Positions 1 to 64,000 of a stretch of 64,000 nucleotides of DNA are shown here, piece by piece (the stretch's first letter is position 1; each line of letters opens with the position of its first letter). Source of the DNA: an uncultured Nitrospiraceae bacterium (lineage in GTDB: Bacteria > Nitrospirota > Thermodesulfovibrionia > Thermodesulfovibrionales > Dissulfurispiraceae). The translations under genes were made by a program, and so were the position numbers. The stretch spans positions 1 to 64,000 of the forward strand of contig CAIJNL010000006.1 of assembly GCA_903822005.1 (NCBI GenBank), given 5' to 3'. Under the pieces are notes generated by a model. The model had not been told where the DNA came from, made no database searches, and worked only from the letters and a program-made list of their open reading frames with translations.

Positions 1-1
1 C

Positions 2-457
2 AGCGGCACCGGATTTGATACCAATGTGGTCGGCAGATATCACACACCATTCTGCACCGGAGGGCCTTCCATAACCCGGATGACTATACTCGATGTCACT
101 GACGTGTCCCATGGAAACGCAAATGGACTTGGGATCCTCGATTTCACTACAAAAAGGGTCTTTGACAAGTTTTCTTTTGAGGACACATATCCCAATTCAC
201 TGACCTCGACAGTGCCGGTGAGCGTAAAGATACCGATGGTGCTCAAGACCGACAAGCAGTCGATACAGGCCTGCATCAAGACCTGCAACCGGCTCGACAA
301 GGAAAATGTAACGATGGTCAGAATAAAAAATACGATAGCCCTTGGCGAGATAGAAATATCAGAGAACCTGATACCCCTTGCAAAGGAAAATAAATATCTT
401 GAAGTGGTCGGGACTCCTTATGCATTGCCTTTTGACAAGAACGGGAATCTCTTTTAA
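2..457 (+). CDS. C-terminal part of a LarA-like (DUF2088) protein, 5' truncated by the window
   Basis: The frame is open from the first bases of the window, so the gene begins upstream and only about 151 C-terminal residues are present. The visible stretch starts with SGTGFDTNVVGR, then has a HGNANGLGILDFTTKR segment and a C-terminal RIKNT motif. I recall these as typical of DUF2088 proteins related to the nickel-pincer lactate racemase LarA, but the catalytic N-terminal part cannot be seen. An internal GTG at 26 is not a credible start, because the conserved sequence runs through it. The gene is followed by a DapA-like aldolase and two carboxylate-type MFS carriers, so a hydroxy-acid isomerase or racemase role in a catabolic operon is plausible (inference). 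Confidence 0.5.
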   Translation, partial: SGTGFDTNVVGRYHTPFCTGGPSITRMTILDVTDVSHGNANGLGILDFTTKRVFDKFSFEDTYPNSLTSTVPVSVKIPMVLKTDKQSIQACIKTCNRLDKENVTMVRIKNTIALGEIEISENLIPLAKENKYLEVVGTPYALPFDKNGNLF

Positions 458-540
458 ACAAATTTAGATACGTTAATGAGAGGCCGCAGGATTAAACAAG
501 CCGCATAATGACGGCAAACAGAACAGGAGGAAACAAGACA

Positions 541-1428
541 ATGGAATTAAAAGGTGTATATCCGGCAATGGCGACCCCGCTGACCCCGGAAGAAAAGGTA
601 GACAAACCCGCGATACGCAAACTGGTACGGTATCTGCTCGATGGCGGAGTGCATGGAATAGTGTTGCTTGGCAGCACAGGTGAATTCCCCGCTTTGACCG
701 AATCCATGCGAAAAGAAATCATAGAAGAAGCCATGGCCGAAATAAACGGAAAGGTCCCGGTCATGATTGGCTGCGGAGAACCTGGCACGCAACGGACTTT
801 AGAACAGGTCAAAGTCGCCATGAAGACCAAGGCCGACGGCTTGCTTGTGGCACTACCCTATTATTTCCCGCTTGACCAGACAGCAGTGATCAGACACTAC
901 CAGATGGTGGCAGATGCATCCACTCTGCCGGTCTGCATGTATAATTTCCCGCAGATGACCAAGATCACCATGACAGCTGACACAGTGGCCAAACTGGCAA
1001 CCCACAAAAATATTATCGGGATAAAGGACAGTTCCGGCGATTTTGTGGGCATGCAGCGTTATATCGACGTAACATCAGGAGAGGATTTTGCCGTTATGTC
1101 AGGCAACCCTGCCTGTGGCTTGTCCGCATACGAACTCGGGGCGAAAGGAGCCATCCTTGCAGGTTGCAGCCTGTTCCCCAGGCAATGCTCGGACGTCTAC
1201 AATGCGTTTGTCAAGGGAGATATGGCTGCTGCCATAGCTATGCAGAAGAAGGTTTCACTGTTGACGCTTATGGGTGGTTTTGGACCGAACGCTGCCGTCA
1301 TCAAATTCGGCCTTAACAAACTCGGAATATGCGGCCCGACAGTTACGGCTCCGATGGGACTGGCAGCAGGACAGGACGACAAGATATTGGCCTGGATGCG
1401 CAGGGTTGGAATTGACGTTGCCGCATAA
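541..1428 (+). CDS. DapA-family class I aldolase/lyase (dihydrodipicolinate synthase-like)
   Basis: This 295-residue TIM-barrel protein belongs to the DHDPS/N-acetylneuraminate lyase family, which cleaves or forms 2-oxo acids through a Schiff base. The carboxylate-binding GSTGE is at 44-48, the catalytic Tyr is in MYNFP (Y134) and the Schiff-base Lys is in GIKDSSGD (K162). The start at 541 is chosen because AGGAGG at 525-530 sits 10 bases before it; a GTG/ATG reading from 508 would place this ribosome site inside the gene. It lies in a sugar-acid or hydroxy-acid catabolic operon with two MFS carriers rather than with lysine genes. A catabolic 2-keto-acid aldolase or dehydratase is therefore more likely than DapA itself. 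The exact substrate cannot be read from the sequence. Confidence 0.85.
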   Translation: MELKGVYPAMATPLTPEEKVDKPAIRKLVRYLLDGGVHGIVLLGSTGEFPALTESMRKEIIEEAMAEINGKVPVMIGCGEPGTQRTLEQVKVAMKTKADGLLVALPYYFPLDQTAVIRHYQMVADASTLPVCMYNFPQMTKITMTADTVAKLATHKNIIGIKDSSGDFVGMQRYIDVTSGEDFAVMSGNPACGLSAYELGAKGAILAGCSLFPRQCSDVYNAFVKGDMAAAIAMQKKVSLLTLMGGFGPNAAVIKFGLNKLGICGPTVTAPMGLAAGQDDKILAWMRRVGIDVAA

Positions 1429-1467
1429 CGGACTATTGCAAAGCAAAATAACGGGGAGGGGAAAAAA

Positions 1468-2760
1468 ATGGACGACGTTTTAGAAAAACAGGTCATGCGC
1501 AAGCTTTTTTTCAGGCTTACGCCCTTGCTGATGTTTCTATTTATCGTGGCATACGTTGATCGGGTGAATGTCAGCTTTGCCGCGCTTACCATGAACAAGG
1601 ATATCGGCATAGATGTATACACTTATGGATGGGGAGCCGGAATCTTTTTCCTCGGCTATTTTATCTTCGAGATCCCTAGCAACCTTATGCTCGCCAAGGT
1701 TGGAGCGCGCACATGGATTGCCCGGATTCTCTTTACCTGGGGACTGGCTGCCTGTGCTATGGCATGGGTGCAGGGAGGCACAAGCTTTTTGGCACTGCGT
1801 TTCCTGCTTGGAGTTGCTGAGGCCGGCTTTTTCCCCGGAGTTATTCTTTACCTGACCTTCTGGTTTCCTGCCCGGTACCGCGCAAGGATTATTTCACGAT
1901 TCATGCTCGCGATACCTGTTGCTCTTGCTGTTGGGGCGCCGGTTTCAACATGGATTATGCAGCTCGACGGCACACTGGGGTTCAAGGGATGGCAATGGCT
2001 CTTCCTGCTTGAGGGCCTGCCCGCGGTAGTGCTGCCAATCGCCGTATTGAAGCTTTTGCCTGACAATCCTTCAAAGGCCCCCTGGCTGAACGAAAAAGAA
2101 AGACTCTGGCTTGAAAAAGAGCTGGCATCCGATCGTGAAGCGGTTGTCGTAAAAAAAGCCGAATCCAGCATAGCGAAAGTTTTTGCAAATCCGATCATTT
2201 GGGCGTTCTGTTTCATTTATTTCGCCAATGTATGCACCAATTACGGTCTTTCCATGTTCCTGCCCCAGATCATCAAACAGCAGGGCTTTACGACCATGGA
2301 AACCGGCTTTATAATGTCTATTCCCTACATCGCCGGCTGCGCAGGCATGCTGCTCATCGGTTATTTCTCAGACCGGTTCAAGGAACGCAAATGGCACCTG
2401 ATCGGTAGCCTTATGATTACCGCGGTCGGACTTGGCCTTGCCGGCTGGCTGGGGAGCACCATCGGCGCTATTGCGGCAATATGTTTTGGCGCGGTCGGCA
2501 TCATGGGTTGCAAAGGGCCGTTCTGGCCGCTGCCATCGGCATACCTGACCGGAGCGGGCGCTGCCGCAGGAATTGCTCTTATTAACTCGGTCGGCAACCT
2601 TGGCGGTTTTGTGGGTCCTTATATGCTCGGCTGGACCAAACAGGCTACAGGTACCTTTTCGAGCGGACTCTATGTTCTTGGGGCCATTGCTTTTGCAGGG
2701 GCATTGCTGACCTATGTTACGGTCAAAGTCGTTAAGCTTCCCGCAAAGCAGAATAATTAA
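1468..2760 (+). CDS. MFS transporter, anion:cation symporter (phthalate permease/TtuB-like) family
   Basis: This 430-residue protein has about 12 hydrophobic segments. The start is supported by a GGAGGGG ribosome site just upstream (about 1454-1460). The N-terminus reads RLTPLLMFLFIVAYVDRVNV, the signature opening of the ACS family (tartrate, phthalate, hexuronate and nicotinate carriers), followed by GAGIFFLGYFIFEIPSN in the second helix pair. These carriers import organic anions with protons across the inner membrane. It lies 39 bases after the aldolase gene and 45 bases before a second MFS gene, so all are probably cotranscribed. It probably imports the hydroxy or sugar acid handled by the operon; the substrate is unknown. 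Confidence 0.88.
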   Translation: MDDVLEKQVMRKLFFRLTPLLMFLFIVAYVDRVNVSFAALTMNKDIGIDVYTYGWGAGIFFLGYFIFEIPSNLMLAKVGARTWIARILFTWGLAACAMAWVQGGTSFLALRFLLGVAEAGFFPGVILYLTFWFPARYRARIISRFMLAIPVALAVGAPVSTWIMQLDGTLGFKGWQWLFLLEGLPAVVLPIAVLKLLPDNPSKAPWLNEKERLWLEKELASDREAVVVKKAESSIAKVFANPIIWAFCFIYFANVCTNYGLSMFLPQIIKQQGFTTMETGFIMSIPYIAGCAGMLLIGYFSDRFKERKWHLIGSLMITAVGLGLAGWLGSTIGAIAAICFGAVGIMGCKGPFWPLPSAYLTGAGAAAGIALINSVGNLGGFVGPYMLGWTKQATGTFSSGLYVLGAIAFAGALLTYVTVKVVKLPAKQNN

Positions 2761-2805
2761 AAGGCCGAAAACTTTCGACAGAATACTCATAGGAGGGGTC
2801 GAGTA

Positions 2806-4080
2806 ATGGAATCACAAAACACGCTGCGCTACAGGATTGGAGTTGTCGCACTACTGACCTTTGGCACATTTATAAATGCTGTGGACCGCGCCAGCCTGTC
2901 TGTGGCCGTACCGTCTATTATCAAGGAGTTCGGTATCGATAAGGCGACAATGGGAATTGCGCTGTCGGCATTCTTCTGGGCATATGCCCTGGGCAACGCG
3001 CCGGGCGGCAACCTGGCTGACAGATTTGGCACGAAAAAAGTGCTCGGCTGGTCTGCGGCCATATGGTCTGTATTCTCCACCCTCACCGGTTTCGCACAAA
3101 ATGTTTTCCAGATTGCAATGGCGCGTCTTGGCGTCGGCCTGGGCGAAGCAGCAACACTGCCTACCAATACCAAGATTATTGCCGGCAATTTCCCGAGTCA
3201 CGAGCGCGGCACTGCAATAGCGGTATCTTTGACCGGTATCCGGGTAGGTAACGCGGTAACGCCGCTTCTGATGGCCTTTCTGATTGCTACGTGGGGCTGG
3301 AGGGAGGCATTTATCATTACTGGGCTTGGGAGCCTTTTATGGTGCGTCTTCTGGTATTTCGGTTTCAGGGACCTGTCGGATGCCAAGGCCAGAGAGGCCG
3401 GGGCAAAACCAAAGATCAAAATCCCCTGGAAAATTGTATTAACCAGCCGGCCGCTTCTAGGCCTTACCATGGTCAAATTTACCCAGGACTTTTTGCAGTG
3501 GCTCTTTTTCACATGGGTCCCGGGATATCTGATCCTCGAACGCGGTTTTTCGGTCATGACCATGGGCTTCTATGTTTCGATAGCTTATGCGACGGCCGCT
3601 ATTGCCCAGCCTCTTGTCGGCTGGACTTCAGACTATCTAATTAAAAGAGGATGGAGCATCAACCGTGCGCGCAAAACCGTTCAGGTAACTCTCCAGATAC
3701 TTTCGTCCACGATCATAATAACCGGCTACTCAGACATAGTTGGCGTGGCCATGTTCTTCATGGTGCTGGCCATATCGGCTGAGTCGATCTGTGCGGGCCA
3801 TATGTGGACTATTATCTCCGAGGTTGTGCCGTCTAAACTCGTTGGTTCTGTCGGCGGCCTGATAAACACGGTAGGTTCCGCGGCAGGCATCATCGCGCCG
3901 ATCATGACCGGAATAATTGTTGATGTAACCGGCAGTTTCAAGCTGGCACTCCTGATTGGCGGCTGTTCGATACTGCTGGCCGCTGTGGTAATTATCTTTG
4001 TAGTGCCTGAACTCAAGATCCTCGAAACGCTGAATATAGAGCCCTCCGGGCGTAAAGAAGCGGGAACTGCAAAGTCTTAA
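2806..4080 (+). CDS. second MFS transporter of the ACS (glucarate/hexuronate-like) family
   Basis: This 424-residue 12-helix carrier has the start ATG preceded by AGGAGGGG (2791-2798). The N-terminal segment NAVDRASLSVAVPSI and the loop GGNLADRFGTKKVLGW (the MFS D-R-x-G motif between helices 2 and 3) place it with GudP/GarP/ExuT-type anion symporters. It is clearly different in sequence from the preceding MFS gene, so this is not a recent tandem duplication. Two different carriers in one operon may serve two related substrates, or uptake and efflux of substrate and product (inference). It is the last gene of the operon and is followed by a strong terminator at 4117-4155. Confidence 0.87.
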   Translation: MESQNTLRYRIGVVALLTFGTFINAVDRASLSVAVPSIIKEFGIDKATMGIALSAFFWAYALGNAPGGNLADRFGTKKVLGWSAAIWSVFSTLTGFAQNVFQIAMARLGVGLGEAATLPTNTKIIAGNFPSHERGTAIAVSLTGIRVGNAVTPLLMAFLIATWGWREAFIITGLGSLLWCVFWYFGFRDLSDAKAREAGAKPKIKIPWKIVLTSRPLLGLTMVKFTQDFLQWLFFTWVPGYLILERGFSVMTMGFYVSIAYATAAIAQPLVGWTSDYLIKRGWSINRARKTVQVTLQILSSTIIITGYSDIVGVAMFFMVLAISAESICAGHMWTIISEVVPSKLVGSVGGLINTVGSAAGIIAPIMTGIIVDVTGSFKLALLIGGCSILLAAVVIIFVVPELKILETLNIEPSGRKEAGTAKS

Positions 4081-4116
4081 TTATTTCAATGAATATATAC
4101 ATGGATCAGTAATTAA

Positions 4117-4155
4117 CGGGCGGCTTTCTGAGCAGTGAAAGCCGCCCGAATTTTT
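4117..4155 (+). terminator. rho-independent terminator of the aldolase-MFS operon
   Basis: A perfect 12-bp stem, CGGGCGGCTTTC (4117-4128) with its complement at 4137-4148, encloses an 8-base loop and is followed by AATTTTT. It sits 37 bases after the stop of the second MFS gene and separates this operon from the secretin gene. Confidence 0.9.
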
Positions 4156-4215
4156 ATCAGCATGAAACAGATCCATGCTAAAGCGTTACATTGCAAGAAA
4201 GTAAGTGCCATTTAC

Positions 4216-4244
4216 TTGACTCAAGTCTAAAAATGACTTATGTT
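4216..4244 (+). promoter_or_regulatory. candidate sigma70 promoter for the secretin gene
   Basis: TTGACT at 4216-4221 and TATGTT at 4239-4244 are separated by 17 bases and lie about 40 bases before the secretin start codon, downstream of a strong terminator. The match is good at -35 and moderate at -10. Confidence 0.5.
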
Positions 4245-4282
4245 ATAACTATCGCAAATTTCACAACACTCAAGGAGCCGGG

Positions 4283-6703
4283 GTGCTTATTAAACTATTA
4301 AACTCTTTTTGCTGTCTATTAATTGCTGCTCTGTTCTCGTTTATTTTGATATTTTCCTGCGTGACCGAGGCAGCTGAGCCTTCTGTCTTAACCGAAGGGC
4401 CAAATACTCCGCCCGCCCCGCAGATACAGTCATCACAGCCGATGATGCCAGTTCCGACAGTAACACCTAGCGCCGCACCCCAGCCTCAGCCGGCGGCTGC
4501 CGCACCGGGGGCAGCTACGATTCCGGCAGCAGGCACCCAGATCCAGCCGACTGCGCAGCGTGGGCAGGCCGGACAGGCAAGGGCCACTACATCAGGCGGG
4601 GGTTCAAGCTTCTTTTTCGACGATGCAGATGTATTTGAAGTAATACAGACCGTCTTTGGCGAGGTGCTAAGGGTAAACTATATAATAGATCCAGCGGTAA
4701 AGGGTCGTGTCAATTTCCGCACTACTACGCCCATACCCAAAGAAAGAATACTTACCGTTATAGAGATCATCCTCAGGCTTAACGGCATAGCCGTTGTTGA
4801 AGAGACCGGTCTCTACCGCATAATCCCGATTGGCAACATATCAAAAGAACCCGGGCCAATACGCTTCGGTAAGGACCCCGAGGCCATAGAGCTTAGAGGC
4901 ACCTCACTTATGCAGATCGTGCCGCTTACTTATATAAGCTCAACAGAGATGTCCGCCATCCTTACTCCTCTGCTGACCCAGGGTGGCGCCATACACGATA
5001 TATCAAAAAGAAACATCCTGATAGTTGCTGATACCGACGCAAACGTAAAGAGGCTTTTGCAAGTCATCGCCAGGTTTGATGTTGATGCCAGGAATACGCC
5101 GAACCAGCCCAGGATTTATGTTTATGCGGTCCAGAACAGCAAGGCCAAGAATGTTTCAGACATACTGCATCATGTACTGCTCGGCGGCGCGGCGCCTGCA
5201 AGCACATCATCCACAACGTCGAGCGTAAGATCCACAACCGGAACATCTTCATCTGCGACTACTTCTACCTCTGCACCTGTTATGGGGACAACATCCAGTG
5301 TGCCGGAACTCGGCCCGACATCGCCCACAGGTGCTGCAGGCGCACCAGGTACTGGAGAGACCCTTATTGCGCCGTCCTCAAAAATATATGCAGACGAAGC
5401 AAATAAAACTCTTGTAATATTGGCAAGTCCGGCTGATTATTCGGTTATACTGGCTGCTATCAAGCAGATAGACTCAATCCCTCGACAGGTTATGATAGAA
5501 GCCATAGTTGCTTCAGTTACTTTAACAGATAACCTTACATTTGGTCTGAAGTGGAATGCTCAAATTAATGCCAACATTTCGAGTATAAGCCCGTTATCAT
5601 CAAGCCCGCAAATGCTATTCAGCAATCTGGGGTTTCAGAATGTCACCGGGGCGGATGCAGGCTCTTTCGGCTATGCGATTAAAGACAAGGCTGGAAATGT
5701 AAAGGTAGCCATCCAGGCACTTGCTGCCAACGACAAGGCAAAAATACTTTCCTCCCCGCAAATACTTGTATCTGATAACAAAGAGGCCAAGATTCAGGTC
5801 GGCAGACAGATTCCCCTTGCCACTTCCACTACAACTACTCCACTAGCGACTGGCAGCACAGTAACGAATACAACCACATCTACCATACAGTACAAAGATA
5901 CCGGCACCATCCTCACTGTCAAGCCCCAAATCAATGACAGCGGCCTTGTTTCACTCGAGATATCCCAGGAGGTTTCCACTGCCGATACAACATCTGTGCT
6001 TGGAACGGATCAGTTTGTAATTACCAAAAATGAGGTTAAAACTACTCTGGTTATTCAGGACGGTCAGACCATAATCATCGGTGGGCTCGTCAGTGAAACG
6101 ATCACAATGAATAAAGACGGAATACCAATCCTGAATAAAATACCCATTCTTAGTTGGCTTACAGGCAGTGTCCAGGACAATAAAACTCGCCAAGAACTGG
6201 TAATCCTGCTTACAACACGGGTTGTGAGAAACCCCTCCGATGCCCAAAATATGACGTCAGAATACACTGACAGATTTAAGAATGTAGAAAAAGAAATCAC
6301 CATCGAAAACTATAAAAAATCTGTTCCCGCAAAAAAAGAGATAGACAAGCCTTCTGATTTAAAAAAAGATGATAAGGCCCCGCCAGCAAAAGCCGATGAC
6401 AAAAAAGCCCCTGCAACATCGAATGGGAATGGCAAGGCGGGTGCTGAACAAAGCGTATCTAAGACCTCTGCTAACGGCAATGGAGCAGGTAAAACTGTAA
6501 ATCCAGTGCTGCCGACGCCAACTCCTGCACCCGCACCAGCACCGGCTCCGGCACCTGTTCCTGCACCAGCACAGGCGACAGTTCCAACACTTGCTCCTAT
6601 ACCAACGCAGGAGCCAGTTCCAGTTCCAGCTCCAACACCTGCTCCGGCTCCAACACCTGCTCCAGCTCCGGCTCCAGCACCAGTTCCAACATCAGTGCCA
6701 TAA
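4283..6703 (+). CDS. GspD/PilQ-type outer-membrane secretin
   Basis: This 806-residue protein uses a GTG start preceded by AAGGAG (4272-4277). It has an N-terminal hydrophobic export signal (about 1-31); the Cys in IFSCVTEA makes a weak lipobox. A Pro/Gln/Ala linker follows, then an N0-like STN fold starting FFFDDADVFEVIQTVFGEVL (about 112) and N1-type repeats with RNILIVADTDANVKRLL. A Ser/Thr-rich insertion spans about 307-359. The C-terminal secretin beta-domain (about 480-650) ends with GIPILNKIPILSWL and the ELVILLTTRVV strand. Such proteins form the multimeric outer-membrane gate of type II secretion or type IV pili. No other gsp or pil gene is nearby. Residues about 741-806 are a Pro/Ala-rich tail not usual for the family. 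Confidence 0.9.
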   Translation: MLIKLLNSFCCLLIAALFSFILIFSCVTEAAEPSVLTEGPNTPPAPQIQSSQPMMPVPTVTPSAAPQPQPAAAAPGAATIPAAGTQIQPTAQRGQAGQARATTSGGGSSFFFDDADVFEVIQTVFGEVLRVNYIIDPAVKGRVNFRTTTPIPKERILTVIEIILRLNGIAVVEETGLYRIIPIGNISKEPGPIRFGKDPEAIELRGTSLMQIVPLTYISSTEMSAILTPLLTQGGAIHDISKRNILIVADTDANVKRLLQVIARFDVDARNTPNQPRIYVYAVQNSKAKNVSDILHHVLLGGAAPASTSSTTSSVRSTTGTSSSATTSTSAPVMGTTSSVPELGPTSPTGAAGAPGTGETLIAPSSKIYADEANKTLVILASPADYSVILAAIKQIDSIPRQVMIEAIVASVTLTDNLTFGLKWNAQINANISSISPLSSSPQMLFSNLGFQNVTGADAGSFGYAIKDKAGNVKVAIQALAANDKAKILSSPQILVSDNKEAKIQVGRQIPLATSTTTTPLATGSTVTNTTTSTIQYKDTGTILTVKPQINDSGLVSLEISQEVSTADTTSVLGTDQFVITKNEVKTTLVIQDGQTIIIGGLVSETITMNKDGIPILNKIPILSWLTGSVQDNKTRQELVILLTTRVVRNPSDAQNMTSEYTDRFKNVEKEITIENYKKSVPAKKEIDKPSDLKKDDKAPPAKADDKKAPATSNGNGKAGAEQSVSKTSANGNGAGKTVNPVLPTPTPAPAPAPAPAPVPAPAQATVPTLAPIPTQEPVPVPAPTPAPAPTPAPAPAPAPVPTSVP
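6506..6702 (+). repeat. degenerate tandem repeat coding the Pro-Ala-rich secretin tail
   Basis: Short units of the type GCTCCNGCNCCA/ACNCCTGCTCCG repeat imperfectly through the 3' end of the secretin gene. They encode mostly Pro-Ala, Pro-Thr and Pro-Val dipeptides up to the stop codon. The reading frame is kept throughout, so the repeat is translated. Confidence 0.85.
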
Positions 6704-6997
6704 CCACACGGAGGCAAATCACTTTGCCGCTGTATTGGGAAGAGAAGACGAGATCTGCTGCTTCTTGTCTCTCTGAATAGAGATGATCTGGACTTGGCCA
6801 CAGCATGATCTTAAAGGCGCACTAAGCTATCTGCCGTTTATAACCTAAAGCACGAAACACCGAGATATCTGGTCAGCCCCCTCGCCTCCCTATTTCCAGG
6901 CAATATTGAATAACTTGACACCTTCCGCATCTTTATATTAAGGTAAGTGATGAGTAAAGTTACATGGTAATAATAGAGTAAGTTAAAGGTAAGCAAT
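6704..6997. other. intergenic region before the fic gene
   Basis: No credible gene is seen; the ORFs here are continuations or antisense of the secretin tail. A TTGACA at 6915-6920 followed by AT-rich TATATTAA could be a promoter for fic, but the spacing (13-15 bases) is short, so I do not call it firmly. Confidence 0.4.
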
Positions 6998-8227
6998 ATG
7001 CCAAAGTTATTCCTCGACTGTGATTATTTGGGCCAATTCGAATTGAGCCGTGACCATATTAGTATTCCTGACAAGGTTTTTTACGATCTGGATGCGACCA
7101 TCCGAAAGCATATCATCTATAACAATGCGGAGCTTGAAGATTACCTTATCGCACAGACTGAGTTCCTTTCTACCTTTTCAACGGCAAAAGCGGAAGAGGT
7201 TAATGCCTTATCCGCTGATGAGGCAAAAAAAATACTGGGGAATTTGCTCGGATTTGCGAAAGATGATACCGCAGCGATTGTCCCTCGCACAAAAGAACTC
7301 GATGTCCAGGAGTATGCGAACATAGTGCGCGGTTTTCGAATGGTCTGTGAATCCGGGCTAAGCGCAAAGGATCTCACGATCGACAAATTAAAGGAGCTGC
7401 ACCTGGTCCTCACAGATAATCTTGACAAGTTAAGCCATGGAGTCGGTGGTGCCGGTCCGGAATATAATGCTGGGGAGCTCCGGGGCGGAGATGTCTGGAT
7501 AGGCGGGCTTTACACTCCGGCAAAACATGTTAACATAGAAAAAGAACTGAAGGCTGCAATTAAATACTACCAGAACAATCAAACCATAGCCGATACAATC
7601 ATCTTTTCTCTGGCGCTATACGCAATCCATCCATTCAACAATGGCAACAAACGAGTCTGCAGAATAATTGAGCATGGTCTTTTAAGGGGCCTTGGGATCA
7701 ACAAAGAGAATATGTATAGCCATATCACTGAAACGTATTACAACCTTGATCGATATAAAGATACGCTGAAAGCATCTCTGGGCAGGAAGGTACTCAACAG
7801 TTTTGTTAATTTCCAGCTCGAATCACTCTATTGGGCGCAGATGCATACCCTGCGCGCGGCAGTAGAATTCAGCAGGCAAAAGAGGATGGATGGGTTCCTG
7901 CAAGACAATAAAAGAAAACATCTGCCCGAACTGTTGGGCAGTTTTATAACGGCCAAAGCTCTCCAATATACGGGGATCAAGCAAATACTTAACGGGCTCA
8001 ATGACAAGATTCTCAGCTCACTGTTAAACTTGTGCGTTGAGAAGGGCATATTGCTTAAGCAGGTGCGAGGGAAAGAGAGTTATTATTCTCTGGAGCTGCA
8101 GTCTCCCCTGGAGATCGACCTGATACACTTTTATGAAGCTAATGCAGGCAGCCTTGCATATATCCCGGAGCTTTTTTTGAGATCGATAGTGCGTAATGCG
8201 GATATATTCCGCGAGAAAAAAGATTGA
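6998..8227 (+). CDS. Fic domain protein with a variant active-site motif
   Basis: This 409-residue protein has an N-terminal helical part, a GELRGGDVWIGG segment (159-170, the Fic beta-flap and substrate region) and the Fic motif HPFNNGNKR at 211-219. A C-terminal half, probably winged-helix-like, resembles the DNA-binding tails of large Fic proteins. Fic enzymes transfer AMP or other phosphate groups to Ser, Thr or Tyr of target proteins. The usual motif is HPFx(D/E)GN(G/K)R. Here the acidic metal-binding position is Asn (N215), while the catalytic His211 and phosphate-binding GNKR are kept. There is a modest AAAGGT ribosome site. The gene stands alone with no obvious antitoxin partner. Activity could be altered, so the product is best called a Fic family protein. 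Confidence 0.85.
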   Translation: MPKLFLDCDYLGQFELSRDHISIPDKVFYDLDATIRKHIIYNNAELEDYLIAQTEFLSTFSTAKAEEVNALSADEAKKILGNLLGFAKDDTAAIVPRTKELDVQEYANIVRGFRMVCESGLSAKDLTIDKLKELHLVLTDNLDKLSHGVGGAGPEYNAGELRGGDVWIGGLYTPAKHVNIEKELKAAIKYYQNNQTIADTIIFSLALYAIHPFNNGNKRVCRIIEHGLLRGLGINKENMYSHITETYYNLDRYKDTLKASLGRKVLNSFVNFQLESLYWAQMHTLRAAVEFSRQKRMDGFLQDNKRKHLPELLGSFITAKALQYTGIKQILNGLNDKILSSLLNLCVEKGILLKQVRGKESYYSLELQSPLEIDLIHFYEANAGSLAYIPELFLRSIVRNADIFREKKD

Positions 8228-8319
8228 CATACCTCCTCTCCTGTTAGTTCATTTTGCCGGAAATCTGCACTTTCACAAACCTGGTTTTATGGGAGAAGGT
8301 CACATTGCAGTGGACCCCG

Positions 8320-8347
8320 TTGACAATGCTGCATCACACTGTAATAT
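8320..8347 (+). promoter_or_regulatory. candidate sigma70 promoter
   Basis: A consensus TTGACA (8320-8325) is followed after 16 bases by TAATAT (8342-8347). It would start a transcript with a leader of about 210 bases before the exported protein at 8565, running through the short broken ORF at 8406. Confidence 0.5.
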
Positions 8348-8405
8348 TAAGTAAATTATAAGAATAAGAGTATAATTAGGATTATATCTTATCAGGGAGG
8401 ACATA

Positions 8406-8510
8406 ATGAGCCAATAAAAATGCGGCCGGAAGCCTTATGCACAGAAAATATCACGGCACGCGCTCAAGAAATATACTGAAGGCAAGTCCATACAACTGCA
8501 GAACGGTTAA
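8406..8510 (+). pseudogene. 34-residue small ORF interrupted by TAA at codon 4
   Basis: AGGGAGGACATA precedes ATG at 8406 with ideal spacing. The frame reads M-S-Q-stop and then stays open for 30 codons (KCGRKPYAQKISRHALKKY and so on) to a TAA at 8508. The peptide is strongly basic. It may be a decayed small gene, a three-codon leader cistron with a chance open frame behind it, or a sequencing error. The family is unknown. Confidence 0.25.
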
Positions 8511-8564
8511 ATTACAATGGACAGATCAATCCGTCGTCAATCTAATAAACCTGGAGGATAAACT

Positions 8565-9167
8565 ATGTCACGCAATTATGGCTTCATGAAAGTCCTGCTT
8601 ATATTTTCAATACTCGTCATGGCATGCTTTGCCAGTGCGGAGGAGGTCAATAAGTCAAAACTATACACGGCTTATAATATGTGGTATCAAAAGTCCAATA
8701 TGGATTGCGTCAATTATCAGATGGGCCCAATGCTTCCGGCAGGCACGGAGGTCCAGGATGCGCAGGTAGTCAGGCCTGTAAGCGAAAAATTCGGGAATTT
8801 GGTCCCTTACATCACTTTCACGGTTGTTGCTACAGGGAAAAAATTTGAGGTTGCCTATGAGCCGTCATTTCATCCGAAGAGAGCAGTGCTGGATTACTAT
8901 AATCTGATGTTTACTAAACAGACTTTCGATGAACTTACACAAGGCATGTCGGAAGTTGAAATAAAAGCGATTAAAGAAGGCGTTCTTCTGAGAGGGATGA
9001 GTAAAAAAGCTGTCATTGTTTCTGTTGGAGTGCCGCCTGATCACAAGACCCCTTCGCTGGAAGGCAATCAGTGGTATTTCTGGAAAACCCGCATTACGAA
9101 TAAACTGATATGCTTTAATTCCGAAGGAAAAACTGCGGATTGTGTCGATTCAAATTTATTATTGTAG
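8565..9167 (+). CDS. small exported protein with a BamE/SmpA-like C-terminal motif
   Basis: This 200-residue protein has a clear start (CTGGAGGATAAACT-ATG) and a signal peptide ending near FASAEE (about residue 26). The first half is not recognised. The second half contains a KEGVLLRGMSKKAVIVSVG segment followed by W-Y-F-W, which resembles the SmpA/OmlA (BamE-like) fold, in which a GMSKxxVxxxxGxP element precedes a Trp-Tyr strand. It has no lipobox, so it is probably periplasmic. It is a single-gene unit between a promoter at 8320 and a terminator at 9208. The function is unknown; an envelope role is inferred. Confidence 0.7.
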   Translation: MSRNYGFMKVLLIFSILVMACFASAEEVNKSKLYTAYNMWYQKSNMDCVNYQMGPMLPAGTEVQDAQVVRPVSEKFGNLVPYITFTVVATGKKFEVAYEPSFHPKRAVLDYYNLMFTKQTFDELTQGMSEVEIKAIKEGVLLRGMSKKAVIVSVGVPPDHKTPSLEGNQWYFWKTRITNKLICFNSEGKTADCVDSNLLL

Positions 9168-9207
9168 ATTTCAGGGCTGAAATATACATTGTTCCGTTCA
9201 TAGAAAT

Positions 9208-9251
9208 AGAGGCGGGGAACAGCATTCCCCGCCTCTAAATATTTCTTTTAC
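9208..9251 (+). terminator. rho-independent terminator after the exported protein gene
   Basis: A perfect 12-bp stem, AGAGGCGGGGAA (9208-9219) with its complement at 9225-9236, has the 5-base loop CAGCA and is followed by AAATATTTCTTTT. It may also stop the convergent minus-strand kinase operon. Confidence 0.88.
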
Positions 9252-9261
9252 AATAATGGGT

Positions 9262-9292
9262 AAATTGGTCGGGGCGACCCCGATTTGAACGG
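9262..9292. repeat. direct repeat of the tRNA-Pro 3' end (att-like site, left)
   Basis: Nineteen bases, AAATTGGTCGGGGCGACCC, are identical to 18960-18978. After one inserted C, the next 11 bases (GATTTGAACGG) match again. The repeat covers the CCA end, acceptor strand and T-arm of tRNA-Pro on the minus strand plus four bases beyond the tRNA. It lies at the outer end of a signalling-gene block whose other end is the intact tRNA, the arrangement left by site-specific integration into a tRNA 3' end. Confidence 0.7.
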
Positions 9293-9299
9293 ATCGCCC
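9266..9299 (-). pseudogene. tRNA-Pro 3' fragment
   Basis: Read on the minus strand, this is the T-arm, 3' acceptor strand, discriminator A and CCA of tRNA-Pro. It has one extra base in the T stem and diverges into unrelated sequence before the anticodon arm. It cannot encode a tRNA. Confidence 0.7.
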
Positions 9300-9329
9300 A
9301 CCACATAACTAATTGTTTTTATTTATTTA

Positions 9330-10622
9330 TTAGTTAGAAACAGGAATAGAAATAGTAAATGTCGTCCCCTTGCCGACAGCACTTTCTACTGTCAGCTCGC
9401 CCTTGTGCTTCTTTATGATATCGTAAGCAATGCTTAGTCCCAAACCCGTCCCCTTGCCAATTTCTTTGGTCGTAAAAAAAGGCTCGAAAATCTTCTTTTT
9501 GATTTCATCCGGCATGCCGCAACCAGTATCCGAAACGGAGACATAAACGTTCTCTTTATCCACCCAAGACCTGACTGTTATCTCTCCCTCCCTTTCAATG
9601 GCTTGCGCTGCATTGACGAACAGGTTCATGAATACCTGGTTCAGCTGTCCCGGTACGCATTTAACAAGGGGAATCTCAGCAAGCTCTTTATGGACAGTGG
9701 CCTTATATTTGATTTCATTATGGACGATGTTGAGTGTGCTTTCTATTCCTTTATTGATATCGGCCTCATGCCTTTCAGTCCCATCGGCATGGGAAAAGCT
9801 CTTGAGATCCTGAACTATCTTCTTTACCCTGTCTGTTCCATCCATGGATTCACTGATGAGCTGCTTGATATCAGTCATAATTAAATCAATTTTTAGCGAT
9901 TCCCGGTTTTCCCGCAAATGTTCAAGAAAATCATGAGGATTCTCCCGTGCGATAACTTCCTGTTGAAGGTCAAGATAGTAGATGAGTTTGCCTACATACT
10001 TGTCAAGGCTGTTGAGATTGCTCGAAATGAAACCGATAGGATTATTGATTTCATGTGCTATGCCGGCAGATAATTGCCCTATAGAGGCCATCTTTTCCTG
10101 CTGTACTATCTGTGCCTGGGCTCTCTTCAGTTCATCGAGCGCATTCTCCAATGAGCTATTTTGTTCAGTCAGAACAGACTGATTCTTCTCCAGAAAGTCT
10201 TTTGACTTTTTGATATCATCGAGCTTCATCAGTTCTATCAGGTTTCGAATGCGTAATATAAGCTCTGTCGGATCGACCGGTTTTGTAAGGAAATCATTTG
10301 CCCCGGCGTTGAGTGCCTGGAGTTTTATTTCGGGGTCACCATGAGCCGTAAGCATCACAACAGGAATATGCCTCGTTTCAGGTAACGTTTTCAACGCCAT
10401 GCATGTGTCAATTCCGTTCAGTCCCGGCATAAAGAAATCCAGCAGTATTATGTCGGGCGCACATTCTTTGGCAAGTTCAACCGCATTTATTCCGTCTGCT
10501 GCAGTATGAACGTCGTAGTCATATTGGACAAGAAGCCTTGCGAGATAATCCAACATGCTTTTTTCGTCATCGACAACAAGCACTTTCTCTTTTGTTACAA
10601 TCTCCGTTGCTTGCCCGTTCAT
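9330..10622 (-). CDS. response regulator-histidine kinase fusion (REC-HisKA-HATPase)
   Basis: This 430-residue soluble protein begins with a receiver domain (about 12-130) with VLVVDDEK and the phospho-acceptor Asp in [11 protein letters not shown] coiled coil follows (about 135-180), then a kinase core: [13 protein letters not shown] carries the phosphorylatable His, with an ATPase domain showing N, G1 (DTGCGMP) and G2 (GKGTGLGLS) boxes. The receiver-first order suggests that it relays phosphate from another kinase, probably within this cluster. It has no membrane segment. It is the last gene of a minus-strand run (10644 hybrid kinase, 12983 receiver, 13490 membrane kinase, 14964 binding protein). 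The start follows GAGAGGATAGATAAATC. Confidence 0.9.
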
Positions 10623-10643
10623 GATTTATCTATCCTCTCCGTG

Positions 10644-12962
10644 TTACTTTGCCTGATCAAGCACTCTTCTTACCGTCTCCAATAGCGCATGCGGAGAAGT
10701 TGGCTTGATGATCAGTATCTCAGTATTTTCGAGTGTTACTTTTTGGTCTATAAGCTCGCGTGAGTAACCGCTTTCAAAAATAACCTTGATGTCCGGCCGT
10801 ATCTTCAGTATTTCATTATAGGCCTCTAAGCCATTCATCCCAGGCATAAGAATATCGAACAGGAGAAGATGAATTTTGTCCTTGTTGTCAACAAACTTTT
10901 TCACAGCATCCTCACCGTCAACCGCCTCGATGACGGTATAGCCAAACTGAGTCAGTATGACTCGGTTGAGTTTTCTAAGATTCCTGTCATCCTCAGCAAG
11001 GAGTATCGTTTCCGTCCCATACGCGAGAACTGCAGGCAGACGTTCTTCGACAATTTCCTTTACTGTTCCTTTGATAAACGGCAGATATAGTTTAATCGTG
11101 GTACCCTTGCCGAGTTCGCTGTCCACGCCGATATAGCCATTGTGTTGGCTGATTATGCCGTACACAACAGCCATCCCAAGACCTGTGCCTTTCCCGGGGT
11201 CTTTGGTCGTGTAGAAAGGCTCGAAGATTCGTTGCCGCGTCTCTTCGGTCATCCCGATACCAGTATCCGATACGGTAATCAATGCGAAAGTTCCCGTAAT
11301 CTTGACCCCGTCGACACTGATAAAATCTCTGTCCAGGTCAACCAGTCCGGTCGTAATGGTAAAAACACCGCCATGTGGCATGGCATCCCGCGCATTTGTG
11401 CCAAAATTCATCAGCACCTGTCCAAGTTGATTTCTGTCGGCAAGAACCATTATCGAGTCCTCATTAAGCACTGTTTTGCAATCTATATCCTCCCCTATGA
11501 TCCTGAAGAGGAATTTTTCCACTGTCCTTATTATGTCGTTCAGATCAACCGGCTTGCATTCGCTCTTCTGCTTCCTGCTGAAGAGGAGAAGGTCTTTTAT
11601 GAGGTTTACAGCCCGATCAGCGCCTTCGACCATACTTTCAATATTCATGCGTAACGGATCATCTTTCTGCATCTTCATGAGGGTAAGATGTCCATAGCCG
11701 ATAATGGCAGAAAGGACATTGTTGAAATCGTGAGAAATCCCGCCCGCCAGTTGGCCGATCGCCTCCATCTTCTGTGCCTGACGCATCTGATCCTCAAGAC
11801 TCCTGTGCTCAGTAACATCGCGAATAACCTCAATAACACTGTTTACGTTTCCGGATTCATCAAGAATGGGCACTGCCCTTAGCTCAAGTATTTTGTTATT
11901 TGAAGTCGTTAAAGTCCCAATTTCAAGATGGCGGGAATCGAAACACCTGAGCACGGGGCACTCGGGGCATTGAGTTTTAAGGCCCCATAGTGATTCGTGA
12001 CAACACCTTGCGTTCAACATCTCTTGTTCAGCAGATCCTGTCAGTATTGCCATGGCCTTATTCGCCCAAATGATTCTGAGTTCCGGAGTCAAGTGAATGA
12101 TGCTGTCAGGGATGTTGTCCAGCAATGTCTGAAACTCATTCGAAAGCTTTCTGTATTTCTCCTCCCGGACTTGCAATGAGATCTCGGCCTTTTTGCGATC
12201 GCGGATGTCACGTATGATGGCCCAATAGCTGGAAGGATGTCCGGCATTATCCTTGAGCAAAACTGTACGGATTTCTATTGGTACTGGGGTCCCGTCTTTC
12301 CGCAAATACTCCTTCTCGTACAGATCGGAATATCCGCGTGATAGAACAAGTTCGAGATTTCTGGCCGTCAAGTCATGCCATCGTTCGGGAGTGATATCCA
12401 TGTAGGTCAGGCGGTGCAACTCCTCCTCCGTATAACCGAGAAGGTTCCGCAATGCTGTATTCGACTCGATTATGCGTCCGGTCGTGTCAGCAGCGCCGAA
12501 AGCGTCCATCATGTTTTCGTAAAGTTGCCGGTATTTGGCTTCGGATGCCCGCAGTGCCTCTTCCGATTGTTTAAGTTTGCTCCGCTCCTCACGTTCATGC
12601 AATGCCTTTTTAACTGAAGGTACCAGTCTCGCAAGCCGGTCTTTCAGTACATAATCATTAGCCCCCATCTTGAAGGTTTCAACCGCCAATTCGTCCCCTA
12701 TCGTTCCGGTGACCATGATAAAAGGAAGATCTTTATACTTTTGCCGCGTTATGGCGAGTGAAGCAAGACCGTTGAAAGAGGGCAGTTTGTAGTCCGCAAG
12801 TATAATATCTGGAAGAAAAGCATCAATTTCCCGGACGAAATCAGCTTCAGTGTCGACGCGCTTCAAGGTGAATGTTATCCCGCCTTTTCTGAGTTCGCGC
12901 TCAATAAGAGCTGCGTCGCTGATCTGATCCTCGAGTATAAGTATGCGTAAATCTTTTTCCAT
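10644..12962 (-). CDS. hybrid sensor kinase (REC-PAS-PAS-HisKA-HATPase-REC)
   Basis: This 772-residue soluble protein starts with an N-terminal receiver (about 5-120, Asp in IILADYKLPSFNG) and a first PAS (about 140-260). A second PAS (about 285-390) contains clustered cysteines in ARCCHESLWGLKTQCPECPV. Then come HisKA with GGISHDFNNVLSAIIGYG, an ATPase domain (NARDAMP, DTGIGM, GKGTGLGMA) and a C-terminal receiver (about 650-772, LLFDILMPGMNG). Two receivers flanking a kinase point to a multistep phosphorelay. The C-terminal receiver has IIKPTSP where KP is the conserved Lys-Pro. The Cys-rich PAS may bind a metal or sense redox (inference). It lies 21 bases upstream of the REC-kinase gene and 20 bases after the stand-alone receiver gene. 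Confidence 0.9.
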   Translation of the reverse strand: MEKDLRILILEDQISDAALIERELRKGGITFTLKRVDTEADFVREIDAFLPDIILADYKLPSFNGLASLAITRQKYKDLPFIMVTGTIGDELAVETFKMGANDYVLKDRLARLVPSVKKALHEREERSKLKQSEEALRASEAKYRQLYENMMDAFGAADTTGRIIESNTALRNLLGYTEEELHRLTYMDITPERWHDLTARNLELVLSRGYSDLYEKEYLRKDGTPVPIEIRTVLLKDNAGHPSSYWAIIRDIRDRKKAEISLQVREEKYRKLSNEFQTLLDNIPDSIIHLTPELRIIWANKAMAILTGSAEQEMLNARCCHESLWGLKTQCPECPVLRCFDSRHLEIGTLTTSNNKILELRAVPILDESGNVNSVIEVIRDVTEHRSLEDQMRQAQKMEAIGQLAGGISHDFNNVLSAIIGYGHLTLMKMQKDDPLRMNIESMVEGADRAVNLIKDLLLFSRKQKSECKPVDLNDIIRTVEKFLFRIIGEDIDCKTVLNEDSIMVLADRNQLGQVLMNFGTNARDAMPHGGVFTITTGLVDLDRDFISVDGVKITGTFALITVSDTGIGMTEETRQRIFEPFYTTKDPGKGTGLGMAVVYGIISQHNGYIGVDSELGKGTTIKLYLPFIKGTVKEIVEERLPAVLAYGTETILLAEDDRNLRKLNRVILTQFGYTVIEAVDGEDAVKKFVDNKDKIHLLLFDILMPGMNGLEAYNEILKIRPDIKVIFESGYSRELIDQKVTLENTEILIIKPTSPHALLETVRRVLDQAK

Positions 12963-12982
12963 ATAACCCTCTTGGGACTTCC

Positions 12983-13423
12983 TTATAGCGGTGGTTGGTT
13001 AAACAGCGTCCAATAATAGCCCACTGTAGACACCGCTTTCGAAAAGTTTTCAAAATCAATCGGTTTGGTAATATAACTGTTTACCCCGAGCTTATAGCTC
13101 TCGATCAGATCCTGCTCTTCCTTCGAAGACGACAAAACAACAACAGGGACCAGTTTGGTGCGCTCGTCTGACTTGATCCTGCGAAGAACCTCCATGCCCG
13201 ATACTTTTGGCAGCTGCAGATCAAGGAGTATTACTTTTGGAGTGAAATTAATTGCACGGTCAGCATATTTGCCATGGGCAAATATAAAATCCAGTGCGTC
13301 CTGGCCGTCTTTTGACACATGCACGCTATTTGTTATGTTATTTTTTTTAAAGGCCCTAAGTGTGAGTTCTACGTCTGTCGGATTGTCCTCAACTAACAGT
13401 ATCTCGACCACCTTTTCATTCAT
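12983..13423 (-). CDS. stand-alone response regulator (Rcp1-like receiver)
   Basis: This 146-residue single receiver domain has [15 protein letters not shown] at the N-terminus, the phospho-acceptor Asp68 in [12 protein letters not shown] and the Lys in SYITKPIDF. The acidic VEDNPTDxELT start and the extended loop around 45-60 are typical of Rcp1-type regulators paired with phytochrome-like kinases. It has no output domain, so it probably shuttles phosphate between the kinases on either side. The start is clear (CAGGAGGATGAT-ATG). Confidence 0.92.
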
Positions 13424-13489
13424 ATCATCCTCCTGTTGAGCCGTAAAGAAAAGACATCAGCTGCAATGTTTAACATAGTTAATGTGGTT

Positions 13490-14953
13490 CTATTCAGCAT
13501 TCCTGCTTTTCGGCAGCGTAAAATAAAAAATTGCTCCCTCATTAACTATTCCCTCTGCCCACATACGGCCTCCATGCCGGTGAATAATACGCTGAGAAAG
13601 CGCAAGACCGACGCCTGTTCCTTCAAATTGGTCCTGACTATGCAAACGCTGGAACACGCCGAACAGGTTATCAGCAAACTGCATGTCGAATCCCACCCCG
13701 TGGTCCTTGACATAATAAATATTTTCATGCTCTTCAGGACTGCATCCGATTTCAATGTCGATAGAGTCTTTGGGTTCAGAAAATTTAATGGCATTGGATA
13801 AGAGATTAATAATGACCTGGGTTATCAAGACCGGATCACCAATAGCGGCGAGCATCGGCTTAATGTCTAAATGGAAAACCCTTTCCGAAACAGTGTATAT
13901 AAAGTTTTGCGCCGCCGAATTAAAAAGGACATGCATGTCTATCTCCTGCTTTTTTAGCTCTTGACGTCCAATACGGGAGAAGGCCAAAAGGTCGTCAATT
14001 AAATGCCCCATCTTCTTTGCATTGTCGTTTATAACATTCAACAGTCTTTTACCCTCATCATCAAGTTTGTCAGCATAATCTTCTATCACGGCTGCTGAAA
14101 AGCCATTTATAGCACGCAATGGCGTTCGCAGATCGTGGGATACAGAGTAGCTGAATGCCTCAAGTTCTCTGTTTGCCGACTCGCGATACCCGATCTCCTG
14201 CTCCAATGCTGCATATGAATTTTGTAATTGGGCCGCCATGTCATTTGTTTGTCGTGCCAAAATCGAGAGTTCATCGTCGCCTGATACAGCAATGCGATAA
14301 CCAAGATTGCCGGCCCCTATGATAGTGGTCCCTTCACTTATCATCTTGACACGTTTCCCCAACAAGTTGCCGATGGAGACGGAATTGTAAATATTAGATA
14401 TGACCATGAGAGAGATGAAACATAGCAGTAAAAGAACCAATGCTTCGCGCACATTCGTAGCGGTGAGCTCGGCTGAATCATTCAGTCTGGCGATCTTGCC
14501 GTTGAGGTCGTACGCTTTAAGTATTAATTGTCCGATCAGTCTCTGCTCCCCTTCAGGAGATGCGATACTTCCTCTTCGCAAATTACTGTCTTTAGCACGA
14601 ATATTTACTATCCGTGAGAATATTGTATTCGTAATATCAAAGCTCTTTTGTATCTCTTCACACAGCGCTTTATCAGACGTTTTTGTGAAGTTATGCAGTG
14701 CGCGCGTCAATAAGTTATCGACGGTTTTCGTTTTTGAAATGAACTGTGCCCTCGCTCGTTCCACATTAGTCATCAGATACTCGTCCCTGAACATTATCCT
14801 TTCAAGCGCATTTTTCCTTATATCGGCTGCCAGATCTTCGTTCTCTTCCGCCTTGATCATCATGCGATATATCCAGACAAGAACAATCAATAAAATAATA
14901 ATTACAGATAACGAGATCAGATAATTGAGCTTTAGTCTTGTCTCGATCTTCAT
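13490..14953 (-). CDS. membrane sensor histidine kinase (CHASE3-like, HAMP, HisKA, HATPase)
   Basis: This 487-residue protein has TM1 at about 10-30, a helical extracytoplasmic region of about 130 residues and TM2 at about 170-190. A HAMP linker and coil follow, then a phytochrome-type kinase core with SVSHDLRTPLRAINGFSAAV (His in HDLRTP), a FSRIGRQEL segment, and ATPase boxes LLSNAIKFS, KDHGVGFD and GTGVGLALS. The helical sensor resembles CHASE3-type domains, but I cannot be sure from sequence alone. It starts 10 bases after the stop of the binding-protein gene and precedes the Rcp1-like receiver. The kinase is therefore probably informed by the adjacent binding protein and signals to the receiver (inference). 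Confidence 0.88.
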   Translation of the reverse strand: MKIETRLKLNYLISLSVIIILLIVLVWIYRMMIKAEENEDLAADIRKNALERIMFRDEYLMTNVERARAQFISKTKTVDNLLTRALHNFTKTSDKALCEEIQKSFDITNTIFSRIVNIRAKDSNLRRGSIASPEGEQRLIGQLILKAYDLNGKIARLNDSAELTATNVREALVLLLLCFISLMVISNIYNSVSIGNLLGKRVKMISEGTTIIGAGNLGYRIAVSGDDELSILARQTNDMAAQLQNSYAALEQEIGYRESANRELEAFSYSVSHDLRTPLRAINGFSAAVIEDYADKLDDEGKRLLNVINDNAKKMGHLIDDLLAFSRIGRQELKKQEIDMHVLFNSAAQNFIYTVSERVFHLDIKPMLAAIGDPVLITQVIINLLSNAIKFSEPKDSIDIEIGCSPEEHENIYYVKDHGVGFDMQFADNLFGVFQRLHSQDQFEGTGVGLALSQRIIHRHGGRMWAEGIVNEGAIFYFTLPKSRNAE

Positions 14954-14963
14954 TCTTCACGTA

Positions 14964-16034
14964 CTATCGTATTAATCTGACTGCATCCGATTTAACAGAT
15001 TTAAGAGCGTCGGTATAAATAAAGTCAATGAAATTTGGTATGGTCCTGGCTCTTGTTAACTTATTTTTTATTGCCCACTTTGCCTGGTCTTCAAGACTGA
15101 CCAGCAAGGTTTGGTCCAGAATTACTTTGTAGTCAAATAGGTTAAATATCTGGTCCACTGAAGTCCTATCCATTTTGATGAACTCGGACACAAGACGCCG
15201 CGATTCTTCCGGATTTTCATTGATGAACTTTTCTGCTCTGACAAGGGCCCGCAAAACTTTCTTTACTGCCTCAGGATGATGCTTTACAAATTCCTGCGAT
15301 GCCGTAAGACACAAGGGTTCATGAAAAATGGCTTCATCGTAAAAGGTGATGCCTTTATTCCCCAGCCTGTTTTCCACTTGTTGTATAAAGGGAACCCAGG
15401 TTGAGACAGCATCGACTCTTCCTTTTATAATCGCATCCGCCATCTCTCCGAGCGTCATATTGACGATTTTGACCTCATTTCTGCTTATTCCGTGCGTGGT
15501 AAGAAAGGAATCCATAAAGAAATCATTTGCTGTACCCAACGACACCCCTATTTTCTTGCCTTTGAGATCATACGGTGTAGCTATTCCCCTGTCTTTTCTG
15601 GCAACAATCGCCTCACTCCTGCTTGAGGACGCAATTTGGGCAATAATGTAGATTTTTTTTCCGCCTGTGATGGCAAACATTACTGGAGTATCTGCCTGGG
15701 TCGCCATGTCCGCTTTACCTTCCAGAAGCGCATCAAGGGCTAATTTTCCAAAAGGAAAGGGATTTGCTTTTACTTCCAGTCCCTCCGCCGAAAGAAAACC
15801 TTTTAAAAAGGCAATGTGAAAAACAGTAGTATGCGGCAACGTTGAGTACGCAATGGTAATCTTTTCCGGCGGCCCGGTCTGCGTTTGCGGTTGGTTGCAG
15901 CCAGTGGAAAATGCTGACAAGAACACAATAAGAGGAAAAAAGGCAATTGCGCGTTTTACTCCTGGGGGACAGCGACCGGATAATACAGACACAAGCAACG
16001 AGAATGCCATGGATGGAACATTTGTACACCACAT
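14964..16034 (-). CDS. NMT1/SsuA-type ABC substrate-binding lipoprotein without transporter genes
   Basis: This 356-residue periplasmic binding protein of the NrtA/SsuA/TauA/ThiY class has YSTLPHTTVFHIAFLKGFL, LLEGKADMATQADTP, a DLKGKKIGVSLG segment and a WAIKN element near the C-terminus. The start with AAAGGAGA six bases before ATG gives an unusual N-terminus with two hydrophobic stretches (about 8-19 and 31-44) before an AFSTGC lipobox-like site. A start at codon 10 is possible. No permease or ATPase gene is adjacent; instead a sensor kinase, a receiver and two hybrid kinases follow at close spacing. The protein probably works as a ligand sensor for the phosphorelay rather than in uptake (inference). 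Confidence 0.82.
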   Translation of the reverse strand: MWCTNVPSMAFSLLVSVLSGRCPPGVKRAIAFFPLIVFLSAFSTGCNQPQTQTGPPEKITIAYSTLPHTTVFHIAFLKGFLSAEGLEVKANPFPFGKLALDALLEGKADMATQADTPVMFAITGGKKIYIIAQIASSSRSEAIVARKDRGIATPYDLKGKKIGVSLGTANDFFMDSFLTTHGISRNEVKIVNMTLGEMADAIIKGRVDAVSTWVPFIQQVENRLGNKGITFYDEAIFHEPLCLTASQEFVKHHPEAVKKVLRALVRAEKFINENPEESRRLVSEFIKMDRTSVDQIFNLFDYKVILDQTLLVSLEDQAKWAIKNKLTRARTIPNFIDFIYTDALKSVKSDAVRLIR

Positions 16035-16510
16035 AACCAGTCTCCTTTGAAGTCCATATCACTAAAGCTGATTGATAAACAGACGGCTGATCACCGGAAT
16101 AAATTAAATATATCTATCCTCCCGTATGTATATTTGGCCAAAATTGAGGCAAGGCCTTGCCCTAAACACGCTGAGTCAGCGTAGGTCTCCCTTTGCTTGT
16201 TCGCTCTGATTATTGCAGCCCACCCTGCGTTACCTGTCATCGTGTTTGCAGTTTATCAATATATTGACCTTTCCCCTAAAACCGTCCCGGCCAAAAAAGG
16301 GAGGAATTCTAGCTTCTAGATTACCCAATAATGCCTGGTCCAGAGAGTTCGAACACATAGTCAACCCGAGTATTATGTAAATACTTTTCATTCGTAATTC
16401 AGCTTCCTCTTGCTGTTGCGATATTACATAATATCTATATTATTTTTTTACTTATATCACTGCCTTTTTCTATGGCATGAATCATTTTGTCCTCTGCTTG
16501 ACACAAGGAA
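16035..16510. other. intergenic region with two adjacent palindromes
   Basis: No gene is seen in these 476 bases. Two short perfect inverted repeats lie side by side: GGCAAGGCCTTGCC (16148-16161) and ACGCTGA-G-TCAGCGT (16168-16182). They are upstream of the binding-protein gene and could be operators. The rest is AT-rich without recognisable signals. Confidence 0.5.
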
Positions 16511-18430
16511 CTAACGTCCGTAATCCTTCTTCATTTTCGCTAGGTCCTCATAAGCCTTTTTCTCACAATCCGGGCAAATGCCATGACTGAATAAGACCTC
16601 GGAATGATTGATGAGATATGTTTCAACCGCGCTCCAATAACCCTTATCATCTCTTATCTTTTTGCATGAAGCACATATAGGTAGCATGCCGCTCAGAGTT
16701 TTAATATTTGCAAGAGCATCCTTCAACGCAGCCTCTGTTTGCCTGCGTTTATCGATTTCAATTTTCAGTCGTCTGTTCCAGATAAACATCAGCCCCATAA
16801 CAAGGGTGAAAATTACCGCAATTACAAACATCCATTTCAGCACCTCAGTCCAGTTTGGCCGGTATTCAACCCGGGCAGTAAACCATTTCTGGACTATCAT
16901 ATCAACTCTGTCCTGAGGAATGGATTTAATGGCCTTGTTAAGGATTCCGACAAGTTCGGGATAATCTTTGCGTACAGCATAAAAATAAGGCTCACGTGGA
17001 ATATCAGCTATACCCGCTATTTTGAGATTTGGATACTGATTCATTACATAGGTGGCAAAATATATTTTTGAAATCAGGGCGTCGGCTTTGCCTTCAGACA
17101 CCGCCTTGAACATCTGATCCAGTGTGTCCACACGAACAATTTCAATGTCACTATAGGGGCTGAAGATTTTTTGATGGAGCTTCAACCCTGTCAGAACGAC
17201 AATTTTCTTCCCTTCAAGTGCGCCTATTCCGCTTATAAACGGGGTATCACTGCGGGTGACAATGATCTGCTCGAAGTCCATAAAAGGCTCTGTTAATGTC
17301 ATATATCCAAAACGTTCCGGGACGTAGACGGAAAGGAACATATCTATTTCACCCGATTTTGCCTTTGTATCCATATCCCTAAAATCACATATAACATACT
17401 GAAAGTTTAATCCTGTACGTTCAGACAGAAGATTGACATAATCAGGCTCAATCCCTTTGATAGAGCCTTTTTCCAGGAACTTCAACGGAGGCATAACAGG
17501 GGCAATGCCTAATTTGATGGTTTTATGCCTTTTTCGCCATGCTTCTTCTTTAGGTGTCAACAGGATTTTGGCAGCGGTGATTTTAAAGAACCTTTTCGCC
17601 GGGTCCTGTATCCAGCGGGCTTCAATATCAGCCAGTTCTTTATACGATATTGCGTTTAACCCCGTATCTACAAGGGCACGCAATTCGGTATTGTTCTTAA
17701 GAACACCAGCATGAATATCTTCTCTGTAGAGTATCGTGTCAAGGGTTTCAAACTCACCAGATACCCCCATGCGATCAATAACAGATGCCCCTGCCGGCAA
17801 AGCTGCCACAAAAGCCTTTGCTTTTCCTTCCAGAGATACCTTGACAAGTTCCTCTCTGGTATCGCAAGGCAAAACCCGTATGCCTGGATACTTATTCTTC
17901 AAAAACTGTTCTGGTTGTGATCCTTTGACCACTGCTACGGTTTGCCCTGAAAGTTCCTTAATGTCGGAAATCTTCCCCTGTTTTATCGGATAGAACAGAC
18001 TAATCTCAACTTTATAAAAGGTTTGAGAACCGACTATCGGCTTGAAACGTTCCGGCGTTAGTACTAGCCCCGAGTGAATATCGGCTTTGTTATTTTTCAG
18101 GTTTTCAAGGGATGTTTCCCAGTCTGATGGGATAAATTCGATTTGTTTGCCGGTTTTTTGCGCCCATATTCGCCATATATCAACAAACATGCCCGCAGGC
18201 TTGCCTTCGGCATTCAAAAAAGTGAATGGCTGAAAATCCGTACTGATGGCAATTATTAGCGGCGCAGACACAACGTTATCGGCAACTCCGCTCGTGACTT
18301 TTTCGACCGGCCTAGCGGTCTCCCCCTGCTTTTTGCAGGACGAAATAAATAAAATCCCGGGAATAAGCAGCATTATAAAAATACTTCTTAAAGAAAATCG
18401 CAAACTCTTATTGCAGGCGAACATACTCAC
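16511..18430 (-). CDS. membrane protein with two SBP_bac_3 domains and a Cys-rich C-terminal module
   Basis: This 639-residue protein starts with an export signal ending in LFISSC, a good lipobox. Two periplasmic solute-binding domains of the SBP_bac_3/Bug type follow, the first at about 55-270 (IAISTDFQPFTFLNAEGKP) and the second at about 300-520 (IKLGIAPVMPPLKFLEKG). Then come one membrane helix (about 537-556), a short coiled coil and a C-terminal segment (about 585-632) with MLPICASCKKIRDDKGYW and GICPDC. In most relatives the tandem SBP domains feed a kinase, GGDEF or other output; here only the four-Cys module remains. That module often sits at the ends of PAS and receiver proteins in Deltaproteobacteria-like genomes and probably binds zinc or another metal (inference). 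GTG 18430 or ATG 18424 may start it; no strong ribosome site is visible. Confidence 0.82.
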   Translation of the reverse strand: MSMFACNKSLRFSLRSIFIMLLIPGILFISSCKKQGETARPVEKVTSGVADNVVSAPLIIAISTDFQPFTFLNAEGKPAGMFVDIWRIWAQKTGKQIEFIPSDWETSLENLKNNKADIHSGLVLTPERFKPIVGSQTFYKVEISLFYPIKQGKISDIKELSGQTVAVVKGSQPEQFLKNKYPGIRVLPCDTREELVKVSLEGKAKAFVAALPAGASVIDRMGVSGEFETLDTILYREDIHAGVLKNNTELRALVDTGLNAISYKELADIEARWIQDPAKRFFKITAAKILLTPKEEAWRKRHKTIKLGIAPVMPPLKFLEKGSIKGIEPDYVNLLSERTGLNFQYVICDFRDMDTKAKSGEIDMFLSVYVPERFGYMTLTEPFMDFEQIIVTRSDTPFISGIGALEGKKIVVLTGLKLHQKIFSPYSDIEIVRVDTLDQMFKAVSEGKADALISKIYFATYVMNQYPNLKIAGIADIPREPYFYAVRKDYPELVGILNKAIKSIPQDRVDMIVQKWFTARVEYRPNWTEVLKWMFVIAVIFTLVMGLMFIWNRRLKIEIDKRRQTEAALKDALANIKTLSGMLPICASCKKIRDDKGYWSAVETYLINHSEVLFSHGICPDCEKKAYEDLAKMKKDYGR

Positions 18431-18963
18431 TAATACCGAAGACCGAAAAACCGGCAGCTATCGACATGAGCGATAGAGTTACTGAAATCAAGGAATTGCG
18501 AATCATCTTAACTCCTCACCTGAACATGCGCTTCAAATATTATTCTTTAATTTTGTACAGTTCCACATATGCTCTGCCCTCTTTAGTCCGATCCGGCTTA
18601 TGAATAGTATACTGGATTTTGGATGCTTTTGTGATGACAGGCAAGGCAGATTGAAAGTACATTCCTAATATAAGCTTAAATTTGCATATCACACGATGAG
18701 ATTCTGAGAAATCGTCTGGCATATTTCCGTTAAATGACCTTACCGATTACAAAAATCAATCTCCATAGCCGATTCGAAATATCCCTATCGTGTCGAAAAA
18801 GTGATGGTTACCCTATTTAGTGGATTTTAAAATATTGTGAGGCCAATTGGTTTTGAGCCAAAGTGACAGAGTGCATATACAAAAAGGGTGGCACAGTATT
18901 TTCCATGCCACCATTTTTGACTTCATTGAACGTTTCAACTCATTGGTTTAATAAAGGGGAAAT
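18431..18963. other. intergenic region between the two-SBP gene and tRNA-Pro
   Basis: No convincing gene is seen in these 533 bases. A 60-codon minus-strand frame (18540-18722) looks weakly protein-like but has only a poor ribosome site and no recognised family. A terminator lies at 18881-18918, and the att-like repeat begins at 18960. Confidence 0.5.
18881..18918 (-). terminator. terminator of the ihfA-merR-tRNA-Pro transcript
   Basis: On the minus strand, GGTGGCA and TGCCACC form a 7-bp stem with a 12-base loop followed by CTTTTT. On the plus strand the same stem is followed by ATTTTTG, so it could act in both directions. It lies about 46 bases beyond the CCA end of tRNA-Pro. Confidence 0.75.
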
Positions 18964-18989
18964 TGGTCGGGGCGACCCGATTTGAACGG
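18960..18989. repeat. direct repeat at the tRNA-Pro 3' end (att-like site, right)
   Basis: This is the partner of 9262-9292. It covers the 3' end of the intact tRNA-Pro gene plus four flanking bases (AAAT). The copies differ by one inserted base in the T stem. Confidence 0.7.
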
Positions 18990-19040
18990 GCGACCACTCG
19001 CACCCCAAGCGAGTGCGCTACCAGTCTGCGCTACGCCCCG
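18964..19040 (-). tRNA. tRNA-Pro(GGG)
   Basis: The minus strand folds as a standard cloverleaf of 77 bases with an encoded CCA. The acceptor CGGGGCG pairs with CGCCCCG, the discriminator is A, and the anticodon stem CTCGC/GCGAG encloses the loop TTGGGGT with anticodon GGG. The T loop is TTCAAAT. The gene lies just after merR and ihfA, a common neighbourhood for tRNA-Pro in Proteobacteria and relatives. Confidence 0.95.
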
Positions 19041-19041
19041 A

Positions 19042-19431
19042 TTAAGACAAAGTCTCAAGCATGCGCCTGAGCCTCTGCTGCACCATGTCGATGATCTCTC
19101 CCTTGCTGGGGTCCAGCGAGGGTATATCTCCATCCATGGTTTGCTTCCTGATATCCGGCAACAAAACAAGAATCTGTTTTTTCGCGCCGTCTATTGTGTA
19201 CCGTTCCTCATAGAGAAGTCTCTTGATATGCAAGAGAATGCCTATATCTTCTGCGGTATATATCCTTTGCCCGGACTTTCCCTTTCTCGGACTCAGAAAA
19301 GGAAATTCCGATTCCCAGTATCTTAGCACGCAGGATTCAACGCCTACCAGTCTGCTTGCCTCGCCAATCCTGAAGAAGAGCTTTTCAGGGAAAAGCCCCA
19401 TGCCCTGACGGGTTTCAGAGGCTTTTTTCAT
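19042..19431 (-). CDS. MerR-family transcriptional regulator linked to ihfA
   Basis: This 129-residue protein has an N-terminal MerR helix-turn-helix (about 15-80): FRIGEASRLVGVESCVLRYW, then a wing with SGQRIYTAEDI and a short dimerisation helix with RLLYEERYTIDGAKKQI. It has no effector domain and no metal-binding Cys set. This short MerR protein is regularly found between ihfA and tRNA-Pro. Its regulon is not established, and nothing in the sequence shows a ligand. The start at 19431 lies 13 bases after the ihfA stop codon. Confidence 0.88.
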   Translation of the reverse strand: MKKASETRQGMGLFPEKLFFRIGEASRLVGVESCVLRYWESEFPFLSPRKGKSGQRIYTAEDIGILLHIKRLLYEERYTIDGAKKQILVLLPDIRKQTMDGDIPSLDPSKGEIIDMVQQRLRRMLETLS

Positions 19432-19444
19432 GCCTTCGCCGGCC

Positions 19445-19723
19445 CTAGACCTTTTCTATGGCCTCTTTAAGCTGATCGCTCGCCTTGAAGGTGACTACCT
19501 TGCGTGGTGTAATCTCCACCTCTTCCTTTGTCTTGGGGTTCCTGCCGATACGGGCGCTCTTTTTCCTGACGTTGAAGGTGCCGAACCCGGATATCTTCAC
19601 CGACTCTCCGGCCACAAGCGTGTTCTTCAGCGAGTCAAAGATCACCTCAACAATGTCCTGGGTCTCGCTCTTCGGAAGCCCGACCTTTTCAAAAAGCAGA
19701 TTAACTATGTCAGCCTTTGTCAT
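19445..19723 (-). CDS. ihfA: integration host factor alpha subunit
   Basis: This 92-residue HU/IHF-fold DNA-bending protein reads MTKADIVNLLFEKVGL at the N-terminus, then ESVKISGFGTFNVRKKSAR and the DNA-intercalating arm GRNPKTKEEVEI. It binds and sharply bends DNA as a dimer, assisting transcription, recombination and replication. The start at 19723 is set by the conserved N-terminus and a GGGGGAG ribosome site. An in-frame extension to 19891 has no homology and is discarded. It is the first gene of the ihfA-merR-tRNA-Pro unit. pheST, which often precedes ihfA, is not here. Confidence 0.93.
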   Translation of the reverse strand: MTKADIVNLLFEKVGLPKSETQDIVEVIFDSLKNTLVAGESVKISGFGTFNVRKKSARIGRNPKTKEEVEITPRKVVTFKASDQLKEAIEKV

Positions 19724-20050
19724 AAACTCCCCCGATTCTTTCGACCAGCGCTTACTAATGCGGCATGACATGCCGCTATACAAGGCAGATAATTTTATCT
19801 TACTTTGATAACTCCTTGCAAGTACTTTATATTTGCCCGGGGGACGAGGTCCATTCAACGGCCCTTGCGAGGGCCTGAACTGTCTGGGCACGACCTGTCC
19901 GACACGCGAATTTATCTTTCTCCAGGCCTCGCTAACCGGCCGATTTCAGACTCTCTGAAACAGCCCCTTCTAGTTTGACTCATCCAAAGTTTTTCTGTTA
20001 TTCTTCCTGATGCGTTTTGCTTACAATGTTGAAGGGGATAAAAAACAGTT
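19724..20050. other. divergent intergenic region between ihfA and dksA
   Basis: No gene is seen in these 327 bases. It must hold the ihfA promoter (minus) and the dksA promoter (plus). A TTGACT at 19975-19980 with TTATTC 17 bases later (19998-20003) is a weak candidate for the latter. Confidence 0.45.
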
Positions 20051-20434
20051 ATGAAGACAGAAAAGGAAGCCGCTGCCAAAGAGAAAAAACTGCAGGAGAT
20101 CAGGAAAATACTCCTGAACCAGAAAGATGAGTTGCTGTCCGGCGCCGGCTTGACCAGAAAAGACCTGCCTGACGAGACCATGTTCCCTGAACTAGGCGAC
20201 CAGGCCTCTGCCGAAATAGACAGAAATTTCACGCTCAGGCTCAGGGACCGCGAGAGAAAGCTGCTGAAGAAGATCGAGGAAGCAATCGAGAAGATAGATA
20301 CCGGCACCTACGATGTCTGCGAAAGCTGCGGCCAGCCGATTGGACTGAAAAGGCTTGAGGCAAGACCCGTTACCACCATGTGCATTGATTGTAAAACCGA
20401 GCAGGAAGAAGAGGAAAAGTTCCGCGAAAAATAG
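20051..20434 (+). CDS. dksA: DksA/TraR-family zinc-finger transcription factor
   Basis: This 127-residue protein has a long N-terminal helical coiled coil, then GDQASAEIDRNF at about 49-60 where the DksA coiled-coil tip acidic region sits. A four-Cys zinc finger follows (C90, C93, C111, C114) with the family spacing and the typical TGTYDVCESCGQPIGLKRLE sequence. DksA-type proteins enter the RNA polymerase secondary channel and modulate rRNA and stress promoters with ppGpp. The length and finger match the general DksA form rather than short TraR. The tip differs from the E. coli DxxDxA, so the regulatory strength may differ. It is monocistronic and divergent from ihfA. Confidence 0.88.
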   Translation: MKTEKEAAAKEKKLQEIRKILLNQKDELLSGAGLTRKDLPDETMFPELGDQASAEIDRNFTLRLRDRERKLLKKIEEAIEKIDTGTYDVCESCGQPIGLKRLEARPVTTMCIDCKTEQEEEEKFREK

Positions 20435-20460
20435 CCTGTCCTGCCGCTATCAAATGCAGC

Positions 20461-21552
20461 TCAGCGCTTCCCCCCCCTTCGCGGCCCCACGTGCAGTGAG
20501 CTGGGTCTCTCGGGTCCAGACTCAAACTCCCTGAATATATTAATGACCGAGATAAACACCGCAACCACAAGCGGTCCCATTACAAGCCCGATAAGTCCAA
20601 AGACCTGAATACCACCCAAAACACTGAGCAGTATGACCAGGACATGCATCTTAGTTCTGCTGCCTATTATGATAGGCCGGAGCAGGTAGTCGATCATGCT
20701 TATACCGAACAGGCCTATGCATATCAGTGCAAAGGCCTGACCCACATCCCCGTGAGCAAAGAGATAAATTACCGCAGGCCCCCAGACTGCAAATGCCCCC
20801 ACGATGGGAACAAATGAGGCTATTGCAATGGCAAAGCCCCATAGCACGGGAGAAGGAATTCCGAGTATCGAAAAAGCTACTCCTCCTATAATACCCTGTG
20901 CCAGGGCGACCAGGACTCCTCCATATATGGTAGATATAATAATGTCCCTCATCTGGGTCCCCAGCACGCTCTTTTGCTCCTCGGAAAAAGGCATGAAGTC
21001 GCGGACCTTGTGCAGAAAATCCTCGCCGTCCTTGAACATAAAGAAGGTCGAAAAGAGCATGAAAACAAAACTTATGGTAACACCGACAAAGTTGCCTGCC
21101 CCGCGGGTGGCCTGGGACATTAACTCCCTGCCGACAGAAGATAAATAATCCATGATCGCTTTATCGAGATCCGGCTCGGTAATACCGAATATATCGGCAA
21201 TCCGGCCGATTATGGCCGCAAGTGTCGGATGCCGTAGAGCATTGTCCAGCGCACTCAGTTTATTGCTTTCGAGAAAATCCGCAAGGTGCCTCAGTTCCGC
21301 GATCAAAAGCACCATAAAGTACGAAAACGGCCCTATGATTACCGCTATCATGATAAGTATCGTTATAAAAGAGGCAAGCCCCTTCCAGGGCGCATAACGC
21401 ATCACAAAGGCATAGACCGGATAGAAAACAAGGGTAAATACAACGCCCCAGGCAATAGGCGCCAGGAACGGCCTCAGTATCTGGAATGTCAGATAGGCGA
21501 GCAGGCATACTATAAAAAGCAGCATCATGGAGTAGAATCTTCTGGATGTCAT
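20461..21552 (-). CDS. AI-2E family transporter (PerM/YdiK-like permease)
   Basis: This 363-residue membrane protein has the family pattern of hydrophobic segments near both ends and a long amphipathic middle region. It contains FLAPIAWGVVFTLVFYPVY at the N-terminus, a GVLVALAQGIIGGVAFSILG helix pair and PVLWGFAIAIASFVPIVGA. Members include the AI-2 exporter TqsA and Na+/H+ antiporter-like proteins, so the substrate cannot be assigned. It is 19 bases downstream of the amidotransferase-like hydrolase gene and may be the last gene of that minus-strand operon. Confidence 0.88.
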   Translation of the reverse strand: MTSRRFYSMMLLFIVCLLAYLTFQILRPFLAPIAWGVVFTLVFYPVYAFVMRYAPWKGLASFITILIMIAVIIGPFSYFMVLLIAELRHLADFLESNKLSALDNALRHPTLAAIIGRIADIFGITEPDLDKAIMDYLSSVGRELMSQATRGAGNFVGVTISFVFMLFSTFFMFKDGEDFLHKVRDFMPFSEEQKSVLGTQMRDIIISTIYGGVLVALAQGIIGGVAFSILGIPSPVLWGFAIAIASFVPIVGAFAVWGPAVIYLFAHGDVGQAFALICIGLFGISMIDYLLRPIIIGSRTKMHVLVILLSVLGGIQVFGLIGLVMGPLVVAVFISVINIFREFESGPERPSSLHVGPRRGGKR

Positions 21553-21571
21553 TACTGTTTGCCGGTAACCG

Positions 21572-22255
21572 TTATCGGTTCCTCCTCATATCATCGGCCC
21601 TTTCGACCAGGGATTTGAAAAGCCACTCAGAAAGAGGATCTGTGCGTATCCTCTCGGGATGCCACTGCACACCCACACAGTGATTATAATCCCTTTTGAA
21701 TATTCCTTCAATAATACCATCGTCAGAAACGGCAAATACGGAAAGTCCTTCGCCAATCTTATGCACCGCCTGGTGATGAAATGAGTTTACGCCGTACCTT
21801 TTTCCAAGATAACTGTGAAAGGGGTCAGTAATCCTTATCTCATGAGTTCCGTCAGTGTGGTCTGAATACCGCTCGTCCGCGATTTTGATGTCCTCCAGGA
21901 GAGTGCCGCCATGCACCACATTAAGTAATTGCATGCCATAGCAGATTGCAAGCACGGGCTTTGCCGCAAAAAGCATTTCCCTGAGCACTGCCATCTCAAA
22001 CTCGACGCGCTCTTTCTTTTCAAGCCTACCCTGCCCGGCAGTCAGTGCCGAAACCCGCCCATAATATTCGGGCGGTATATCGTCGCCCCCGGTCAACAGC
22101 AGGCCGTCGATGATTTCGGAAAATTCCGAGGCCTGCCCGCAGATGGGCAGTATCACGGGAATCCCTCCCGCCTCCTCAATCGCAGAGATATAGTCTGCCC
22201 TGATCTTAAAGCTCTTGCCGTCTATGAAGGGCGCTATCCCTATAACAGGTTTCAG
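21572..22255 (-). CDS. class I glutamine amidotransferase-like hydrolase (peptidase C26, PuuD-like)
   Basis: This 227-residue protein has the nucleophile Cys in VLAICYGMQLLNV, the catalytic His in VGVQWHPE and a GLLLTGGDDIPPEYYG substrate loop. Relatives hydrolyse gamma-glutamyl bonds (gamma-glutamyl-GABA in putrescine breakdown). The conserved N-terminus (PVIGIAPFIDGKSF) lies upstream of the first ATG. In frame there is no ATG, GTG or TTG before it, only CTG at 22255. This CTG overlaps the stop of the upstream D-aminoacylase (CTGA) and has GGGAGG eight bases before it, so translation is probably coupled and starts at CTG. With the D-aminoacylase it may process D-amino-acid or gamma-glutamyl peptides (inference). 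Confidence 0.85.
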   Translation of the reverse strand: MKPVIGIAPFIDGKSFKIRADYISAIEEAGGIPVILPICGQASEFSEIIDGLLLTGGDDIPPEYYGRVSALTAGQGRLEKKERVEFEMAVLREMLFAAKPVLAICYGMQLLNVVHGGTLLEDIKIADERYSDHTDGTHEIRITDPFHSYLGKRYGVNSFHHQAVHKIGEGLSVFAVSDDGIIEGIFKRDYNHCVGVQWHPERIRTDPLSEWLFKSLVERADDMRRNR

Positions 22256-23823
22256 GTGATGATCCTCCCGTTAAGTTTTTCACTGAAATGCCCATCGCTG
22301 AAAGCGGGCCCTCCGTTTATAAAAACATTACCAATGCCCTGAGGCTGTTGGAATGGGTCCTTGAAGGCGGCCCTGTCGGATATGGTGCCATAATCGAATA
22401 CCACCAGGTCCGCGTAATATCCCATCTTTATCAGGCCGCGTTCTCTCAGCCCAAAGACCGAAGCCGGCAGAGAGGTCATCTTTCTGATCGCTTCAGGCAG
22501 ACCGACAATGCCCTCGTCCCTGACGTACCTACCGAGAAACCTTGGAAAACTGCCAAAGCCCCTTGGATGGGGTTTCCCCGAGCATGTAACGCCCGAGAAA
22601 GACTTGACGGAACTGTCTGAGCCGATCATGACAAACGGCAACGCAAGAAAACGTCTCAGGTTTTGCTCGCACATCGAAAAGAAGATCGCGCTTGCCCTCG
22701 CCTCTTCCTTTATGGTGATGTCCACAACCGCATCAGCCGGATGGCTGCCAAGTTTTGCAGCGATATCGAAGATGTTTTCACCCTCCATCCATCTGTTTTC
22801 AGGCCTCGTTACCGACGATATATATATGTTCTGCCAGTACTTGTCTTCTCTGGACTTGAGCCCGGACACTATCTTCTCCCTGGTTGACGCGTCCCGCAGC
22901 CTTCGAAGCTCTTCCTGCACACCGCCGGCGTATACCCAGGCAGGTATAACAACATCAAGGTCAGTACTCGAAGCGACGTAAGGATACCGGTCGCATGTCA
23001 CCCTCATACCTGAGGCATGGGCATCATCGATCAAAGAGATCGCCTTGTCGATCTTGTCCCAGTTCTCCTCGCCCGAGGTCTTTATGTGCGATATATGCAC
23101 GGCTGCCGAAGATTCCCGGCCTATTCTCAATGCCTCTTCTATCGATTCGATAAGCCCGTCACCTTCGCTGCGCATATGCGTTGCATAAATTACAGATGGA
23201 TGTTTTTTGGCGGCGGCAGCGGTCAGTTCTATGATCTCTTCTGCAGATGAATATACTCCGGGCGGATAAATCAGCCCGGTCGAAAGGCCTTTTGCACCCG
23301 AATCGAGCGCATCAAGAAGCAGGCTCTTCATATCTGCCAGCTCAGCAGCAGACGGTTCGCCCTCTCTGTATCCAATGACCGAGGCCCTGATATTCCCGTG
23401 CCCGCATAAGGTCACGAGATTTAAACCGAGACCCCTCGCGTTCAGCTTTTCAAAATACTCGCCAAAGGTCGACCATCTCTCGGTAATGCCATACTCCTTC
23501 TGGTCCGCCTCTCTGCGTTCTTTCGCTTCACCTGACAGAGGGGCGGCTGAAAGACCGCAGTTGCCGTTTATCTCTGTGGTGACACCCTGCGCGAGCTTTC
23601 CCTGCGCCCTCCCGTCAGCGAACAGAGTGAACTCTGAATGGGCATGGGAATCTATAAACCCGGGAGAGACAACCATATTGGCCGCGTCAATGATATGCCT
23701 GGCTGGATGAGACCCGGTACCGATATAGGCGATCCTGTCGCCCTGAATGCCTACGTTCAGTGCCTCAGCAGCGGCGCCGCTGCCGTCCAGAACATTACCG
23801 TTGATTATAAGATAGTCGAGCAT
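22252..23823 (-). CDS. D-aminoacylase/N-acyl-D-amino-acid deacylase (amidohydrolase)
   Basis: This 523-residue metal-dependent amidohydrolase has a beta-sandwich N-terminus (MLDYLIINGNVLDGSGA), the metal-binding HAH in VVSPGFIDSHAHSEFTLF, and the GVTTEINGNCGLSAAPL segment diagnostic for D-aminoacylases. Further metal ligands are in YATHMRSEGDGL and VHISHIKTSG. It hydrolyses N-acyl-D-amino acids or N-terminal D-residues of dipeptides. It overlaps the C26 hydrolase by four bases. An AmiC amidase gene lies 75 bases upstream, so the group could recycle peptidoglycan-derived D-amino-acid compounds (inference). Confidence 0.9.
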   Translation of the reverse strand: MLDYLIINGNVLDGSGAAAEALNVGIQGDRIAYIGTGSHPARHIIDAANMVVSPGFIDSHAHSEFTLFADGRAQGKLAQGVTTEINGNCGLSAAPLSGEAKERREADQKEYGITERWSTFGEYFEKLNARGLGLNLVTLCGHGNIRASVIGYREGEPSAAELADMKSLLLDALDSGAKGLSTGLIYPPGVYSSAEEIIELTAAAAKKHPSVIYATHMRSEGDGLIESIEEALRIGRESSAAVHISHIKTSGEENWDKIDKAISLIDDAHASGMRVTCDRYPYVASSTDLDVVIPAWVYAGGVQEELRRLRDASTREKIVSGLKSREDKYWQNIYISSVTRPENRWMEGENIFDIAAKLGSHPADAVVDITIKEEARASAIFFSMCEQNLRRFLALPFVMIGSDSSVKSFSGVTCSGKPHPRGFGSFPRFLGRYVRDEGIVGLPEAIRKMTSLPASVFGLRERGLIKMGYYADLVVFDYGTISDRAAFKDPFQQPQGIGNVFINGGPAFSDGHFSEKLNGRIIT

Positions 23824-23898
23824 CCGTGATTATAACTCCTGGGGATAGAAATAGATAAGAACTGACAAAATCAATTTTATTGTTGCGGTATCCGCAAA

Positions 23899-25188
23899 CT
23901 ACCTTGCATTAACAGGCCGGGAATAGTTCACGCTTTTGGCCGCAGGCCTTGAATCCTCACGATCTTCGTACACCATTTGCTGCTTTGGCTGCGACGAGAA
24001 ATACTTGTGAATTCCATCGGCGATGGACTGGGCCAGAAGCTGACGGTACGACTCGGTCTTAAGCAGTTTCTCCTCTTCGCGGTTGCTGATGAATGATACC
24101 TCTACAAGAGAAGCCGGCATTTCCGCGCCGACCAGAACGTAGAAAGGCGCACCTTTGACTCCCGTACCATGTTCGCCTGTCTGTGGGTAACGTTTGCCTA
24201 CCCTTCCGATCAGGGTTTTCTGGAGGTTGCCTGCCAGTTTTACCGATTCATTGCGTTTGTTCTCGCTCGCAAGTGACGTCAATATCACGTCCATCTCGCT
24301 CTGTGTCTGTTTCATTTTTTTGAAGGAGACTCCATTTTCTCGCGCAGCCGTCTTCAGTGCCTCTTCACTATTAGTTGCGTTAAGCAGATAGGTCTCTATA
24401 CCCCTTGCCTTTCGGTTGGAACTCGCATTGGCATGAATCGAGACAAAAAGATCGGCCTTCTGGTCATTGGCAATGGCCGCTCTCTTTGGCAGCGGTATAA
24501 AGACATCCGTCTCGCGTGTCAGCACCACGGCATAAGAAGGCTGGGTCTTTTTCAGTATCTGCCTGACCCTGATAGCTATGTCAAGCACAACATTCTTCTC
24601 GTATACGCCTGTCGGGCCCACCGCGCCCGGATCATGGCCGCCGTGTCCAGCATCGATGACGACAGTCCTTCTGATAAAACTCTGCGCCTGCCGGGAATCC
24701 GTTTTGGGGGCATCAGGGCCTAGCCCCGCCTTGACATCTTCCTTGACCTTTGCTTTTGCGCCGGATGCGAATATATCCACTACCAGACGGGCGGGGTCTT
24801 CGAGATTCAATATCTTGAAGTTGTACGACTGAGATGAGAGATCAAATACAATCCTGGCAGTGTCGGGGCTGAACTGGCCGATCCGGACACCCTTCACAAA
24901 TTCATTATTGACCTCGATGGTCTTTTTCAGACTGCCGGACAGTTTGGTGTTCTTGAGATCAAAGAAAAGCCTCTCGGGATTTGAGAGTTTTCCGTTAGTA
25001 AAGTCGACCGATTTCGTGAGATCGAAGACGAACCTTATATATTCCTGACTCTTCCAGAAACGAACTTCCCTAAGCTCCGCATTTTCCGCGGCTTTGCATA
25101 CAGCAGGCGCGGTCAGGGCAAAAAAAAGGAAAAGGAGAGCGCATATAACAAACGCGTACCTTTTCCTTTCGCGCGCCGCTGACATCAT
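23899..25188 (-). CDS. amiC: N-acetylmuramoyl-L-alanine amidase (AMIN + Amidase_3, AmiC-like)
   Basis: This 429-residue exported enzyme has a signal peptide (about 1-32, ending CKAAENAE). An AMIN domain (about 35-140) targets it to the septal wall, a linker follows, and then an Amidase_3 zinc domain (about 165-400). The Zn ligands and catalytic residues are seen in VIDAGHGGHDPGAVG, Glu in YEKNVVLDI, His in SIHANAS and Glu in LVEVSFISN. It cleaves the amide between MurNAc and the stem peptide for daughter-cell separation. Its ATG overlaps the stop of the upstream NFU gene by four bases. The gene symbol follows the domain order and is not proof of orthology. Confidence 0.92.
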   Translation of the reverse strand: MMSAARERKRYAFVICALLFLFFALTAPAVCKAAENAELREVRFWKSQEYIRFVFDLTKSVDFTNGKLSNPERLFFDLKNTKLSGSLKKTIEVNNEFVKGVRIGQFSPDTARIVFDLSSQSYNFKILNLEDPARLVVDIFASGAKAKVKEDVKAGLGPDAPKTDSRQAQSFIRRTVVIDAGHGGHDPGAVGPTGVYEKNVVLDIAIRVRQILKKTQPSYAVVLTRETDVFIPLPKRAAIANDQKADLFVSIHANASSNRKARGIETYLLNATNSEEALKTAARENGVSFKKMKQTQSEMDVILTSLASENKRNESVKLAGNLQKTLIGRVGKRYPQTGEHGTGVKGAPFYVLVGAEMPASLVEVSFISNREEEKLLKTESYRQLLAQSIADGIHKYFSSQPKQQMVYEDREDSRPAAKSVNYSRPVNAR

Positions 25189-25412
25189 ATGGCTTCGACA
25201 GCCTTAATTTCCGGGATATCTTTTTTCAAATTGGCCTCAACAAAGTTCTTGAGCGTAATTGTCGCCATCGGGCAGCTTCCGCAAGCACCCTTTAGTTTGA
25301 CATAAACAACATCATCCTTTATCTCAACAAGTTCTATGTCTCCGCCGTCATTCTTGAGCCCTTGCCTTATCTTTACCAGCGACTCGTCAACCTTTGCCTT
25401 CGTGACCATCAT
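25185..25412 (-). CDS. NifU-like C-terminal domain protein (NFU scaffold)
   Basis: This 75-residue protein consists only of the NFU domain. KIRQGLKNDGGDIELVEI is followed by KGACGSCPMATITLK, whose two cysteines (C44, C47) bridge a [4Fe-4S] cluster between two subunits. It carries and delivers Fe-S clusters to client enzymes such as the LeuC and AOR types encoded in this window. It overlaps the amidase gene by four bases (ATGA), an odd functional pairing that suggests simple cotranscription. Confidence 0.92.
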   Translation of the reverse strand: MMVTKAKVDESLVKIRQGLKNDGGDIELVEIKDDVVYVKLKGACGSCPMATITLKNFVEANLKKDIPEIKAVEAI

Positions 25413-25552
25413 GCCTCCATTAGTATTATATTGATCCTATAACATAATAATATCGCATAATTGATAATTTATCAAGCGTTTAGCCGCTTCATGCAGCGTC
25501 TGCCATGCGCCCTTATTACTTATTTTCTACATTTGGGAGTATACTGGTATTG

Positions 25553-26467
25553 ATGAAACGGGTCGGCTTTGTATATGACGATATCTTTCTGAAACACGAG
25601 ACACCGAAACGGCATCCCGAAAACAAAGACCGCCTGGTGGCCATAACCGATTCAATCCGTTCATCGGCTTTGACAAAAAAGCTGATCAATATGCGACCAC
25701 GCATGGCTTCTGCTGATGACCTTGCGCTTGTGCACTCGGAAAGATATATAGAAAAGATAAGGACCCAGTGCCCCGGATTTCTCGATTCAGACACCTATCT
25801 CTCCCCGCATAGTTTTGAGGCGGCATCATATGCAGCCGGAGCCGTTATCGAAGCAGTCGACAGATGCAGGCAGGGTGAGACAGACCGCGTCTTTTGCGCT
25901 GTGCGCCCTCCCGGACATCATGCTGAAGAACGCGCTGCAATGGGTTTCTGCATTTTTAATAACATTGCAGTTGGTGCACGATATGCCCGGAAGAAGGGAT
26001 ATAAAAAAATATTCATTATAGATTTTGATGTACACCACGGCAACGGCACTCAGAGCACATTTGAGGACGATAACACAGTCTTTTTCTTCAGTACCCAGCA
26101 GTTTCCGAACTTCCCGGGTACAGGGAGCGCAGAGGAGAAAGGCAAAGGCCAGGGAGAAGGTTTTACGCGCAATATCGCCATGGAGCCGGGCGCGGGCGAC
26201 CCTGAGTTCATAAATGTTTATCAGGACCTGCTTCCGCCTCTTGTCAGCCGTTTCTCTCCTGACCTGATACTGGTTTCAGCCGGTTACGACATATTGAAAG
26301 AGGACCCTCTTTCAAAACTCAATGTATCGCAGCAGGGCATAAAAATCATTGTTCAGAGCATCCTTAATAGCTCTGCTGTACCTGTCATTTTTGTACTCGA
26401 GGGCGGGTACAATCTGGCTGCGCTTGGCGAATCGGTAGTAATTACCCTAAGAGAGATGCTCAAGTAA
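25553..26467 (+). CDS. histone deacetylase/acetoin utilisation (AcuC/HdaH-like) family hydrolase
   Basis: This 304-residue arginase-fold zinc hydrolase begins VGFVYDDIFLKHETPKRHPE. The active-site pair is in RPPGHHAEERAAMGFCIFN, the Zn ligands are in IDFDVHHGNGTQ, and the C-terminal LVSAGYDILKEDPLSKL segment and LEGGYNL complete the family set. It removes acetyl or acyl groups from lysine or polyamine-like substrates. The start at 25553 fits the family N-terminus; an upstream ATG at 25505 adds 16 residues without homology or a ribosome site. The 3' end overlaps the convergent aldolase-like gene by 21 bases. Confidence 0.88.
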   Translation: MKRVGFVYDDIFLKHETPKRHPENKDRLVAITDSIRSSALTKKLINMRPRMASADDLALVHSERYIEKIRTQCPGFLDSDTYLSPHSFEAASYAAGAVIEAVDRCRQGETDRVFCAVRPPGHHAEERAAMGFCIFNNIAVGARYARKKGYKKIFIIDFDVHHGNGTQSTFEDDNTVFFFSTQQFPNFPGTGSAEEKGKGQGEGFTRNIAMEPGAGDPEFINVYQDLLPPLVSRFSPDLILVSAGYDILKEDPLSKLNVSQQGIKIIVQSILNSSAVPVIFVLEGGYNLAALGESVVITLREMLK

Positions 26468-27649
26468 ATCGTTAACTGCCCTGAAATAGGAAGCCCTGCA
26501 TTTCTCTTCTATCTCCATAAGCATATCAAAAGGTCCCCGGAACGTCACATCGCCGGCAGTGAAGACGCCATGCCCATAAACAATGACGCCTTTGCCTTCC
26601 TGCATTGCCGGAGGCACTGTATTCATGAGTCCGCTTGCTCCTGTTCCAATCTCTCCCGGTACTATAGGTGTTGCAAGTATCTCTCGCTTTTCAGTACATG
26701 CCTTATGGCAGAGGCTCCTGTCGCATCCGCTTTTTTTGCAGTACATGGACATAATGACCGAAAACCTGGGGTGTCCGTGAAGAATGGCCGTCCTGCCGGT
26801 ATGCAGAAAGATATTCCTGTGAGCAGTGAGTTCAGATGAAGCCGTTATGCCTGCGGACGACGACCCATCCAGCGGCACGATATCGATACAGCCTTCCAGC
26901 TCATCCATCGAACTTCCTGTCTGACTGATGTAAATATTCTTATCAAAGACATATGATATGTTGCCGAAATAGGAATCTACCAGCTGCTGCGATACAACCG
27001 CCCTGCCAGCTTCCGTTATCATAAAGAGCACGTCATCTTCATTGCAGGGAGGTTCCGATCTCAGCACCCTCCACTTTCTCGGGGGTGACGCGGTATCCGC
27101 CTTTTTCGAGATGTCCTTAAAGGCTGCGAGATATTCCTTAGAAACCTTTTCGGAATTCGCGGCATGCGCGCCAAAATACTGAAGCGCGTCATGAAAATAT
27201 TTAACGTAGACCGAAAAACATGCCGAACTGAAAGAGACATAGGCCTGTTCAGGCGTAACCGTGCCGTAAGTTACAATGCCGCGGTCCCTGATAATAGCTG
27301 ACTTTCTGCGCGATAGTGCCGAGGCTATCGCCTGAGGACTGAACTCATCTATCACAGGGATATCATGGAAGAAGGTCCTCGTCTCACAGTCCATCGGCAC
27401 GACGCTGTCAGCGCCTCCCGCATGGGAAAGGACCTCCCGAATCATGCTCCAGTAAGGCTCTGCGGGTCTCGCAAAAAGGATGCTGCTTATATTCATAAGA
27501 GAGAGTACATCCTTCAATACCGACAACTCACCGGTCAGCGGCCGGTTGGAAAACATGCCGGCATCGAGCGCTATCAGCAGAGCGTCATCCCTCTTCGCGA
27601 GACCTTGCGCCTCGAGCTTGCAGATGTATTTATTTATCAGCTTATGCAT
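26447..27649 (-). CDS. two-domain class II aldolase/adducin family protein
   Basis: In this 400-residue protein the second half (about 200-400) is a recognisable class II aldolase/adducin fold. FGNISYVFDKNIYISQTGSS is followed by SSELTAHRNIFLHTGRTAILHGHPRF, with zinc-type His in HGHP, and later YGHGVFTAGD. The first half resembles a degenerate copy of the same fold (GIVTYGTVTPEQAYVS) without the metal His set. Family members include fuculose-phosphate aldolase and MtnB; this two-copy form has no assigned reaction. A Cys-rich insert KKSGCDRSLCHKAC interrupts the catalytic half. It lies downstream of, and on the same strand as, the AOR gene, so the substrate or product may be an aldehyde (inference). 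Confidence 0.72.
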   Translation of the reverse strand: MHKLINKYICKLEAQGLAKRDDALLIALDAGMFSNRPLTGELSVLKDVLSLMNISSILFARPAEPYWSMIREVLSHAGGADSVVPMDCETRTFFHDIPVIDEFSPQAIASALSRRKSAIIRDRGIVTYGTVTPEQAYVSFSSACFSVYVKYFHDALQYFGAHAANSEKVSKEYLAAFKDISKKADTASPPRKWRVLRSEPPCNEDDVLFMITEAGRAVVSQQLVDSYFGNISYVFDKNIYISQTGSSMDELEGCIDIVPLDGSSSAGITASSELTAHRNIFLHTGRTAILHGHPRFSVIMSMYCKKSGCDRSLCHKACTEKREILATPIVPGEIGTGASGLMNTVPPAMQEGKGVIVYGHGVFTAGDVTFRGPFDMLMEIEEKCRASYFRAVNDLLEHLS

Positions 27650-27738
27650 GCTTCACCTCAGCTGATATACGAGCGGGATTCCCGGCTCGCAACTCTGCAA
27701 AAGCCCAGCGCCTGAATAGTGTAGAGACAGCATCGCTC

Positions 27739-29439
27739 TCATGTCTTATACCCTCTGATCCTGTAATAATTTTCTCTCGCCTTCAAAAAATCCTTGCGGT
27801 TGATAGGAGGAATCCTGACAGCAGCACCAGAGGAGCCTTCTTCCGCAAAGAACCTCTCGGGCAGATCATCATGCGATTCATCAAACCCATTTGCGGCATT
27901 TATCGTGTGTTCGAGATTCCATATTCTCTCGCCGATCGCAAGAAGCGACTGCACATTATGGTCCATGCCGGTTACAGCGTTCAGCACTTTTGAAAATTCC
28001 TCGAGCCCTGCGGCGAAGAAAAGGAACTTGCACGCTGTTAGTGAATCCACGACCGCATTCAGGTCCTCGGCTATCTTTATCATGCGCGCTTTTCCCTCAA
28101 AGGAAAACCTGTCAGTCGCTACCGGCTTTCTCAATATCTCATGACTGACCGGATAGGCACGGAGATGACAGCCGCCCCTGTTGGATGTAGCGTAGGCAAG
28201 GGCCATTCCGTAAGCGCCCCTCGGATCATAAGCTGGCATTTCGAGCTTCTTTACCGACATGCTCAATTCCGGCCTGCCCTGTGAAAGCGCGTACCGGTAA
28301 GAACCTTCTGCAAGGGTGGCACCCGTCTCTCCCTTTTTCTCGGCAATGGCGCTGAGCAGACTCAACATCTCTGACGGCCCGGCTTCAATGCCCCTAATTT
28401 CGGCATAGCACGCGATAGTTGATGCGGCGGTTATCGTATCAATGCCGTAATCATTGCATATCCTGTTGGCCTCGACAATCGCCTTAAGGTCGCCACAGCC
28501 ATTGAGTGCCCCGAAATGAGAGACCGTCTCATATTCTGGCATAACTGCCCCCTCCGCACCGATTTTCTTGCAGAGTACCGGGCATCCAGCGCAGCCTGCC
28601 TTCTTTGTCTGATATCCGGTCTTCATGGCATAACCGGAATATTTTGCCGAATCCGGGAAAAAAGTCCTCCTGAAATTGTCGGTAGGTTCCATCCTGCGCG
28701 CATGGATAAGGTCCACAAGAGCTGCCGTGCCGAATTCGGAAAGGCCGAATTCTCCGAATACTGCCGGAGATGCCCGCAACAGTCTCATGATGTCCTCGCG
28801 GGCATTCTTCAGGCCCTCCGAATCATACACAAGTATCTTCCCGCTACCCCGCACTTTAATGATCTTTAGTTTCTTCGCGCCCATCACAGCGCCGAGGCCG
28901 CCACGGCCGGCAGCATAATGCCCGTCAATAATTATCGAGGCAAACCTGACTCCTTTTTCGCCCGCCCTGCCTATGGCCGCAAAAGACCCTTCAGTTCCGA
29001 CGACCCGTGAAAGTTCCGATATGTTCATGCCCGCGAGACCTTCAGCCTCAGTTAGCGACAGACCATCATCGCTTATTTCGATAGCCGTCCATTTATCGCT
29101 GATACCAGTTATCTCGATCAGGTCAAAACCCGCTTTTTTCAGTTCAGTTGCGAAGCGGCCGCCAACCGAGCAGTCAAAGATGGTACCGGTAAGGGGCGAT
29201 TTTGAGACAACAGACATCCTGCCTGATGTCGGGGCTGACGTGCCTACCAGCGGCCCGGCAGAGAAAATCAACGGCATCGAAGGGGCGTTATACTCTTCAG
29301 CTGTCCTGTCTCCCGCCATTGCCACCCCGATGCCTCGGCCGCCCAGATATTTTGTGCGAAGATCGTCCGGTGTCTCGAAAATACTGATTTTCTGCGTTGT
29401 AAGGTCGATTGACGCGCTCTTTCCTGTGTATCCTGACAT
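27739..29439 (-). CDS. aldehyde:ferredoxin oxidoreductase (tungsten/molybdopterin AOR family)
   Basis: This 566-residue protein begins MSGYTGKSASIDLTTQKISI, the N-terminal domain that binds the tungstopterin (YLGGRGIGVAM, then SAPTSGRMSVVSKSPLTG). [4Fe-4S] cysteines are at GCAGCPVLCKK, with the fourth expected in SLTACKFLFF near the C-terminus. AORs oxidise aldehydes to acids with ferredoxin under strictly anaerobic conditions. An upstream in-frame extension to 29721 is discarded because it has no homology and overlaps the promoter side of the divergent flavoprotein gene. It is slightly shorter than well-studied AORs (about 600). The substrate is unknown. Confidence 0.9.
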   Translation of the reverse strand: MSGYTGKSASIDLTTQKISIFETPDDLRTKYLGGRGIGVAMAGDRTAEEYNAPSMPLIFSAGPLVGTSAPTSGRMSVVSKSPLTGTIFDCSVGGRFATELKKAGFDLIEITGISDKWTAIEISDDGLSLTEAEGLAGMNISELSRVVGTEGSFAAIGRAGEKGVRFASIIIDGHYAAGRGGLGAVMGAKKLKIIKVRGSGKILVYDSEGLKNAREDIMRLLRASPAVFGEFGLSEFGTAALVDLIHARRMEPTDNFRRTFFPDSAKYSGYAMKTGYQTKKAGCAGCPVLCKKIGAEGAVMPEYETVSHFGALNGCGDLKAIVEANRICNDYGIDTITAASTIACYAEIRGIEAGPSEMLSLLSAIAEKKGETGATLAEGSYRYALSQGRPELSMSVKKLEMPAYDPRGAYGMALAYATSNRGGCHLRAYPVSHEILRKPVATDRFSFEGKARMIKIAEDLNAVVDSLTACKFLFFAAGLEEFSKVLNAVTGMDHNVQSLLAIGERIWNLEHTINAANGFDESHDDLPERFFAEEGSSGAAVRIPPINRKDFLKARENYYRIRGYKT

Positions 29440-29533
29440 GCAATTATTGTAACATTTGGGCCCTTTTGGATATTCTATAACTGTCATAATAAAATGGAAA
29501 TTATAAATCTTTTTTGACCATAGGTTATATAGA

Positions 29534-30709
29534 ATGACGAAGATAAATAAAGATATTGTGATAATAGGCGCCGGTGCCTCGGGGCTGATGTGCGCCATAG
29601 AGGCCGGAAAACGTGGGCGCTCCGTAATTATACTGGACCATATGGAAAAGAGCGGGAAAAAGATCAGGGCATCGGGCGGCGGCCGCTGCAACTTCACCAA
29701 TATCATCTCAGAGGCCGGCAACTACTTGTCGGAAAATCCTCATTTCTGCAAATCCGCACTCGCGCGATTTACTCCGCAGGATATCATTAACATGGCCGAA
29801 AGGCATGGGATCGCATATTACGAAAAAGAGAAGGGACAACTCTTCTGCAAAAAAACTTCGGTCGAAATTGTCAAAATGCTCCATGATGAATGCAGCAGGG
29901 CACTGGTAGAAATACGACTGCATTGCAAGGTCGGGAATATTACAAAGGCAGAGCTGTTTTCTATAGTAACTGATATCGGCATCATGGAAGCAGAATCTCT
30001 GGTCATTGCAACCGGCGGCCTCTCTTATCCGGAACTCGGAGCAACAGATGTTGGATACCGGATTGCCGATAAATTCGGTTTGACAGTCACTCCTCTCAGA
30101 CCGGCGCTCGTCCCTCTTTTATGGAATGGGTCTGACAGGAAGATCTTCTCTGAATTGAGCGGCATTTCCATTAATGCGACGGCATCTTGCGGAAAAAGAC
30201 ATTTCAGGGGAGAAGTGCTGTTCACCCATCGCGGTCTGAGCGGACCCGCGATTCTCCAGATATCCTCATACTGGATGCCAGGTAAAGAGATCGTAATAAA
30301 TCTGATGCCGGACATTGATATCTGCGCGCACTTTATGGAAAAAAGCAAAAGCAGGACTGAACTCGACAATTTAATCTCGGAATTCCTCCCAAAGAGCCTG
30401 AGCCGTAAATGGTGTGAATTGAATGCACCATCAAGACCGATGTGTTCGTTTTCAGAAAAAGATTATAAGGCCATAGCTAATAAAATCCACAACTGGACAA
30501 TCACCCCGGGGGGCACCGAGGGCTACAAAAAAGCCGAGATCACCTGTGGCGGCATAGATACGGATCAACTGTCGTCAAAAACAATGGAGGCGAAGAAAGT
30601 ACCCGGACTATTTTTCATCGGAGAGGTGGTTGATGTTGCGGGACAGCTCGGAGGCTATAATCTTCAATGGGCATGGTCATCAGGTTTTGCGGCAGGACAA
30701 TATGTCTGA
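29534..30709 (+). CDS. HI0933/BaiN-family FAD-dependent oxidoreductase
   Basis: This 391-residue flavoprotein has an N-terminal FAD-binding Rossmann motif (IVIIGAGASGLMCAIEAGKRG), then KKIRASGGGRCNFTN, the family hallmark. The middle contains VIATGGLSYPELGATDVGYRIA, and the C-terminal FAD closure is VPGLFFIGEVVDVAGQLGG and NLQWAWSSGFAAGQ. Members reduce unsaturated substrates (BaiN) or have unknown roles. It is divergent from the AOR gene and likely monocistronic. No start-site problem is seen, although the ribosome site is weak. Confidence 0.9.
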   Translation: MTKINKDIVIIGAGASGLMCAIEAGKRGRSVIILDHMEKSGKKIRASGGGRCNFTNIISEAGNYLSENPHFCKSALARFTPQDIINMAERHGIAYYEKEKGQLFCKKTSVEIVKMLHDECSRALVEIRLHCKVGNITKAELFSIVTDIGIMEAESLVIATGGLSYPELGATDVGYRIADKFGLTVTPLRPALVPLLWNGSDRKIFSELSGISINATASCGKRHFRGEVLFTHRGLSGPAILQISSYWMPGKEIVINLMPDIDICAHFMEKSKSRTELDNLISEFLPKSLSRKWCELNAPSRPMCSFSEKDYKAIANKIHNWTITPGGTEGYKKAEITCGGIDTDQLSSKTMEAKKVPGLFFIGEVVDVAGQLGGYNLQWAWSSGFAAGQYV

Positions 30710-30784
30710 AGCATTTGAAGCAAACCGCACTTCTATATTATATTTAATGCTGTTTGCCTTGCGCATTAAAACACCAGGAGAGAT

Positions 30785-31360
30785 ATGAGAAAGATTATAC
30801 TTGCATCAGCCTCACCGAGAAGAAAAGAGATACTCGAAAAGACAGGTCTCCGGTTTATAGTCGACGAGAGTGAATATGAAGAGAATAATCATATCGGACT
30901 TGGGCCTGTTAAACTCGCAATAAGCCACTCGCGGGGCAAGGCAATGGACATCATGCCCGGATATAAAAACGCTCTTGTCATATCAGCAGATACCATTGTC
31001 GTATCAGGGAAGAAGATATTCGGTAAACCGCGAAACGCTGCCGAGGCAGCCGTGATGCTCAGGGCTTTAAGCGGAAAGGCCCATTCGGTGATAACAGGCT
31101 TTACCATACTCGATACGGCCTCAAAGAAAATATTTTCTAAAGCGGTAGAGTCAAAAGTCTTCTTTAAAAAGCTTGCTGAGAAAGAGATAATGGCCTACAT
31201 CAGATCAGGAGAACCCATGGACAAGGCCGGATCATATGGCGTCCAGGGCCTTGGGGCTGTGATAGTCAGAAGGATCGAGGGCGATTTTTTCAATGTGATG
31301 GGGCTGCCACTGAATGAGCTTGTCATCGCGCTGAAAAAGTTCGGGGTAAAGGTGCTTTAG
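30785..31360 (+). CDS. maf: Maf-like nucleoside triphosphate pyrophosphatase
   Basis: This 191-residue protein begins IILASASPRRKEILEKTGL, the defining Maf motif (substrate loop SxSPRR). It also has ISADTIVVSGKKIFGKPRN, where the Asp coordinates the metal, and a GSYGVQGLGAVIVRRIEGD segment. Maf proteins hydrolyse dTTP, UTP or modified nucleotides to monophosphates and are linked to septum formation. The ribosome site CAGGAGAGAT precedes the start. It is followed by a small membrane protein gene. Confidence 0.93.
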   Translation: MRKIILASASPRRKEILEKTGLRFIVDESEYEENNHIGLGPVKLAISHSRGKAMDIMPGYKNALVISADTIVVSGKKIFGKPRNAAEAAVMLRALSGKAHSVITGFTILDTASKKIFSKAVESKVFFKKLAEKEIMAYIRSGEPMDKAGSYGVQGLGAVIVRRIEGDFFNVMGLPLNELVIALKKFGVKVL

Positions 31361-31468
31361 ACTGACAGCATGCAGGCCCCGGAACGATCAGCCTTGAATC
31401 GTACGCCATAATCTGCTATATTCAATACTCGCACAAAATCTGGTTCCATGGAGCACGAGCAGGACTAA

Positions 31469-31768
31469 ATGGGAGCGCGCATAAGGTTCACAATAATAAT
31501 TCTCGGGTCTGTAATTATTATGGCGGCCATCGCTTATTTGGCCGTTACGGCGGAAGTAAAGCCTGTGCCGTGGCTCTGGCCGTCTCTGCTTGTCTTCAAT
31601 CTGGCTCTCCTGTGCAGTCTTGCCTGGGCTTATCAGCCTGTCGCCGCAAAGCTCAAATCAGCACCTCTGCGCTATCTTGTCAAATCAATAGGTGTTATTG
31701 TCACCTTTATTGTAATGGCATTCCTTTCCTATTCCGCATTCATTCATTTCTGCATCCTGTTCGGATAA
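31469..31768 (+). CDS. small membrane protein of unknown function
   Basis: This 99-residue protein has three predicted membrane helices (about 5-25, 34-53 and 68-92) joined by short basic loops. No family is recognised. A ribosome site (GAGCAGGA) lies upstream of ATG. It sits between maf and a sensor kinase on the same strand, with gaps over 100 bases on both sides, so operon membership is unclear. Confidence 0.6.
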   Translation: MGARIRFTIIILGSVIIMAAIAYLAVTAEVKPVPWLWPSLLVFNLALLCSLAWAYQPVAAKLKSAPLRYLVKSIGVIVTFIVMAFLSYSAFIHFCILFG

Positions 31769-31902
31769 GTTAAATAAATCCACTGTCAGTAAGGCCCTCG
31801 CGTATTTGCCGCAGCGTTACCGATTAAGCTATCATAATAAGTGTGTTTCATCCGAGCTATTTCCCCCCCTGGTATAGCGTGTGAAACCTGCGGAGGTAAA
31901 AA

Positions 31903-33939
31903 GTGCCTGATATCGGCAAAAGCGACAACTCCAAACTGACTGAATCCCGGCTGACCATGCTGAATAAATGTCTGCTAAGTTTCGACATTGATCCTGTCGC
32001 GAATATCAACCGCCTGGCAAAGCTTTGCGGCGAGCAGCTCGGCGCTGTTTGCGCCCTTTACAACCGCCTCGAAGATGGAATGCTTTGTGCCCTGGGACAA
32101 TGGAACGCCCCGCCCGATCTTATTGCCCAAGACAGGCCTGAAGGGCATATCTGTTTCGAAGTTATCCAGGATGCCTCCACCGATATAAGAATAATCCGCA
32201 ATCTGCAGGAAACGACCTATGCGGAAACCGATCCAAATGTACGCAAATATGGCTTGCAGACTTACATTGGAAAAGCGGTTTCGTTTGGCGGCGTCCATGT
32301 GGGGTCGATCTGCGTTGTATATCAGACTGATCACGCCGTAACTGCAGGTGAAAAAGAGTTTCTGGAAATAATAGCTTCAGCTATAGGCGTTGAGGAAATG
32401 CGAAGGGCTGCAAAAGATGACATGCTTGTTAGCGAAGAAAATTTCCGTGCCCTGTCTCAGCAATTCAACGCCATACTCGACCTGATGCCGGACATTGTAG
32501 CGCTCCTGACCCCGGACCTGAGGGTTATATGGGTAAATAAGGCAGCGTCAAACTTCGGGAAATCTCCTGCCGAGGTCATTGGCTCGACCTGCTATACACT
32601 CTGGCATCACGCGGATACAGAATGTGAAATCTGTCCGGTGAGAAAGAGCCTTGACACCGGAAAGGCCGCAAGCGCGACCATCTCTGCTCCTGACGGCCTG
32701 GTATGGGACATCAGAACTATTCCATTAAAGAACACTGAAGGCAAAGTAATCAGTATTGTTGAAGTAAGCAGGGACATTACCGGCCACCGCAAACTTGAAG
32801 AACAGCTTCGCCAGTCACAGAAAATGGAGGCCGTAGGCCAGATAGCCGGCGGTATTGCTCATGACTTTAACAATATGCTGTGCGCCATGCTCGGGTTCAG
32901 CACTCTTACCCAGCTAAAACTAAAACCTGATGATCCCGCCAGCCACTATCTTGAGGAAATCAACAAACTCGTTGAACGCGGCTCAAGCCTGACCAAAAGC
33001 CTTCTTGCCTTCAGCAGAAAACAGGTATTGACGATGAAACCGGTGAGCCTTACTCTGTTAATAGGGGCTTTCGCAAAACTCCTGCAACGGGTCATCGGCG
33101 AAGACATACTGCTTGATATAAGGCTGGCGCCGGATGACAGCGTAATAATGGCAGACAGCGGCCAGATAGACCAGATACTGCTCAACCTTGCTACAAATGC
33201 CCGTGACGCGATGCCTAATGGAGGCACCCTGACCATCGGCACCAGGGCGCAGTATATTGACGATGAATTCGTTCGCATTCATGGATACGGCAGCCCGGGA
33301 CCTTATGCCCTGATCACAGTTGAAGATACAGGCTCAGGTATAGACAGGTTGACGAGGGAAAAGATCTTCGAACCGTTCTTTACTACAAAGGAAGTAGGTA
33401 AAGGCACGGGGCTCGGTTTATCAATAGTCTATGGGATAGTAACACAGCACAACGGATTTATAAGCGTCTATAGCGAACCCGGGAAAGGCGCCGCCTTCAG
33501 GATATTGCTCCCCGCGATCAATGTAAAGCCGGACGAAATTGTTCTTGAGTCACGCGAAGCCATGTCCGGAAGCTCTGATATTATTCTGCTGGCAGAGGAT
33601 GATACTGCCGTTCGCGAAGTCATAAAAACCCTGCTTACCGAAATGGGATATGAGGTGATAGAGGCCATTGACGGACAGCAGGCAGTAGAGAAATTCCGGC
33701 AGCACAGCGAAACGATTCGGCTCGTGCTTATGGACATGATAATGCCTGCCCTGAGCGGGCTGGAGGCCTTTGAGGAAATCAGGAAGATTAAATCAGATGC
33801 CAAGGTGCTGTTCATGAGCGGGTACACGGCAGATTACATCAAACTTAAGATGGACATATCGGAAAGCCTGCGCCTTATAGTAAAACCGATAGCCCCGCGC
33901 GAGCTGCTGAAGACAATACGGGAAATAATAAATGCCTGA
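31903..33939 (+). CDS. hybrid sensor kinase (GAF-PAS-HisKA-HATPase-REC)
   Basis: This 678-residue soluble protein starts at GTG with GGAGGTAAAAA before it. A GAF-like domain (about 15-165) has [23 protein letters not shown] domain (about 185-290) contains the cysteines of [11 protein letters not shown]. HisKA has [18 protein letters not shown], and the ATPase boxes are NARDAMP, DTGSGI and [11 protein letters not shown]-terminal receiver (about 555-678) has [13 protein letters not shown]. The architecture and the Cys-bearing PAS strongly resemble the kinase at 10644. The final receiver lacks an output domain, so phosphate must pass to another protein. No cognate partner is adjacent. Confidence 0.9.
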
Positions 33940-33951
33940 AAAGCCCCAGCT

Positions 33952-34962
33952 CTATTGATCTCCCCAGCTTCTTTTTGTGCCGGACGTTAATCTCGTCCTG
34001 AAATGCGACCTGCCAAGTTCGTCGATCAGTTCCAGCATCTGCGCTCTTGTTTCCGCAAAAAAAGCCCTGGACCTTACACTCCTCGTTTCATGCAATCCCC
34101 TTACGTACCAGGCAAAGAATTTGCGAAATTTGGTCGTCCCGTGCTTTTCGCCGTCTGCTTCGACCACCAGGTCAAGATGGAGTTTCATGGTTTCAATAAG
34201 TTCTCTTATATCGTGCTGCTCAGGAAGTCTGCCTTCCCTGAGAAAATGCTCTGTCTCCCTGAATATCCACGGATTCCCCAGCGCTCCCCTGGCTATGGCT
34301 ACAGCGTCACATCCTGTTTCATCAAACATCTTTTTTATCATGGGCGCCGAAAAACTGTTCCCGCTGCCTATGACAGGGATCGCAAGCGCTTCCTTGACCT
34401 TTCTTATGGTTTGATAGTCGACCTCGCCGGAATATCCCTGTTCGCGGGTCCTGCCATGGATAAAAACAGCGCTCACCCCCGCCTCCTGTGCGTCACGAGC
34501 GACATCCACAGCATTGACTGAGGAATGGTCCCAGCCGCTGCGTATCTTGAGGGTTATCGGCACTTCCGAAACAGAAACTACGGTTTTAAGCATCTCGAAA
34601 AGGCGGCGCGGCTCACTCAGCATTGCAGATCCCTCGCCCCTGCTGGTCACCTTCGCGACAGGACAAGCGGCGTTGATGTCTATCAGATCGGGTTTATATT
34701 CACGTAGGAGCTCGATGGCACGTGCCATTACCTTGCCGTCATTCCCAAGCAACTGCATGCCCAAAGGCCTGTCGGACGGATCGGCCAAAAGCATTTTCAG
34801 AGTATTTGAATTGCGGTACGTAAGCGCCCTTGCGCTTATCATTTCTGTAAACGCGAATTCGCACCCGAACCGCCGGTTGAGGATACGGAAAGACAGATCG
34901 CTGATACCGGCCATCGGAGATAATATAAGGGAGGATGATAATGCCAGGTTGCCTATTTTCAA
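33952..34962 (-). CDS. dusB: tRNA-dihydrouridine synthase (DusB-like)
   Basis: This 336-residue FMN enzyme has LSPMAGISDLSFRILNRRFG at the N-terminus. The catalytic Cys is in DINAACPVAKV (C100), and GRTREQGYSG and GSGNSFSAPMIKKMF bind FMN phosphate. It reduces specific uridines in tRNA to dihydrouridine with NADPH. The motif reads NAACPVAKV where NMGCPxxK is usual; the nucleophile and following Pro are kept. It is convergent with the hybrid kinase gene, 12 bases apart. Confidence 0.9.
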   Translation of the reverse strand: MKIGNLALSSSLILSPMAGISDLSFRILNRRFGCEFAFTEMISARALTYRNSNTLKMLLADPSDRPLGMQLLGNDGKVMARAIELLREYKPDLIDINAACPVAKVTSRGEGSAMLSEPRRLFEMLKTVVSVSEVPITLKIRSGWDHSSVNAVDVARDAQEAGVSAVFIHGRTREQGYSGEVDYQTIRKVKEALAIPVIGSGNSFSAPMIKKMFDETGCDAVAIARGALGNPWIFRETEHFLREGRLPEQHDIRELIETMKLHLDLVVEADGEKHGTTKFRKFFAWYVRGLHETRSVRSRAFFAETRAQMLELIDELGRSHFRTRLTSGTKRSWGDQ

Positions 34963-35083
34963 GCTGTTATTCTATCCGGCGCTGCCATCAAGCGTCAATG
35001 GATGCTGACAGCCTGCTTTGCAAATGATGCTCCGTACTGCTATCATTATAATGCAGTGTGAATATGAAATGAGGTAACGTTGA

Positions 35084-35362
35084 ATGAACAAGCCGCCGCT
35101 GAAGACCATGCGTGACATCTCGGAAATCCTTAAAAACCCTCCATATCACGAGGTAGACATGATGTGCGACTCGGTGATCAAGCTGTGCGATGATTTCAAT
35201 GAGACCCCTTACGCCAAGCCCTTTGCCAAACTCAGCGTTGTGGCAAAGGCCCTCAGGACAAAGAGCACTTTCGAATTTAAAAGTGTCCGCGACATGCTAA
35301 TGAAACAGTGCCTGATGTCCGCCCAGGAAGTGGCGGACATAACAAAACAATCAGTACAATAA
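35084..35362 (+). CDS. small conserved-looking protein of unknown function
   Basis: This 92-residue, mainly helical, soluble protein has a GAGGTAACGTTGA ribosome site upstream. It contains two CD/CL-type cysteine positions (MMCDSVIKLCDD) and no signal peptide. I do not recognise a family. It is convergent with the predicted sphingolipid operon, eight bases from its end, and divergent from dusB. Confidence 0.6.
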   Translation: MNKPPLKTMRDISEILKNPPYHEVDMMCDSVIKLCDDFNETPYAKPFAKLSVVAKALRTKSTFEFKSVRDMLMKQCLMSAQEVADITKQSVQ

Positions 35363-35369
35363 TACCAGG

Positions 35370-36527
35370 CTACCTGATCTCCTTCTCGTAAATCCGGTAT
35401 CTCTTGTAAAGGCTGGCGCCGATCATCTCCGTAAGCCTGATCACATTGATGTTGTCTTCGAGTATCCAGGAAAACTCGACCCGCTTATATTTGCCCCGCT
35501 TTACACCCTTGAAGCCTTCACTGAGGAGGACCGCATCAACACCCTTATTGCGGTATTCAGGTTTTATGCCGAGAAGCATCATCCTCAAATCGGTTATTTT
35601 CAAATAATAATATAAGGCCTTGACTATAGTGACCGGATTCAGCCTACCCTTCATCGCGCGAAGCACCAGATTGAAATCGGGCATCATGCACATAAAGCCT
35701 ATGGCCTCTCCGTCCTTTTCAGCCACTATGGTAAGGTCCGGCACTACAAAGGGTTTAAGCCGCTTTGATTCATATTCGAGTTCATCTTCCGTTATCGGGA
35801 CAAACCCCCAGTTTTTTTCCCACGATGCGTTAAACACCTCCCTGAATCCACGCATGGCTTCCATGAAATTATCTTTTTTCACCAGCCTGGCTTTAATACC
35901 CTTCTTGCCGGCAATGGCCGCTACCCTTAACATCTTTTCGGGCAATACATCCCCATCCCTCACCTGTCTTATATAAGCATGCAGATCTTTGGCCTTGACC
36001 AGCCCGCACGCTTTCATCAGATCATCATAGTAGGGAGGATTGCAGGGTGTCATAAGCATGGGCGGTTCGCTGAAGCCCTCTATCAGAAAACCGCACTCTT
36101 CATTGATGGAGAAGTTCATCGGCCCGCGCATGGCCAGGAGCCCCTTTGCTTTTAGTTTCCGGCAGACAGTGTCGAGCAGCGCATCGGCAACATCACGGTC
36201 ATTAATACATTCAAAAAAACCGAAAAATCCTGTCTTCTCATTCTGGACCTCTATGTGCAGGTGATTAACAATAGATGCAATGCGCCCGGCAAGTTTTCCG
36301 TTTTTAAAAGCAAGAAAAAAGGACACATCAGCATTGTTGAAAAAAGGATTTTTGGGAGTAAAGTGCGACTGGAGGTCCCGGCACAATTGCGGCGAATAGA
36401 AAGGGTCATCTTTATAAAGAAATAGCGGGAATTCAATGAAATCCCGCATTCCTGCCTTATCAGTTGCCTCGACTATCCGGATCTCACCGCCTGAAAGACT
36501 CATAGCGGGGGCTTCCATTGCGGACAT
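35370..36527 (-). CDS. GNAT-like acyltransferase, candidate bacterial ceramide synthase
   Basis: This 385-residue protein has a GNAT-like fold in two parts, with FPLFLYKDDPFYSPQLCRDL near the N-terminus, a conserved GPMNFSINEECGFLIEGF centre, and a C-terminal EAIGFMCMMPDFN and GIKPEYRNKGVDAVL acetyl-CoA-type loop. Homologues sit beside serine-palmitoyltransferase-like genes in many Gram-negative bacteria. In Caulobacter a GNAT-family protein (bCerS) N-acylates the long-chain base. Its ATG overlaps the stop of the PLP enzyme gene (TAATG), so the two are translationally coupled. The acyl-transfer role is inferred from context; the substrate is not shown by sequence. Confidence 0.65.
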   Translation of the reverse strand: MSAMEAPAMSLSGGEIRIVEATDKAGMRDFIEFPLFLYKDDPFYSPQLCRDLQSHFTPKNPFFNNADVSFFLAFKNGKLAGRIASIVNHLHIEVQNEKTGFFGFFECINDRDVADALLDTVCRKLKAKGLLAMRGPMNFSINEECGFLIEGFSEPPMLMTPCNPPYYDDLMKACGLVKAKDLHAYIRQVRDGDVLPEKMLRVAAIAGKKGIKARLVKKDNFMEAMRGFREVFNASWEKNWGFVPITEDELEYESKRLKPFVVPDLTIVAEKDGEAIGFMCMMPDFNLVLRAMKGRLNPVTIVKALYYYLKITDLRMMLLGIKPEYRNKGVDAVLLSEGFKGVKRGKYKRVEFSWILEDNINVIRLTEMIGASLYKRYRIYEKEIR

Positions 36528-37717
36528 TAAATGAGCCCGAGGGCCTTCCCCACCTTTTTGAAAGCGGTCAGTACCTTGTCGAGATGCTCATCAGTATGCG
36601 TGGCCATGTAACTGGTCCTTATCAGCGCTTTGCCGGGCGGTACCGCAGGAGAGACCGCGACATTTGTGAAAACACCCTCTTCCTGCAGGTCCATGGCCAT
36701 CCTGAAGGCCATCTCATCGGCCCCAACAAGAATCGGGATTATGGGCGTCTCGCTCGGCCCAACCTTGAATCCAAGGTCCTTAAATCCGTGAAGCATCTTA
36801 TGAGTATTGTACCAGAGCCTTTCAAGGCGCTCGGGCTCGCTGTCTATAATATCGAGCGCAGCGCTCACAGCTGCAACAGACGCCGGAGGCGGACTTGCGC
36901 TGAATATGAGTGCTCTCGCCATATGTTTGATATAATGCACAACGTCCGCATCGCCCGCGATAAAACCGCCGATTGAAGCGAGGGATTTACTGTATGTTCC
37001 CATGACCAGATCGACTTCGCTTTCAAGCCCGAAATGTTCGGTGGTCCCTCTTCCGGTTTTTCCAAGCACGCCTATGCCGTGCGCGTCATCTACCATCAAT
37101 CTTGCACCATATTTCTTCGTGAGCTTAGTTACGGAAGGCAGATCTACGATATCGCCTTCCATGCTGAACACGCCATCCACAACAACGAGCTTACCCCGTC
37201 CGTTGTTGTCACTGAGGACCCTTTCCAGGTCGGCCATGTCATTGTGCCTGAACCTCTTCACGTCGCCGTATGAAAGTCTGCAGCCGTCGACGATGCTGGC
37301 ATGGTCCATCTTGTCCATGATCACAATATCGTCTTTGCTCACAAGGGCAGAGATGACCCCGAGGTTGACCTGAAAGCCTGTCGAAAAAACAAGGGCCGCC
37401 CCGCGGTTCATAAACTTTGCGAGTTTTTCTTCGAGCTGGACATGTATGTCCAGGGTACCGTTCAGAAAACGTGAGCCGGCGCAACCCGACCCGTATTTTT
37501 TTATTGCATTAATAGCGGCTTCTTTTACTTTTGGATGATTTGTTAGTCCGAGGTAGTTGTTGGAGCCGACCATGATCATCTTTTTTCCGTTCATGGTGAC
37601 CACGGGGTCCTGGGCGCTTTCTATCACCCTGAAGAAAGGATAAATCCCTGCATGCTGGAGTTCTTTTGCTGCCGTGAATTTAAAGCACTTTTCAAATATG
37701 TCGGTCTTTTCAGTCAT
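36527..37717 (-). CDS. alpha-oxoamine synthase, serine palmitoyltransferase-like
   Basis: This 396-residue fold-type I PLP enzyme of the AONS/KBL/SPT family has [12 protein letters not shown] at the substrate entrance and [14 protein letters not shown]139 in DKMDHAS stacks on PLP, D210/H213 lie in VDDAHGIG, and the Schiff-base Lys is K244 in [12 protein letters not shown]. It condenses an acyl thioester with an amino acid, releasing CO2. No biotin or threonine-degradation genes are near; instead a GNAT-like acyltransferase and an NAD-dependent epimerase overlap it at both ends. This favours serine palmitoyltransferase (first step of sphingolipid synthesis) over biotin synthesis or glycine C-acetyltransferase. 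The specific substrate is inferred. Confidence 0.78.
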
Positions 37718-38673
37718 AGCCAGTTATGGATCCTATACCAATCGGCAGTCCACTTAGCTCCTTCCTTAATTTTAATTTTTGGAGAAAAACCCAGCTTCTC
37801 AACAGCTTTATTCGTATCGCAGATCCAGTGGGTATGCCTCACTTCCCTTATCTTGTCGGCATTAACAATGGAGCAGCCTTTAAATCTCTCAGCTATAAAC
37901 CCGATGCACGGCATCACAAACCTCGGCACCGATACCTTTAAAGGCACACACTGCAGGGCCTGGGAGATGCCGTCTATAATATCATCCGATGAATATATGC
38001 TGCCATCGGACATGTTAAATATCTCACCCTCGCCTTCGTCCTTCAGCGCCGAAAGTATTATACCATTAACAAGGTCTTCAACGTACAAAAATGAATAGCA
38101 GGCTTTTCCCCAGTATGGGACCATCCCAAACCTTACCATTTTAAAAAATACTAGCAGATCTGAATCACGAGGTCCGTATATGGCGGAAGGCCTGATGATG
38201 GTATAAGGCATCCGCTCCTTTTGTGCCAGTACATGCTTCTCACCGCCAAGTTTCGCCTTGCCGTAAACGGACACCGGCCCCGGCTCAACGTCCTCTGAAA
38301 CAGGCTTCCCATCCAGGCTCGGACCTGCGGCTGCCAAAGAGCTCACATACACAAATCTCTTCAGGCTCGCATTGTCCCGAATGACCGCTTTAACAAGGTT
38401 TTCGGTGCCCTTGTCATTTACGAGAAATGCTTCCTGTTCCGAGCGCGCCTTGGTCAGGCCCGCAAGATGGAATACATAATCAAAACCGCCCATACCCGGC
38501 AACGACTCATAGTCGGAACAGTCTCCTGTTAACAGGGAAACGTCAAGTCCTTCGAGATACCGCGCATTTGAACTTTTTCTCACGAGACAGGTGACTTCGA
38601 AACCTTCCCTCAAGAGAGCTGCCGTGAGATGGCTTCCGATAAATCCTGTCGCGCCTGTGACAAGGGCTTTCAT
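37714..38673 (-). CDS. NAD-dependent epimerase/dehydratase, candidate ceramide (3-keto) reductase
   Basis: This 319-residue extended short-chain dehydrogenase has an N-terminal NAD(P) motif ([13 protein letters not shown]), a catalytic Ser region in YVSSLAAAG and a YxxxK in [10 protein letters not shown], with [15 protein letters not shown] downstream. Bacterial CerR enzymes that reduce oxidised ceramide belong to this family. The gene is first in the operon and overlaps the SPT-like gene by four bases (ATGA). A sugar epimerase is the alternative, but no glycan genes are adjacent. Confidence 0.75.
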
Positions 38674-38734
38674 AGGTCGCTTAATTCTAAGGAAAGAGCG
38701 AACTTTTTTTCAAGAAAGAAGAGATCAGGGTTGT

Positions 38735-41238
<2,504 letters not shown>

Positions 41239-41257
41239 TCAGGACGGGCCGGCAAGA

Positions 41258-41884
41258 ATGAAATTCGCCAGAGAAGGTTATCCTTTTATCGGCTTTTTCG
41301 CCGTTATAACAGCAGCAGCCCTGTTGCTGCTTCCGGCCTGGACAGCCCTCTTCCCATTTGCAATCACACTTTTCATGGCCTACTTCTTCAGGGACCCAGA
41401 ACGGAGCGTCCCTGAAGGAGAAGCCTCTTTCGTTGCCCCGGCAGACGGAAAAGTCATTGTTCTTCAGCAGGTAACCGAATCAGTATTCACAAAAGGAAAA
41501 ATGCTCCAGATAAGCATATTCATGTCTCCTCTGAATGTGCATGTTAACAGGGCCCCCTGTGACGGCAAGGTCGACCAGGTCGTGCATACCTCCGGCCGCT
41601 TCCTGTCGGCATTCAAACCGGAGGCGTCGGTAGAAAATGAAAATATCGCCATGACACTCGATACAAAATTCGGCAGGATAGTCGTTCGCCAGATAGCGGG
41701 CTTTGTGGCCCGCCGCGTAGTCTGCTGGGCCAAGCCGGGAGATTCTCTCAAAAAAGGAGACCGCTACGGTCTTATCAAGTTCAGCTCACGGGTGGATATA
41801 TTCCTGCCTGCCTCGACAGTACCCAACATAAAACTCGGAGACAATGTCAGGGCCGGAGAAACCGTAATCGGATACATCCCCTGA
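41258..41884 (+). CDS. psd: phosphatidylserine decarboxylase, short form
   Basis: This 208-residue pro-enzyme has an N-terminal membrane hairpin (about 10-45) and the family segments FFRDPERSVP, APADGKV, IFMSPLNVHVNRAP and GFVARRVVCW. In relatives the self-cleavage site reads FGSRVDVYLP; here it is FSSRVDIFLP with S176-S177. It converts phosphatidylserine to phosphatidylethanolamine and pairs with pssA, 18 bases downstream. It is separated from ilvC by 19 bases. Confidence 0.92.
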   Translation: MKFAREGYPFIGFFAVITAAALLLLPAWTALFPFAITLFMAYFFRDPERSVPEGEASFVAPADGKVIVLQQVTESVFTKGKMLQISIFMSPLNVHVNRAPCDGKVDQVVHTSGRFLSAFKPEASVENENIAMTLDTKFGRIVVRQIAGFVARRVVCWAKPGDSLKKGDRYGLIKFSSRVDIFLPASTVPNIKLGDNVRAGETVIGYIP

Positions 41885-41902
41885 AAAAGGAGTATACGCG
41901 AT

Positions 41903-42691
41903 ATGGCCATGAAAAAAAGAGATCCCAATAAAAAACCTAAAAAAGGCGTCTATCTTCTGCCCAATACGCTTACTCTCTGCGGCATGCTGGCCGGTTTTTA
42001 TGCCATTATGGCATCCATTACCGGCGACTTTGTAGACGCAGCCTGGGCCATTATGATTGCGACCATCTTCGACGGGCTCGACGGCTGGATTGCCCGGCTG
42101 ACCAACACTTCTACCCGTTTCGGACTGGAACTTGATTCACTTTCCGACCTCGTGGCTTTTGGTGTTGCGCCGGCCATTATGATGTATCATTGGGCACTTT
42201 ATCCTTTTGGAAGGTGGGGATGGGCTGCCGCGTTCCTGTTTATCGCATGCGGTGCGCTCAGGCTCGCCCGCTTCAATGTACAGACAGAGACCACTACATC
42301 AAAGGCCTTCAAGGGCATGCCCATACCGGCTGCTGCCGTGATCCTTTGCACAATTATTATCTTTTATAGCCACTTGCAAGCCGGGAAGCCGGATGACAAC
42401 CTCCTCTTTCCTCTGATCACAATCGTTCTTTCTCTTTTGATGGTAAGCCCGCTCCGTTATCACGGTCTTAAAGAGGTCAATTTCAGGGAAAAGAAACCGT
42501 TCTGGGTTCTGATACTTTTTGTGATTATACTTTTTATTCTACTTGCCTATACTCGGACGGCAGTATTCGTCTTTGCGATGAGCTATCTCGTATGGGGCCT
42601 GATCGAAAATGCTTATCTCATGATAAAACGCAAAAAAATTAAGCTCTCGGAAAAAAAACTGGCTAAAGAATCAGGCAAGCTAATCGAATAA
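41903..42691 (+). CDS. pssA: CDP-diacylglycerol-serine O-phosphatidyltransferase
   Basis: This 262-residue polytopic protein has the CDP-alcohol phosphotransferase motif D-G-(x)-D-G-x-x-A-R...G-x-x-x-D-x-x-x-D, seen as [20 protein letters not shown] followed by LDSLSD. It makes phosphatidylserine from CDP-diacylglycerol and serine for the neighbouring decarboxylase. N-terminal [20 protein letters not shown] is typical of the Bacillus-type (subclass II) enzyme. The ribosome site is AAAAGGAG. It lies 14 bases before leuA. Confidence 0.93.
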
Positions 42692-42705
42692 CTACGGAGG
42701 CAATA

Positions 42706-44217
42706 ATGAGACTTATTAAAATATTTGACACTACTCTCAGGGACGGCGAGCAGTCTCCCGGGGCCTCGATGAATGTGGAGGAGAAACTGCAGGTGGCGCG
42801 ACAGCTCGTAAAACTGGGTGTTGATGTTATCGAGGCAGGGTTTCCGATCGCATCTGTCGGAGATTTCGAGGCAGTCAGAAAAATAGCCAATGAGGTAAAG
42901 GGTGCGACCATCGCAGGTCTCTGCCGCACCCGGTTTGCGGACATAGACCGTGCTGCCGAGGCGCTGAAATCAGCCGAATCCGGCCGCATCCATACGTTCA
43001 TTGCCACCTCGGACATACACTTGCAGTACAAGCTCAAGATGTCACGGGAAGATGTGCTCGAGGCAGCCGTCAATGCGGTCAAACGGGCAAAACAATACAC
43101 TGATGACGTTGAATTCTCTGCCGAAGATGCTACGCGTTCGGACCCTGACTTTCTGGCAAAGATCACGGAAGAGGTCATAAAAGCCGGCGCGACTACAGTC
43201 AATATCCCTGACACTGTAGGTTATACGGTGCCGCAAGAGTTCGAAGAACTGATAAGACTGCTTATGAACAGAGTTCCGAACGTTGACAAGGCGGTCATAT
43301 CCGTCCATTGCCATAATGATCTAGGCCTTTCGGTGGCAAACTCCCTTGCTGCTATAATCGGCGGGGCCGGCCAGGTGGAGTGTACCATAAACGGCATCGG
43401 AGAAAGGGCGGGTAATGCGTCGATCGAAGAGATAGTCATGGCACTGAAGACAAGACCAAAATTCTTCAATGTAGATACACGCATAAAGACACAGGAGATA
43501 TATAAGACAAGCCGTCTTGTATCAAAGATCACGGGCATCGTCGTGCAGCCCAACAAGGCAATCGTGGGCGCTAATGCCTTCGCGCATGAGGCAGGCATCC
43601 ACCAGGACGGATTTCTCAAGGAACGCTCCACTTATGAGATCATGCAGCCGGAAGATGTCGGCATACCTCAATCCAAGCTTGTACTCGGTAAACATTCCGG
43701 CAGGCATGCGTTCAAGATGAGGCTCCAGGACCTGGGGTATGAACTTGATGAGGCCGAACTTAATCGCGCTTTTGATAAATTCAAGCACCTTGCCGACCAG
43801 AAAAAATGCATCTTCGATGAAGATATCGAGACGCTCGTTTCTGAGGAAGTAGCGAAGATACCTGAGGTCTACACGCTCGAAGGGCTTTCAATATCGAGCG
43901 GTATGGGAGTTACTCCCACGGCCACTGTAAAGCTCTCGGTGAACGATCAGATTCACGAAAAAACCGAGCACGGCGACGGTCCGGTCGATGCCGTATACAG
44001 GGCGATCGTATCACTCACAGGCACGAAGAGCAACCTGCTGAAATTCGATGTAAAAGGAATTACGGGCGGCACCGATGCGCTAGGGGAAGTCGTTGTCCAG
44101 ATCGAAGAGAGCGGAAGGACTGTAAGGGGCGCCGGCGCCGACACGGATATCATCGTTGCTGCTGCCAGGGCGTATATCAATGCGCTCAACAAGATTGCTA
44201 TACGCAAGATGAAATAG
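42706..44217 (+). CDS. leuA: 2-isopropylmalate synthase
   Basis: This 503-residue enzyme condenses acetyl-CoA with 2-oxoisovalerate, the first step of leucine synthesis. It has the DRE-TIM start [17 protein letters not shown], metal ligands in [15 protein letters not shown], and the [17 protein letters not shown] motif. The C-terminal part (about 390-503) is the regulatory LeuA dimer domain for leucine feedback. The start follows CTACGGAGGCAATA. The length is normal for bacterial LeuA. Confidence 0.95.
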
Positions 44218-44235
44218 ATATAGCGTGTAACTAAC

Positions 44236-45006
44236 TTGATGAAATCGGGACGTGCTTATCCTCAAACGCTCGAGATAAAGGGCGAACTCTACACTTACGA
44301 AAAGATCCTTAAAGAAGACTTCTTTTCAATAAACGTGCTTTACCTTGCGGAAAGCGGCACGCGCTACGTGTTGAAGCTTTCCGACTTCCGCTTTATACTC
44401 GGCATACTTCTCACTCCTTTTGCAATCCTGATGTCCCGCAGGGAATTCCGCATATACAGCATGGTAGCCGATCTCCCGAATGTGCCGGAACTCGGCCCGC
44501 GCCTGGGCCTGCGCGGATACCTGCATAAGTTTATCGAGGGCAAGACCCTGCATGAACTCGAAAAGGAGGGGCGGCGCGACCTGCCCGATGATTTCTTTGA
44601 CAAGCTGAAAGAGACGATAGAAGAGATCCACCGCAGGCGCATCTTTTATATGGACCTGAACAAGCAGGGGAATATTATCCTGGGAGATGACGGACGGCCA
44701 TATCTCATAGACTATCAGGTCTGCATTCACTTCAAATACCGCAATCGCCTGTTCGATAAACTCTTCAATCTGTTCATTCAGGAAGACATTTATCACCTTT
44801 ATAAACACAAAAAACGCTTCCGCCCTGACCTTATGACCGAAGAAGAAATGAAGCTGGCTGAGCGCTCTGAGTTTGGAAAACTGGTGAACCGCTATTACGG
44901 CGACCCCTACCGCAAGATCAAACGCAAGATTTATCCCTCGGGCAGCAATGAGATCATATGGTACAAGTGGAAGAAGATGAAAGACAAGACAAAAAGGATG
45001 TCGTAA
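44236..45006 (+). CDS. LPS-kinase/RIO-like protein kinase-fold protein
   Basis: This 256-residue protein has a compact kinase-like fold of the InaA/KdkA/WaaP type. LHKFIEGKTLHELEKEG gives the hinge, YMDLNKQGNII the catalytic loop (Asp and Asn kept, the usual HRD His replaced by Tyr) and YLIDYQ the metal-binding Asp in place of DFG. The N-terminal Lys is probably in YVLKLSDF. Relatives phosphorylate heptose or Kdo of lipopolysaccharide. It follows leuA by 18 bases and may be cotranscribed. The substrate is inferred from family only. Confidence 0.72.
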   Translation: MMKSGRAYPQTLEIKGELYTYEKILKEDFFSINVLYLAESGTRYVLKLSDFRFILGILLTPFAILMSRREFRIYSMVADLPNVPELGPRLGLRGYLHKFIEGKTLHELEKEGRRDLPDDFFDKLKETIEEIHRRRIFYMDLNKQGNIILGDDGRPYLIDYQVCIHFKYRNRLFDKLFNLFIQEDIYHLYKHKKRFRPDLMTEEEMKLAERSEFGKLVNRYYGDPYRKIKRKIYPSGSNEIIWYKWKKMKDKTKRMS

Positions 45007-45317
45007 GAGAGCGCGTAAGCCCGGAAGGAAGTTATATCATAATACTGAAAGCTGCGTAACAAGCCTCTGACTATCTGGAGATTTCTCCTCCAAAGGACCG
45101 ACTGTTTATCTGCTCCACTATGAAGAAATTACATAAATCATGTAATTTCTTCATAGTACACACAACTTAAATGCGGACTTTTCCTTGTTTCTCAATGTTG
45201 TTTTTGGTGGCATTAAATATGCTTTCTCAATATTGCCAATTCTAAACCTATTAGTTGTGCAATCGCCAGCAGTGGAATTCTTCATGATATTAGCAATGCG
45301 AAAAAGGAGATGAAATC
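45007..45317. other. intergenic region with a long perfect hairpin
   Basis: No gene is seen in these 311 bases. The main element is an 18-bp perfect inverted repeat at 45117-45157. A small GGAGATTTCTCC palindrome lies at about 45078-45089. The region is AT-rich compared with the genes before it. Confidence 0.6.
45117..45157. repeat. 18-bp perfect inverted repeat
   Basis: ACTATGAAGAAATTACAT (45117-45134) is followed by AAATC and then its exact reverse complement (45140-45157). It is not followed by a T-run, so it is not a typical terminator in either direction. It could be an operator, a transcript-end stabiliser or the remnant of a small mobile repeat. Confidence 0.8.
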
Positions 45318-45647
45318 ATGGGAGTATTTTTCCAGACGGCAGTCAGCAACACCGTATTAAAATCAGCACTGGAAACAGCACTCAAAGTCCAACCCGACAT
45401 GGTGAAGGACTTCGATCAGCATGCGTCGGAATTGGCAGCACAAGTGGAGGAGCAGACGCAGAAGAGAGAGTTTTCGTGGGTAAGGCTCATGATTGCGATA
45501 GCCATGCTGGCCATGCTCGGCGGCTTCGGTATCTGGTCGGCAACCATCCCATCATTGGATGCCTGGAGTAAGATGTTTCTTCATTCATTTGAGATCCTAT
45601 TCGGTGCTGTGACAGGATTGATAGGCGTTGAGTCGGCCACAAAGTAA
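45318..45647 (+). CDS. small two-helix membrane protein of unknown function
   Basis: This 109-residue protein has a charged helical N-terminal half (about 20-55, Gln/Glu-rich), then two hydrophobic segments (about 57-75 and 86-102) and a short cytoplasmic tail. AAAAAGGAGATGAAATC precedes ATG. The layout is somewhat holin-like, but no lysis gene is near and the family is not recognised. It is the first of three closely spaced unknown genes. Confidence 0.6.
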   Translation: MGVFFQTAVSNTVLKSALETALKVQPDMVKDFDQHASELAAQVEEQTQKREFSWVRLMIAIAMLAMLGGFGIWSATIPSLDAWSKMFLHSFEILFGAVTGLIGVESATK

Positions 45648-45658
45648 GAAGGAGGAAC

Positions 45659-46624
45659 ATGATGCGACTTCTATCCCGTCGAATAACATACAAACCCCTT
45701 TCCGCAGATACTGGACAGACAGGTTTGCAGTCGCAACGATCAGTTTTCTTTGTAATTGTTCTTCTCCTCTTACTCTCTTTGACAGCGGCCTGTTCTTCTA
45801 CTTCACACATGGCAGGTCCTCTTACGGCCTTTTCTTCCGCTACAGGGGATGCGGCAATCGCTACCAGGGCAGGAATAGAAACACTTCAAAATGCGGATTT
45901 GGACAAATCTGCATATAATGCATCAAAAAACAGTTCACTTAATGAAGATTTATTCCCCTTTTTTTTGAGCACTGGTGATGTTTATCAGCGGTTATTAGTA
46001 CTTGATGCATTGTCTATGTATGCAAGTCGCATGAAGCAATTGGCCGGAACAGACAAACTTGGGGATATCAACAGGAATTTCGCCGATCTCAAGACCAGTC
46101 TGGATTCAGCAGCCGCCTCCATAAAAAAGGTTTCCGGTGTAAAAAATCAACTTCCGGAAGGGGTTTTTGAAGTCCTTACAGGGATAGGGCAAGTGATAGT
46201 TAATCTGCATGTAGCTGATATTCGGGAAAAAACCATCTCAACCGCTCTGGAAAAAACCGATCCTTTTATTACTCGGGCTTGCGAATTGATTGCATCAGAA
46301 TATTCCGGACCGCACGGTCTCTTTTATGATCAGCTGCAGGCCTCTTATCGCACTTTACAGTTATCTGCTGATGATGACTTCAAGTCGTCAAGTAATGCAC
46401 AGGCAAAATTAAAAGTTTCCAGGGAGTATGGGTTGTTGCTGAAAAAAAAGCGCCTGGGACTGTCCTTATTCGATTCAATTGCTAATTCCTATCTTAAAAT
46501 TGCCGGAGCTCACAATGCCATGCTTCTGCAGGCCAGAGATAATATACAATCCGATGACGCCTTAAACAGCTTAAATGCCCAAATTGAATATACCAAATTT
46601 ATTTACTCTCAACTGGGCAAATAA
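45659..46624 (+). CDS. lipoprotein of unknown function
   Basis: This 321-residue protein has a long basic N-terminus, a hydrophobic stretch and a lipobox LTAACSS (Cys about 45), so it is probably a lipoprotein. A start at ATG 45662 is equally possible; GAAGGAGGAAC lies before both. The mature part is helical with heptad-like sections and no recognised domain. It begins 11 bases after the small membrane protein gene and ends 16 bases before the next gene, so the three probably form one operon. Confidence 0.65.
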   Translation: MMRLLSRRITYKPLSADTGQTGLQSQRSVFFVIVLLLLLSLTAACSSTSHMAGPLTAFSSATGDAAIATRAGIETLQNADLDKSAYNASKNSSLNEDLFPFFLSTGDVYQRLLVLDALSMYASRMKQLAGTDKLGDINRNFADLKTSLDSAAASIKKVSGVKNQLPEGVFEVLTGIGQVIVNLHVADIREKTISTALEKTDPFITRACELIASEYSGPHGLFYDQLQASYRTLQLSADDDFKSSSNAQAKLKVSREYGLLLKKKRLGLSLFDSIANSYLKIAGAHNAMLLQARDNIQSDDALNSLNAQIEYTKFIYSQLGK

Positions 46625-46640
46625 ATCCGGAGGTCAGATC

Positions 46641-46982
46641 ATGTCATATGATCCCTACTTTGTTCTCTCCGATTTTGCGGACGAACTATGGAATTTATAC
46701 CAAAACACCATGCTCACACAACCGAAAGATTCAGAGCAGGCGAGGTCCATGTACGAAGCGCTTGAAAACATTTATCTGGAGCCAATCCGGCGTTCTAAAG
46801 CCAGAGAGAACACTGAGAAATACAGAGCTGTTGCCTCTGAGCTTAAGGATCAGACCGAGTATATTGATAAACAGATCAGGAGAATCGCTGAAATAACGGA
46901 AAATACCAGGAAAATATCGGAATGCGCCGCTATTTTTGACCGGGTAATCGCCACTGCCGCCAAATTTCTGGTGCTGCTATAG
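46641..46982 (+). CDS. small helical protein of unknown function
   Basis: This 113-residue protein starts at 46641, chosen for its CCGGAGGTCAGATC ribosome site; a longer frame from 46575 would overlap the lipoprotein gene. It is mostly a charged alpha-helical or coiled-coil protein ending in a short hydrophobic segment (AATKF-type). The family is unknown. It is the last gene of the three-gene unit and is followed by a possible two-way terminator. Confidence 0.6.
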   Translation: MSYDPYFVLSDFADELWNLYQNTMLTQPKDSEQARSMYEALENIYLEPIRRSKARENTEKYRAVASELKDQTEYIDKQIRRIAEITENTRKISECAAIFDRVIATAAKFLVLL

Positions 46983-47024
46983 GCCTTATCGCGGTGGTAA
47001 CTCCCTAAATTGCGCATATAAACA

Positions 47025-47056
47025 GAAAGCCGCCAGGATATCCCCTGACGACTTTC
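47025..47056. terminator. possible bidirectional terminator between the unknown operon and leuD
   Basis: GAAAGCCGCCAGG (47025-47037) and CCTGACGACTTTC (47044-47056) pair over 13 positions; two of them are mismatched on the plus strand but are G-U pairs on the minus strand. On the minus strand it follows the leuD stop and is trailed by TGTTTATATG, a weak U-tract. Confidence 0.5.
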
Positions 47057-47069
47057 CGTTATGCCTTAA

Positions 47070-47594
47070 TTAGTATTTTGCGTCAGCGAATTCCACCCAT
47101 CCGCCTGCCTTCACAAGCGCCTTGTCGAATTCCATCAGCTGGTAGGATAAGGTTTTGCTTCCTTTGCCTGAGCTGATTGTCAGTTTGTCGGTGTCAAAAT
47201 CAATCGCTATCGCAGCCTCAGCGCCTTTGTGCTCAAACAACTCATTGATAGCAGCCTCGGGCATCTCAATCGCCAGCATGCCGCAGTTGAACATATTCTG
47301 CCTGAAGATACGCGCAAAGCTGGTTGCAATGACAACATTGATGTCATTTACCTCAAAAACCCATGGCGCATGTTCCCGCGAAGAACCGCAGCCGAAGTTG
47401 GCACGGGACACGATCACCTTTGAAGCAAGTACTGCCGGGTCGCGGGGAGCGAACCCGTCAATCTTCAGATCTTCGAGCATATGTGGCTTGAGCTCTTCTT
47501 TTGTATTCACAGTAAGATACTTGGCCGGAATTATCTCATCCGTATTGATATCTGCCCTGTCAAGAAAAAGGACCTTTCCTCCGAATTTTTTCAT
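47070..47594 (-). CDS. leuD: 3-isopropylmalate dehydratase small subunit
   Basis: This 174-residue swivelling-domain subunit begins GKVLFLDRADINTDEIIPAKYL and contains NFGCGSSREHAPW, the substrate-binding motif. With LeuC it isomerises 2-isopropylmalate to 3-isopropylmalate. The short length and the SSREHAPW type fit the archaeal/HacB-like class. It starts on the last base of leuC, so the two are coupled. Confidence 0.94.
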   Translation of the reverse strand: MKKFGGKVLFLDRADINTDEIIPAKYLTVNTKEELKPHMLEDLKIDGFAPRDPAVLASKVIVSRANFGCGSSREHAPWVFEVNDINVVIATSFARIFRQNMFNCGMLAIEMPEAAINELFEHKGAEAAIAIDFDTDKLTISSGKGSKTLSYQLMEFDKALVKAGGWVEFADAKY

Positions 47595-48889
47595 TATATT
47601 GCCTCCTTCCTGAACTTTCTGGGGTCGGCTATCTTGCCCTCAATGGCAGTAACTGCAGCCACTGCCGGGCTCATCAGATGCACCATTCCGCCCTTGCCCA
47701 TCCTGCCGTTAAAATTGCGGTTTGTTGTTGAAGCGCAGACTTCACCCTCTGCGAGCACTCCGTTAGACATGCCGAGGCACGCGCCGCAGGTGGGATTGGT
47801 CACACAGAAACCGGCATCAAGGAATATCTTTATAATGCCGTTGGCCTCGGCCTGTCTGAAGATCTCTGTGGTCGCCGGGGAGACAATGGCCCTCACAAGC
47901 GGCGCTATCTTTTTGCCTTTTACATACGAAGCTGCGATCTTCAGGTCCTCCATGCGTCCGTTAGTGCACGATCCGATATATATCTGGTCCACCAGGGTCC
48001 CGGCCATCTCGGTCACGTTTTTCACCTGATCAGGCTTGTAACCGAATGTCACCTGGGGTTCCATGTCGGAGACATCGATATCTACCACCTTCGCGTACTT
48101 GCATCCTTCGTCGGACCACCATTTTTTGAATTCTTCCAATGCCGCTTTCTTGTCCTTGTAATCTCCGGATATAAAGGGCCAGAGGTAATCGAGCGTAACT
48201 TCATCAGGCATGCAGACGCCAGAGGTGCCTCCTGCCTCCACAGCCATATTGCAGAGCGTCATCCTGCTCTCCATCGACAGGCCTTTAACAACATCGCCGT
48301 GGAATTCGATTACACAGTCCGTCGCACCCTTGACCGTTAGCGTCTTTATTACCTTGAGTATTAGGTCCTTGGAATATACTCCTTCAGGAAGCCTGCCGTT
48401 GAGGTTTACCCTGATAGTTTCAGGGTCTCTGAAGCTACAGACACCTTTTAATATGCCGACCTCCAGGTCGGTTGTACCGACTCCGGCAGCAAACGCGCCG
48501 AAAGCGCCATGCGTGCATGTATGGGAGTCACCCATTATCACCGTATTGCCCGGACGAATAAACCCTTTTTCGGGAAAGATTGAGTGGCAGACCCCGTTTT
48601 GCCCAATATCAAAAAAGTCCTTGATCTTGTGCCTGCGGACCCAATCCCTCAGGATCTTTCCCTGCAGCGCGGTCTGAGAGTCTTTTGCCGGAGACACATG
48701 GTCAATCACGACCTTTATCCTGTTCGTATCAAAAACCCTGTCCTTTCCCCTGGCAACAAGATCATTAATCGCGATTGGAGTGGTTATCTCATGACAGAGT
48801 ACCACATCAATATTCAGTACCTTTGTGCCCGGAAACGGTTCGTCCTTTAAATGCGTCTTGAAAATCTTTTCAGCCAGTGTCATAGCCAT
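47594..48889 (-). CDS. leuC: 3-isopropylmalate dehydratase large subunit (HacA-type)
   Basis: This 431-residue aconitase-family protein binds a [4Fe-4S] cluster through the cysteines in YIGSCTNGRMEDL and NPTCGACLGMSNG. It has MGDSHTCTHGAFGAFAAGVG and a KAKVDID-like spacer typical of the shorter, archaeal-type large subunit (about 420 residues rather than 465). It acts with LeuD, the next gene. AAAGGTGACTAA precedes the start. A LysR gene is divergent across a 113-base region with an operator-like palindrome. Confidence 0.94.
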   Translation of the reverse strand: MAMTLAEKIFKTHLKDEPFPGTKVLNIDVVLCHEITTPIAINDLVARGKDRVFDTNRIKVVIDHVSPAKDSQTALQGKILRDWVRRHKIKDFFDIGQNGVCHSIFPEKGFIRPGNTVIMGDSHTCTHGAFGAFAAGVGTTDLEVGILKGVCSFRDPETIRVNLNGRLPEGVYSKDLILKVIKTLTVKGATDCVIEFHGDVVKGLSMESRMTLCNMAVEAGGTSGVCMPDEVTLDYLWPFISGDYKDKKAALEEFKKWWSDEGCKYAKVVDIDVSDMEPQVTFGYKPDQVKNVTEMAGTLVDQIYIGSCTNGRMEDLKIAASYVKGKKIAPLVRAIVSPATTEIFRQAEANGIIKIFLDAGFCVTNPTCGACLGMSNGVLAEGEVCASTTNRNFNGRMGKGGMVHLMSPAVAAVTAIEGKIADPRKFRKEAI

Positions 48890-48930
48890 TTAGTCACCTT
48901 TCCTCCATGTAATAGAGGCCTTTACTATTT

Positions 48931-48956
48931 TATGATTATAGGATATCATAATCATA
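48931..48956. promoter_or_regulatory. operator-like inverted repeat between leuC and the LysR gene
   Basis: TATGATTAT (48931-48939) and ATAATCATA (48948-48956) are exact inverted copies separated by eight bases. They lie in the divergent promoter region, about 42 bases from the leuC start and about 46 bases from the LysR start. LysR proteins typically bind such dyads in the intergenic region they share with a target gene. Confidence 0.65.
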
Positions 48957-49002
48957 TATATTAGTAAAATTCATTAATTTCATAATAACCATAACTAATA
49001 GT

Positions 49003-49881
49003 ATGAATTTAAACCAACTCTTATACTTCAAGGCAGTCTCTGAAACCGGCAGCATAAGTCGGGCAGCCGCCGAATTGCTGATCACCCAGCCGGCCGTGAG
49101 CAAACAGATCAAAGCACTTGAAAACGAACTCGGAGAAAAACTGTTTGACAGGATAGGCAAAAAGGTATTTCTTACGCATGCAGGAGAGATGTTATATACG
49201 CACGTGGAAAAGATACTGCGCACTGTAGATGAAGCGAAGACAGCGGTCAGGGACATATCAGCTGAATGCTCTGGCGAACTCATTATAGGCGTGAGCGACC
49301 ACATAAGCATTCACAGGCTGCCGGACGTGCTGAAATCATATATCACCGCTTTTCCCAGGGTCGACCTGAAACTGCGCTGCCACCGGTCCGAGACGATTTT
49401 GGAAATGACAGGAAAGAACCACGTAGACCTCGGGGTAATCACCCTGCCAAAAGACGCCCAAAACATGGTGATGATAAAAATATGGAAAGACCCCATGACC
49501 CTGGTATTCGTGAAAGGCCATCCGCTTGAATCCCTTCAGACTGTAAAACTTAAGGACGCAGTCAACTACGGCATGATCCTGAATGAGTCCGACACAGAGA
49601 CCCGGCGCGCAATAGACAACGCCTTTTCACTCAGAAAATTGAGGCCCAACGTGACTATGGAGGTCGCATACATAGAGACGATCAAAGGGCTTGTAAAAAC
49701 AGGTCTCGGCATATCCATACTGCCGGACAAAGCTGTAGAATCCGAAGTAAAGAGCGGGGAGCTCGGCAAAGCAAAAATTGCCGATGCGGACATCTCCAGG
49801 GACCTGGGAGTTGTTTATCTCAAAGACAAATTCCTTTCGAGACCCGCAACCGAATTTCTCAAGATCCTGGGCAGTGCTTGA
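49003..49881 (+). CDS. LysR-family transcriptional regulator
   Basis: This 292-residue protein has an N-terminal winged helix-turn-helix (1-60: FKAVSETGSISRAAAELLIT with QPAVSKQIKALENELGEKLF) and a C-terminal effector-binding domain (about 90-290) with ELIIGVSDHISIHRLPDVL and VKTGLGISILPDKA. It is divergent from leuC with a perfect dyad between them, so it probably controls leuCD and itself, perhaps in response to a leucine-pathway intermediate (inference). Confidence 0.9.
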   Translation: MNLNQLLYFKAVSETGSISRAAAELLITQPAVSKQIKALENELGEKLFDRIGKKVFLTHAGEMLYTHVEKILRTVDEAKTAVRDISAECSGELIIGVSDHISIHRLPDVLKSYITAFPRVDLKLRCHRSETILEMTGKNHVDLGVITLPKDAQNMVMIKIWKDPMTLVFVKGHPLESLQTVKLKDAVNYGMILNESDTETRRAIDNAFSLRKLRPNVTMEVAYIETIKGLVKTGLGISILPDKAVESEVKSGELGKAKIADADISRDLGVVYLKDKFLSRPATEFLKILGSA

Positions 49882-49940
49882 GTTCACCGCAATTCGGGGA
49901 TATAATAAGCTGGATCAGTTATTCTGGTCCGGAGGTTCCG

Positions 49941-50339
49941 ATGGCGCACAGCATTAAGGTGAAGATCTATTATGAAGACACGGACGCTGGCGGGGTAGTC
50001 TATTACGCCAACTACCTGCGTTACATGGAGCGGGCCCGGACAGAATTCCTGGCTGAAAAAGGCATAAACATCGCCCAATTTCATGCCGAAGGGCTGTTCT
50101 TCGTGGTGACTCATGTTGATATCAGTTACAAGCGCCCGGCCAGGCTCGGAGAAATAATAGATGTTACAACGGAAGTGGCTGAGATGAAAAAGGCGAGTAT
50201 GACCATACTGAACCGCGTATGCAAAGAGGGGTTTGTCATGGTAGAGGCGCTGGTTACCATTGCGTGTATTGATAAAGACGGAAGGCCGAAAAGGCTTCCA
50301 GAGAGCTTCATGGCCGTAAAAGAACCTGAAAAGAGCTAA
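49941..50339 (+). CDS. ybgC: YbgC/FadM-type acyl-CoA thioesterase
   Basis: This 132-residue hot-dog protein has the family motif YYEDTDAGGVVYYANYLRYM, where the Asp after T is catalytic, followed by ERARTEFL. It hydrolyses acyl-CoA or acyl-ACP thioesters. In many Gram-negatives YbgC precedes tol-pal, but no tol genes are here. The start at 49941 is set by GGAGGTTCCG; the longer frame from 49878 overlaps the LysR stop. It lies 17 bases before a Rid protein gene. Confidence 0.9.
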   Translation: MAHSIKVKIYYEDTDAGGVVYYANYLRYMERARTEFLAEKGINIAQFHAEGLFFVVTHVDISYKRPARLGEIIDVTTEVAEMKKASMTILNRVCKEGFVMVEALVTIACIDKDGRPKRLPESFMAVKEPEKS

Positions 50340-50356
50340 ACGAAAGGAATGATATC

Positions 50357-50818
50357 ATGAACATTGACGAAAGACTGAAGGAACTCGGCATTATTCTTAC
50401 TGAAAGTCCAAAACCCCTCGGGTCATATGTTTCCTGTGTCCAGACAGGCAATCTGCTTTTTCTCAGCGGGGTATTGCCGTTCAGAAGCGGCAAACTTACA
50501 AGGACAGGCAGGGTAGGAGAAACCGTAACTCTTGATGAAGCAAAGGAAGACGCGAGACAGATAGTGATCAACGCCGTATCCGTGCTTAAAGTCAATATTG
50601 GAGACCTGAATAAAATCACCAAGTGTGTAAAGGTGAACGGCTTTGTGGCGTCTGCTGCTGATTTTTATGATCAGCCGAAGGTGCTGAACGGCGCGTCTGA
50701 TTTATTGTTCGAGATTTTCGGAGAGGCAGGCAAACATGCCCGCGCGGCCGTAGGCGTAAATGCCCTGCCGATGAATACGCCGGTCGAGATTGATTTTATT
50801 TTTGAGGTAAGAAATTAG
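50357..50818 (+). CDS. RidA/YjgF-family protein
   Basis: This 153-residue protein has the Rid fold, with GILPFRSGKL-like strand GVLPFRSGKLTRTGRVGETV and the C-terminal HARAAVGVNALPMNTPVEID. The conserved Arg and the hydrophobic cleft match the RidA family, whose core members hydrolyse reactive imines or enamines. The N-terminal YVSCVQTGNLLFLSG and the loop ahead of it are longer than RidA itself, so a Rid1-7 paralogue is likely. It is 17 bases after ybgC with an AAAGGAATG ribosome site. Confidence 0.85.
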   Translation: MNIDERLKELGIILTESPKPLGSYVSCVQTGNLLFLSGVLPFRSGKLTRTGRVGETVTLDEAKEDARQIVINAVSVLKVNIGDLNKITKCVKVNGFVASAADFYDQPKVLNGASDLLFEIFGEAGKHARAAVGVNALPMNTPVEIDFIFEVRN

Positions 50819-50953
50819 CCACCAAATCTCTTACTTGTATTAAAGTTATGCATAGTGCACCGCTGCGTTGCTATGGACCTACGTCTGGCTTACTGTCATC
50901 CGGATTTTAGGTTTGCTTTGATATCTCTGCTATAATCTGCATAAGGTGCCCCG

Positions 50954-51631
50954 ATGAAACGCAAAAAAGCAGACCCGGAAGATTTTTCTTTTCGCCCGTT
51001 CAGGCAACTCAAAGCCTCCATCAGAAAAAGCCCTGCCACGGCTGAGCCGGAGAAGAAATGTCCAGCGCCTCCGCCACCTCCAGGTGATCACGAAATATTC
51101 CTGCAGGCCATGAAGGACGTCAGGGAGATAAAGGAGTTCAGGGAGATGCCCGTACGAAAAAAGCCTGTTACCGTGATCCGCAGGCAGGAGCATCCTGACA
51201 AGGAAGCATTAAAGACCCTCGAAGGCATTACACGGGGCAGATTGCCGATAAGGCTTGCGGATACTCAGGAGTATGTTGAATGGATGAACCCCGATTACGA
51301 CTTTTCGGCTGCGGTCATAAGGAGACTTCGCGAGGGTCGCTTTGCGGTGCAGGATCTTCTTGACCTGCACGGTTATACTGTGGAGGAGGCAGATGCAAAG
51401 ATTGCTGTATTCATGAAGGACTCGCTGCTGCGCAATCTAAGGTGTGTCAGGATCATACACGGGAGAGGTCTCAAGTCACAGAAGGGACCAGTACTTAAAG
51501 GAGCACTGCTGAATTGTCTTTCCGGGCGTTATAAAAAAAATGTGGTTGCATTTGTCACAGCGCGCCAATGCGACGGTGGTCTTGGCGCCCTTTATGTACT
51601 GCTGAAACGGCATACACCCGCAAAAAAATAG
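50954..51631 (+). CDS. Smr domain protein
   Basis: This 225-residue protein has a basic, Pro-rich N-terminal half and a C-terminal Smr (MutS2-related) domain (about 135-225). LDLHGYTVEEADAKIAVF is the LDLHG motif and CVRIIHGRGLKS the HGRG motif, followed by VVAFVTARQCDGGLGALYV. Smr domains nick DNA or cleave RNA. Stand-alone Smr proteins of this size are common but little studied. It is convergent with a small exported protein gene. Confidence 0.87.
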   Translation: MKRKKADPEDFSFRPFRQLKASIRKSPATAEPEKKCPAPPPPPGDHEIFLQAMKDVREIKEFREMPVRKKPVTVIRRQEHPDKEALKTLEGITRGRLPIRLADTQEYVEWMNPDYDFSAAVIRRLREGRFAVQDLLDLHGYTVEEADAKIAVFMKDSLLRNLRCVRIIHGRGLKSQKGPVLKGALLNCLSGRYKKNVVAFVTARQCDGGLGALYVLLKRHTPAKK

Positions 51632-51657
51632 ACGTCAATTCACGACTTCCTGCCGGA

Positions 51658-52092
51658 TCAGTATATTGAACGCATCCGTCCGGTCCTCTTGTCTATTATC
51701 ACCTTGTCTATTAACACGCCCCGGGGGTCCCTGACATCCGCCTGGTAGAAGATGTCCCGCTCAATGACAGGACCTATCCTTACATCGCGGCCCTGATAAT
51801 ACTGTGCCATTATCCGGCCGGCCTCATACGCATTGGGGACCGCCCTCCTCTGCCCATACCAGTTTTTGGGAGCAACATACCGGTACTGGTACTGAGGGAC
51901 CGGAACAGGCTGCGGTGCCGGAACAATATATACGCGCTCAACGGCAAGCGCATCCTCACTGCAGAAAAGGCCGCAAAAAAACAGGCCGGACATAGCGAGC
52001 AATATACTCAATGACACGATCTTGCTCTTCTTCCGGCCCATCGCTTTTCTGCTGCCCCGATATCTCATTATTATTTTATTAAATATATTCAT
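51658..52092 (-). CDS. small exported protein of unknown function
   Basis: This protein is up to 144 residues long. A basic N-terminus precedes a hydrophobic segment (about 26-48) with a signal-peptidase-like end (EDALAVERV). The mature part has a VYIVPAPQPVPVPQYQYRY stretch rich in Pro, Tyr and Gln, then a compact C-terminal domain. Starts at codon 9 or 18 are possible. No family is recognised; envelope location is inferred. Confidence 0.6.
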   Translation of the reverse strand: MNIFNKIIMRYRGSRKAMGRKKSKIVSLSILLAMSGLFFCGLFCSEDALAVERVYIVPAPQPVPVPQYQYRYVAPKNWYGQRRAVPNAYEAGRIMAQYYQGRDVRIGPVIERDIFYQADVRDPRGVLIDKVIIDKRTGRMRSIY

Positions 52093-52216
52093 GATGATTA
52101 ATACTCAGGGTGCATTCTTCGGTCCCTGCAATCCTTTCCTGTAACAGGATACCAGAACATTGTGAAGCGGCAACGAACAGATTGTGAATAATTGTGAATG
52201 CCTGTTTCCCATATAA

Positions 52217-53560
52217 TCATGCAGGCAGCTCGACTCTGAAGGCCGTGCCGGCATTCCGCTCGCTTTGCACTTCTATTCTGCCGCCATGGGCCTCGACCAG
52301 TTCCCTGACTATTGTAAGTCCGATACCGAGCCCGCCCTTCTCTCCCCTGTAAAATCTCTCGAAAATAAAAGGCAGGTCCTCTTTGCTTATCCCCTTGCCG
52401 CTGTCGCGGACTTCAATTACAGTCCCGGCTCCATGCGAAACAAGTATCTGCACGCTGCCACCCCGATCAGTGGCCTTAAGCGCATTTGAAAGCAGATTTA
52501 TCATGATCTGACTCAGCCGGTCGGGGTCAGCGTTAATGCAGATGACTTCATCGCATACAAGTTCCAACGCAACCCCTTTTTCATCAAAGAGGAGTTTCAG
52601 CCTTGAATATATGCCCTCCATGAACGGCCTCGCAGAAAAACTTTTTTTGCTCATGTAACGGCTGCTCGCCTCTGCTTGTGCCAGTTCTTCGATGCCTTCA
52701 ATTATTTTTCTCAGCCTGCCTATTTCAGCATGAAGGGACTGCAGATTCTCCGAGTCAACCGGAATAAGGCCGTCTATCATCGCTTCAAGTTCGCCCCGCA
52801 TGGCGCTTATAGGGGTCCTCAGTTCATGCGCTATGTTGGCCGTCAGTTTTTTTCTCAGAGATTCCTGCATCTCAAGAGAATGTGCCATACGGTTAAAGGC
52901 ATCCGAAAGTCTCGCAATTTCATCCCTGCCGGTTATACTGACACGGCTTTTCAGATTGCCCCCGCTTATCTCTGCCGCGGCCCTTGTTAGCCCTTTTATG
53001 GGATTGGTCAAACGCCTCGAAAAAAAGACACTTAAAAGAATAGCGATACCGCCAAGCACCAGCAGCGAGATCAGCAACAGCTCATTGCTGCGGGAGATAA
53101 ATACCCCCTCTTTTTGAGGCTTTAGAAAACTCACTTCAATACGGCCTATCTGTTCACCCTCCAGAAAAAGCGGGTACGGGACATATTTTTCGCCCGATTT
53201 GCGCCCTTCCGTGCTGCTTAGCGCCAGTATCCTGTTTACCACATTTTCAGGCTGAAGCCCTACCGCCTTTTCAGTATCAATGACCATGCGGTCTTTTCCG
53301 TCATAAAGCTTTATGTCAAACCCGAGCATAAGGGCCCATATCAGATTTTCAGAAAGGTCTTTTTTGTCCCAGCCGCGCTGTTTGTCATAGGAACTCTCAA
53401 CGGCAGCCGTGATCCAGTAAATGCGGTCTTCCTGCTCTCCCTCCAGATACTCCCTGAAGTCCTTGAGCATCAAATCGCGCAGCAGCAGGGCGGCAGAAAG
53501 TGCGGTGAGCGATACTACTATAAGCAGCACCAGAAACTTGAGCCAGAGGCTTTTAATCAT
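52217..53560 (-). CDS. OmpR-partner sensor histidine kinase (EnvZ/BaeS-like)
   Basis: This 447-residue membrane kinase has TM1 (about 9-28), a periplasmic domain of about 120 residues and TM2 (about 160-180). A HAMP domain (RRLTNPIKGLTRAAAEISGG) and HisKA with ANIAHELRTPISAMRGELEA follow, then ATPase boxes LLSNALKAT, DSGKGIS and GGLGIGLTIV. It pairs with the response regulator gene just upstream, which it overlaps by eight bases. No periplasmic signature reveals its stimulus. Confidence 0.92.
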   Translation of the reverse strand: MIKSLWLKFLVLLIVVSLTALSAALLLRDLMLKDFREYLEGEQEDRIYWITAAVESSYDKQRGWDKKDLSENLIWALMLGFDIKLYDGKDRMVIDTEKAVGLQPENVVNRILALSSTEGRKSGEKYVPYPLFLEGEQIGRIEVSFLKPQKEGVFISRSNELLLISLLVLGGIAILLSVFFSRRLTNPIKGLTRAAAEISGGNLKSRVSITGRDEIARLSDAFNRMAHSLEMQESLRKKLTANIAHELRTPISAMRGELEAMIDGLIPVDSENLQSLHAEIGRLRKIIEGIEELAQAEASSRYMSKKSFSARPFMEGIYSRLKLLFDEKGVALELVCDEVICINADPDRLSQIMINLLSNALKATDRGGSVQILVSHGAGTVIEVRDSGKGISKEDLPFIFERFYRGEKGGLGIGLTIVRELVEAHGGRIEVQSERNAGTAFRVELPA

Positions 53561-54254
53561 CCCTTTTGCCTGAAAACCGATACCCGACTCCGTATATGGT
53601 AAGTATATATTCAGGATTTCTTGGGTCTTTCTCTATCTTGTGCCTGATGTTCTTTATATGTGCGTCAATACTCCTCTCGTAGCCTTCGAACTGGTAGCCA
53701 AGCGCCTTCTCAACCAGCTCTTCGCGCGGAAATACCCGGCCCGGATTCGATGCGAGCACATGCAGCACCTTGAATTCTGTTGGAGTTATGTTGACGGCCC
53801 TGCCCGCCGCATTAACTTCATAGCTCATAGCGTCGATTACAAGTGCGCCTTTGTTGAACGTGACCGGCCCGCCGCTGTCAACCTCGCCTTTCTGCTGCCT
53901 TCTGAGCACCGCCTTGATCCTGTATACGAGTTCTCGCGGGCTGAAGGGCTTTACAATGTAGTCGTCGGCACCAAGCGCAAAACCCGCAACTCTCTCTTCT
54001 TCCGACGATTTGGCAGTTACCATAATGATCGGGAAATCGCCCATCTGCCGCAGTTCCTGGCAGACCTCTTCTCCGCTTATATCGGGAAGGTTAAGATCGA
54101 GCACTGCAAGTGCAGGCATCTCTTTCATTGCTTCAGCTATGGCGCCTTTGCCTGTGTCGGCATGCACTACGCGGTAACCGGCTCCTTCCAGATAAACCTT
54201 CTCTACCCTGGCTATCTTGGCGTCGTCTTCAACAAGCAGAATGGGCTGTATCAT
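53553..54254 (-). CDS. OmpR-family response regulator
   Basis: This 233-residue regulator has a receiver (1-120) with VEDDAKI and the phospho-acceptor in LAVLDLNLPDISG, then a winged-helix DNA-binding domain (about 135-230) with FKVLHVLASNPGRVFPREEL and IDAHIKNIRHKIEKDP. Its partner kinase overlaps its 3' end, so it is the cognate regulator. Targets are unknown. Confidence 0.95.
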   Translation of the reverse strand: MIQPILLVEDDAKIARVEKVYLEGAGYRVVHADTGKGAIAEAMKEMPALAVLDLNLPDISGEEVCQELRQMGDFPIIMVTAKSSEEERVAGFALGADDYIVKPFSPRELVYRIKAVLRRQQKGEVDSGGPVTFNKGALVIDAMSYEVNAAGRAVNITPTEFKVLHVLASNPGRVFPREELVEKALGYQFEGYERSIDAHIKNIRHKIEKDPRNPEYILTIYGVGYRFSGKRDD

Positions 54255-54400
54255 AATAATAAACTTCCCCCTTTTGGGCCTGAGTTCGCTAAATCACATT
54301 CAGACTATTATATGGCATTAACAAGGTCGGTTTTCAACTGCCTTATCTCATATACGACGCCGGTATTGAGGAAAAATACATTTCAGAGAAACAAACAGAT

Positions 54401-57247
54401 CTATGATCTCAACAGCGATTCGAAGGCCCCTGGAGAAAGAGGCCTGCTGTACAGAAAGCCCTGCATCTTGTCACAGCGGCATTTTTTCAGAAATACCATC
54501 TGCTCGCTGGTCTCGACACCTTCGGCAATAGTATCAAGCTTCAGGCTTTTGGCCATGGCTATTACGGCCGTTACAATAGAGGCATCTTCTTCACCCTTTG
54601 CCAGGTCCCGCATAAAGCTCCTGTCGATCTTGATAGTCTGTATTGGCAGCCGCTTGAGATAATGAAGCGACGAATAACCCAAGCCGAAATCATCGATTGC
54701 GAACTGCACGCCCAGCCCTGTAAGCTTTGTAAGCTTCGGCACTATGGCATCAAGGTTCTGGAGCGCTACGCTCTCTGTAATCTCCAGCTTGAGCCGGTTC
54801 GATTCGAACGAGGTCTTTTTCAGTACCCTTTCGATCATATCGGTAAAGTCGGTCTCTTTCAGCTGGATGGCTGACACATTTACGGCCAGATGCAGCGACG
54901 CGTAACCTTTGTCGTGCCATTTCCGGGCCTGCACGCACGACGTCGTCAGCACCCATTCTCCAATTGGGACTATCAACCCGGTCTTCTCGGCTATGGGTAT
55001 GAAATTTTCGGGAAGAATGATTCCCAGCTCGGGATGGTTCCATCTCAGGAGAGCCTCAACGCCGGATATCCTCCTCGTAACCATATCAAACTGCGGCTGA
55101 TACTGGATGAACAGTTCGTTCTTGTCTAACGCCATCCGCAGGTCATTTTCCATCCTCATCTGTTCAGCGTTGCCGGCATCCATAAAGGGCGCATATAACC
55201 TGAACGTATTTCCGCCATGAGCCTTGGCGCTGTACATAGCGGTGTCGGCCTTTCTGATCAGAGTTTCCGAGTCGAGACCGTCATCAGGATATATGCTTAT
55301 CCCGACGCTCGTAGTAAGATGCATACTATGACCAGCAAGGTTCCATTTCTGATTGACCGCCGAGAGAATCTTCCGTGCGACTTTGATAGCGTCCTCCTCG
55401 TGATTAATCGAACTGAGGAGTATGGTAAACTCGTCGCCCCCAAGCCTGGCTACACTGTCGCTGTCCCTGAGACAGCCCCGAAGAACACCAGCTGCGCTCT
55501 GAAGCAGCATATCTCCCACATTATGGCCAAAGGCGTCGTTGATTCCCTTAAAACGGTCCAGATCGAGAAACATCAGCGCAACCATCGTCTTTTCCCTATC
55601 GGCCTTTGCGATGGCCATGTCCACGCGGTCGCTGAACAGTACCCGGTTCGGAAGGTTCGTAAGCGGATCATGCAGGGCCTCATGTCGCATCGCTTCTTCC
55701 ATCATCTTCAGTTCGGTTATCTCATAAAGCGATCCGGTAACCGCAACTTCGCCGTTATACTCTCCCATAGTGCACTGGGCATCTATATCGAGGATTACCC
55801 CGTCCTTGCGTCTGCCCCTGAATGTAAAATGCGGACTTTTGTTTCCGTTAAGCATAACCCTGTCGATGCTGTCAGCGACCGCCTTGCGGTCAGACTCATT
55901 GACAAGCTCACTGAAATACAGCGATTCCGAAATTTCATCCTGCATATACCCGAATATCTCGGCCAGCTTTCTGTTTGCATAAAGAAGCCGGCCGTTCCTG
56001 GTTATAAATATACCTACAAGGGCATTCTCTACAAGATTACGAAACCCTGAATCTCCATTTCCGCCGACAGTGCCGACCGGAGTCTTGTCTTTTGCGAAAG
56101 AATTTTTCGCGGCCTCAATCCCTGGATTATCTGTTTCGCCGGCCACTGGCGTTTCAGACAGCAGATTCGGCGCAACCCCGTTCTTTTCCAGCTTTTGATA
56201 AATATCCCGTGGCGCGGCGACGATAAAACCGGGAGAGTCTTTGTGAGCCCCGCCGACCAGTGAACAGTTTATTGTCACCGAAATTTTCTGCCCCTCCCTT
56301 GTCAGGCAATGGATATGCGAGTTTCCGGTATGGAAGACACCATGCCTCATCTTTGCCGCTATGCTCAACAAGGGTTCCGACTCCACAATGATTCGTCCTA
56401 TTTCCATGCCTTCAAGCTCCGTATCTCCATATCCGAGCATACCTGTCATGCTGCCGCTTGCGTGTAATATCAGTCCGTCATTGTTTGCTATCAGATACGG
56501 CGTATCAGCATGCCGAAGAATATCTTCAGACAGCTGCTCCAGAGAGAGACCGGGCAGAGATGCTGTCCCGCGTTCCGACGTAACCGCACGCAGGGAAGCC
56601 AGCCAAACAAATATTACCATCAGTGCGGAAGTGGTAAGATAATCAGCGGTAAATCCTGGAAGTATCAGATCTGATGCGGTAACAAATCCGACAACAGGAA
56701 CGACTCCAGCCACAGCCAGAAATACGGGTATACTTCCGGATCTTTTAGATTGTCCCTTTGTAATCTTAAGAAACAGCATCGCCGATGCGACACAATAAAT
56801 GGAAAAATATATTATGAAGGCCCAGCGCCACATATCATTGAACTCGTTGCCTGATATCCATCCAAGCAAATCGGTCTTTACGCTGGGGGGAAGAAGCCTT
56901 GTTTCCAGTCCCCTGTAGAGAAAAGCTGCTACAGGCAGGTAAATTATCGATTTAATGATCCAGCCGGTACGATTCTGTTGACTTGAAATGCGCATGGAAA
57001 AATGAAGCAGCAGTGCGGGGAAAAGAGCCCATCCTGCAGACAGCCCCGTCAAAAGTTGCTGATCATGATTTGTAACTGATGGAAGTAACGGATATAGATA
57101 GATAAGAGACAGAAAGAAAAGATTGAGACATAATAGAGAATACACCCCCCCTGATTCGTGCCTCCGGCTGGATATCAATGCAATCAAGCCAAGACATAAA
57201 TAGGCTAAGGCCGGCAAAGCGGATAATATAACCACCTGATTAATCAA
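54401..57247 (-). CDS. 7TM-PAS-PAS-GGDEF-EAL cyclic-di-GMP protein
   Basis: This 948-residue protein has an N-terminal membrane domain with about seven helices (1-215), two PAS domains (about 235-345 and 405-520) and a GGDEF domain with LGGDEF at about 603. An EAL domain with GVEALLRWNHP at about 732 and DDFGLGYSSLHYL follows. Both catalytic motifs are intact, so it could make or degrade cyclic-di-GMP, or have one half act as a sensor. It is monocistronic. Confidence 0.93.
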   Translation of the reverse strand: MINQVVILSALPALAYLCLGLIALISSRRHESGGVYSLLCLNLFFLSLIYLYPLLPSVTNHDQQLLTGLSAGWALFPALLLHFSMRISSQQNRTGWIIKSIIYLPVAAFLYRGLETRLLPPSVKTDLLGWISGNEFNDMWRWAFIIYFSIYCVASAMLFLKITKGQSKRSGSIPVFLAVAGVVPVVGFVTASDLILPGFTADYLTTSALMVIFVWLASLRAVTSERGTASLPGLSLEQLSEDILRHADTPYLIANNDGLILHASGSMTGMLGYGDTELEGMEIGRIIVESEPLLSIAAKMRHGVFHTGNSHIHCLTREGQKISVTINCSLVGGAHKDSPGFIVAAPRDIYQKLEKNGVAPNLLSETPVAGETDNPGIEAAKNSFAKDKTPVGTVGGNGDSGFRNLVENALVGIFITRNGRLLYANRKLAEIFGYMQDEISESLYFSELVNESDRKAVADSIDRVMLNGNKSPHFTFRGRRKDGVILDIDAQCTMGEYNGEVAVTGSLYEITELKMMEEAMRHEALHDPLTNLPNRVLFSDRVDMAIAKADREKTMVALMFLDLDRFKGINDAFGHNVGDMLLQSAAGVLRGCLRDSDSVARLGGDEFTILLSSINHEEDAIKVARKILSAVNQKWNLAGHSMHLTTSVGISIYPDDGLDSETLIRKADTAMYSAKAHGGNTFRLYAPFMDAGNAEQMRMENDLRMALDKNELFIQYQPQFDMVTRRISGVEALLRWNHPELGIILPENFIPIAEKTGLIVPIGEWVLTTSCVQARKWHDKGYASLHLAVNVSAIQLKETDFTDMIERVLKKTSFESNRLKLEITESVALQNLDAIVPKLTKLTGLGVQFAIDDFGLGYSSLHYLKRLPIQTIKIDRSFMRDLAKGEEDASIVTAVIAMAKSLKLDTIAEGVETSEQMVFLKKCRCDKMQGFLYSRPLSPGAFESLLRS

Positions 57248-57381
57248 CAGTTTTTTATGGCCGTATTGTAACCCTCCTCCACCTGAACTAATGTTAACTT
57301 ATTGTTCTTTAATAGTTCAAGGAGCTTCCCTATAAACTAAATCAGCAACATACCTTGCGGACAATTTCGGATTATTGCTTG

Positions 57382-58185
57382 TCAGGACCGCATAAAGCCG
57401 CCCCTGCGGACCGTCCATAAATCGTCCGACAGGTTGCGATCGGCAAGATAATCATAGGGTATGGTGAAATATCCCTTAATTCCCCAATTCGCGCCCCAGG
57501 AATTGCGCACCAGAAACCGTCTTGCGGAATCATCGTAACCCACAGCAAGCACTGCATGGCCGCCCAACTGCCGCTCTCCTTGCCCGGGCATGGGAACAAT
57601 CCCGGTCTTGGCGACCTGTTGAGATTCAAAGCTTTCATAGACTGAAAAACCGAAGACAAAAGGAAAGTGTGACGCGAGGCAGGCTTTCATCTCATCAAAA
57701 GTAAGAATGCGGTGATAGGAAGTTATTTTGTGCTGCAGTGCCTGCCTGTAACATGCTGCGTCGGGCTTGACGGCAAACTTTGAGACCCTGTATGGCCATC
57801 TCTTCTCAGAACAGACCCCTTGTTTGGCGAGCGTTTTAATACCGTCCCTGATCATGGCACCCGAGTCAGATTTGGTCGTATGCTCAAGGGCGCGCTCGTT
57901 GTAATAAATAAAAAGCCTGCTGAAGTCCTCAAATTGGACATTGTCCTTACGCTCCAGATATTCAAGGGCCCCGGCTAAGGCGTTGGCAGTGCAACTGCCG
58001 AGTTCACCCTGGTCTTCAACGGGCGAACACAGTGGCCTCAGATCAACAGATTCGGGCAGGACTGCCGGTACTCGCGATACTGCGCTAAAGAGAAAGTCGC
58101 GCTGATCAGGCAGGTCCGGCAGCCATCCATAAGCGCGCCTGATCAATTTCTTCCGTTTAGACAAAATTTCTTTTCGTGCTGGCAT
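57382..58185 (-). CDS. papain-like (C1A) cysteine protease without signal peptide
   Basis: This 267-residue protein has the C1A active site: Gln59 in VEDQGELGSC, nucleophile Cys65, His210 in GGHAVLAVGYDD and Asn228 in VRNSWGANWG. A basic N-terminus (about 1-30) has no hydrophobic segment, so the protein seems cytoplasmic or exported by another route. Bacterial C1A proteases are scattered and of unknown role here. The start follows AAAGGAGGACAGTA. It is monocistronic, between the GGDEF-EAL gene and a divergent exported protein gene. Confidence 0.9.
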   Translation of the reverse strand: MPARKEILSKRKKLIRRAYGWLPDLPDQRDFLFSAVSRVPAVLPESVDLRPLCSPVEDQGELGSCTANALAGALEYLERKDNVQFEDFSRLFIYYNERALEHTTKSDSGAMIRDGIKTLAKQGVCSEKRWPYRVSKFAVKPDAACYRQALQHKITSYHRILTFDEMKACLASHFPFVFGFSVYESFESQQVAKTGIVPMPGQGERQLGGHAVLAVGYDDSARRFLVRNSWGANWGIKGYFTIPYDYLADRNLSDDLWTVRRGGFMRS

Positions 58186-58410
58186 TACTGTCCTCCTTTA
58201 TTAGATACCTGTTAAAAGGATAAAGTCTCGTATGCCTCGCGGGCAGTGACGATAAGATCAATTTGGAAAGATATGTGTTTAGATGGCCTTGGTTGCAATA
58301 TTATTACACTTTAAATTATACTTTAAGCCATCTTAAGTTGCAATGCTTTTTTTATTGCTGCCAACCAACCAGGGTTCAGGATAGGGTTGCATAGCCGACT
58401 GGAGGATTAT

Positions 58411-58902
58411 ATGCATATTATTTTTGGCCTGTTTCTGATATTATCGATACCCTTTATCCCTGACTATGCACATACTGACGGGAATGGTCTGCGAGTCTAT
58501 ACAAATGAAGATTTAAAAAAAGAGCGCCCAGCCCAAAAACAGGGAAGGATTGATGATCAACCCGATTTGAAAGCCTCACGGGCGATCAAGAAGAGAGATC
58601 CACAAAAGAGCTCAGCAGATTCGGGAAAGGATAAGTGGTGCAAAAATGGCACTCACCTGCGGAACCGCGTTGATGGGGCAAAAGACAGCCTGAAGACGGC
58701 CGAGAAAAAGCAGGCGGATGCCGCAGCAAGAGCGGAGCAAAGAAAGAAAGGCAGGCAAAAAGCAACTGCAGTGTCAGATGCCCCTGTCAGAAAAGCAAAA
58801 GGCAACCTCGCACGGGCCGAAAAACAGCTCTCTGACCTGGAACAGGATGCCCACCGCAAAGGCATACCTCCCGGATGGCTCAGGTGCCAGTTCAGCTATT
58901 GA
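58411..58902 (+). CDS. small exported Lys-rich coiled-coil protein
   Basis: This 163-residue protein starts at 58411, set by GGAGGATTAT. A signal peptide (1-20) is followed by GLRVYTNEDLKKERP, a short motif seen at the start of DUF4124-like envelope proteins. A long Lys/Ala/Glu-rich stretch with coiled-coil character then runs to a C-terminal GWLRCQFSY. The function is unknown. Confidence 0.65.
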   Translation: MHIIFGLFLILSIPFIPDYAHTDGNGLRVYTNEDLKKERPAQKQGRIDDQPDLKASRAIKKRDPQKSSADSGKDKWCKNGTHLRNRVDGAKDSLKTAEKKQADAAARAEQRKKGRQKATAVSDAPVRKAKGNLARAEKQLSDLEQDAHRKGIPPGWLRCQFSY

Positions 58903-59084
58903 ATGCTAACAGGAAGATCGCTATCAGCATGCACAGCATCTGACTTGACCTGTTCTGGCTCGAGAAATAAATGGTGGTCCCAACTGGAGTTGAGCCTGAT
59001 ATAATGCTCTATAAATATTCGATTATATGTCGCTTTTTTTTATTCTTTCAGCTTCCGAGGAAAATCGATAGATAATTCAACTTC

Positions 59085-59113
59085 TTGACAATTGTAAAGT
59101 TCAACTTTATAAT
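59085..59113 (+). promoter_or_regulatory. consensus sigma70 promoter for the DUF4143 ATPase gene
   Basis: TTGACA (59085-59090) and TATAAT (59108-59113) match the consensus exactly with a 17-base spacer. The expected transcription start falls at or next to the ATG at 59120, so the mRNA would be leaderless. Confidence 0.8.
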
Positions 59114-59118
59114 TGTCA
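59086..59118. promoter_or_regulatory. 33-bp palindrome covering the DUF4143 gene promoter
   Basis: TGACAATTGTAAAGTT (59086-59101) and AACTTTATAATTGTCA (59103-59118) are inverted copies with one mismatch and a single central base. The dyad spans the -35, spacer and -10 elements, so a protein bound here would block transcription. Confidence 0.85.
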
Positions 59119-59119
59119 T

Positions 59120-60301
59120 ATGTACCTGAAACGCCTCTTAACAACTACACTATCACAAGCGAAGGACCTGTTTCCTGCAGTCCTGGTTACGGGCCCGCGA
59201 CAGGCAGGAAAGACGACCTTTCTGCTACACGAGTCCGGCAAAGAGATTGCTTATGTGAGCTTTGATGATCCTATTGAGCGCCAGTTCGGGAAAAGTGACC
59301 CGAATGGGTTCCTAGACCGCTTCGCAGATCGTACTGTAATCCTTGATGAAGTGCAGTATCTTCCTGAGATTCTGCCATACCTGAAGATGCGTATCGACCG
59401 AAACCGAAAAAAAAATGGTCGATGGCTGCTTACGGGTTCCCAACAGTTCCAGCTCATGAAAAATATTTCGGAATCTCTTGCTGGTCGCGTTGCACTGCTC
59501 GAACTTTTGCCTTTTAGCACTATCGAGCATAAATATACCCAACTGGATGCTCTGATTTGGAACGGCTGCTATCCCGAACCGGCCCTCAATGCAAAAATCC
59601 GCGAGTTGTGGGTGCGCTCTTATATTCAGACATATATTGAGCGCGATATCCGCCAGCTCCAGAACATCAAGGACATTCATACCTTCGGCCTGTTTCTGGG
59701 ACTTGCGGCAGCGCGCCATAGTCAGATATTGAATGCAGCCACGCTGGCAAGGGATGTAGGCGTATCTCAGCCGACAATCAAGTCATGGACCGCTGTTATG
59801 GAAGCATCATACTTGTGCAGACTGCTTCCCCCATACTTCAAGAATTACGGGAAGCGTCTTGTCAAAACGCCCAAACTCTATTTCCTTGATACAGCCATTG
59901 TCTGCGAACTGACGCGGCAGCCAAACGGTTCTGCTGCCCTTGCAGGTGCAATGGGCGGCGCACTTTTTGAAGGCCTGATAGTGAGCGAGGCAGTTAAGGT
60001 CTTCACCATGCTCGGGAAAAGTCCGGACATATTCTTCTGGCGTTCACACGATGGACTCGAAGTCGATTTGATTATTCAGGTTCAGGGAAAGCTTGTTCCT
60101 GTTGAGATTAAACTCACAGCTACACCGACCGAAGGCCACGCAGGGCCTCTCCAAAGGTTCAAGGCACTTGCCGGCAGGGATGCCGCTGATACCGGGCTTG
60201 TCGTTTGTCGCGTTAAAGAAGAAAAAAAGCTTCCTTTCGGGAATATTGCCTTGCCATGGGAACATTTCGCTGATTGGCTCTTCAGGCTATTGAAGGGCTG
60301 A
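59120..60301 (+). CDS. AAA-type ATPase with DUF4143 domain
   Basis: This 393-residue protein has the Walker A motif GPRQAGKTT at 25-33 and the Walker B motif in VILDEVQYLPEILPYL. A C-terminal DUF4143 domain contains AATLARDVGVSQPTIKSW, a helix-turn-helix-like segment, and a nuclease-like FLDTAI and LEVDLIIQVQGKLVPVEIKL (PD-(D/E)xK-like) stretch. Members are widespread and often in variable genome regions; their role is not settled. The gene has its own consensus promoter inside a palindrome and probably no leader, which suggests autoregulation (inference). Confidence 0.9.
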   Translation: MYLKRLLTTTLSQAKDLFPAVLVTGPRQAGKTTFLLHESGKEIAYVSFDDPIERQFGKSDPNGFLDRFADRTVILDEVQYLPEILPYLKMRIDRNRKKNGRWLLTGSQQFQLMKNISESLAGRVALLELLPFSTIEHKYTQLDALIWNGCYPEPALNAKIRELWVRSYIQTYIERDIRQLQNIKDIHTFGLFLGLAAARHSQILNAATLARDVGVSQPTIKSWTAVMEASYLCRLLPPYFKNYGKRLVKTPKLYFLDTAIVCELTRQPNGSAALAGAMGGALFEGLIVSEAVKVFTMLGKSPDIFFWRSHDGLEVDLIIQVQGKLVPVEIKLTATPTEGHAGPLQRFKALAGRDAADTGLVVCRVKEEKKLPFGNIALPWEHFADWLFRLLKG

Positions 60302-60316
60302 TTGGTGATGACCAGC

Positions 60317-60433
60317 TTACTTCCCCAGCCCGATTATATGATGCTCAAAAACATACCCGAAATCCTCGGCAATACTCTTGAACTTGTTCCTTATCGTACC
60401 AAAGTCAAAGCTTAGGTCAGCGCCATGCTCATT
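60317..60433 (-). pseudogene. in-frame protein-like remnant following the glnD stop codon
   Basis: Directly after the glnD TGA the same frame stays open for 38 codons to a TAA at 60317-60319. It encodes NEHGADLSFDFGTIRNKF and then SIAEDFGYVFEHH and so on. The sequence looks like the C-terminal end of a real protein and not like chance, yet it has no start codon. It may be the remains of a decayed gene or a readthrough extension of GlnD. I do not recognise the family. Confidence 0.45.
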
Positions 60434-63013
60434 TCAATTGCCCACTTCAGTCCCAGCAGCTTCCCTGACCGGCGCTATCTCTTCAGAATATAGCTGCGCA
60501 AGCAGGCCAAAGATGGTATCTGATGAGAGCTTTCCGCCATCCTGCTGGAGATAAAAGACATCCTGCGCGATATTTTCTTCGGTATTTATTATGGCCGATA
60601 CGATATCAACATTATGCGAATATAACCGGCTGGTAATGGCATAGAGCAGCCCTATCCTGTCGGGCAAAAAGACTTCGAGAATAGTAGAATTCTCGGAAGT
60701 TTCGTTGTCGATGTCAATGCTGCTCTCAAAACGTCTATAGGGATGCGCCTGACTGTTACCCGCAGACATACGCTTTCCAATAACCGCTGACGGCATTCCT
60801 TCGGGTTCTTTTAACAGCGCCCGCCCGAAAAAGTTCTTTATTTCTTCTTCAGAGCCCTCCCACCAGAGGTCCTGCCAATTGGATATTGTAATCCTGTCTA
60901 CTACAATTCCGGATCTGCCTGTGTAGAGACGCGCGTTAAGGATATTAAGCCCCTTTGCGCCAAGCACTCCCACGACCCTCGCAAAGAGACCCATCATGTC
61001 CTGAGTAGCGATGGTCATATCGCTCGTGCCGTCGCTTTTGTCTTTGACAGACATAACCAGCTTCTCTTTCGCAATCATTTTCACCATCGCGTAATCTTCT
61101 CGTATTGCTTCTATCGAATTGGATATCAGATAACGTTCAGGCATATCTTTCACATATTCTCTCAGGCTTGCATCCCCGATCTCGGCCTGCTGATACTCCA
61201 CACCCCTTAACCTGTCACGCGTTCTCCTGAAGAGATTCAGGAACAGGAAGGCCTTCCATTCTGTCCAGAATCCTGGGTTCACTGCCTTCATGTCCGCGTA
61301 TGTCATCAGATACAGTGCATTGAGATTATTCTCATTCTCCACTACCTCGGAAACCTGGGCAATGGTCTCAGGGGCCTCTATATCTCTTCTCAAAATAAGC
61401 TTTGCCAGAAGAATATGGTGCTTTACAAGCATGGCTATCTGTCTGCGGTCTTCCCGCTCCATGCCGAAGCGAAGCGCAATCTCGCGAATCATTCTGAATC
61501 CGGCCTCTTCGTGCACTGCGCCTCCGCCCTTCCCGATGTCGTGCAGAAGCACTGCAAAATAGAGGACTTCAGGCTTTACCTTTCCCTTTATCTCGGCAAG
61601 AACATCGGCTCCAGGCGACTCGCCTTTCTTGAGTATTTCGATACTCCTGACCGCAAACAAACTGTGTTCATCAACTGTATACCGGTGATACAGCTCATGA
61701 ATGACCAGATGCCTGAGCCTGCCGAATTCCGGGATCATCCTGTCGAGGACACCAATATCATGCATTTCGCGCAGCGTTTCATACACTCTTTTACTGCGGA
61801 GAATATCATAAAATGCCTTAATCATGGGCCGTGACGGTGATGCTTTCAAACTGATCACATGCAGGTTATTCCTGAGCAGTTCTTTAAGCTGAAGGCTGAA
61901 TCTCCTGCCGGTTGAGGCAAAAACACTGAAGGCCTCGACCATCTTGTCGGGGTCTGAAAAAATGGCCCGGTCCTTGACCACAATTTCATGATTGTAGAGA
62001 TAAAAATCATTAGTCACCTTTTTAAGCCCGACCAGTATGCCCAGGCCCAGAGTCTTTCGTCCGACAATATCCGTAACCTTGTTCAGCAAGGCAGTTATGT
62101 CCCGCGCCCTTTTATAATAAATCCTCATCATGACCTCTGAGGAATAAAACCGCTTGGTGTCCCTGAAACCGAGCAGCTTCGATACGGCCTCCTGAAATTC
62201 AAAAGACATTACATCCGTCTTCCTGCCGGCAACGCAATGAAGGGCCAGTCTCATCCTGAGGATAAACTCGCAGGCCAGACTAAAATCCCTGCTTTCTTCT
62301 TTCGTAAATATTTTCCCGTGATCACTGTCGCCGGGGAACATCACCTTCAGCAGCCATGACAGACAATGAGAATCACGCAACCCTCCCGGTCCTTCTTTTA
62401 GATTGGGTTCAAGCATATATATAGAATCGCCATACTGTTTGTGACGCTCGGACATGTTGCGCAATATATCGCCCACAAACTGCTTCTTGCCCTTGAATAA
62501 AACCCCGGGATAAATGTCCGTAATATACTCCCTGAAAACGGCCTCATCCCCTGCGATGAATCGGCTCTCCATAAGTGATGTGCGCGTCTTTTGATCTTTG
62601 TTTGCCTCATCAGCGCATTCGGAATATGTCCGCACACTGTAGCTTATATCGAGACCAAGGTCCCATAGACCATAAAGCACCTTCTGGGCCATCTCCAGAT
62701 TCTCTTTTTTCTTGTTCCGAACCAGAATCATTATGTCGACATCAGAGAAAGGTGCGAGAACATGCCTGCCGTACCCGCCAACACCTAAAAGTGCAAGTTC
62801 GTACTGTCCGGACTGCTTTTCTGTGTTTGCCTTATGAGCAATGTCATGCTGCGGCAGGACAAGTTTTTGTCCGCTCGTTGCCGAATAAAAAGATTCGCGC
62901 AGCAGAGAGTCCATCCATTCCACAAGGCTGTCGGCTATAAAAGTGCCCTTTTTACACTCTTTTAGCAACTTCTCGCTGGTTTCGCAGAGGCTTGCCGCTA
63001 TCTTATTCAACAT
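60434..63013 (-). CDS. glnD: bifunctional uridylyltransferase/uridylyl-removing enzyme
   Basis: This 859-residue enzyme controls nitrogen metabolism by adding UMP to, or removing it from, PII proteins. The N-terminal nucleotidyltransferase motif is GVGGYGRHVLAPFSDVDIMI (about 80-100). The HD hydrolase has VLLHDIGKGGG near residue 490, and two ACT domains (glutamine sensing) fill the last 200 residues. A longer start at 63148 exists but lacks a ribosome site. The start at 63013 is chosen because AGGAAAAAGGAC precedes it and the sequence fits the family N-terminus. No glnB or glnK is adjacent. Confidence 0.93.
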   Translation of the reverse strand: MLNKIAASLCETSEKLLKECKKGTFIADSLVEWMDSLLRESFYSATSGQKLVLPQHDIAHKANTEKQSGQYELALLGVGGYGRHVLAPFSDVDIMILVRNKKKENLEMAQKVLYGLWDLGLDISYSVRTYSECADEANKDQKTRTSLMESRFIAGDEAVFREYITDIYPGVLFKGKKQFVGDILRNMSERHKQYGDSIYMLEPNLKEGPGGLRDSHCLSWLLKVMFPGDSDHGKIFTKEESRDFSLACEFILRMRLALHCVAGRKTDVMSFEFQEAVSKLLGFRDTKRFYSSEVMMRIYYKRARDITALLNKVTDIVGRKTLGLGILVGLKKVTNDFYLYNHEIVVKDRAIFSDPDKMVEAFSVFASTGRRFSLQLKELLRNNLHVISLKASPSRPMIKAFYDILRSKRVYETLREMHDIGVLDRMIPEFGRLRHLVIHELYHRYTVDEHSLFAVRSIEILKKGESPGADVLAEIKGKVKPEVLYFAVLLHDIGKGGGAVHEEAGFRMIREIALRFGMEREDRRQIAMLVKHHILLAKLILRRDIEAPETIAQVSEVVENENNLNALYLMTYADMKAVNPGFWTEWKAFLFLNLFRRTRDRLRGVEYQQAEIGDASLREYVKDMPERYLISNSIEAIREDYAMVKMIAKEKLVMSVKDKSDGTSDMTIATQDMMGLFARVVGVLGAKGLNILNARLYTGRSGIVVDRITISNWQDLWWEGSEEEIKNFFGRALLKEPEGMPSAVIGKRMSAGNSQAHPYRRFESSIDIDNETSENSTILEVFLPDRIGLLYAITSRLYSHNVDIVSAIINTEENIAQDVFYLQQDGGKLSSDTIFGLLAQLYSEEIAPVREAAGTEVGN

Positions 63014-63282
63014 GGTCTTCTTATGTCCTTTTTCCTGTAATAATAGTATTTTACATTGTCTGAAGTCCTGTTGTTTAGCTTTTTTTGCGGCACTGACTTC
63101 CCGATTGCAGTGTGCAGAAAAAGTGTCAGAATAATGACGCATACTCATTCAGGACAGCGTCGAAGAATCTCTTGCCTTGGGCTTCTGAGACCGGAGTATT
63201 GAACTTGCTATTAGATGTCCATATTATGATAGGCTACAATGTACATTAAGAAACGCCTGAAATTACGCCAATGGGAGATATT
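63014..63282. other. divergent intergenic region between glnD and the SBP gene
   Basis: No gene is seen here; the longer glnD start at 63148 remains possible. A GGGAGAT ribosome site precedes the SBP gene. Confidence 0.5.
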
Positions 63283-64000
63283 ATGAAGCCAATTCGATCA
63301 TACAGGATTTATATTTGGGGTTTATTTTGCCTGATTTTTATTATCTTTTTAATCACTCCGCCGGCAGCTCAATCCCAAGACCTGGATGAGATCAGGCAAG
63401 CTGGCGTTATCCGTCATCTCGGGATACCGTACGCCAATTTTGTAACGGGCGGCGGTGATGGAATGGATGTAGAACTTGTAAAGCTCTTTGCTGCGCATAT
63501 CGGGGTCCGCTACGAGTATGTTAAGACTGACTGGGATGAGGCTATCGGTGACCTTACCGGCAAACTGGTCAGACCCAAGGGTGGCGAGATAGAAATCCTT
63601 GCGGAAGTACCTGTGAAAGGGGATTTGATCGCAAACGGGATGACCGTAATCCCATGGCGGCAACAGATCGTCAACTACTCAATGCCGACATTTCCAAACC
63701 AGGTATGGCTTGTAGCACGTTCGGATTCTCCGATCAATCCCATAAAGCCGAGCGGTAACCTGAAAAAAGACATCGAGATGGTAAAACAATTGATTCGGGA
63801 CAAGAAGCTGATTACCAAAGCGAACACCTGTCTCGATCCTTCTTTATATAACCTTGCGGCAACCGGCGCTCAGATCATACTCTTTCAGGGATCTCTGAAC
63901 GAAATTGCTCCGGCATTGCTCAATCAGGAAGCTGAAGTGACCCTGCTGGATGTGCCTGATGCTCTTGTTGCGCTCCAGAAATGGCCGGGCAAGATCAAGG
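63283..64000 (+). CDS. periplasmic substrate-binding protein (SBP_bac_3-like), 3' truncated by the window
   Basis: The frame is open from ATG 63283 to the window edge (239 codons seen). A signal peptide (about 1-33, ending PAAQSQ) is followed by DLDEIRQAGVIRHLGIPYAN, a typical SBP_bac_3 opening, and MDVELVKLFAAHIGVRYEY. Such domains bind amino acids or related ligands in the periplasm. The full length and any attached output domain (transglycosylase as in MltF, or a kinase) lie beyond the window, so the role is unknown. Confidence 0.75.
   Translation, partial: MKPIRSYRIYIWGLFCLIFIIFLITPPAAQSQDLDEIRQAGVIRHLGIPYANFVTGGGDGMDVELVKLFAAHIGVRYEYVKTDWDEAIGDLTGKLVRPKGGEIEILAEVPVKGDLIANGMTVIPWRQQIVNYSMPTFPNQVWLVARSDSPINPIKPSGNLKKDIEMVKQLIRDKKLITKANTCLDPSLYNLAATGAQIILFQGSLNEIAPALLNQEAEVTLLDVPDALVALQKWPGKIK

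Follow-up and report, generated by a model that had tools for sequence, protein, structure and literature searches.

An unnamed four-cysteine module, probably zinc-binding, at the output end of diverse bacterial sensors

Membrane receptors with tandem SBP_bac_3 (Venus flytrap) domains, such as the BvgS/EvgS family of sensor kinases, normally feed a kinase or GGDEF output. In a 64,000-nucleotide stretch of an uncultured Nitrospiraceae genome (contig CAIJNL010000006.1, assembly GCA_903822005.1; hereafter the window), one such receptor ends instead in a short coil and a module with four cysteines. What, then, is the output of this receptor? A preliminary description proposed that the module, noted there at the ends of many PAS and receiver proteins, is a signalling or metal-binding domain acting as the sole output. 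In this study, we examined the architecture of the receptor and the distribution, conservation, predicted fold, and linker lengths of the module. The results support that proposal and indicate that the module is more general than first stated.

Architecture of the receptor

The receptor gene at 16511-18430 (-) encodes 639 aa from a GTG start. The N-terminal signal/anchor segment (18335-18430 (-)) contains a hydrophobic stretch at residues 9-27 and ends in a lipobox-like ISSC with Cys32. Two SBP_bac_3 domains (PF00497) were matched over the Pfam cut-off at 17606-18259 (-) and 16877-17518 (-). A hydropathy scan indicated one later hydrophobic helix near residues 527-551, assigned as the transmembrane (TM) helix at 16778-16843 (-) (residues about 530-551). 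This is followed by a coiled-coil linker at 16691-16777 (-) (residues 552-580) and by the module at 16514-16690 (-) (residues 581-639), GMLPICASCKKIRDDKGYW...FSHGICPDC, with the cysteines at 586, 589, 619, and 622. A 32-aa ORF at 18408-18506 (-) with a ribosome-binding-like GGTGAGGAG overlaps the start of the receptor gene in another frame, whereas the start of the receptor itself has no clear site.

No GGDEF or other cytoplasmic output domain was matched, and neither HisKA nor HATPase_c was found at E up to 1. The EvgS profile of NCBIfam matched only residues 289-587, far below its cut-off. The front half therefore looks like a flytrap kinase of the BvgS/EvgS type, with two SBP_bac_3 domains, one TM helix, and a helical linker into the cytoplasm, whose kinase has been replaced; the kinase, receiver, and HPt parts are absent. 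The next gene on the same strand begins 476 bases downstream and encodes an NMT1-type binding protein, followed closely by a HAMP histidine kinase, a single receiver, and a hybrid kinase (a tight run at 10644-16034 (-)).

The partial EvgS match and the missing kinase could also be explained if the protein were a decayed BvgS/EvgS-type kinase with a spurious C-terminus. However, a search with the last 71 residues found 8 copies of the module in the same genome, among which fifteen columns are invariant. By eye, the parts upstream of these copies are receiver (two), PAS, TM-PAS, GAF, Cache-like TM, multi-TM, and the flytraps of the window protein. Furthermore, flytrap versions recur in other genomes: three loci matched both flytraps of the window protein and two matched one. 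Decay is thus very unlikely.

Distribution and domain contexts

Next, we searched for the module by profile in other genomes. It was found in 35 of 40 relatives and, at E up to 1e-8, in 79 of 148 genomes of the same phylum. It was also found in 67 of 148 genomes of the phylum of Desulfacinum, 43 of 119 Acidobacteria, 28 of 249 Pseudomonadota (the phylum of Contendobacter), and 10 of 121 Chloroflexi (the phylum of an Anaerolineae locus). Up to 19 copies occurred in one genome. By contrast, no phage record, one plasmid record, and three viral contigs were found, so the module is not a mobile or phage trait.

The domains accompanying the module were tallied with Pfam in two sets. Of 139 proteins, up to 57 had PAS (by the commonest PAS family), 32 receiver, 13 HAMP, 8 GAF, 6 dCache_1, 5 Tll0287-like, 4 SBP_bac_3, and 3 each MASE3, HisKA_7TM, and CHASE. 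Of 112 more, up to 26 had PAS, 25 receiver, 8 Reg_prop, 5 Y_Y_Y, 5 GAF, 5 dCache_1, and 4 TPR. Propeller (Reg_prop/Y_Y_Y) receptors ending in the module were found in acidobacterial genomes and resemble hybrid two-component sensors without kinase. No kinase, GGDEF, EAL, or HD family was among the 25 families inspected of 59 and of 60 in the two sets, and HK, GGDEF, and HD-GYP motifs were found in 0 of 139 proteins; a loose EAL pattern matched 4, which were unconfirmed. The preliminary description was thus right about PAS and receiver proteins, but missed how wide the set of contexts is.

Of 435 distinct module proteins, 418 end within 40 residues of the last Cys. The module is not always terminal, however, and at times it may be an intermediate. 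Of the 15 proteins with tails over 45 residues, 10 continue into GAF domains (Pfam-tested for one and judged by eye for the rest), 3 into a probable winged helix, 1 into PilZ over the cut-off (L122:1189-1689 (-), L numbers denoting the gathered loci), which is a link to cyclic di-GMP, and 1 into a tail of no evident domain. An architecture with the module before two or three GAF domains, with or without an N-terminal PAS, was observed in relatives of the window's family and order. The module occurs alone only rarely: two small ORFs of about 58 and 79 aa (L178:9710-9886 (-) and in L182) consist of little more than a divergent module, suggesting that stand-alone forms may exist, whereas several other short ORFs were fragments.

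The probable winged helix, a conserved tail of 55-60 residues in one Chloroflexi genome, stayed below the Pfam cut-off (HTH_IclR, E 0.0034 for the tail tested). It raises the possibility that the module contacts nucleic acid or RNA polymerase, making the proteins one-component or response-regulator transcription factors of a new type. Conserved K4, K5, and R7 flank the knuckle, and treble-clef fingers appear to include polymerase regulators of the DksA type. However, the mean net charge of the module is -0.7, 134 of 258 proteins have a predicted membrane helix, and no match to zf-dskA_traR (at E up to 1) or to other nucleic-acid fingers above cut-off was obtained. We consider this explanation unlikely.

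We also examined the neighbouring genes, called by a simple longest-ORF method. Of 67 co-directional neighbours within 200 bp, 8 were left out because they were the module gene itself, another module gene, or doubtful ORFs. Among the remaining 59, HATPase_c was in 11 and HisKA and Response_reg in 9 each, although most neighbours are not signalling genes. Among 74 genes at least three away in the same loci (a random sample of 75 with one repeat), neither HATPase_c nor Response_reg appeared among families with two or more members.

Conservation and predicted fold

In 112 profile-found proteins, four Cys and one His are invariant; these are 112 of 119 hits, six with short upstream parts and one truncated frame having been left out. 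All four Cys are held by 253 of 258 proteins, the 5 misses being 2 Cys-to-Arg changes and 3 truncated or broken frames, and 246 of the 253 have 29 residues between the pairs. In the 242 proteins of modal spacing, C, W, P, and H reach 100% (rounded) and K, R, F, and Y 98-99%. It should be noted that the loci were the best-scoring of each search, which inflates these figures.

The module matched no named domain above cut-off in Pfam, NCBIfam, PHROGs, or PADLOC. Searches of the PDB by sequence (best E 0.019, partial and without the Cys pattern) and by profile (best E 0.038, partial) likewise gave nothing above cut-off. Eight motif strings occurred in no paper of the library searched, although subscription papers lay outside it and absence is therefore not proven, and word searches gave only an archaeal census as relevant. 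The nearest published idea that we found is HalOD2 (PMC5847659), an output domain of haloarchaeal response regulators, which is also receiver-linked with two CxxC motifs and a predicted Zn finger. However, HalOD2 is restricted to haloarchaea, has CxxC pairs 20-25 residues apart, and has a HalX-like N-terminal part.

AlphaFold2 prediction on the coil plus module gave pLDDT 83 and pTM 0.53, and that on the 56-residue core with 84 sequences gave pLDDT 87.6 and pTM 0.67. The predicted order is a strand ending at the first CxxC, a small hairpin, a short helix, a strand, and the second CxxC at the start of a helix, which is a treble-clef-like layout. Foldseek against the PDB gave nothing significant, PerR being first at E 0.29, and against viral models the best E was 0.039 to an unnamed 71-aa protein. 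A second structural comparison listed Nmd3 (Z 3.5), the ClpX N-terminal zinc-binding domain (2ds5; Z 2.6, 37 residues, 3.5 Å), PerR (Z 2.4, 35 residues, 2.8 Å), and Zur (Z 2.0). The entries listed with Z of 2 or more appear to be all Cys4 zinc proteins, as stated in the PDB title for PerR. The predicted fold and these weak matches make zinc likely, but it is not shown, and no family membership follows. The ClpX domain, probably a dimeric docking domain, is fused to an unfoldase rather than to sensors, and zf-C4_ClpX was not among the matches of the module alone at E up to 1.

Fur homology was considered because the search of the same genome hit a Fur protein at E 0.027 and the Cys pairs align. 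PerR shows the order strand-CxxC, helix, strand-CxxC, and 34-35 of its residues superpose at 2.3-2.8 Å, with both CxxC pairs in range in the alignment over 35 residues at 2.8 Å. However, hhalign gave a probability of only 2%, no Pfam match to FUR (PF01475) was obtained, there is no Fur DNA-binding domain, and the helix after the second pair differs; the resemblance is therefore kept as an analogy only. The PDB title of 2fe3 calls the PerR site a structural redox switch, and the module might similarly be a metal or redox sensor, in which a Zn(Cys)4 site oxidises or loses zinc and adds a cytoplasmic input to each receptor. This appears improbable, since the module sits after the coil at the output end with no other effector domain in nearly all proteins, so that sensing alone would leave these proteins without output, and since residues beyond the Cys (W, K, R, Y, F, and H) are as conserved as the ligands.

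Linker lengths and coil register

If the module is an output domain of a dimeric signalling helix, the linker should vary in heptads. We therefore measured the distance from upstream motifs to the first Cys. In 60 receivers, the distance from the Lys of the KP motif was 27, 34, 41, 48, 55, 69, or 90, all in one class mod 7. A receiver tree needs at least 12 length changes, and the chance of seven distinct lengths falling in one class is (1/7)^6, about 8e-6, if lengths were uniform. The 90 class (5 proteins) contains an inserted stretch, so its agreement may be luck. Receivers with K[GDQN] gave 42 (7), 49 (3), 54 (2), and 58 (2); 10 of 14 fit, and 54 and 58 do not.

With a strict pattern, adopted because looser anchors included false positives (HAMP, Cache, TM, and coil hits), the distance from the PAS 'DIT' was 35 in 70 of 83 proteins, 42 in 8, 21 and 28 once each, and 24, 46, and 74 once each. 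The three exceptions differ from 35 by 11, 11, and 39 (28 + 11), that is, by a hendecad step. Pooled PAS lengths alone are only mildly unusual, at least 4 of 7 distinct lengths in one class having a simulated chance of 0.04. HAMP gave 47, 61, or 68, 6 of 6 in one class. Tail lengths after the module, used as the control, were spread over all classes (417 proteins), whereas a local control with HK and GGDEF linkers was too small to use (4 and 0 cases).

Along 420 aligned coils, hydrophobic residues peaked at a period of 3.5 with the pattern a-x-x-d-e-x-x. Counted from the first Cys, I/L/M/V/F occupied a (-17) at 95% and e (-13) at 90%, Ala occupied d (-14) at 82%, and the values at a (-10) and d (-7) were 97% and 98%. 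In the window protein these positions are L569, A572, L573, I576, and L579. Notably, Rec-GGDEF enzymes were reported to have linker lengths separated by multiples of 7, measured from the same KP motif, and a conserved a-x-x-d-e-x-x coil that switches register on activation, as seen in crystals (PMC8041772). In contrast to Rec-GGDEF and PAS-GGDEF cyclases (DgcR, WspR), the output here is a roughly 55-residue four-Cys module, predicted to be a finger, with no GGDEF or other enzyme motif. Coil antagonism has been described in BvgS-type flytrap kinases with and without PAS (PMC5829827). The signalling helix (S-helix) is defined by an ERT signature (PMC1592074), which this coil lacks: its commonest residues read E-R-E, with no R-T pair at -25 to -7. 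The fixed register of the coil with the module, which was not noticed in the preliminary description, newly supports an output role, although no function is shown.

The module could instead be only a dimer cap that stabilises the end of the coil, the proteins acting by mixing with histidine kinases as decoys or hetero-partners. The enrichment of kinase and receiver genes next to module genes and the register of the coil are consistent with this. However, a cap would not need near-invariant residues, inferred to be on the surface, across many phyla, and the module exists with single soluble receivers and, rarely, alone. We regard this explanation as doubtful.

Discussion

Taken together, these findings suggest, with moderate confidence, that the C-terminal module is a small Zn(Cys)4 finger working as a non-enzymatic output (transmitter) domain of dimeric sensors. 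Ligand binding by the two flytrap domains, or phosphorylation or ligand binding in other sensors, would change the register or rotation of a parallel coiled coil that enters the module in fixed phase. This would re-orient the two fingers of the dimer, exposing or hiding a conserved surface (K, R, W, Y, F, and H) that docks a cytoplasmic partner. Zinc, dimerisation, the register switch in this protein, and the docking partner are inferred; no zinc, dimer, or partner has been observed.

More tentatively, the module may be a general output channel of bacterial signalling, so far unnamed, alongside kinases, cyclases, and DNA-binding domains: one zinc-finger dimer, switched by coil register, through which many sensor types in many phyla act on the same conserved cytoplasmic partner. 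Without a model for the module, the proteins that carry it, in genomes of several bacterial phyla, can only be annotated as sensors or response regulators without output. If one partner reads them all, its identification would explain a whole layer of signalling at once.

Follow-up and report, generated by a model that had tools for sequence, protein, structure and literature searches.

A consensus promoter embedded in a conserved, covarying palindrome at the start codon of a DUF4143 ATPase gene: a putative autoregulatory operator

We identified a consensus promoter that lies inside a palindrome and abuts the start codon of a gene for an AAA_14-DUF4143 protein. The gene is carried on the window, the 64,000-nucleotide stretch of DNA from an uncultured Nitrospiraceae bacterium that was analysed here. 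This promoter-operator architecture is conserved at homologous genes, its two arms covary, and site-pattern searches link it to this gene alone. From these patterns we strongly infer that the palindrome functions as an operator, and repression of the gene by its own product is probable.

The −35 hexamer TTGACA (positions 59085–59090, plus strand) and the −10 hexamer TATAAT (59108–59113, plus strand) each match the consensus at six of six positions across a 17-nucleotide spacer, bearing out the promoter that an earlier sequence-only reading had placed at the gene start. The window has no other 12/12 match to the sigma70 consensus (0.01 such matches expected under an iid model). The promoter coincides with an inverted repeat at 59086–59118, TGACAATTGTAAAGTT-C-AACTTTATAATTGTCA, in which two unstranded 16-nucleotide arms, each a putative operator half (left, 59086–59101; right, 59103–59118), flank a single central nucleotide at 59102. 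As the same reading had described, the arms differ from perfect symmetry by one mismatch (15 of 16 pairs complementary). The dyad takes in the promoter but for one base, the first T of the −35 box. No second copy of the full promoter-palindrome site, allowing up to three mismatches, was found in the organism's own 3.2-Mb genome, and no RNA family was found at the locus (Rfam).

The −10 hexamer ends 6 nucleotides before the ATG; the earlier reading had the promoter in the right position but gave this gap as seven bases. The usual start, 7 nucleotides downstream, thus falls on the A of the ATG (59120–59122, plus strand), which is predicted from this geometry to serve as both transcription start and start codon. 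A Shine-Dalgarno motif is absent before 59120. The proposed leaderless geometry is supported by the spacing, and Shine-Dalgarno motifs are also rare across the family (see below).

The gene (59120–60301, plus strand) encodes a 393-residue protein with two Pfam domains that score above their curated cut-offs, AAA_14 (Pfam accession PF13173, E = 8.5e-28) and DUF4143 (Pfam accession PF13635, E = 2.6e-43). PADLOC assigns it to the PDC-S01 class (profile PDLC04790, E = 4.8e-97, in output that shows no curated cut-off), and neither NCBIfam nor PDB sequences gave a match to the protein. In 68 diverse homologues, the Walker A motif GPRQAGKTT (residues 25–33; 59192–59218, plus strand) has invariant G25, R27, G30 and K31, and the Walker B motif TVILDE (59333–59350, plus strand) has an invariant D76 and an E77 present in at least 90% of sequences. 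The same 68 sequences conserve a PD-(D/E)XK-type motif, E284...E314-x-D316...E329-x-K331 (59969–60112, plus strand), with E284 and K331 invariant and E314, D316 and E329 present in at least 90%. Residues 314–331 read EVDLI...PVEIK, a shape that we take, following in part the description of PDC-S01 as an ATPase-nuclease (PMC12988326), to be that of the PD-(D/E)XK nuclease motif. The same source places PDC-S01 fourth among the defence calls made most often in prokaryotes and treats it as a putative class without experimental validation (PMC12988326). The protein is thus a likely ATPase with a PD-(D/E)XK-type nuclease and a candidate for phage defence, with its effector function taken from family annotation. 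The defence-like character suggested earlier holds at the level of family membership, as the PADLOC candidate PDC-S01.

Between the ATPase motifs and the nuclease-type motif, residues 205–226 (NAATLARDVGVSQPTIKSWTAV; 59732–59797, plus strand) give sub-threshold matches to many Pfam helix-turn-helix families. This signature supports the helix-turn-helix-like segment that had been noticed in the product, and we propose the segment as the operator reader. Residues 229–258 (59804–59893, plus strand) form the putative wing of a winged helix. The M-Y N-terminus is invariant in 18 homologues. In three homologous pairs dN is 0.09–0.12 and dS 0.9–1.5, indicating that the gene is under purifying selection. 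The organism's own genome has four DUF4143 genes.

In one scan across 84,980 species genomes we found 32 loci, of which about 20 show 53–80% amino-acid identity. Assignments for the latter span Nitrospirota, Nitrospinota, Thermodesulfobacteriota, Myxococcota, Pseudomonadota, Fibrobacterota and other lineages, although most come from metagenome-assembled genomes, in which single taxon assignments may be wrong. We identified 22 close homologues (~53–80% identity), from Nitrospirota, Nitrospinota, Thermodesulfobacteriota, Pseudomonadota and Fibrobacterota, that keep the promoter, the palindrome and a distance of 6–8 nucleotides to the ATG. These 22 window-clade operators were anchored on TTGACA, hence its presence in all of them. 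Nearly all close homologues have TTGACA-17-TATAAT-like boxes within a palindrome of this kind. Farther upstream the sequence varies among the 22, as do the adjacent genes, and pairwise DNA similarity usually extends from 35–45 nucleotides before the ATG, where the palindrome lies, to near the stop codon.

Per position, the spacer carries 1.31 bits of information and TGTCA, the five nucleotides after the −10 box, 1.06; the 20 nucleotides that precede the −35 box carry 0.21. Promoter function alone would not need a conserved spacer and TGTCA. When the clade consensus was used as a search pattern with up to three mismatches, 16 of 36 genomes matched and every match lay before this gene; the remaining genomes, some of which carry the gene, differ from the consensus by more than three mismatches. 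Absence of the palindrome next to homologous genes had been set beforehand as grounds for refutation, and the palindrome proved to be conserved with compensatory changes. The promoter-palindrome arrangement is not a local accident.

Some homologous loci carry lesions. At L044 (2490–2680), the −10 box is interrupted by an insertion of ~190 bp that contains a GC-rich hairpin, CCCCGCAGCTTGCTGCGGGG; L038, which is 95–98% identical to L044 on both sides of the insertion, has an intact −10 box. The L044 insertion is a natural disruption of the −10 box. The genes at L053 and L067 are frameshifted (their frames stop at residues 195 and 36, respectively), and the palindromic promoter is still there.

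The two arms of the palindrome change together. Across the 22 operators, 290 of 352 mirror pairs are complementary, compared with 267.6 ± 4.0 in column shuffles, and none of 5000 shuffles reached 290. Double changes include T-A to A-T at pairs 7/27 and 8/26, A-T to T-A at pair 9/25, A-T to G-C at pair 13/21 and G-C to A-T at pair 14/20. One covariant class corresponds to about four changes on the protein tree (three to four across bootstraps, with only one forced by the starred branches), and L049 has that class though it is placed within the group of the other class. Common descent alone is therefore an unlikely explanation. The dyad symmetry is itself what has been conserved, as expected for the site of a protein dimer.

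The symmetry also gives the minus strand a putative mirror promoter, ATGACA-17-TACAAT (59091–59119), which matches 10 of 12 consensus positions. Bidirectional promoters are described as common in bacteria (PMC12825309, PMC10268837), and the palindrome might on this evidence reflect sigma70 boxes mirrored on both strands, with no repressor involved. We consider this quite improbable: no conserved divergent gene is present, the symmetry runs through the centre of the spacer, where promoters do not need it, and the palindromes of other DUF4143 subfamilies are centred 30–40 nucleotides upstream, a position incongruent with mirrored boxes.

We examined these other subfamilies in a sample of 124 distinct DUF4143 genes, drawn from 60 relatives and from the species-genome scan, together with 185 control genes from the same loci. 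A hexamer with at least five of six matches to TATAAT ends 5–7 nucleotides before the ATG in 64 of the 124 DUF4143 genes, compared with nine of the 185 controls. A Shine-Dalgarno 4-mer is present in 6/124 DUF4143 genes and 44/185 controls. The best palindrome in the last 60 nucleotides reaches p ≤ 0.05 against dinucleotide shuffles in 54% of the genes (5% expected), and in 46% when the window clade is left out. This palindrome excess gives Mann-Whitney p values of 4.6e-22 against controls and 2.7e-12 against AT-rich controls, in which kinship among the genes overstates independence.

The palindromes differ in sequence between subfamilies while occupying the same place, sometimes within one genome. 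They include ACAATTTAACCA-N5-TGGTTAAATTGT at L021 (to which L022 and L132 are close), CCTTGCAATTTTTCCACGTCATGGATAAATTGCAAGG at L177, TGACTATTCTAATATTTAATATTAAAATAGTCA at L078 and ACTAAATGCAA...TTGCATTTAGT at L124, L127 and L130. A separate Pseudomonadota sample has a palindrome at p ≤ 0.05 in 10/26 genes and a consensus −10 box in only 4/26. Ordinary Shine-Dalgarno leaders precede the genes at L058, L062 and L063 (Endomicrobia-, Bacilli/Firmicutes- and Spirochaete-like, respectively), and a clear palindrome is absent in about half of the family. The promoter-palindrome pattern is thus a family tendency, strongest in the window clade, and no rule. We also observed that the genome of L037 (G402), a metagenome-assembled betaproteobacterium, contains 11 DUF4143 matches; by comparison, 86 of 100 genomes sampled from its phylum lack any.

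Weak palindromes do arise by chance in AT-rich promoters, and the locus could in principle be an ordinary strong promoter whose palindrome and start-codon position are accidental. This is barely credible, being already contradicted by the conservation: the arrangement goes beyond chance because it is conserved with mirror covariation and because its analogue recurs, in excess, across the DUF4143 family.

Several observations bear on which protein reads the palindrome. With the rest of the protein controlled for, similarity of the upstream sequence correlates with similarity of the helix-turn-helix segment at a partial Spearman coefficient of 0.12–0.14; other domains reach at most 0.06. A sliding window peaks at residues 229–258, the likely wing, whether all pairs are taken, pairs between subfamilies, or the set that leaves out the window clade, and in the comparison between subfamilies these residues have the highest partial correlation with operator similarity. 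In the 25–80% identity range, residues 361–384 tie with 229–258. The partial correlations of the helix-turn-helix and wing with the operator are small (~0.12–0.20), and within the window clade no coevolution peak falls at the helix-turn-helix, the peak lying at residues 289–312 instead. The correlation supports, without proving, a role for the product as palindrome reader. Among the loci no flanking gene recurs, and the frames that do recur all lie antisense to the gene itself. This leaves the product as the one candidate regulator inherited together with the site. The helix-turn-helix could alternatively be structural or bind the nuclease substrate. The Thermus thermophilus DUF4143 gene TT_P0211 was reported to rise 6.6-fold when a plasmid and Argonaute were both present (PMC4406477), a rise that is consistent with inducibility but not specific to the autorepression model.

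The palindrome might instead be the operator of a host transcription factor. Its half-sites, TGACAATTGTAAA, are themselves near-palindromes, presumably of the common repressor type bound by MarR-, CopY- or Fur-like proteins, and acquired genes are often placed under host regulators. However, the site-pattern searches match only this gene, in its own genome and in others, and the site is kept across phyla with differing regulators. No regulator gene is linked to it, and the palindrome at this place changes from subfamily to subfamily, in some cases within a single genome. Control by a host factor is accordingly unlikely, and the encoded protein remains our preferred occupant of the operator.

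The clade's spread across phyla with unrelated flanks indicates transfer of the gene within the clade. The sequence-only reading had proposed a self-contained mobile or defence-like unit; travel between phyla agrees with mobility, but neither a mobility gene nor a clean insertion boundary was found in the window. No mobility gene recurs beside the unit among the loci, and the same-genus genome is too diverged for an empty-site comparison (GlnD 46% identical). A terminal-repeat transposon was rejected, there being no 3′ copy of the palindrome, and direct repeats flanking the unit (59020–59034 and 60331–60345, 13/15 matches) are at chance level. No close relative of the protein was found in IMG/VR viral contigs, and phage records gave seven matches, all below 40% identity and from unannotated faecal contigs.

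At L050 (4711–6368; Desulfobulbaceae), tRNA-Leu(gag) stands on one side of the homologue and a partial tRNA-Leu copy, 78% identical and 1.57 kb downstream, on the other, an arrangement that is the mark of insertion at a tRNA gene. The neighbours there were read from translations as GAPDH, PGK, TpiA and SecG. Long direct repeats containing tRNA-Leu 3′ sequence were also seen at L052. The L050 arrangement, the onset of homology at the palindrome and the movement of the gene between phyla could together mean that the palindrome serves the movement of the unit, as a recognition or recombination site, or is recognised by the nuclease, and is no operator. This is highly improbable, since the 3′ end has no second palindrome, the repeats at L050 are tRNA sequences 200–270 nucleotides from the start codon, and the palindrome is tightly coupled to the −35/−10 spacing in every homologue.

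On balance, the reading that we consider fairly likely on sequence evidence is a self-contained, horizontally transferred one-gene unit whose product represses the leaderless transcript by acting at the palindrome. Sigma70 polymerase would use the consensus promoter and start at the ATG, or within a base or two of it, to yield a leaderless mRNA. The 33-bp palindrome over the promoter would act as a dyad-symmetric operator occupied by a DNA-binding homodimer. The likeliest occupant is the encoded AAA_14-DUF4143 protein, acting through its own (winged) helix-turn-helix. Bound to the dyad as a dimer or larger assembly, the product would block polymerase and keep expression low, and the promoter would reopen once the protein is diverted or depleted, perhaps onto invader DNA as its substrate. 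A gene that brings a strong promoter and its own repressor, and that can do without a Shine-Dalgarno sequence, could work wherever it lands. This would fit the spread over phyla without companion genes.

A more tentative extension, which we hold to be possible but rather less than even in likelihood, is that PDC-S01/DUF4143 genes are largely portable one-gene circuits in which the ATPase-nuclease effector is its own repressor. In such circuits, operator and winged helix would coevolve in each subfamily, leaderless translation would be host-independent, and engagement of invader DNA would be the induction signal.

Elements of this arrangement have precedents. Phage lambda cI, transcribed from PRM, is an autoregulated leaderless repressor gene. 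Like the unit described here, it combines an operator that overlaps the promoter, a start codon at the predicted transcript start and a helix-turn-helix product; cI is a dedicated repressor, whereas here the putative repressor doubles as an ATPase, bears a nuclease motif and stands alone on the chromosome. RptR, the repressor of a defence island, keeps defence genes down at promoter repeats or palindromes (PMC12255303); it is a small, separate regulator, whereas no distinct regulator gene is linked here. Type II toxin-antitoxin systems resemble the proposed circuit in their product-linked autorepression at the palindromes of compact transferable units (PMC3920265); they differ from this single gene, which has no recurrent antitoxin neighbour among the loci. 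Bidirectional promoters share a pseudo-symmetric sequence, in contrast to the full 33-bp dyad, covarying spacer and missing divergent gene found here (PMC12825309). PDC-S01 itself is, in the available part of its source, an ATPase fused to PD-(D/E)XK, a single gene and widely transferred, with no promoter, operator or regulation described there for the class (PMC12988326).

Autorepression at promoter palindromes, leaderless repressor genes and PDC-S01 as a named family are thus already known. In a literature search that left preprints and most subscription journals outside, so that a prior description is possible, we found no account of this promoter-operator-start codon arrangement for DUF4143/PDC-S01, no ATPase-nuclease described as a likely repressor in that family and nothing on the control of PDC-S01 genes. 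The conserved promoter-operator offers a direct handle on the family: a defined DNA ligand, an assay for the helix-turn-helix and a means to report the inducing signal. A consensus promoter, self-repression and independence from Shine-Dalgarno sequences may also explain how a single gene can be expressed safely after cross-phylum transfer.

The window contains further features. Near the unit, on the minus strand, lies a gene for a papain-family cysteine protease (Pfam accession PF00112; 57382–58185). A perfect 14-bp inverted repeat with a 7-nucleotide centre, ATGAAGAAATTACATAAATCATGTAATTTCTTCAT, is found at 45120–45154, and a GC-rich, near-perfect and terminator-like inverted repeat, AGAGGCGGGGAA...TTCCCCGCCTCT, at 9206–9238.
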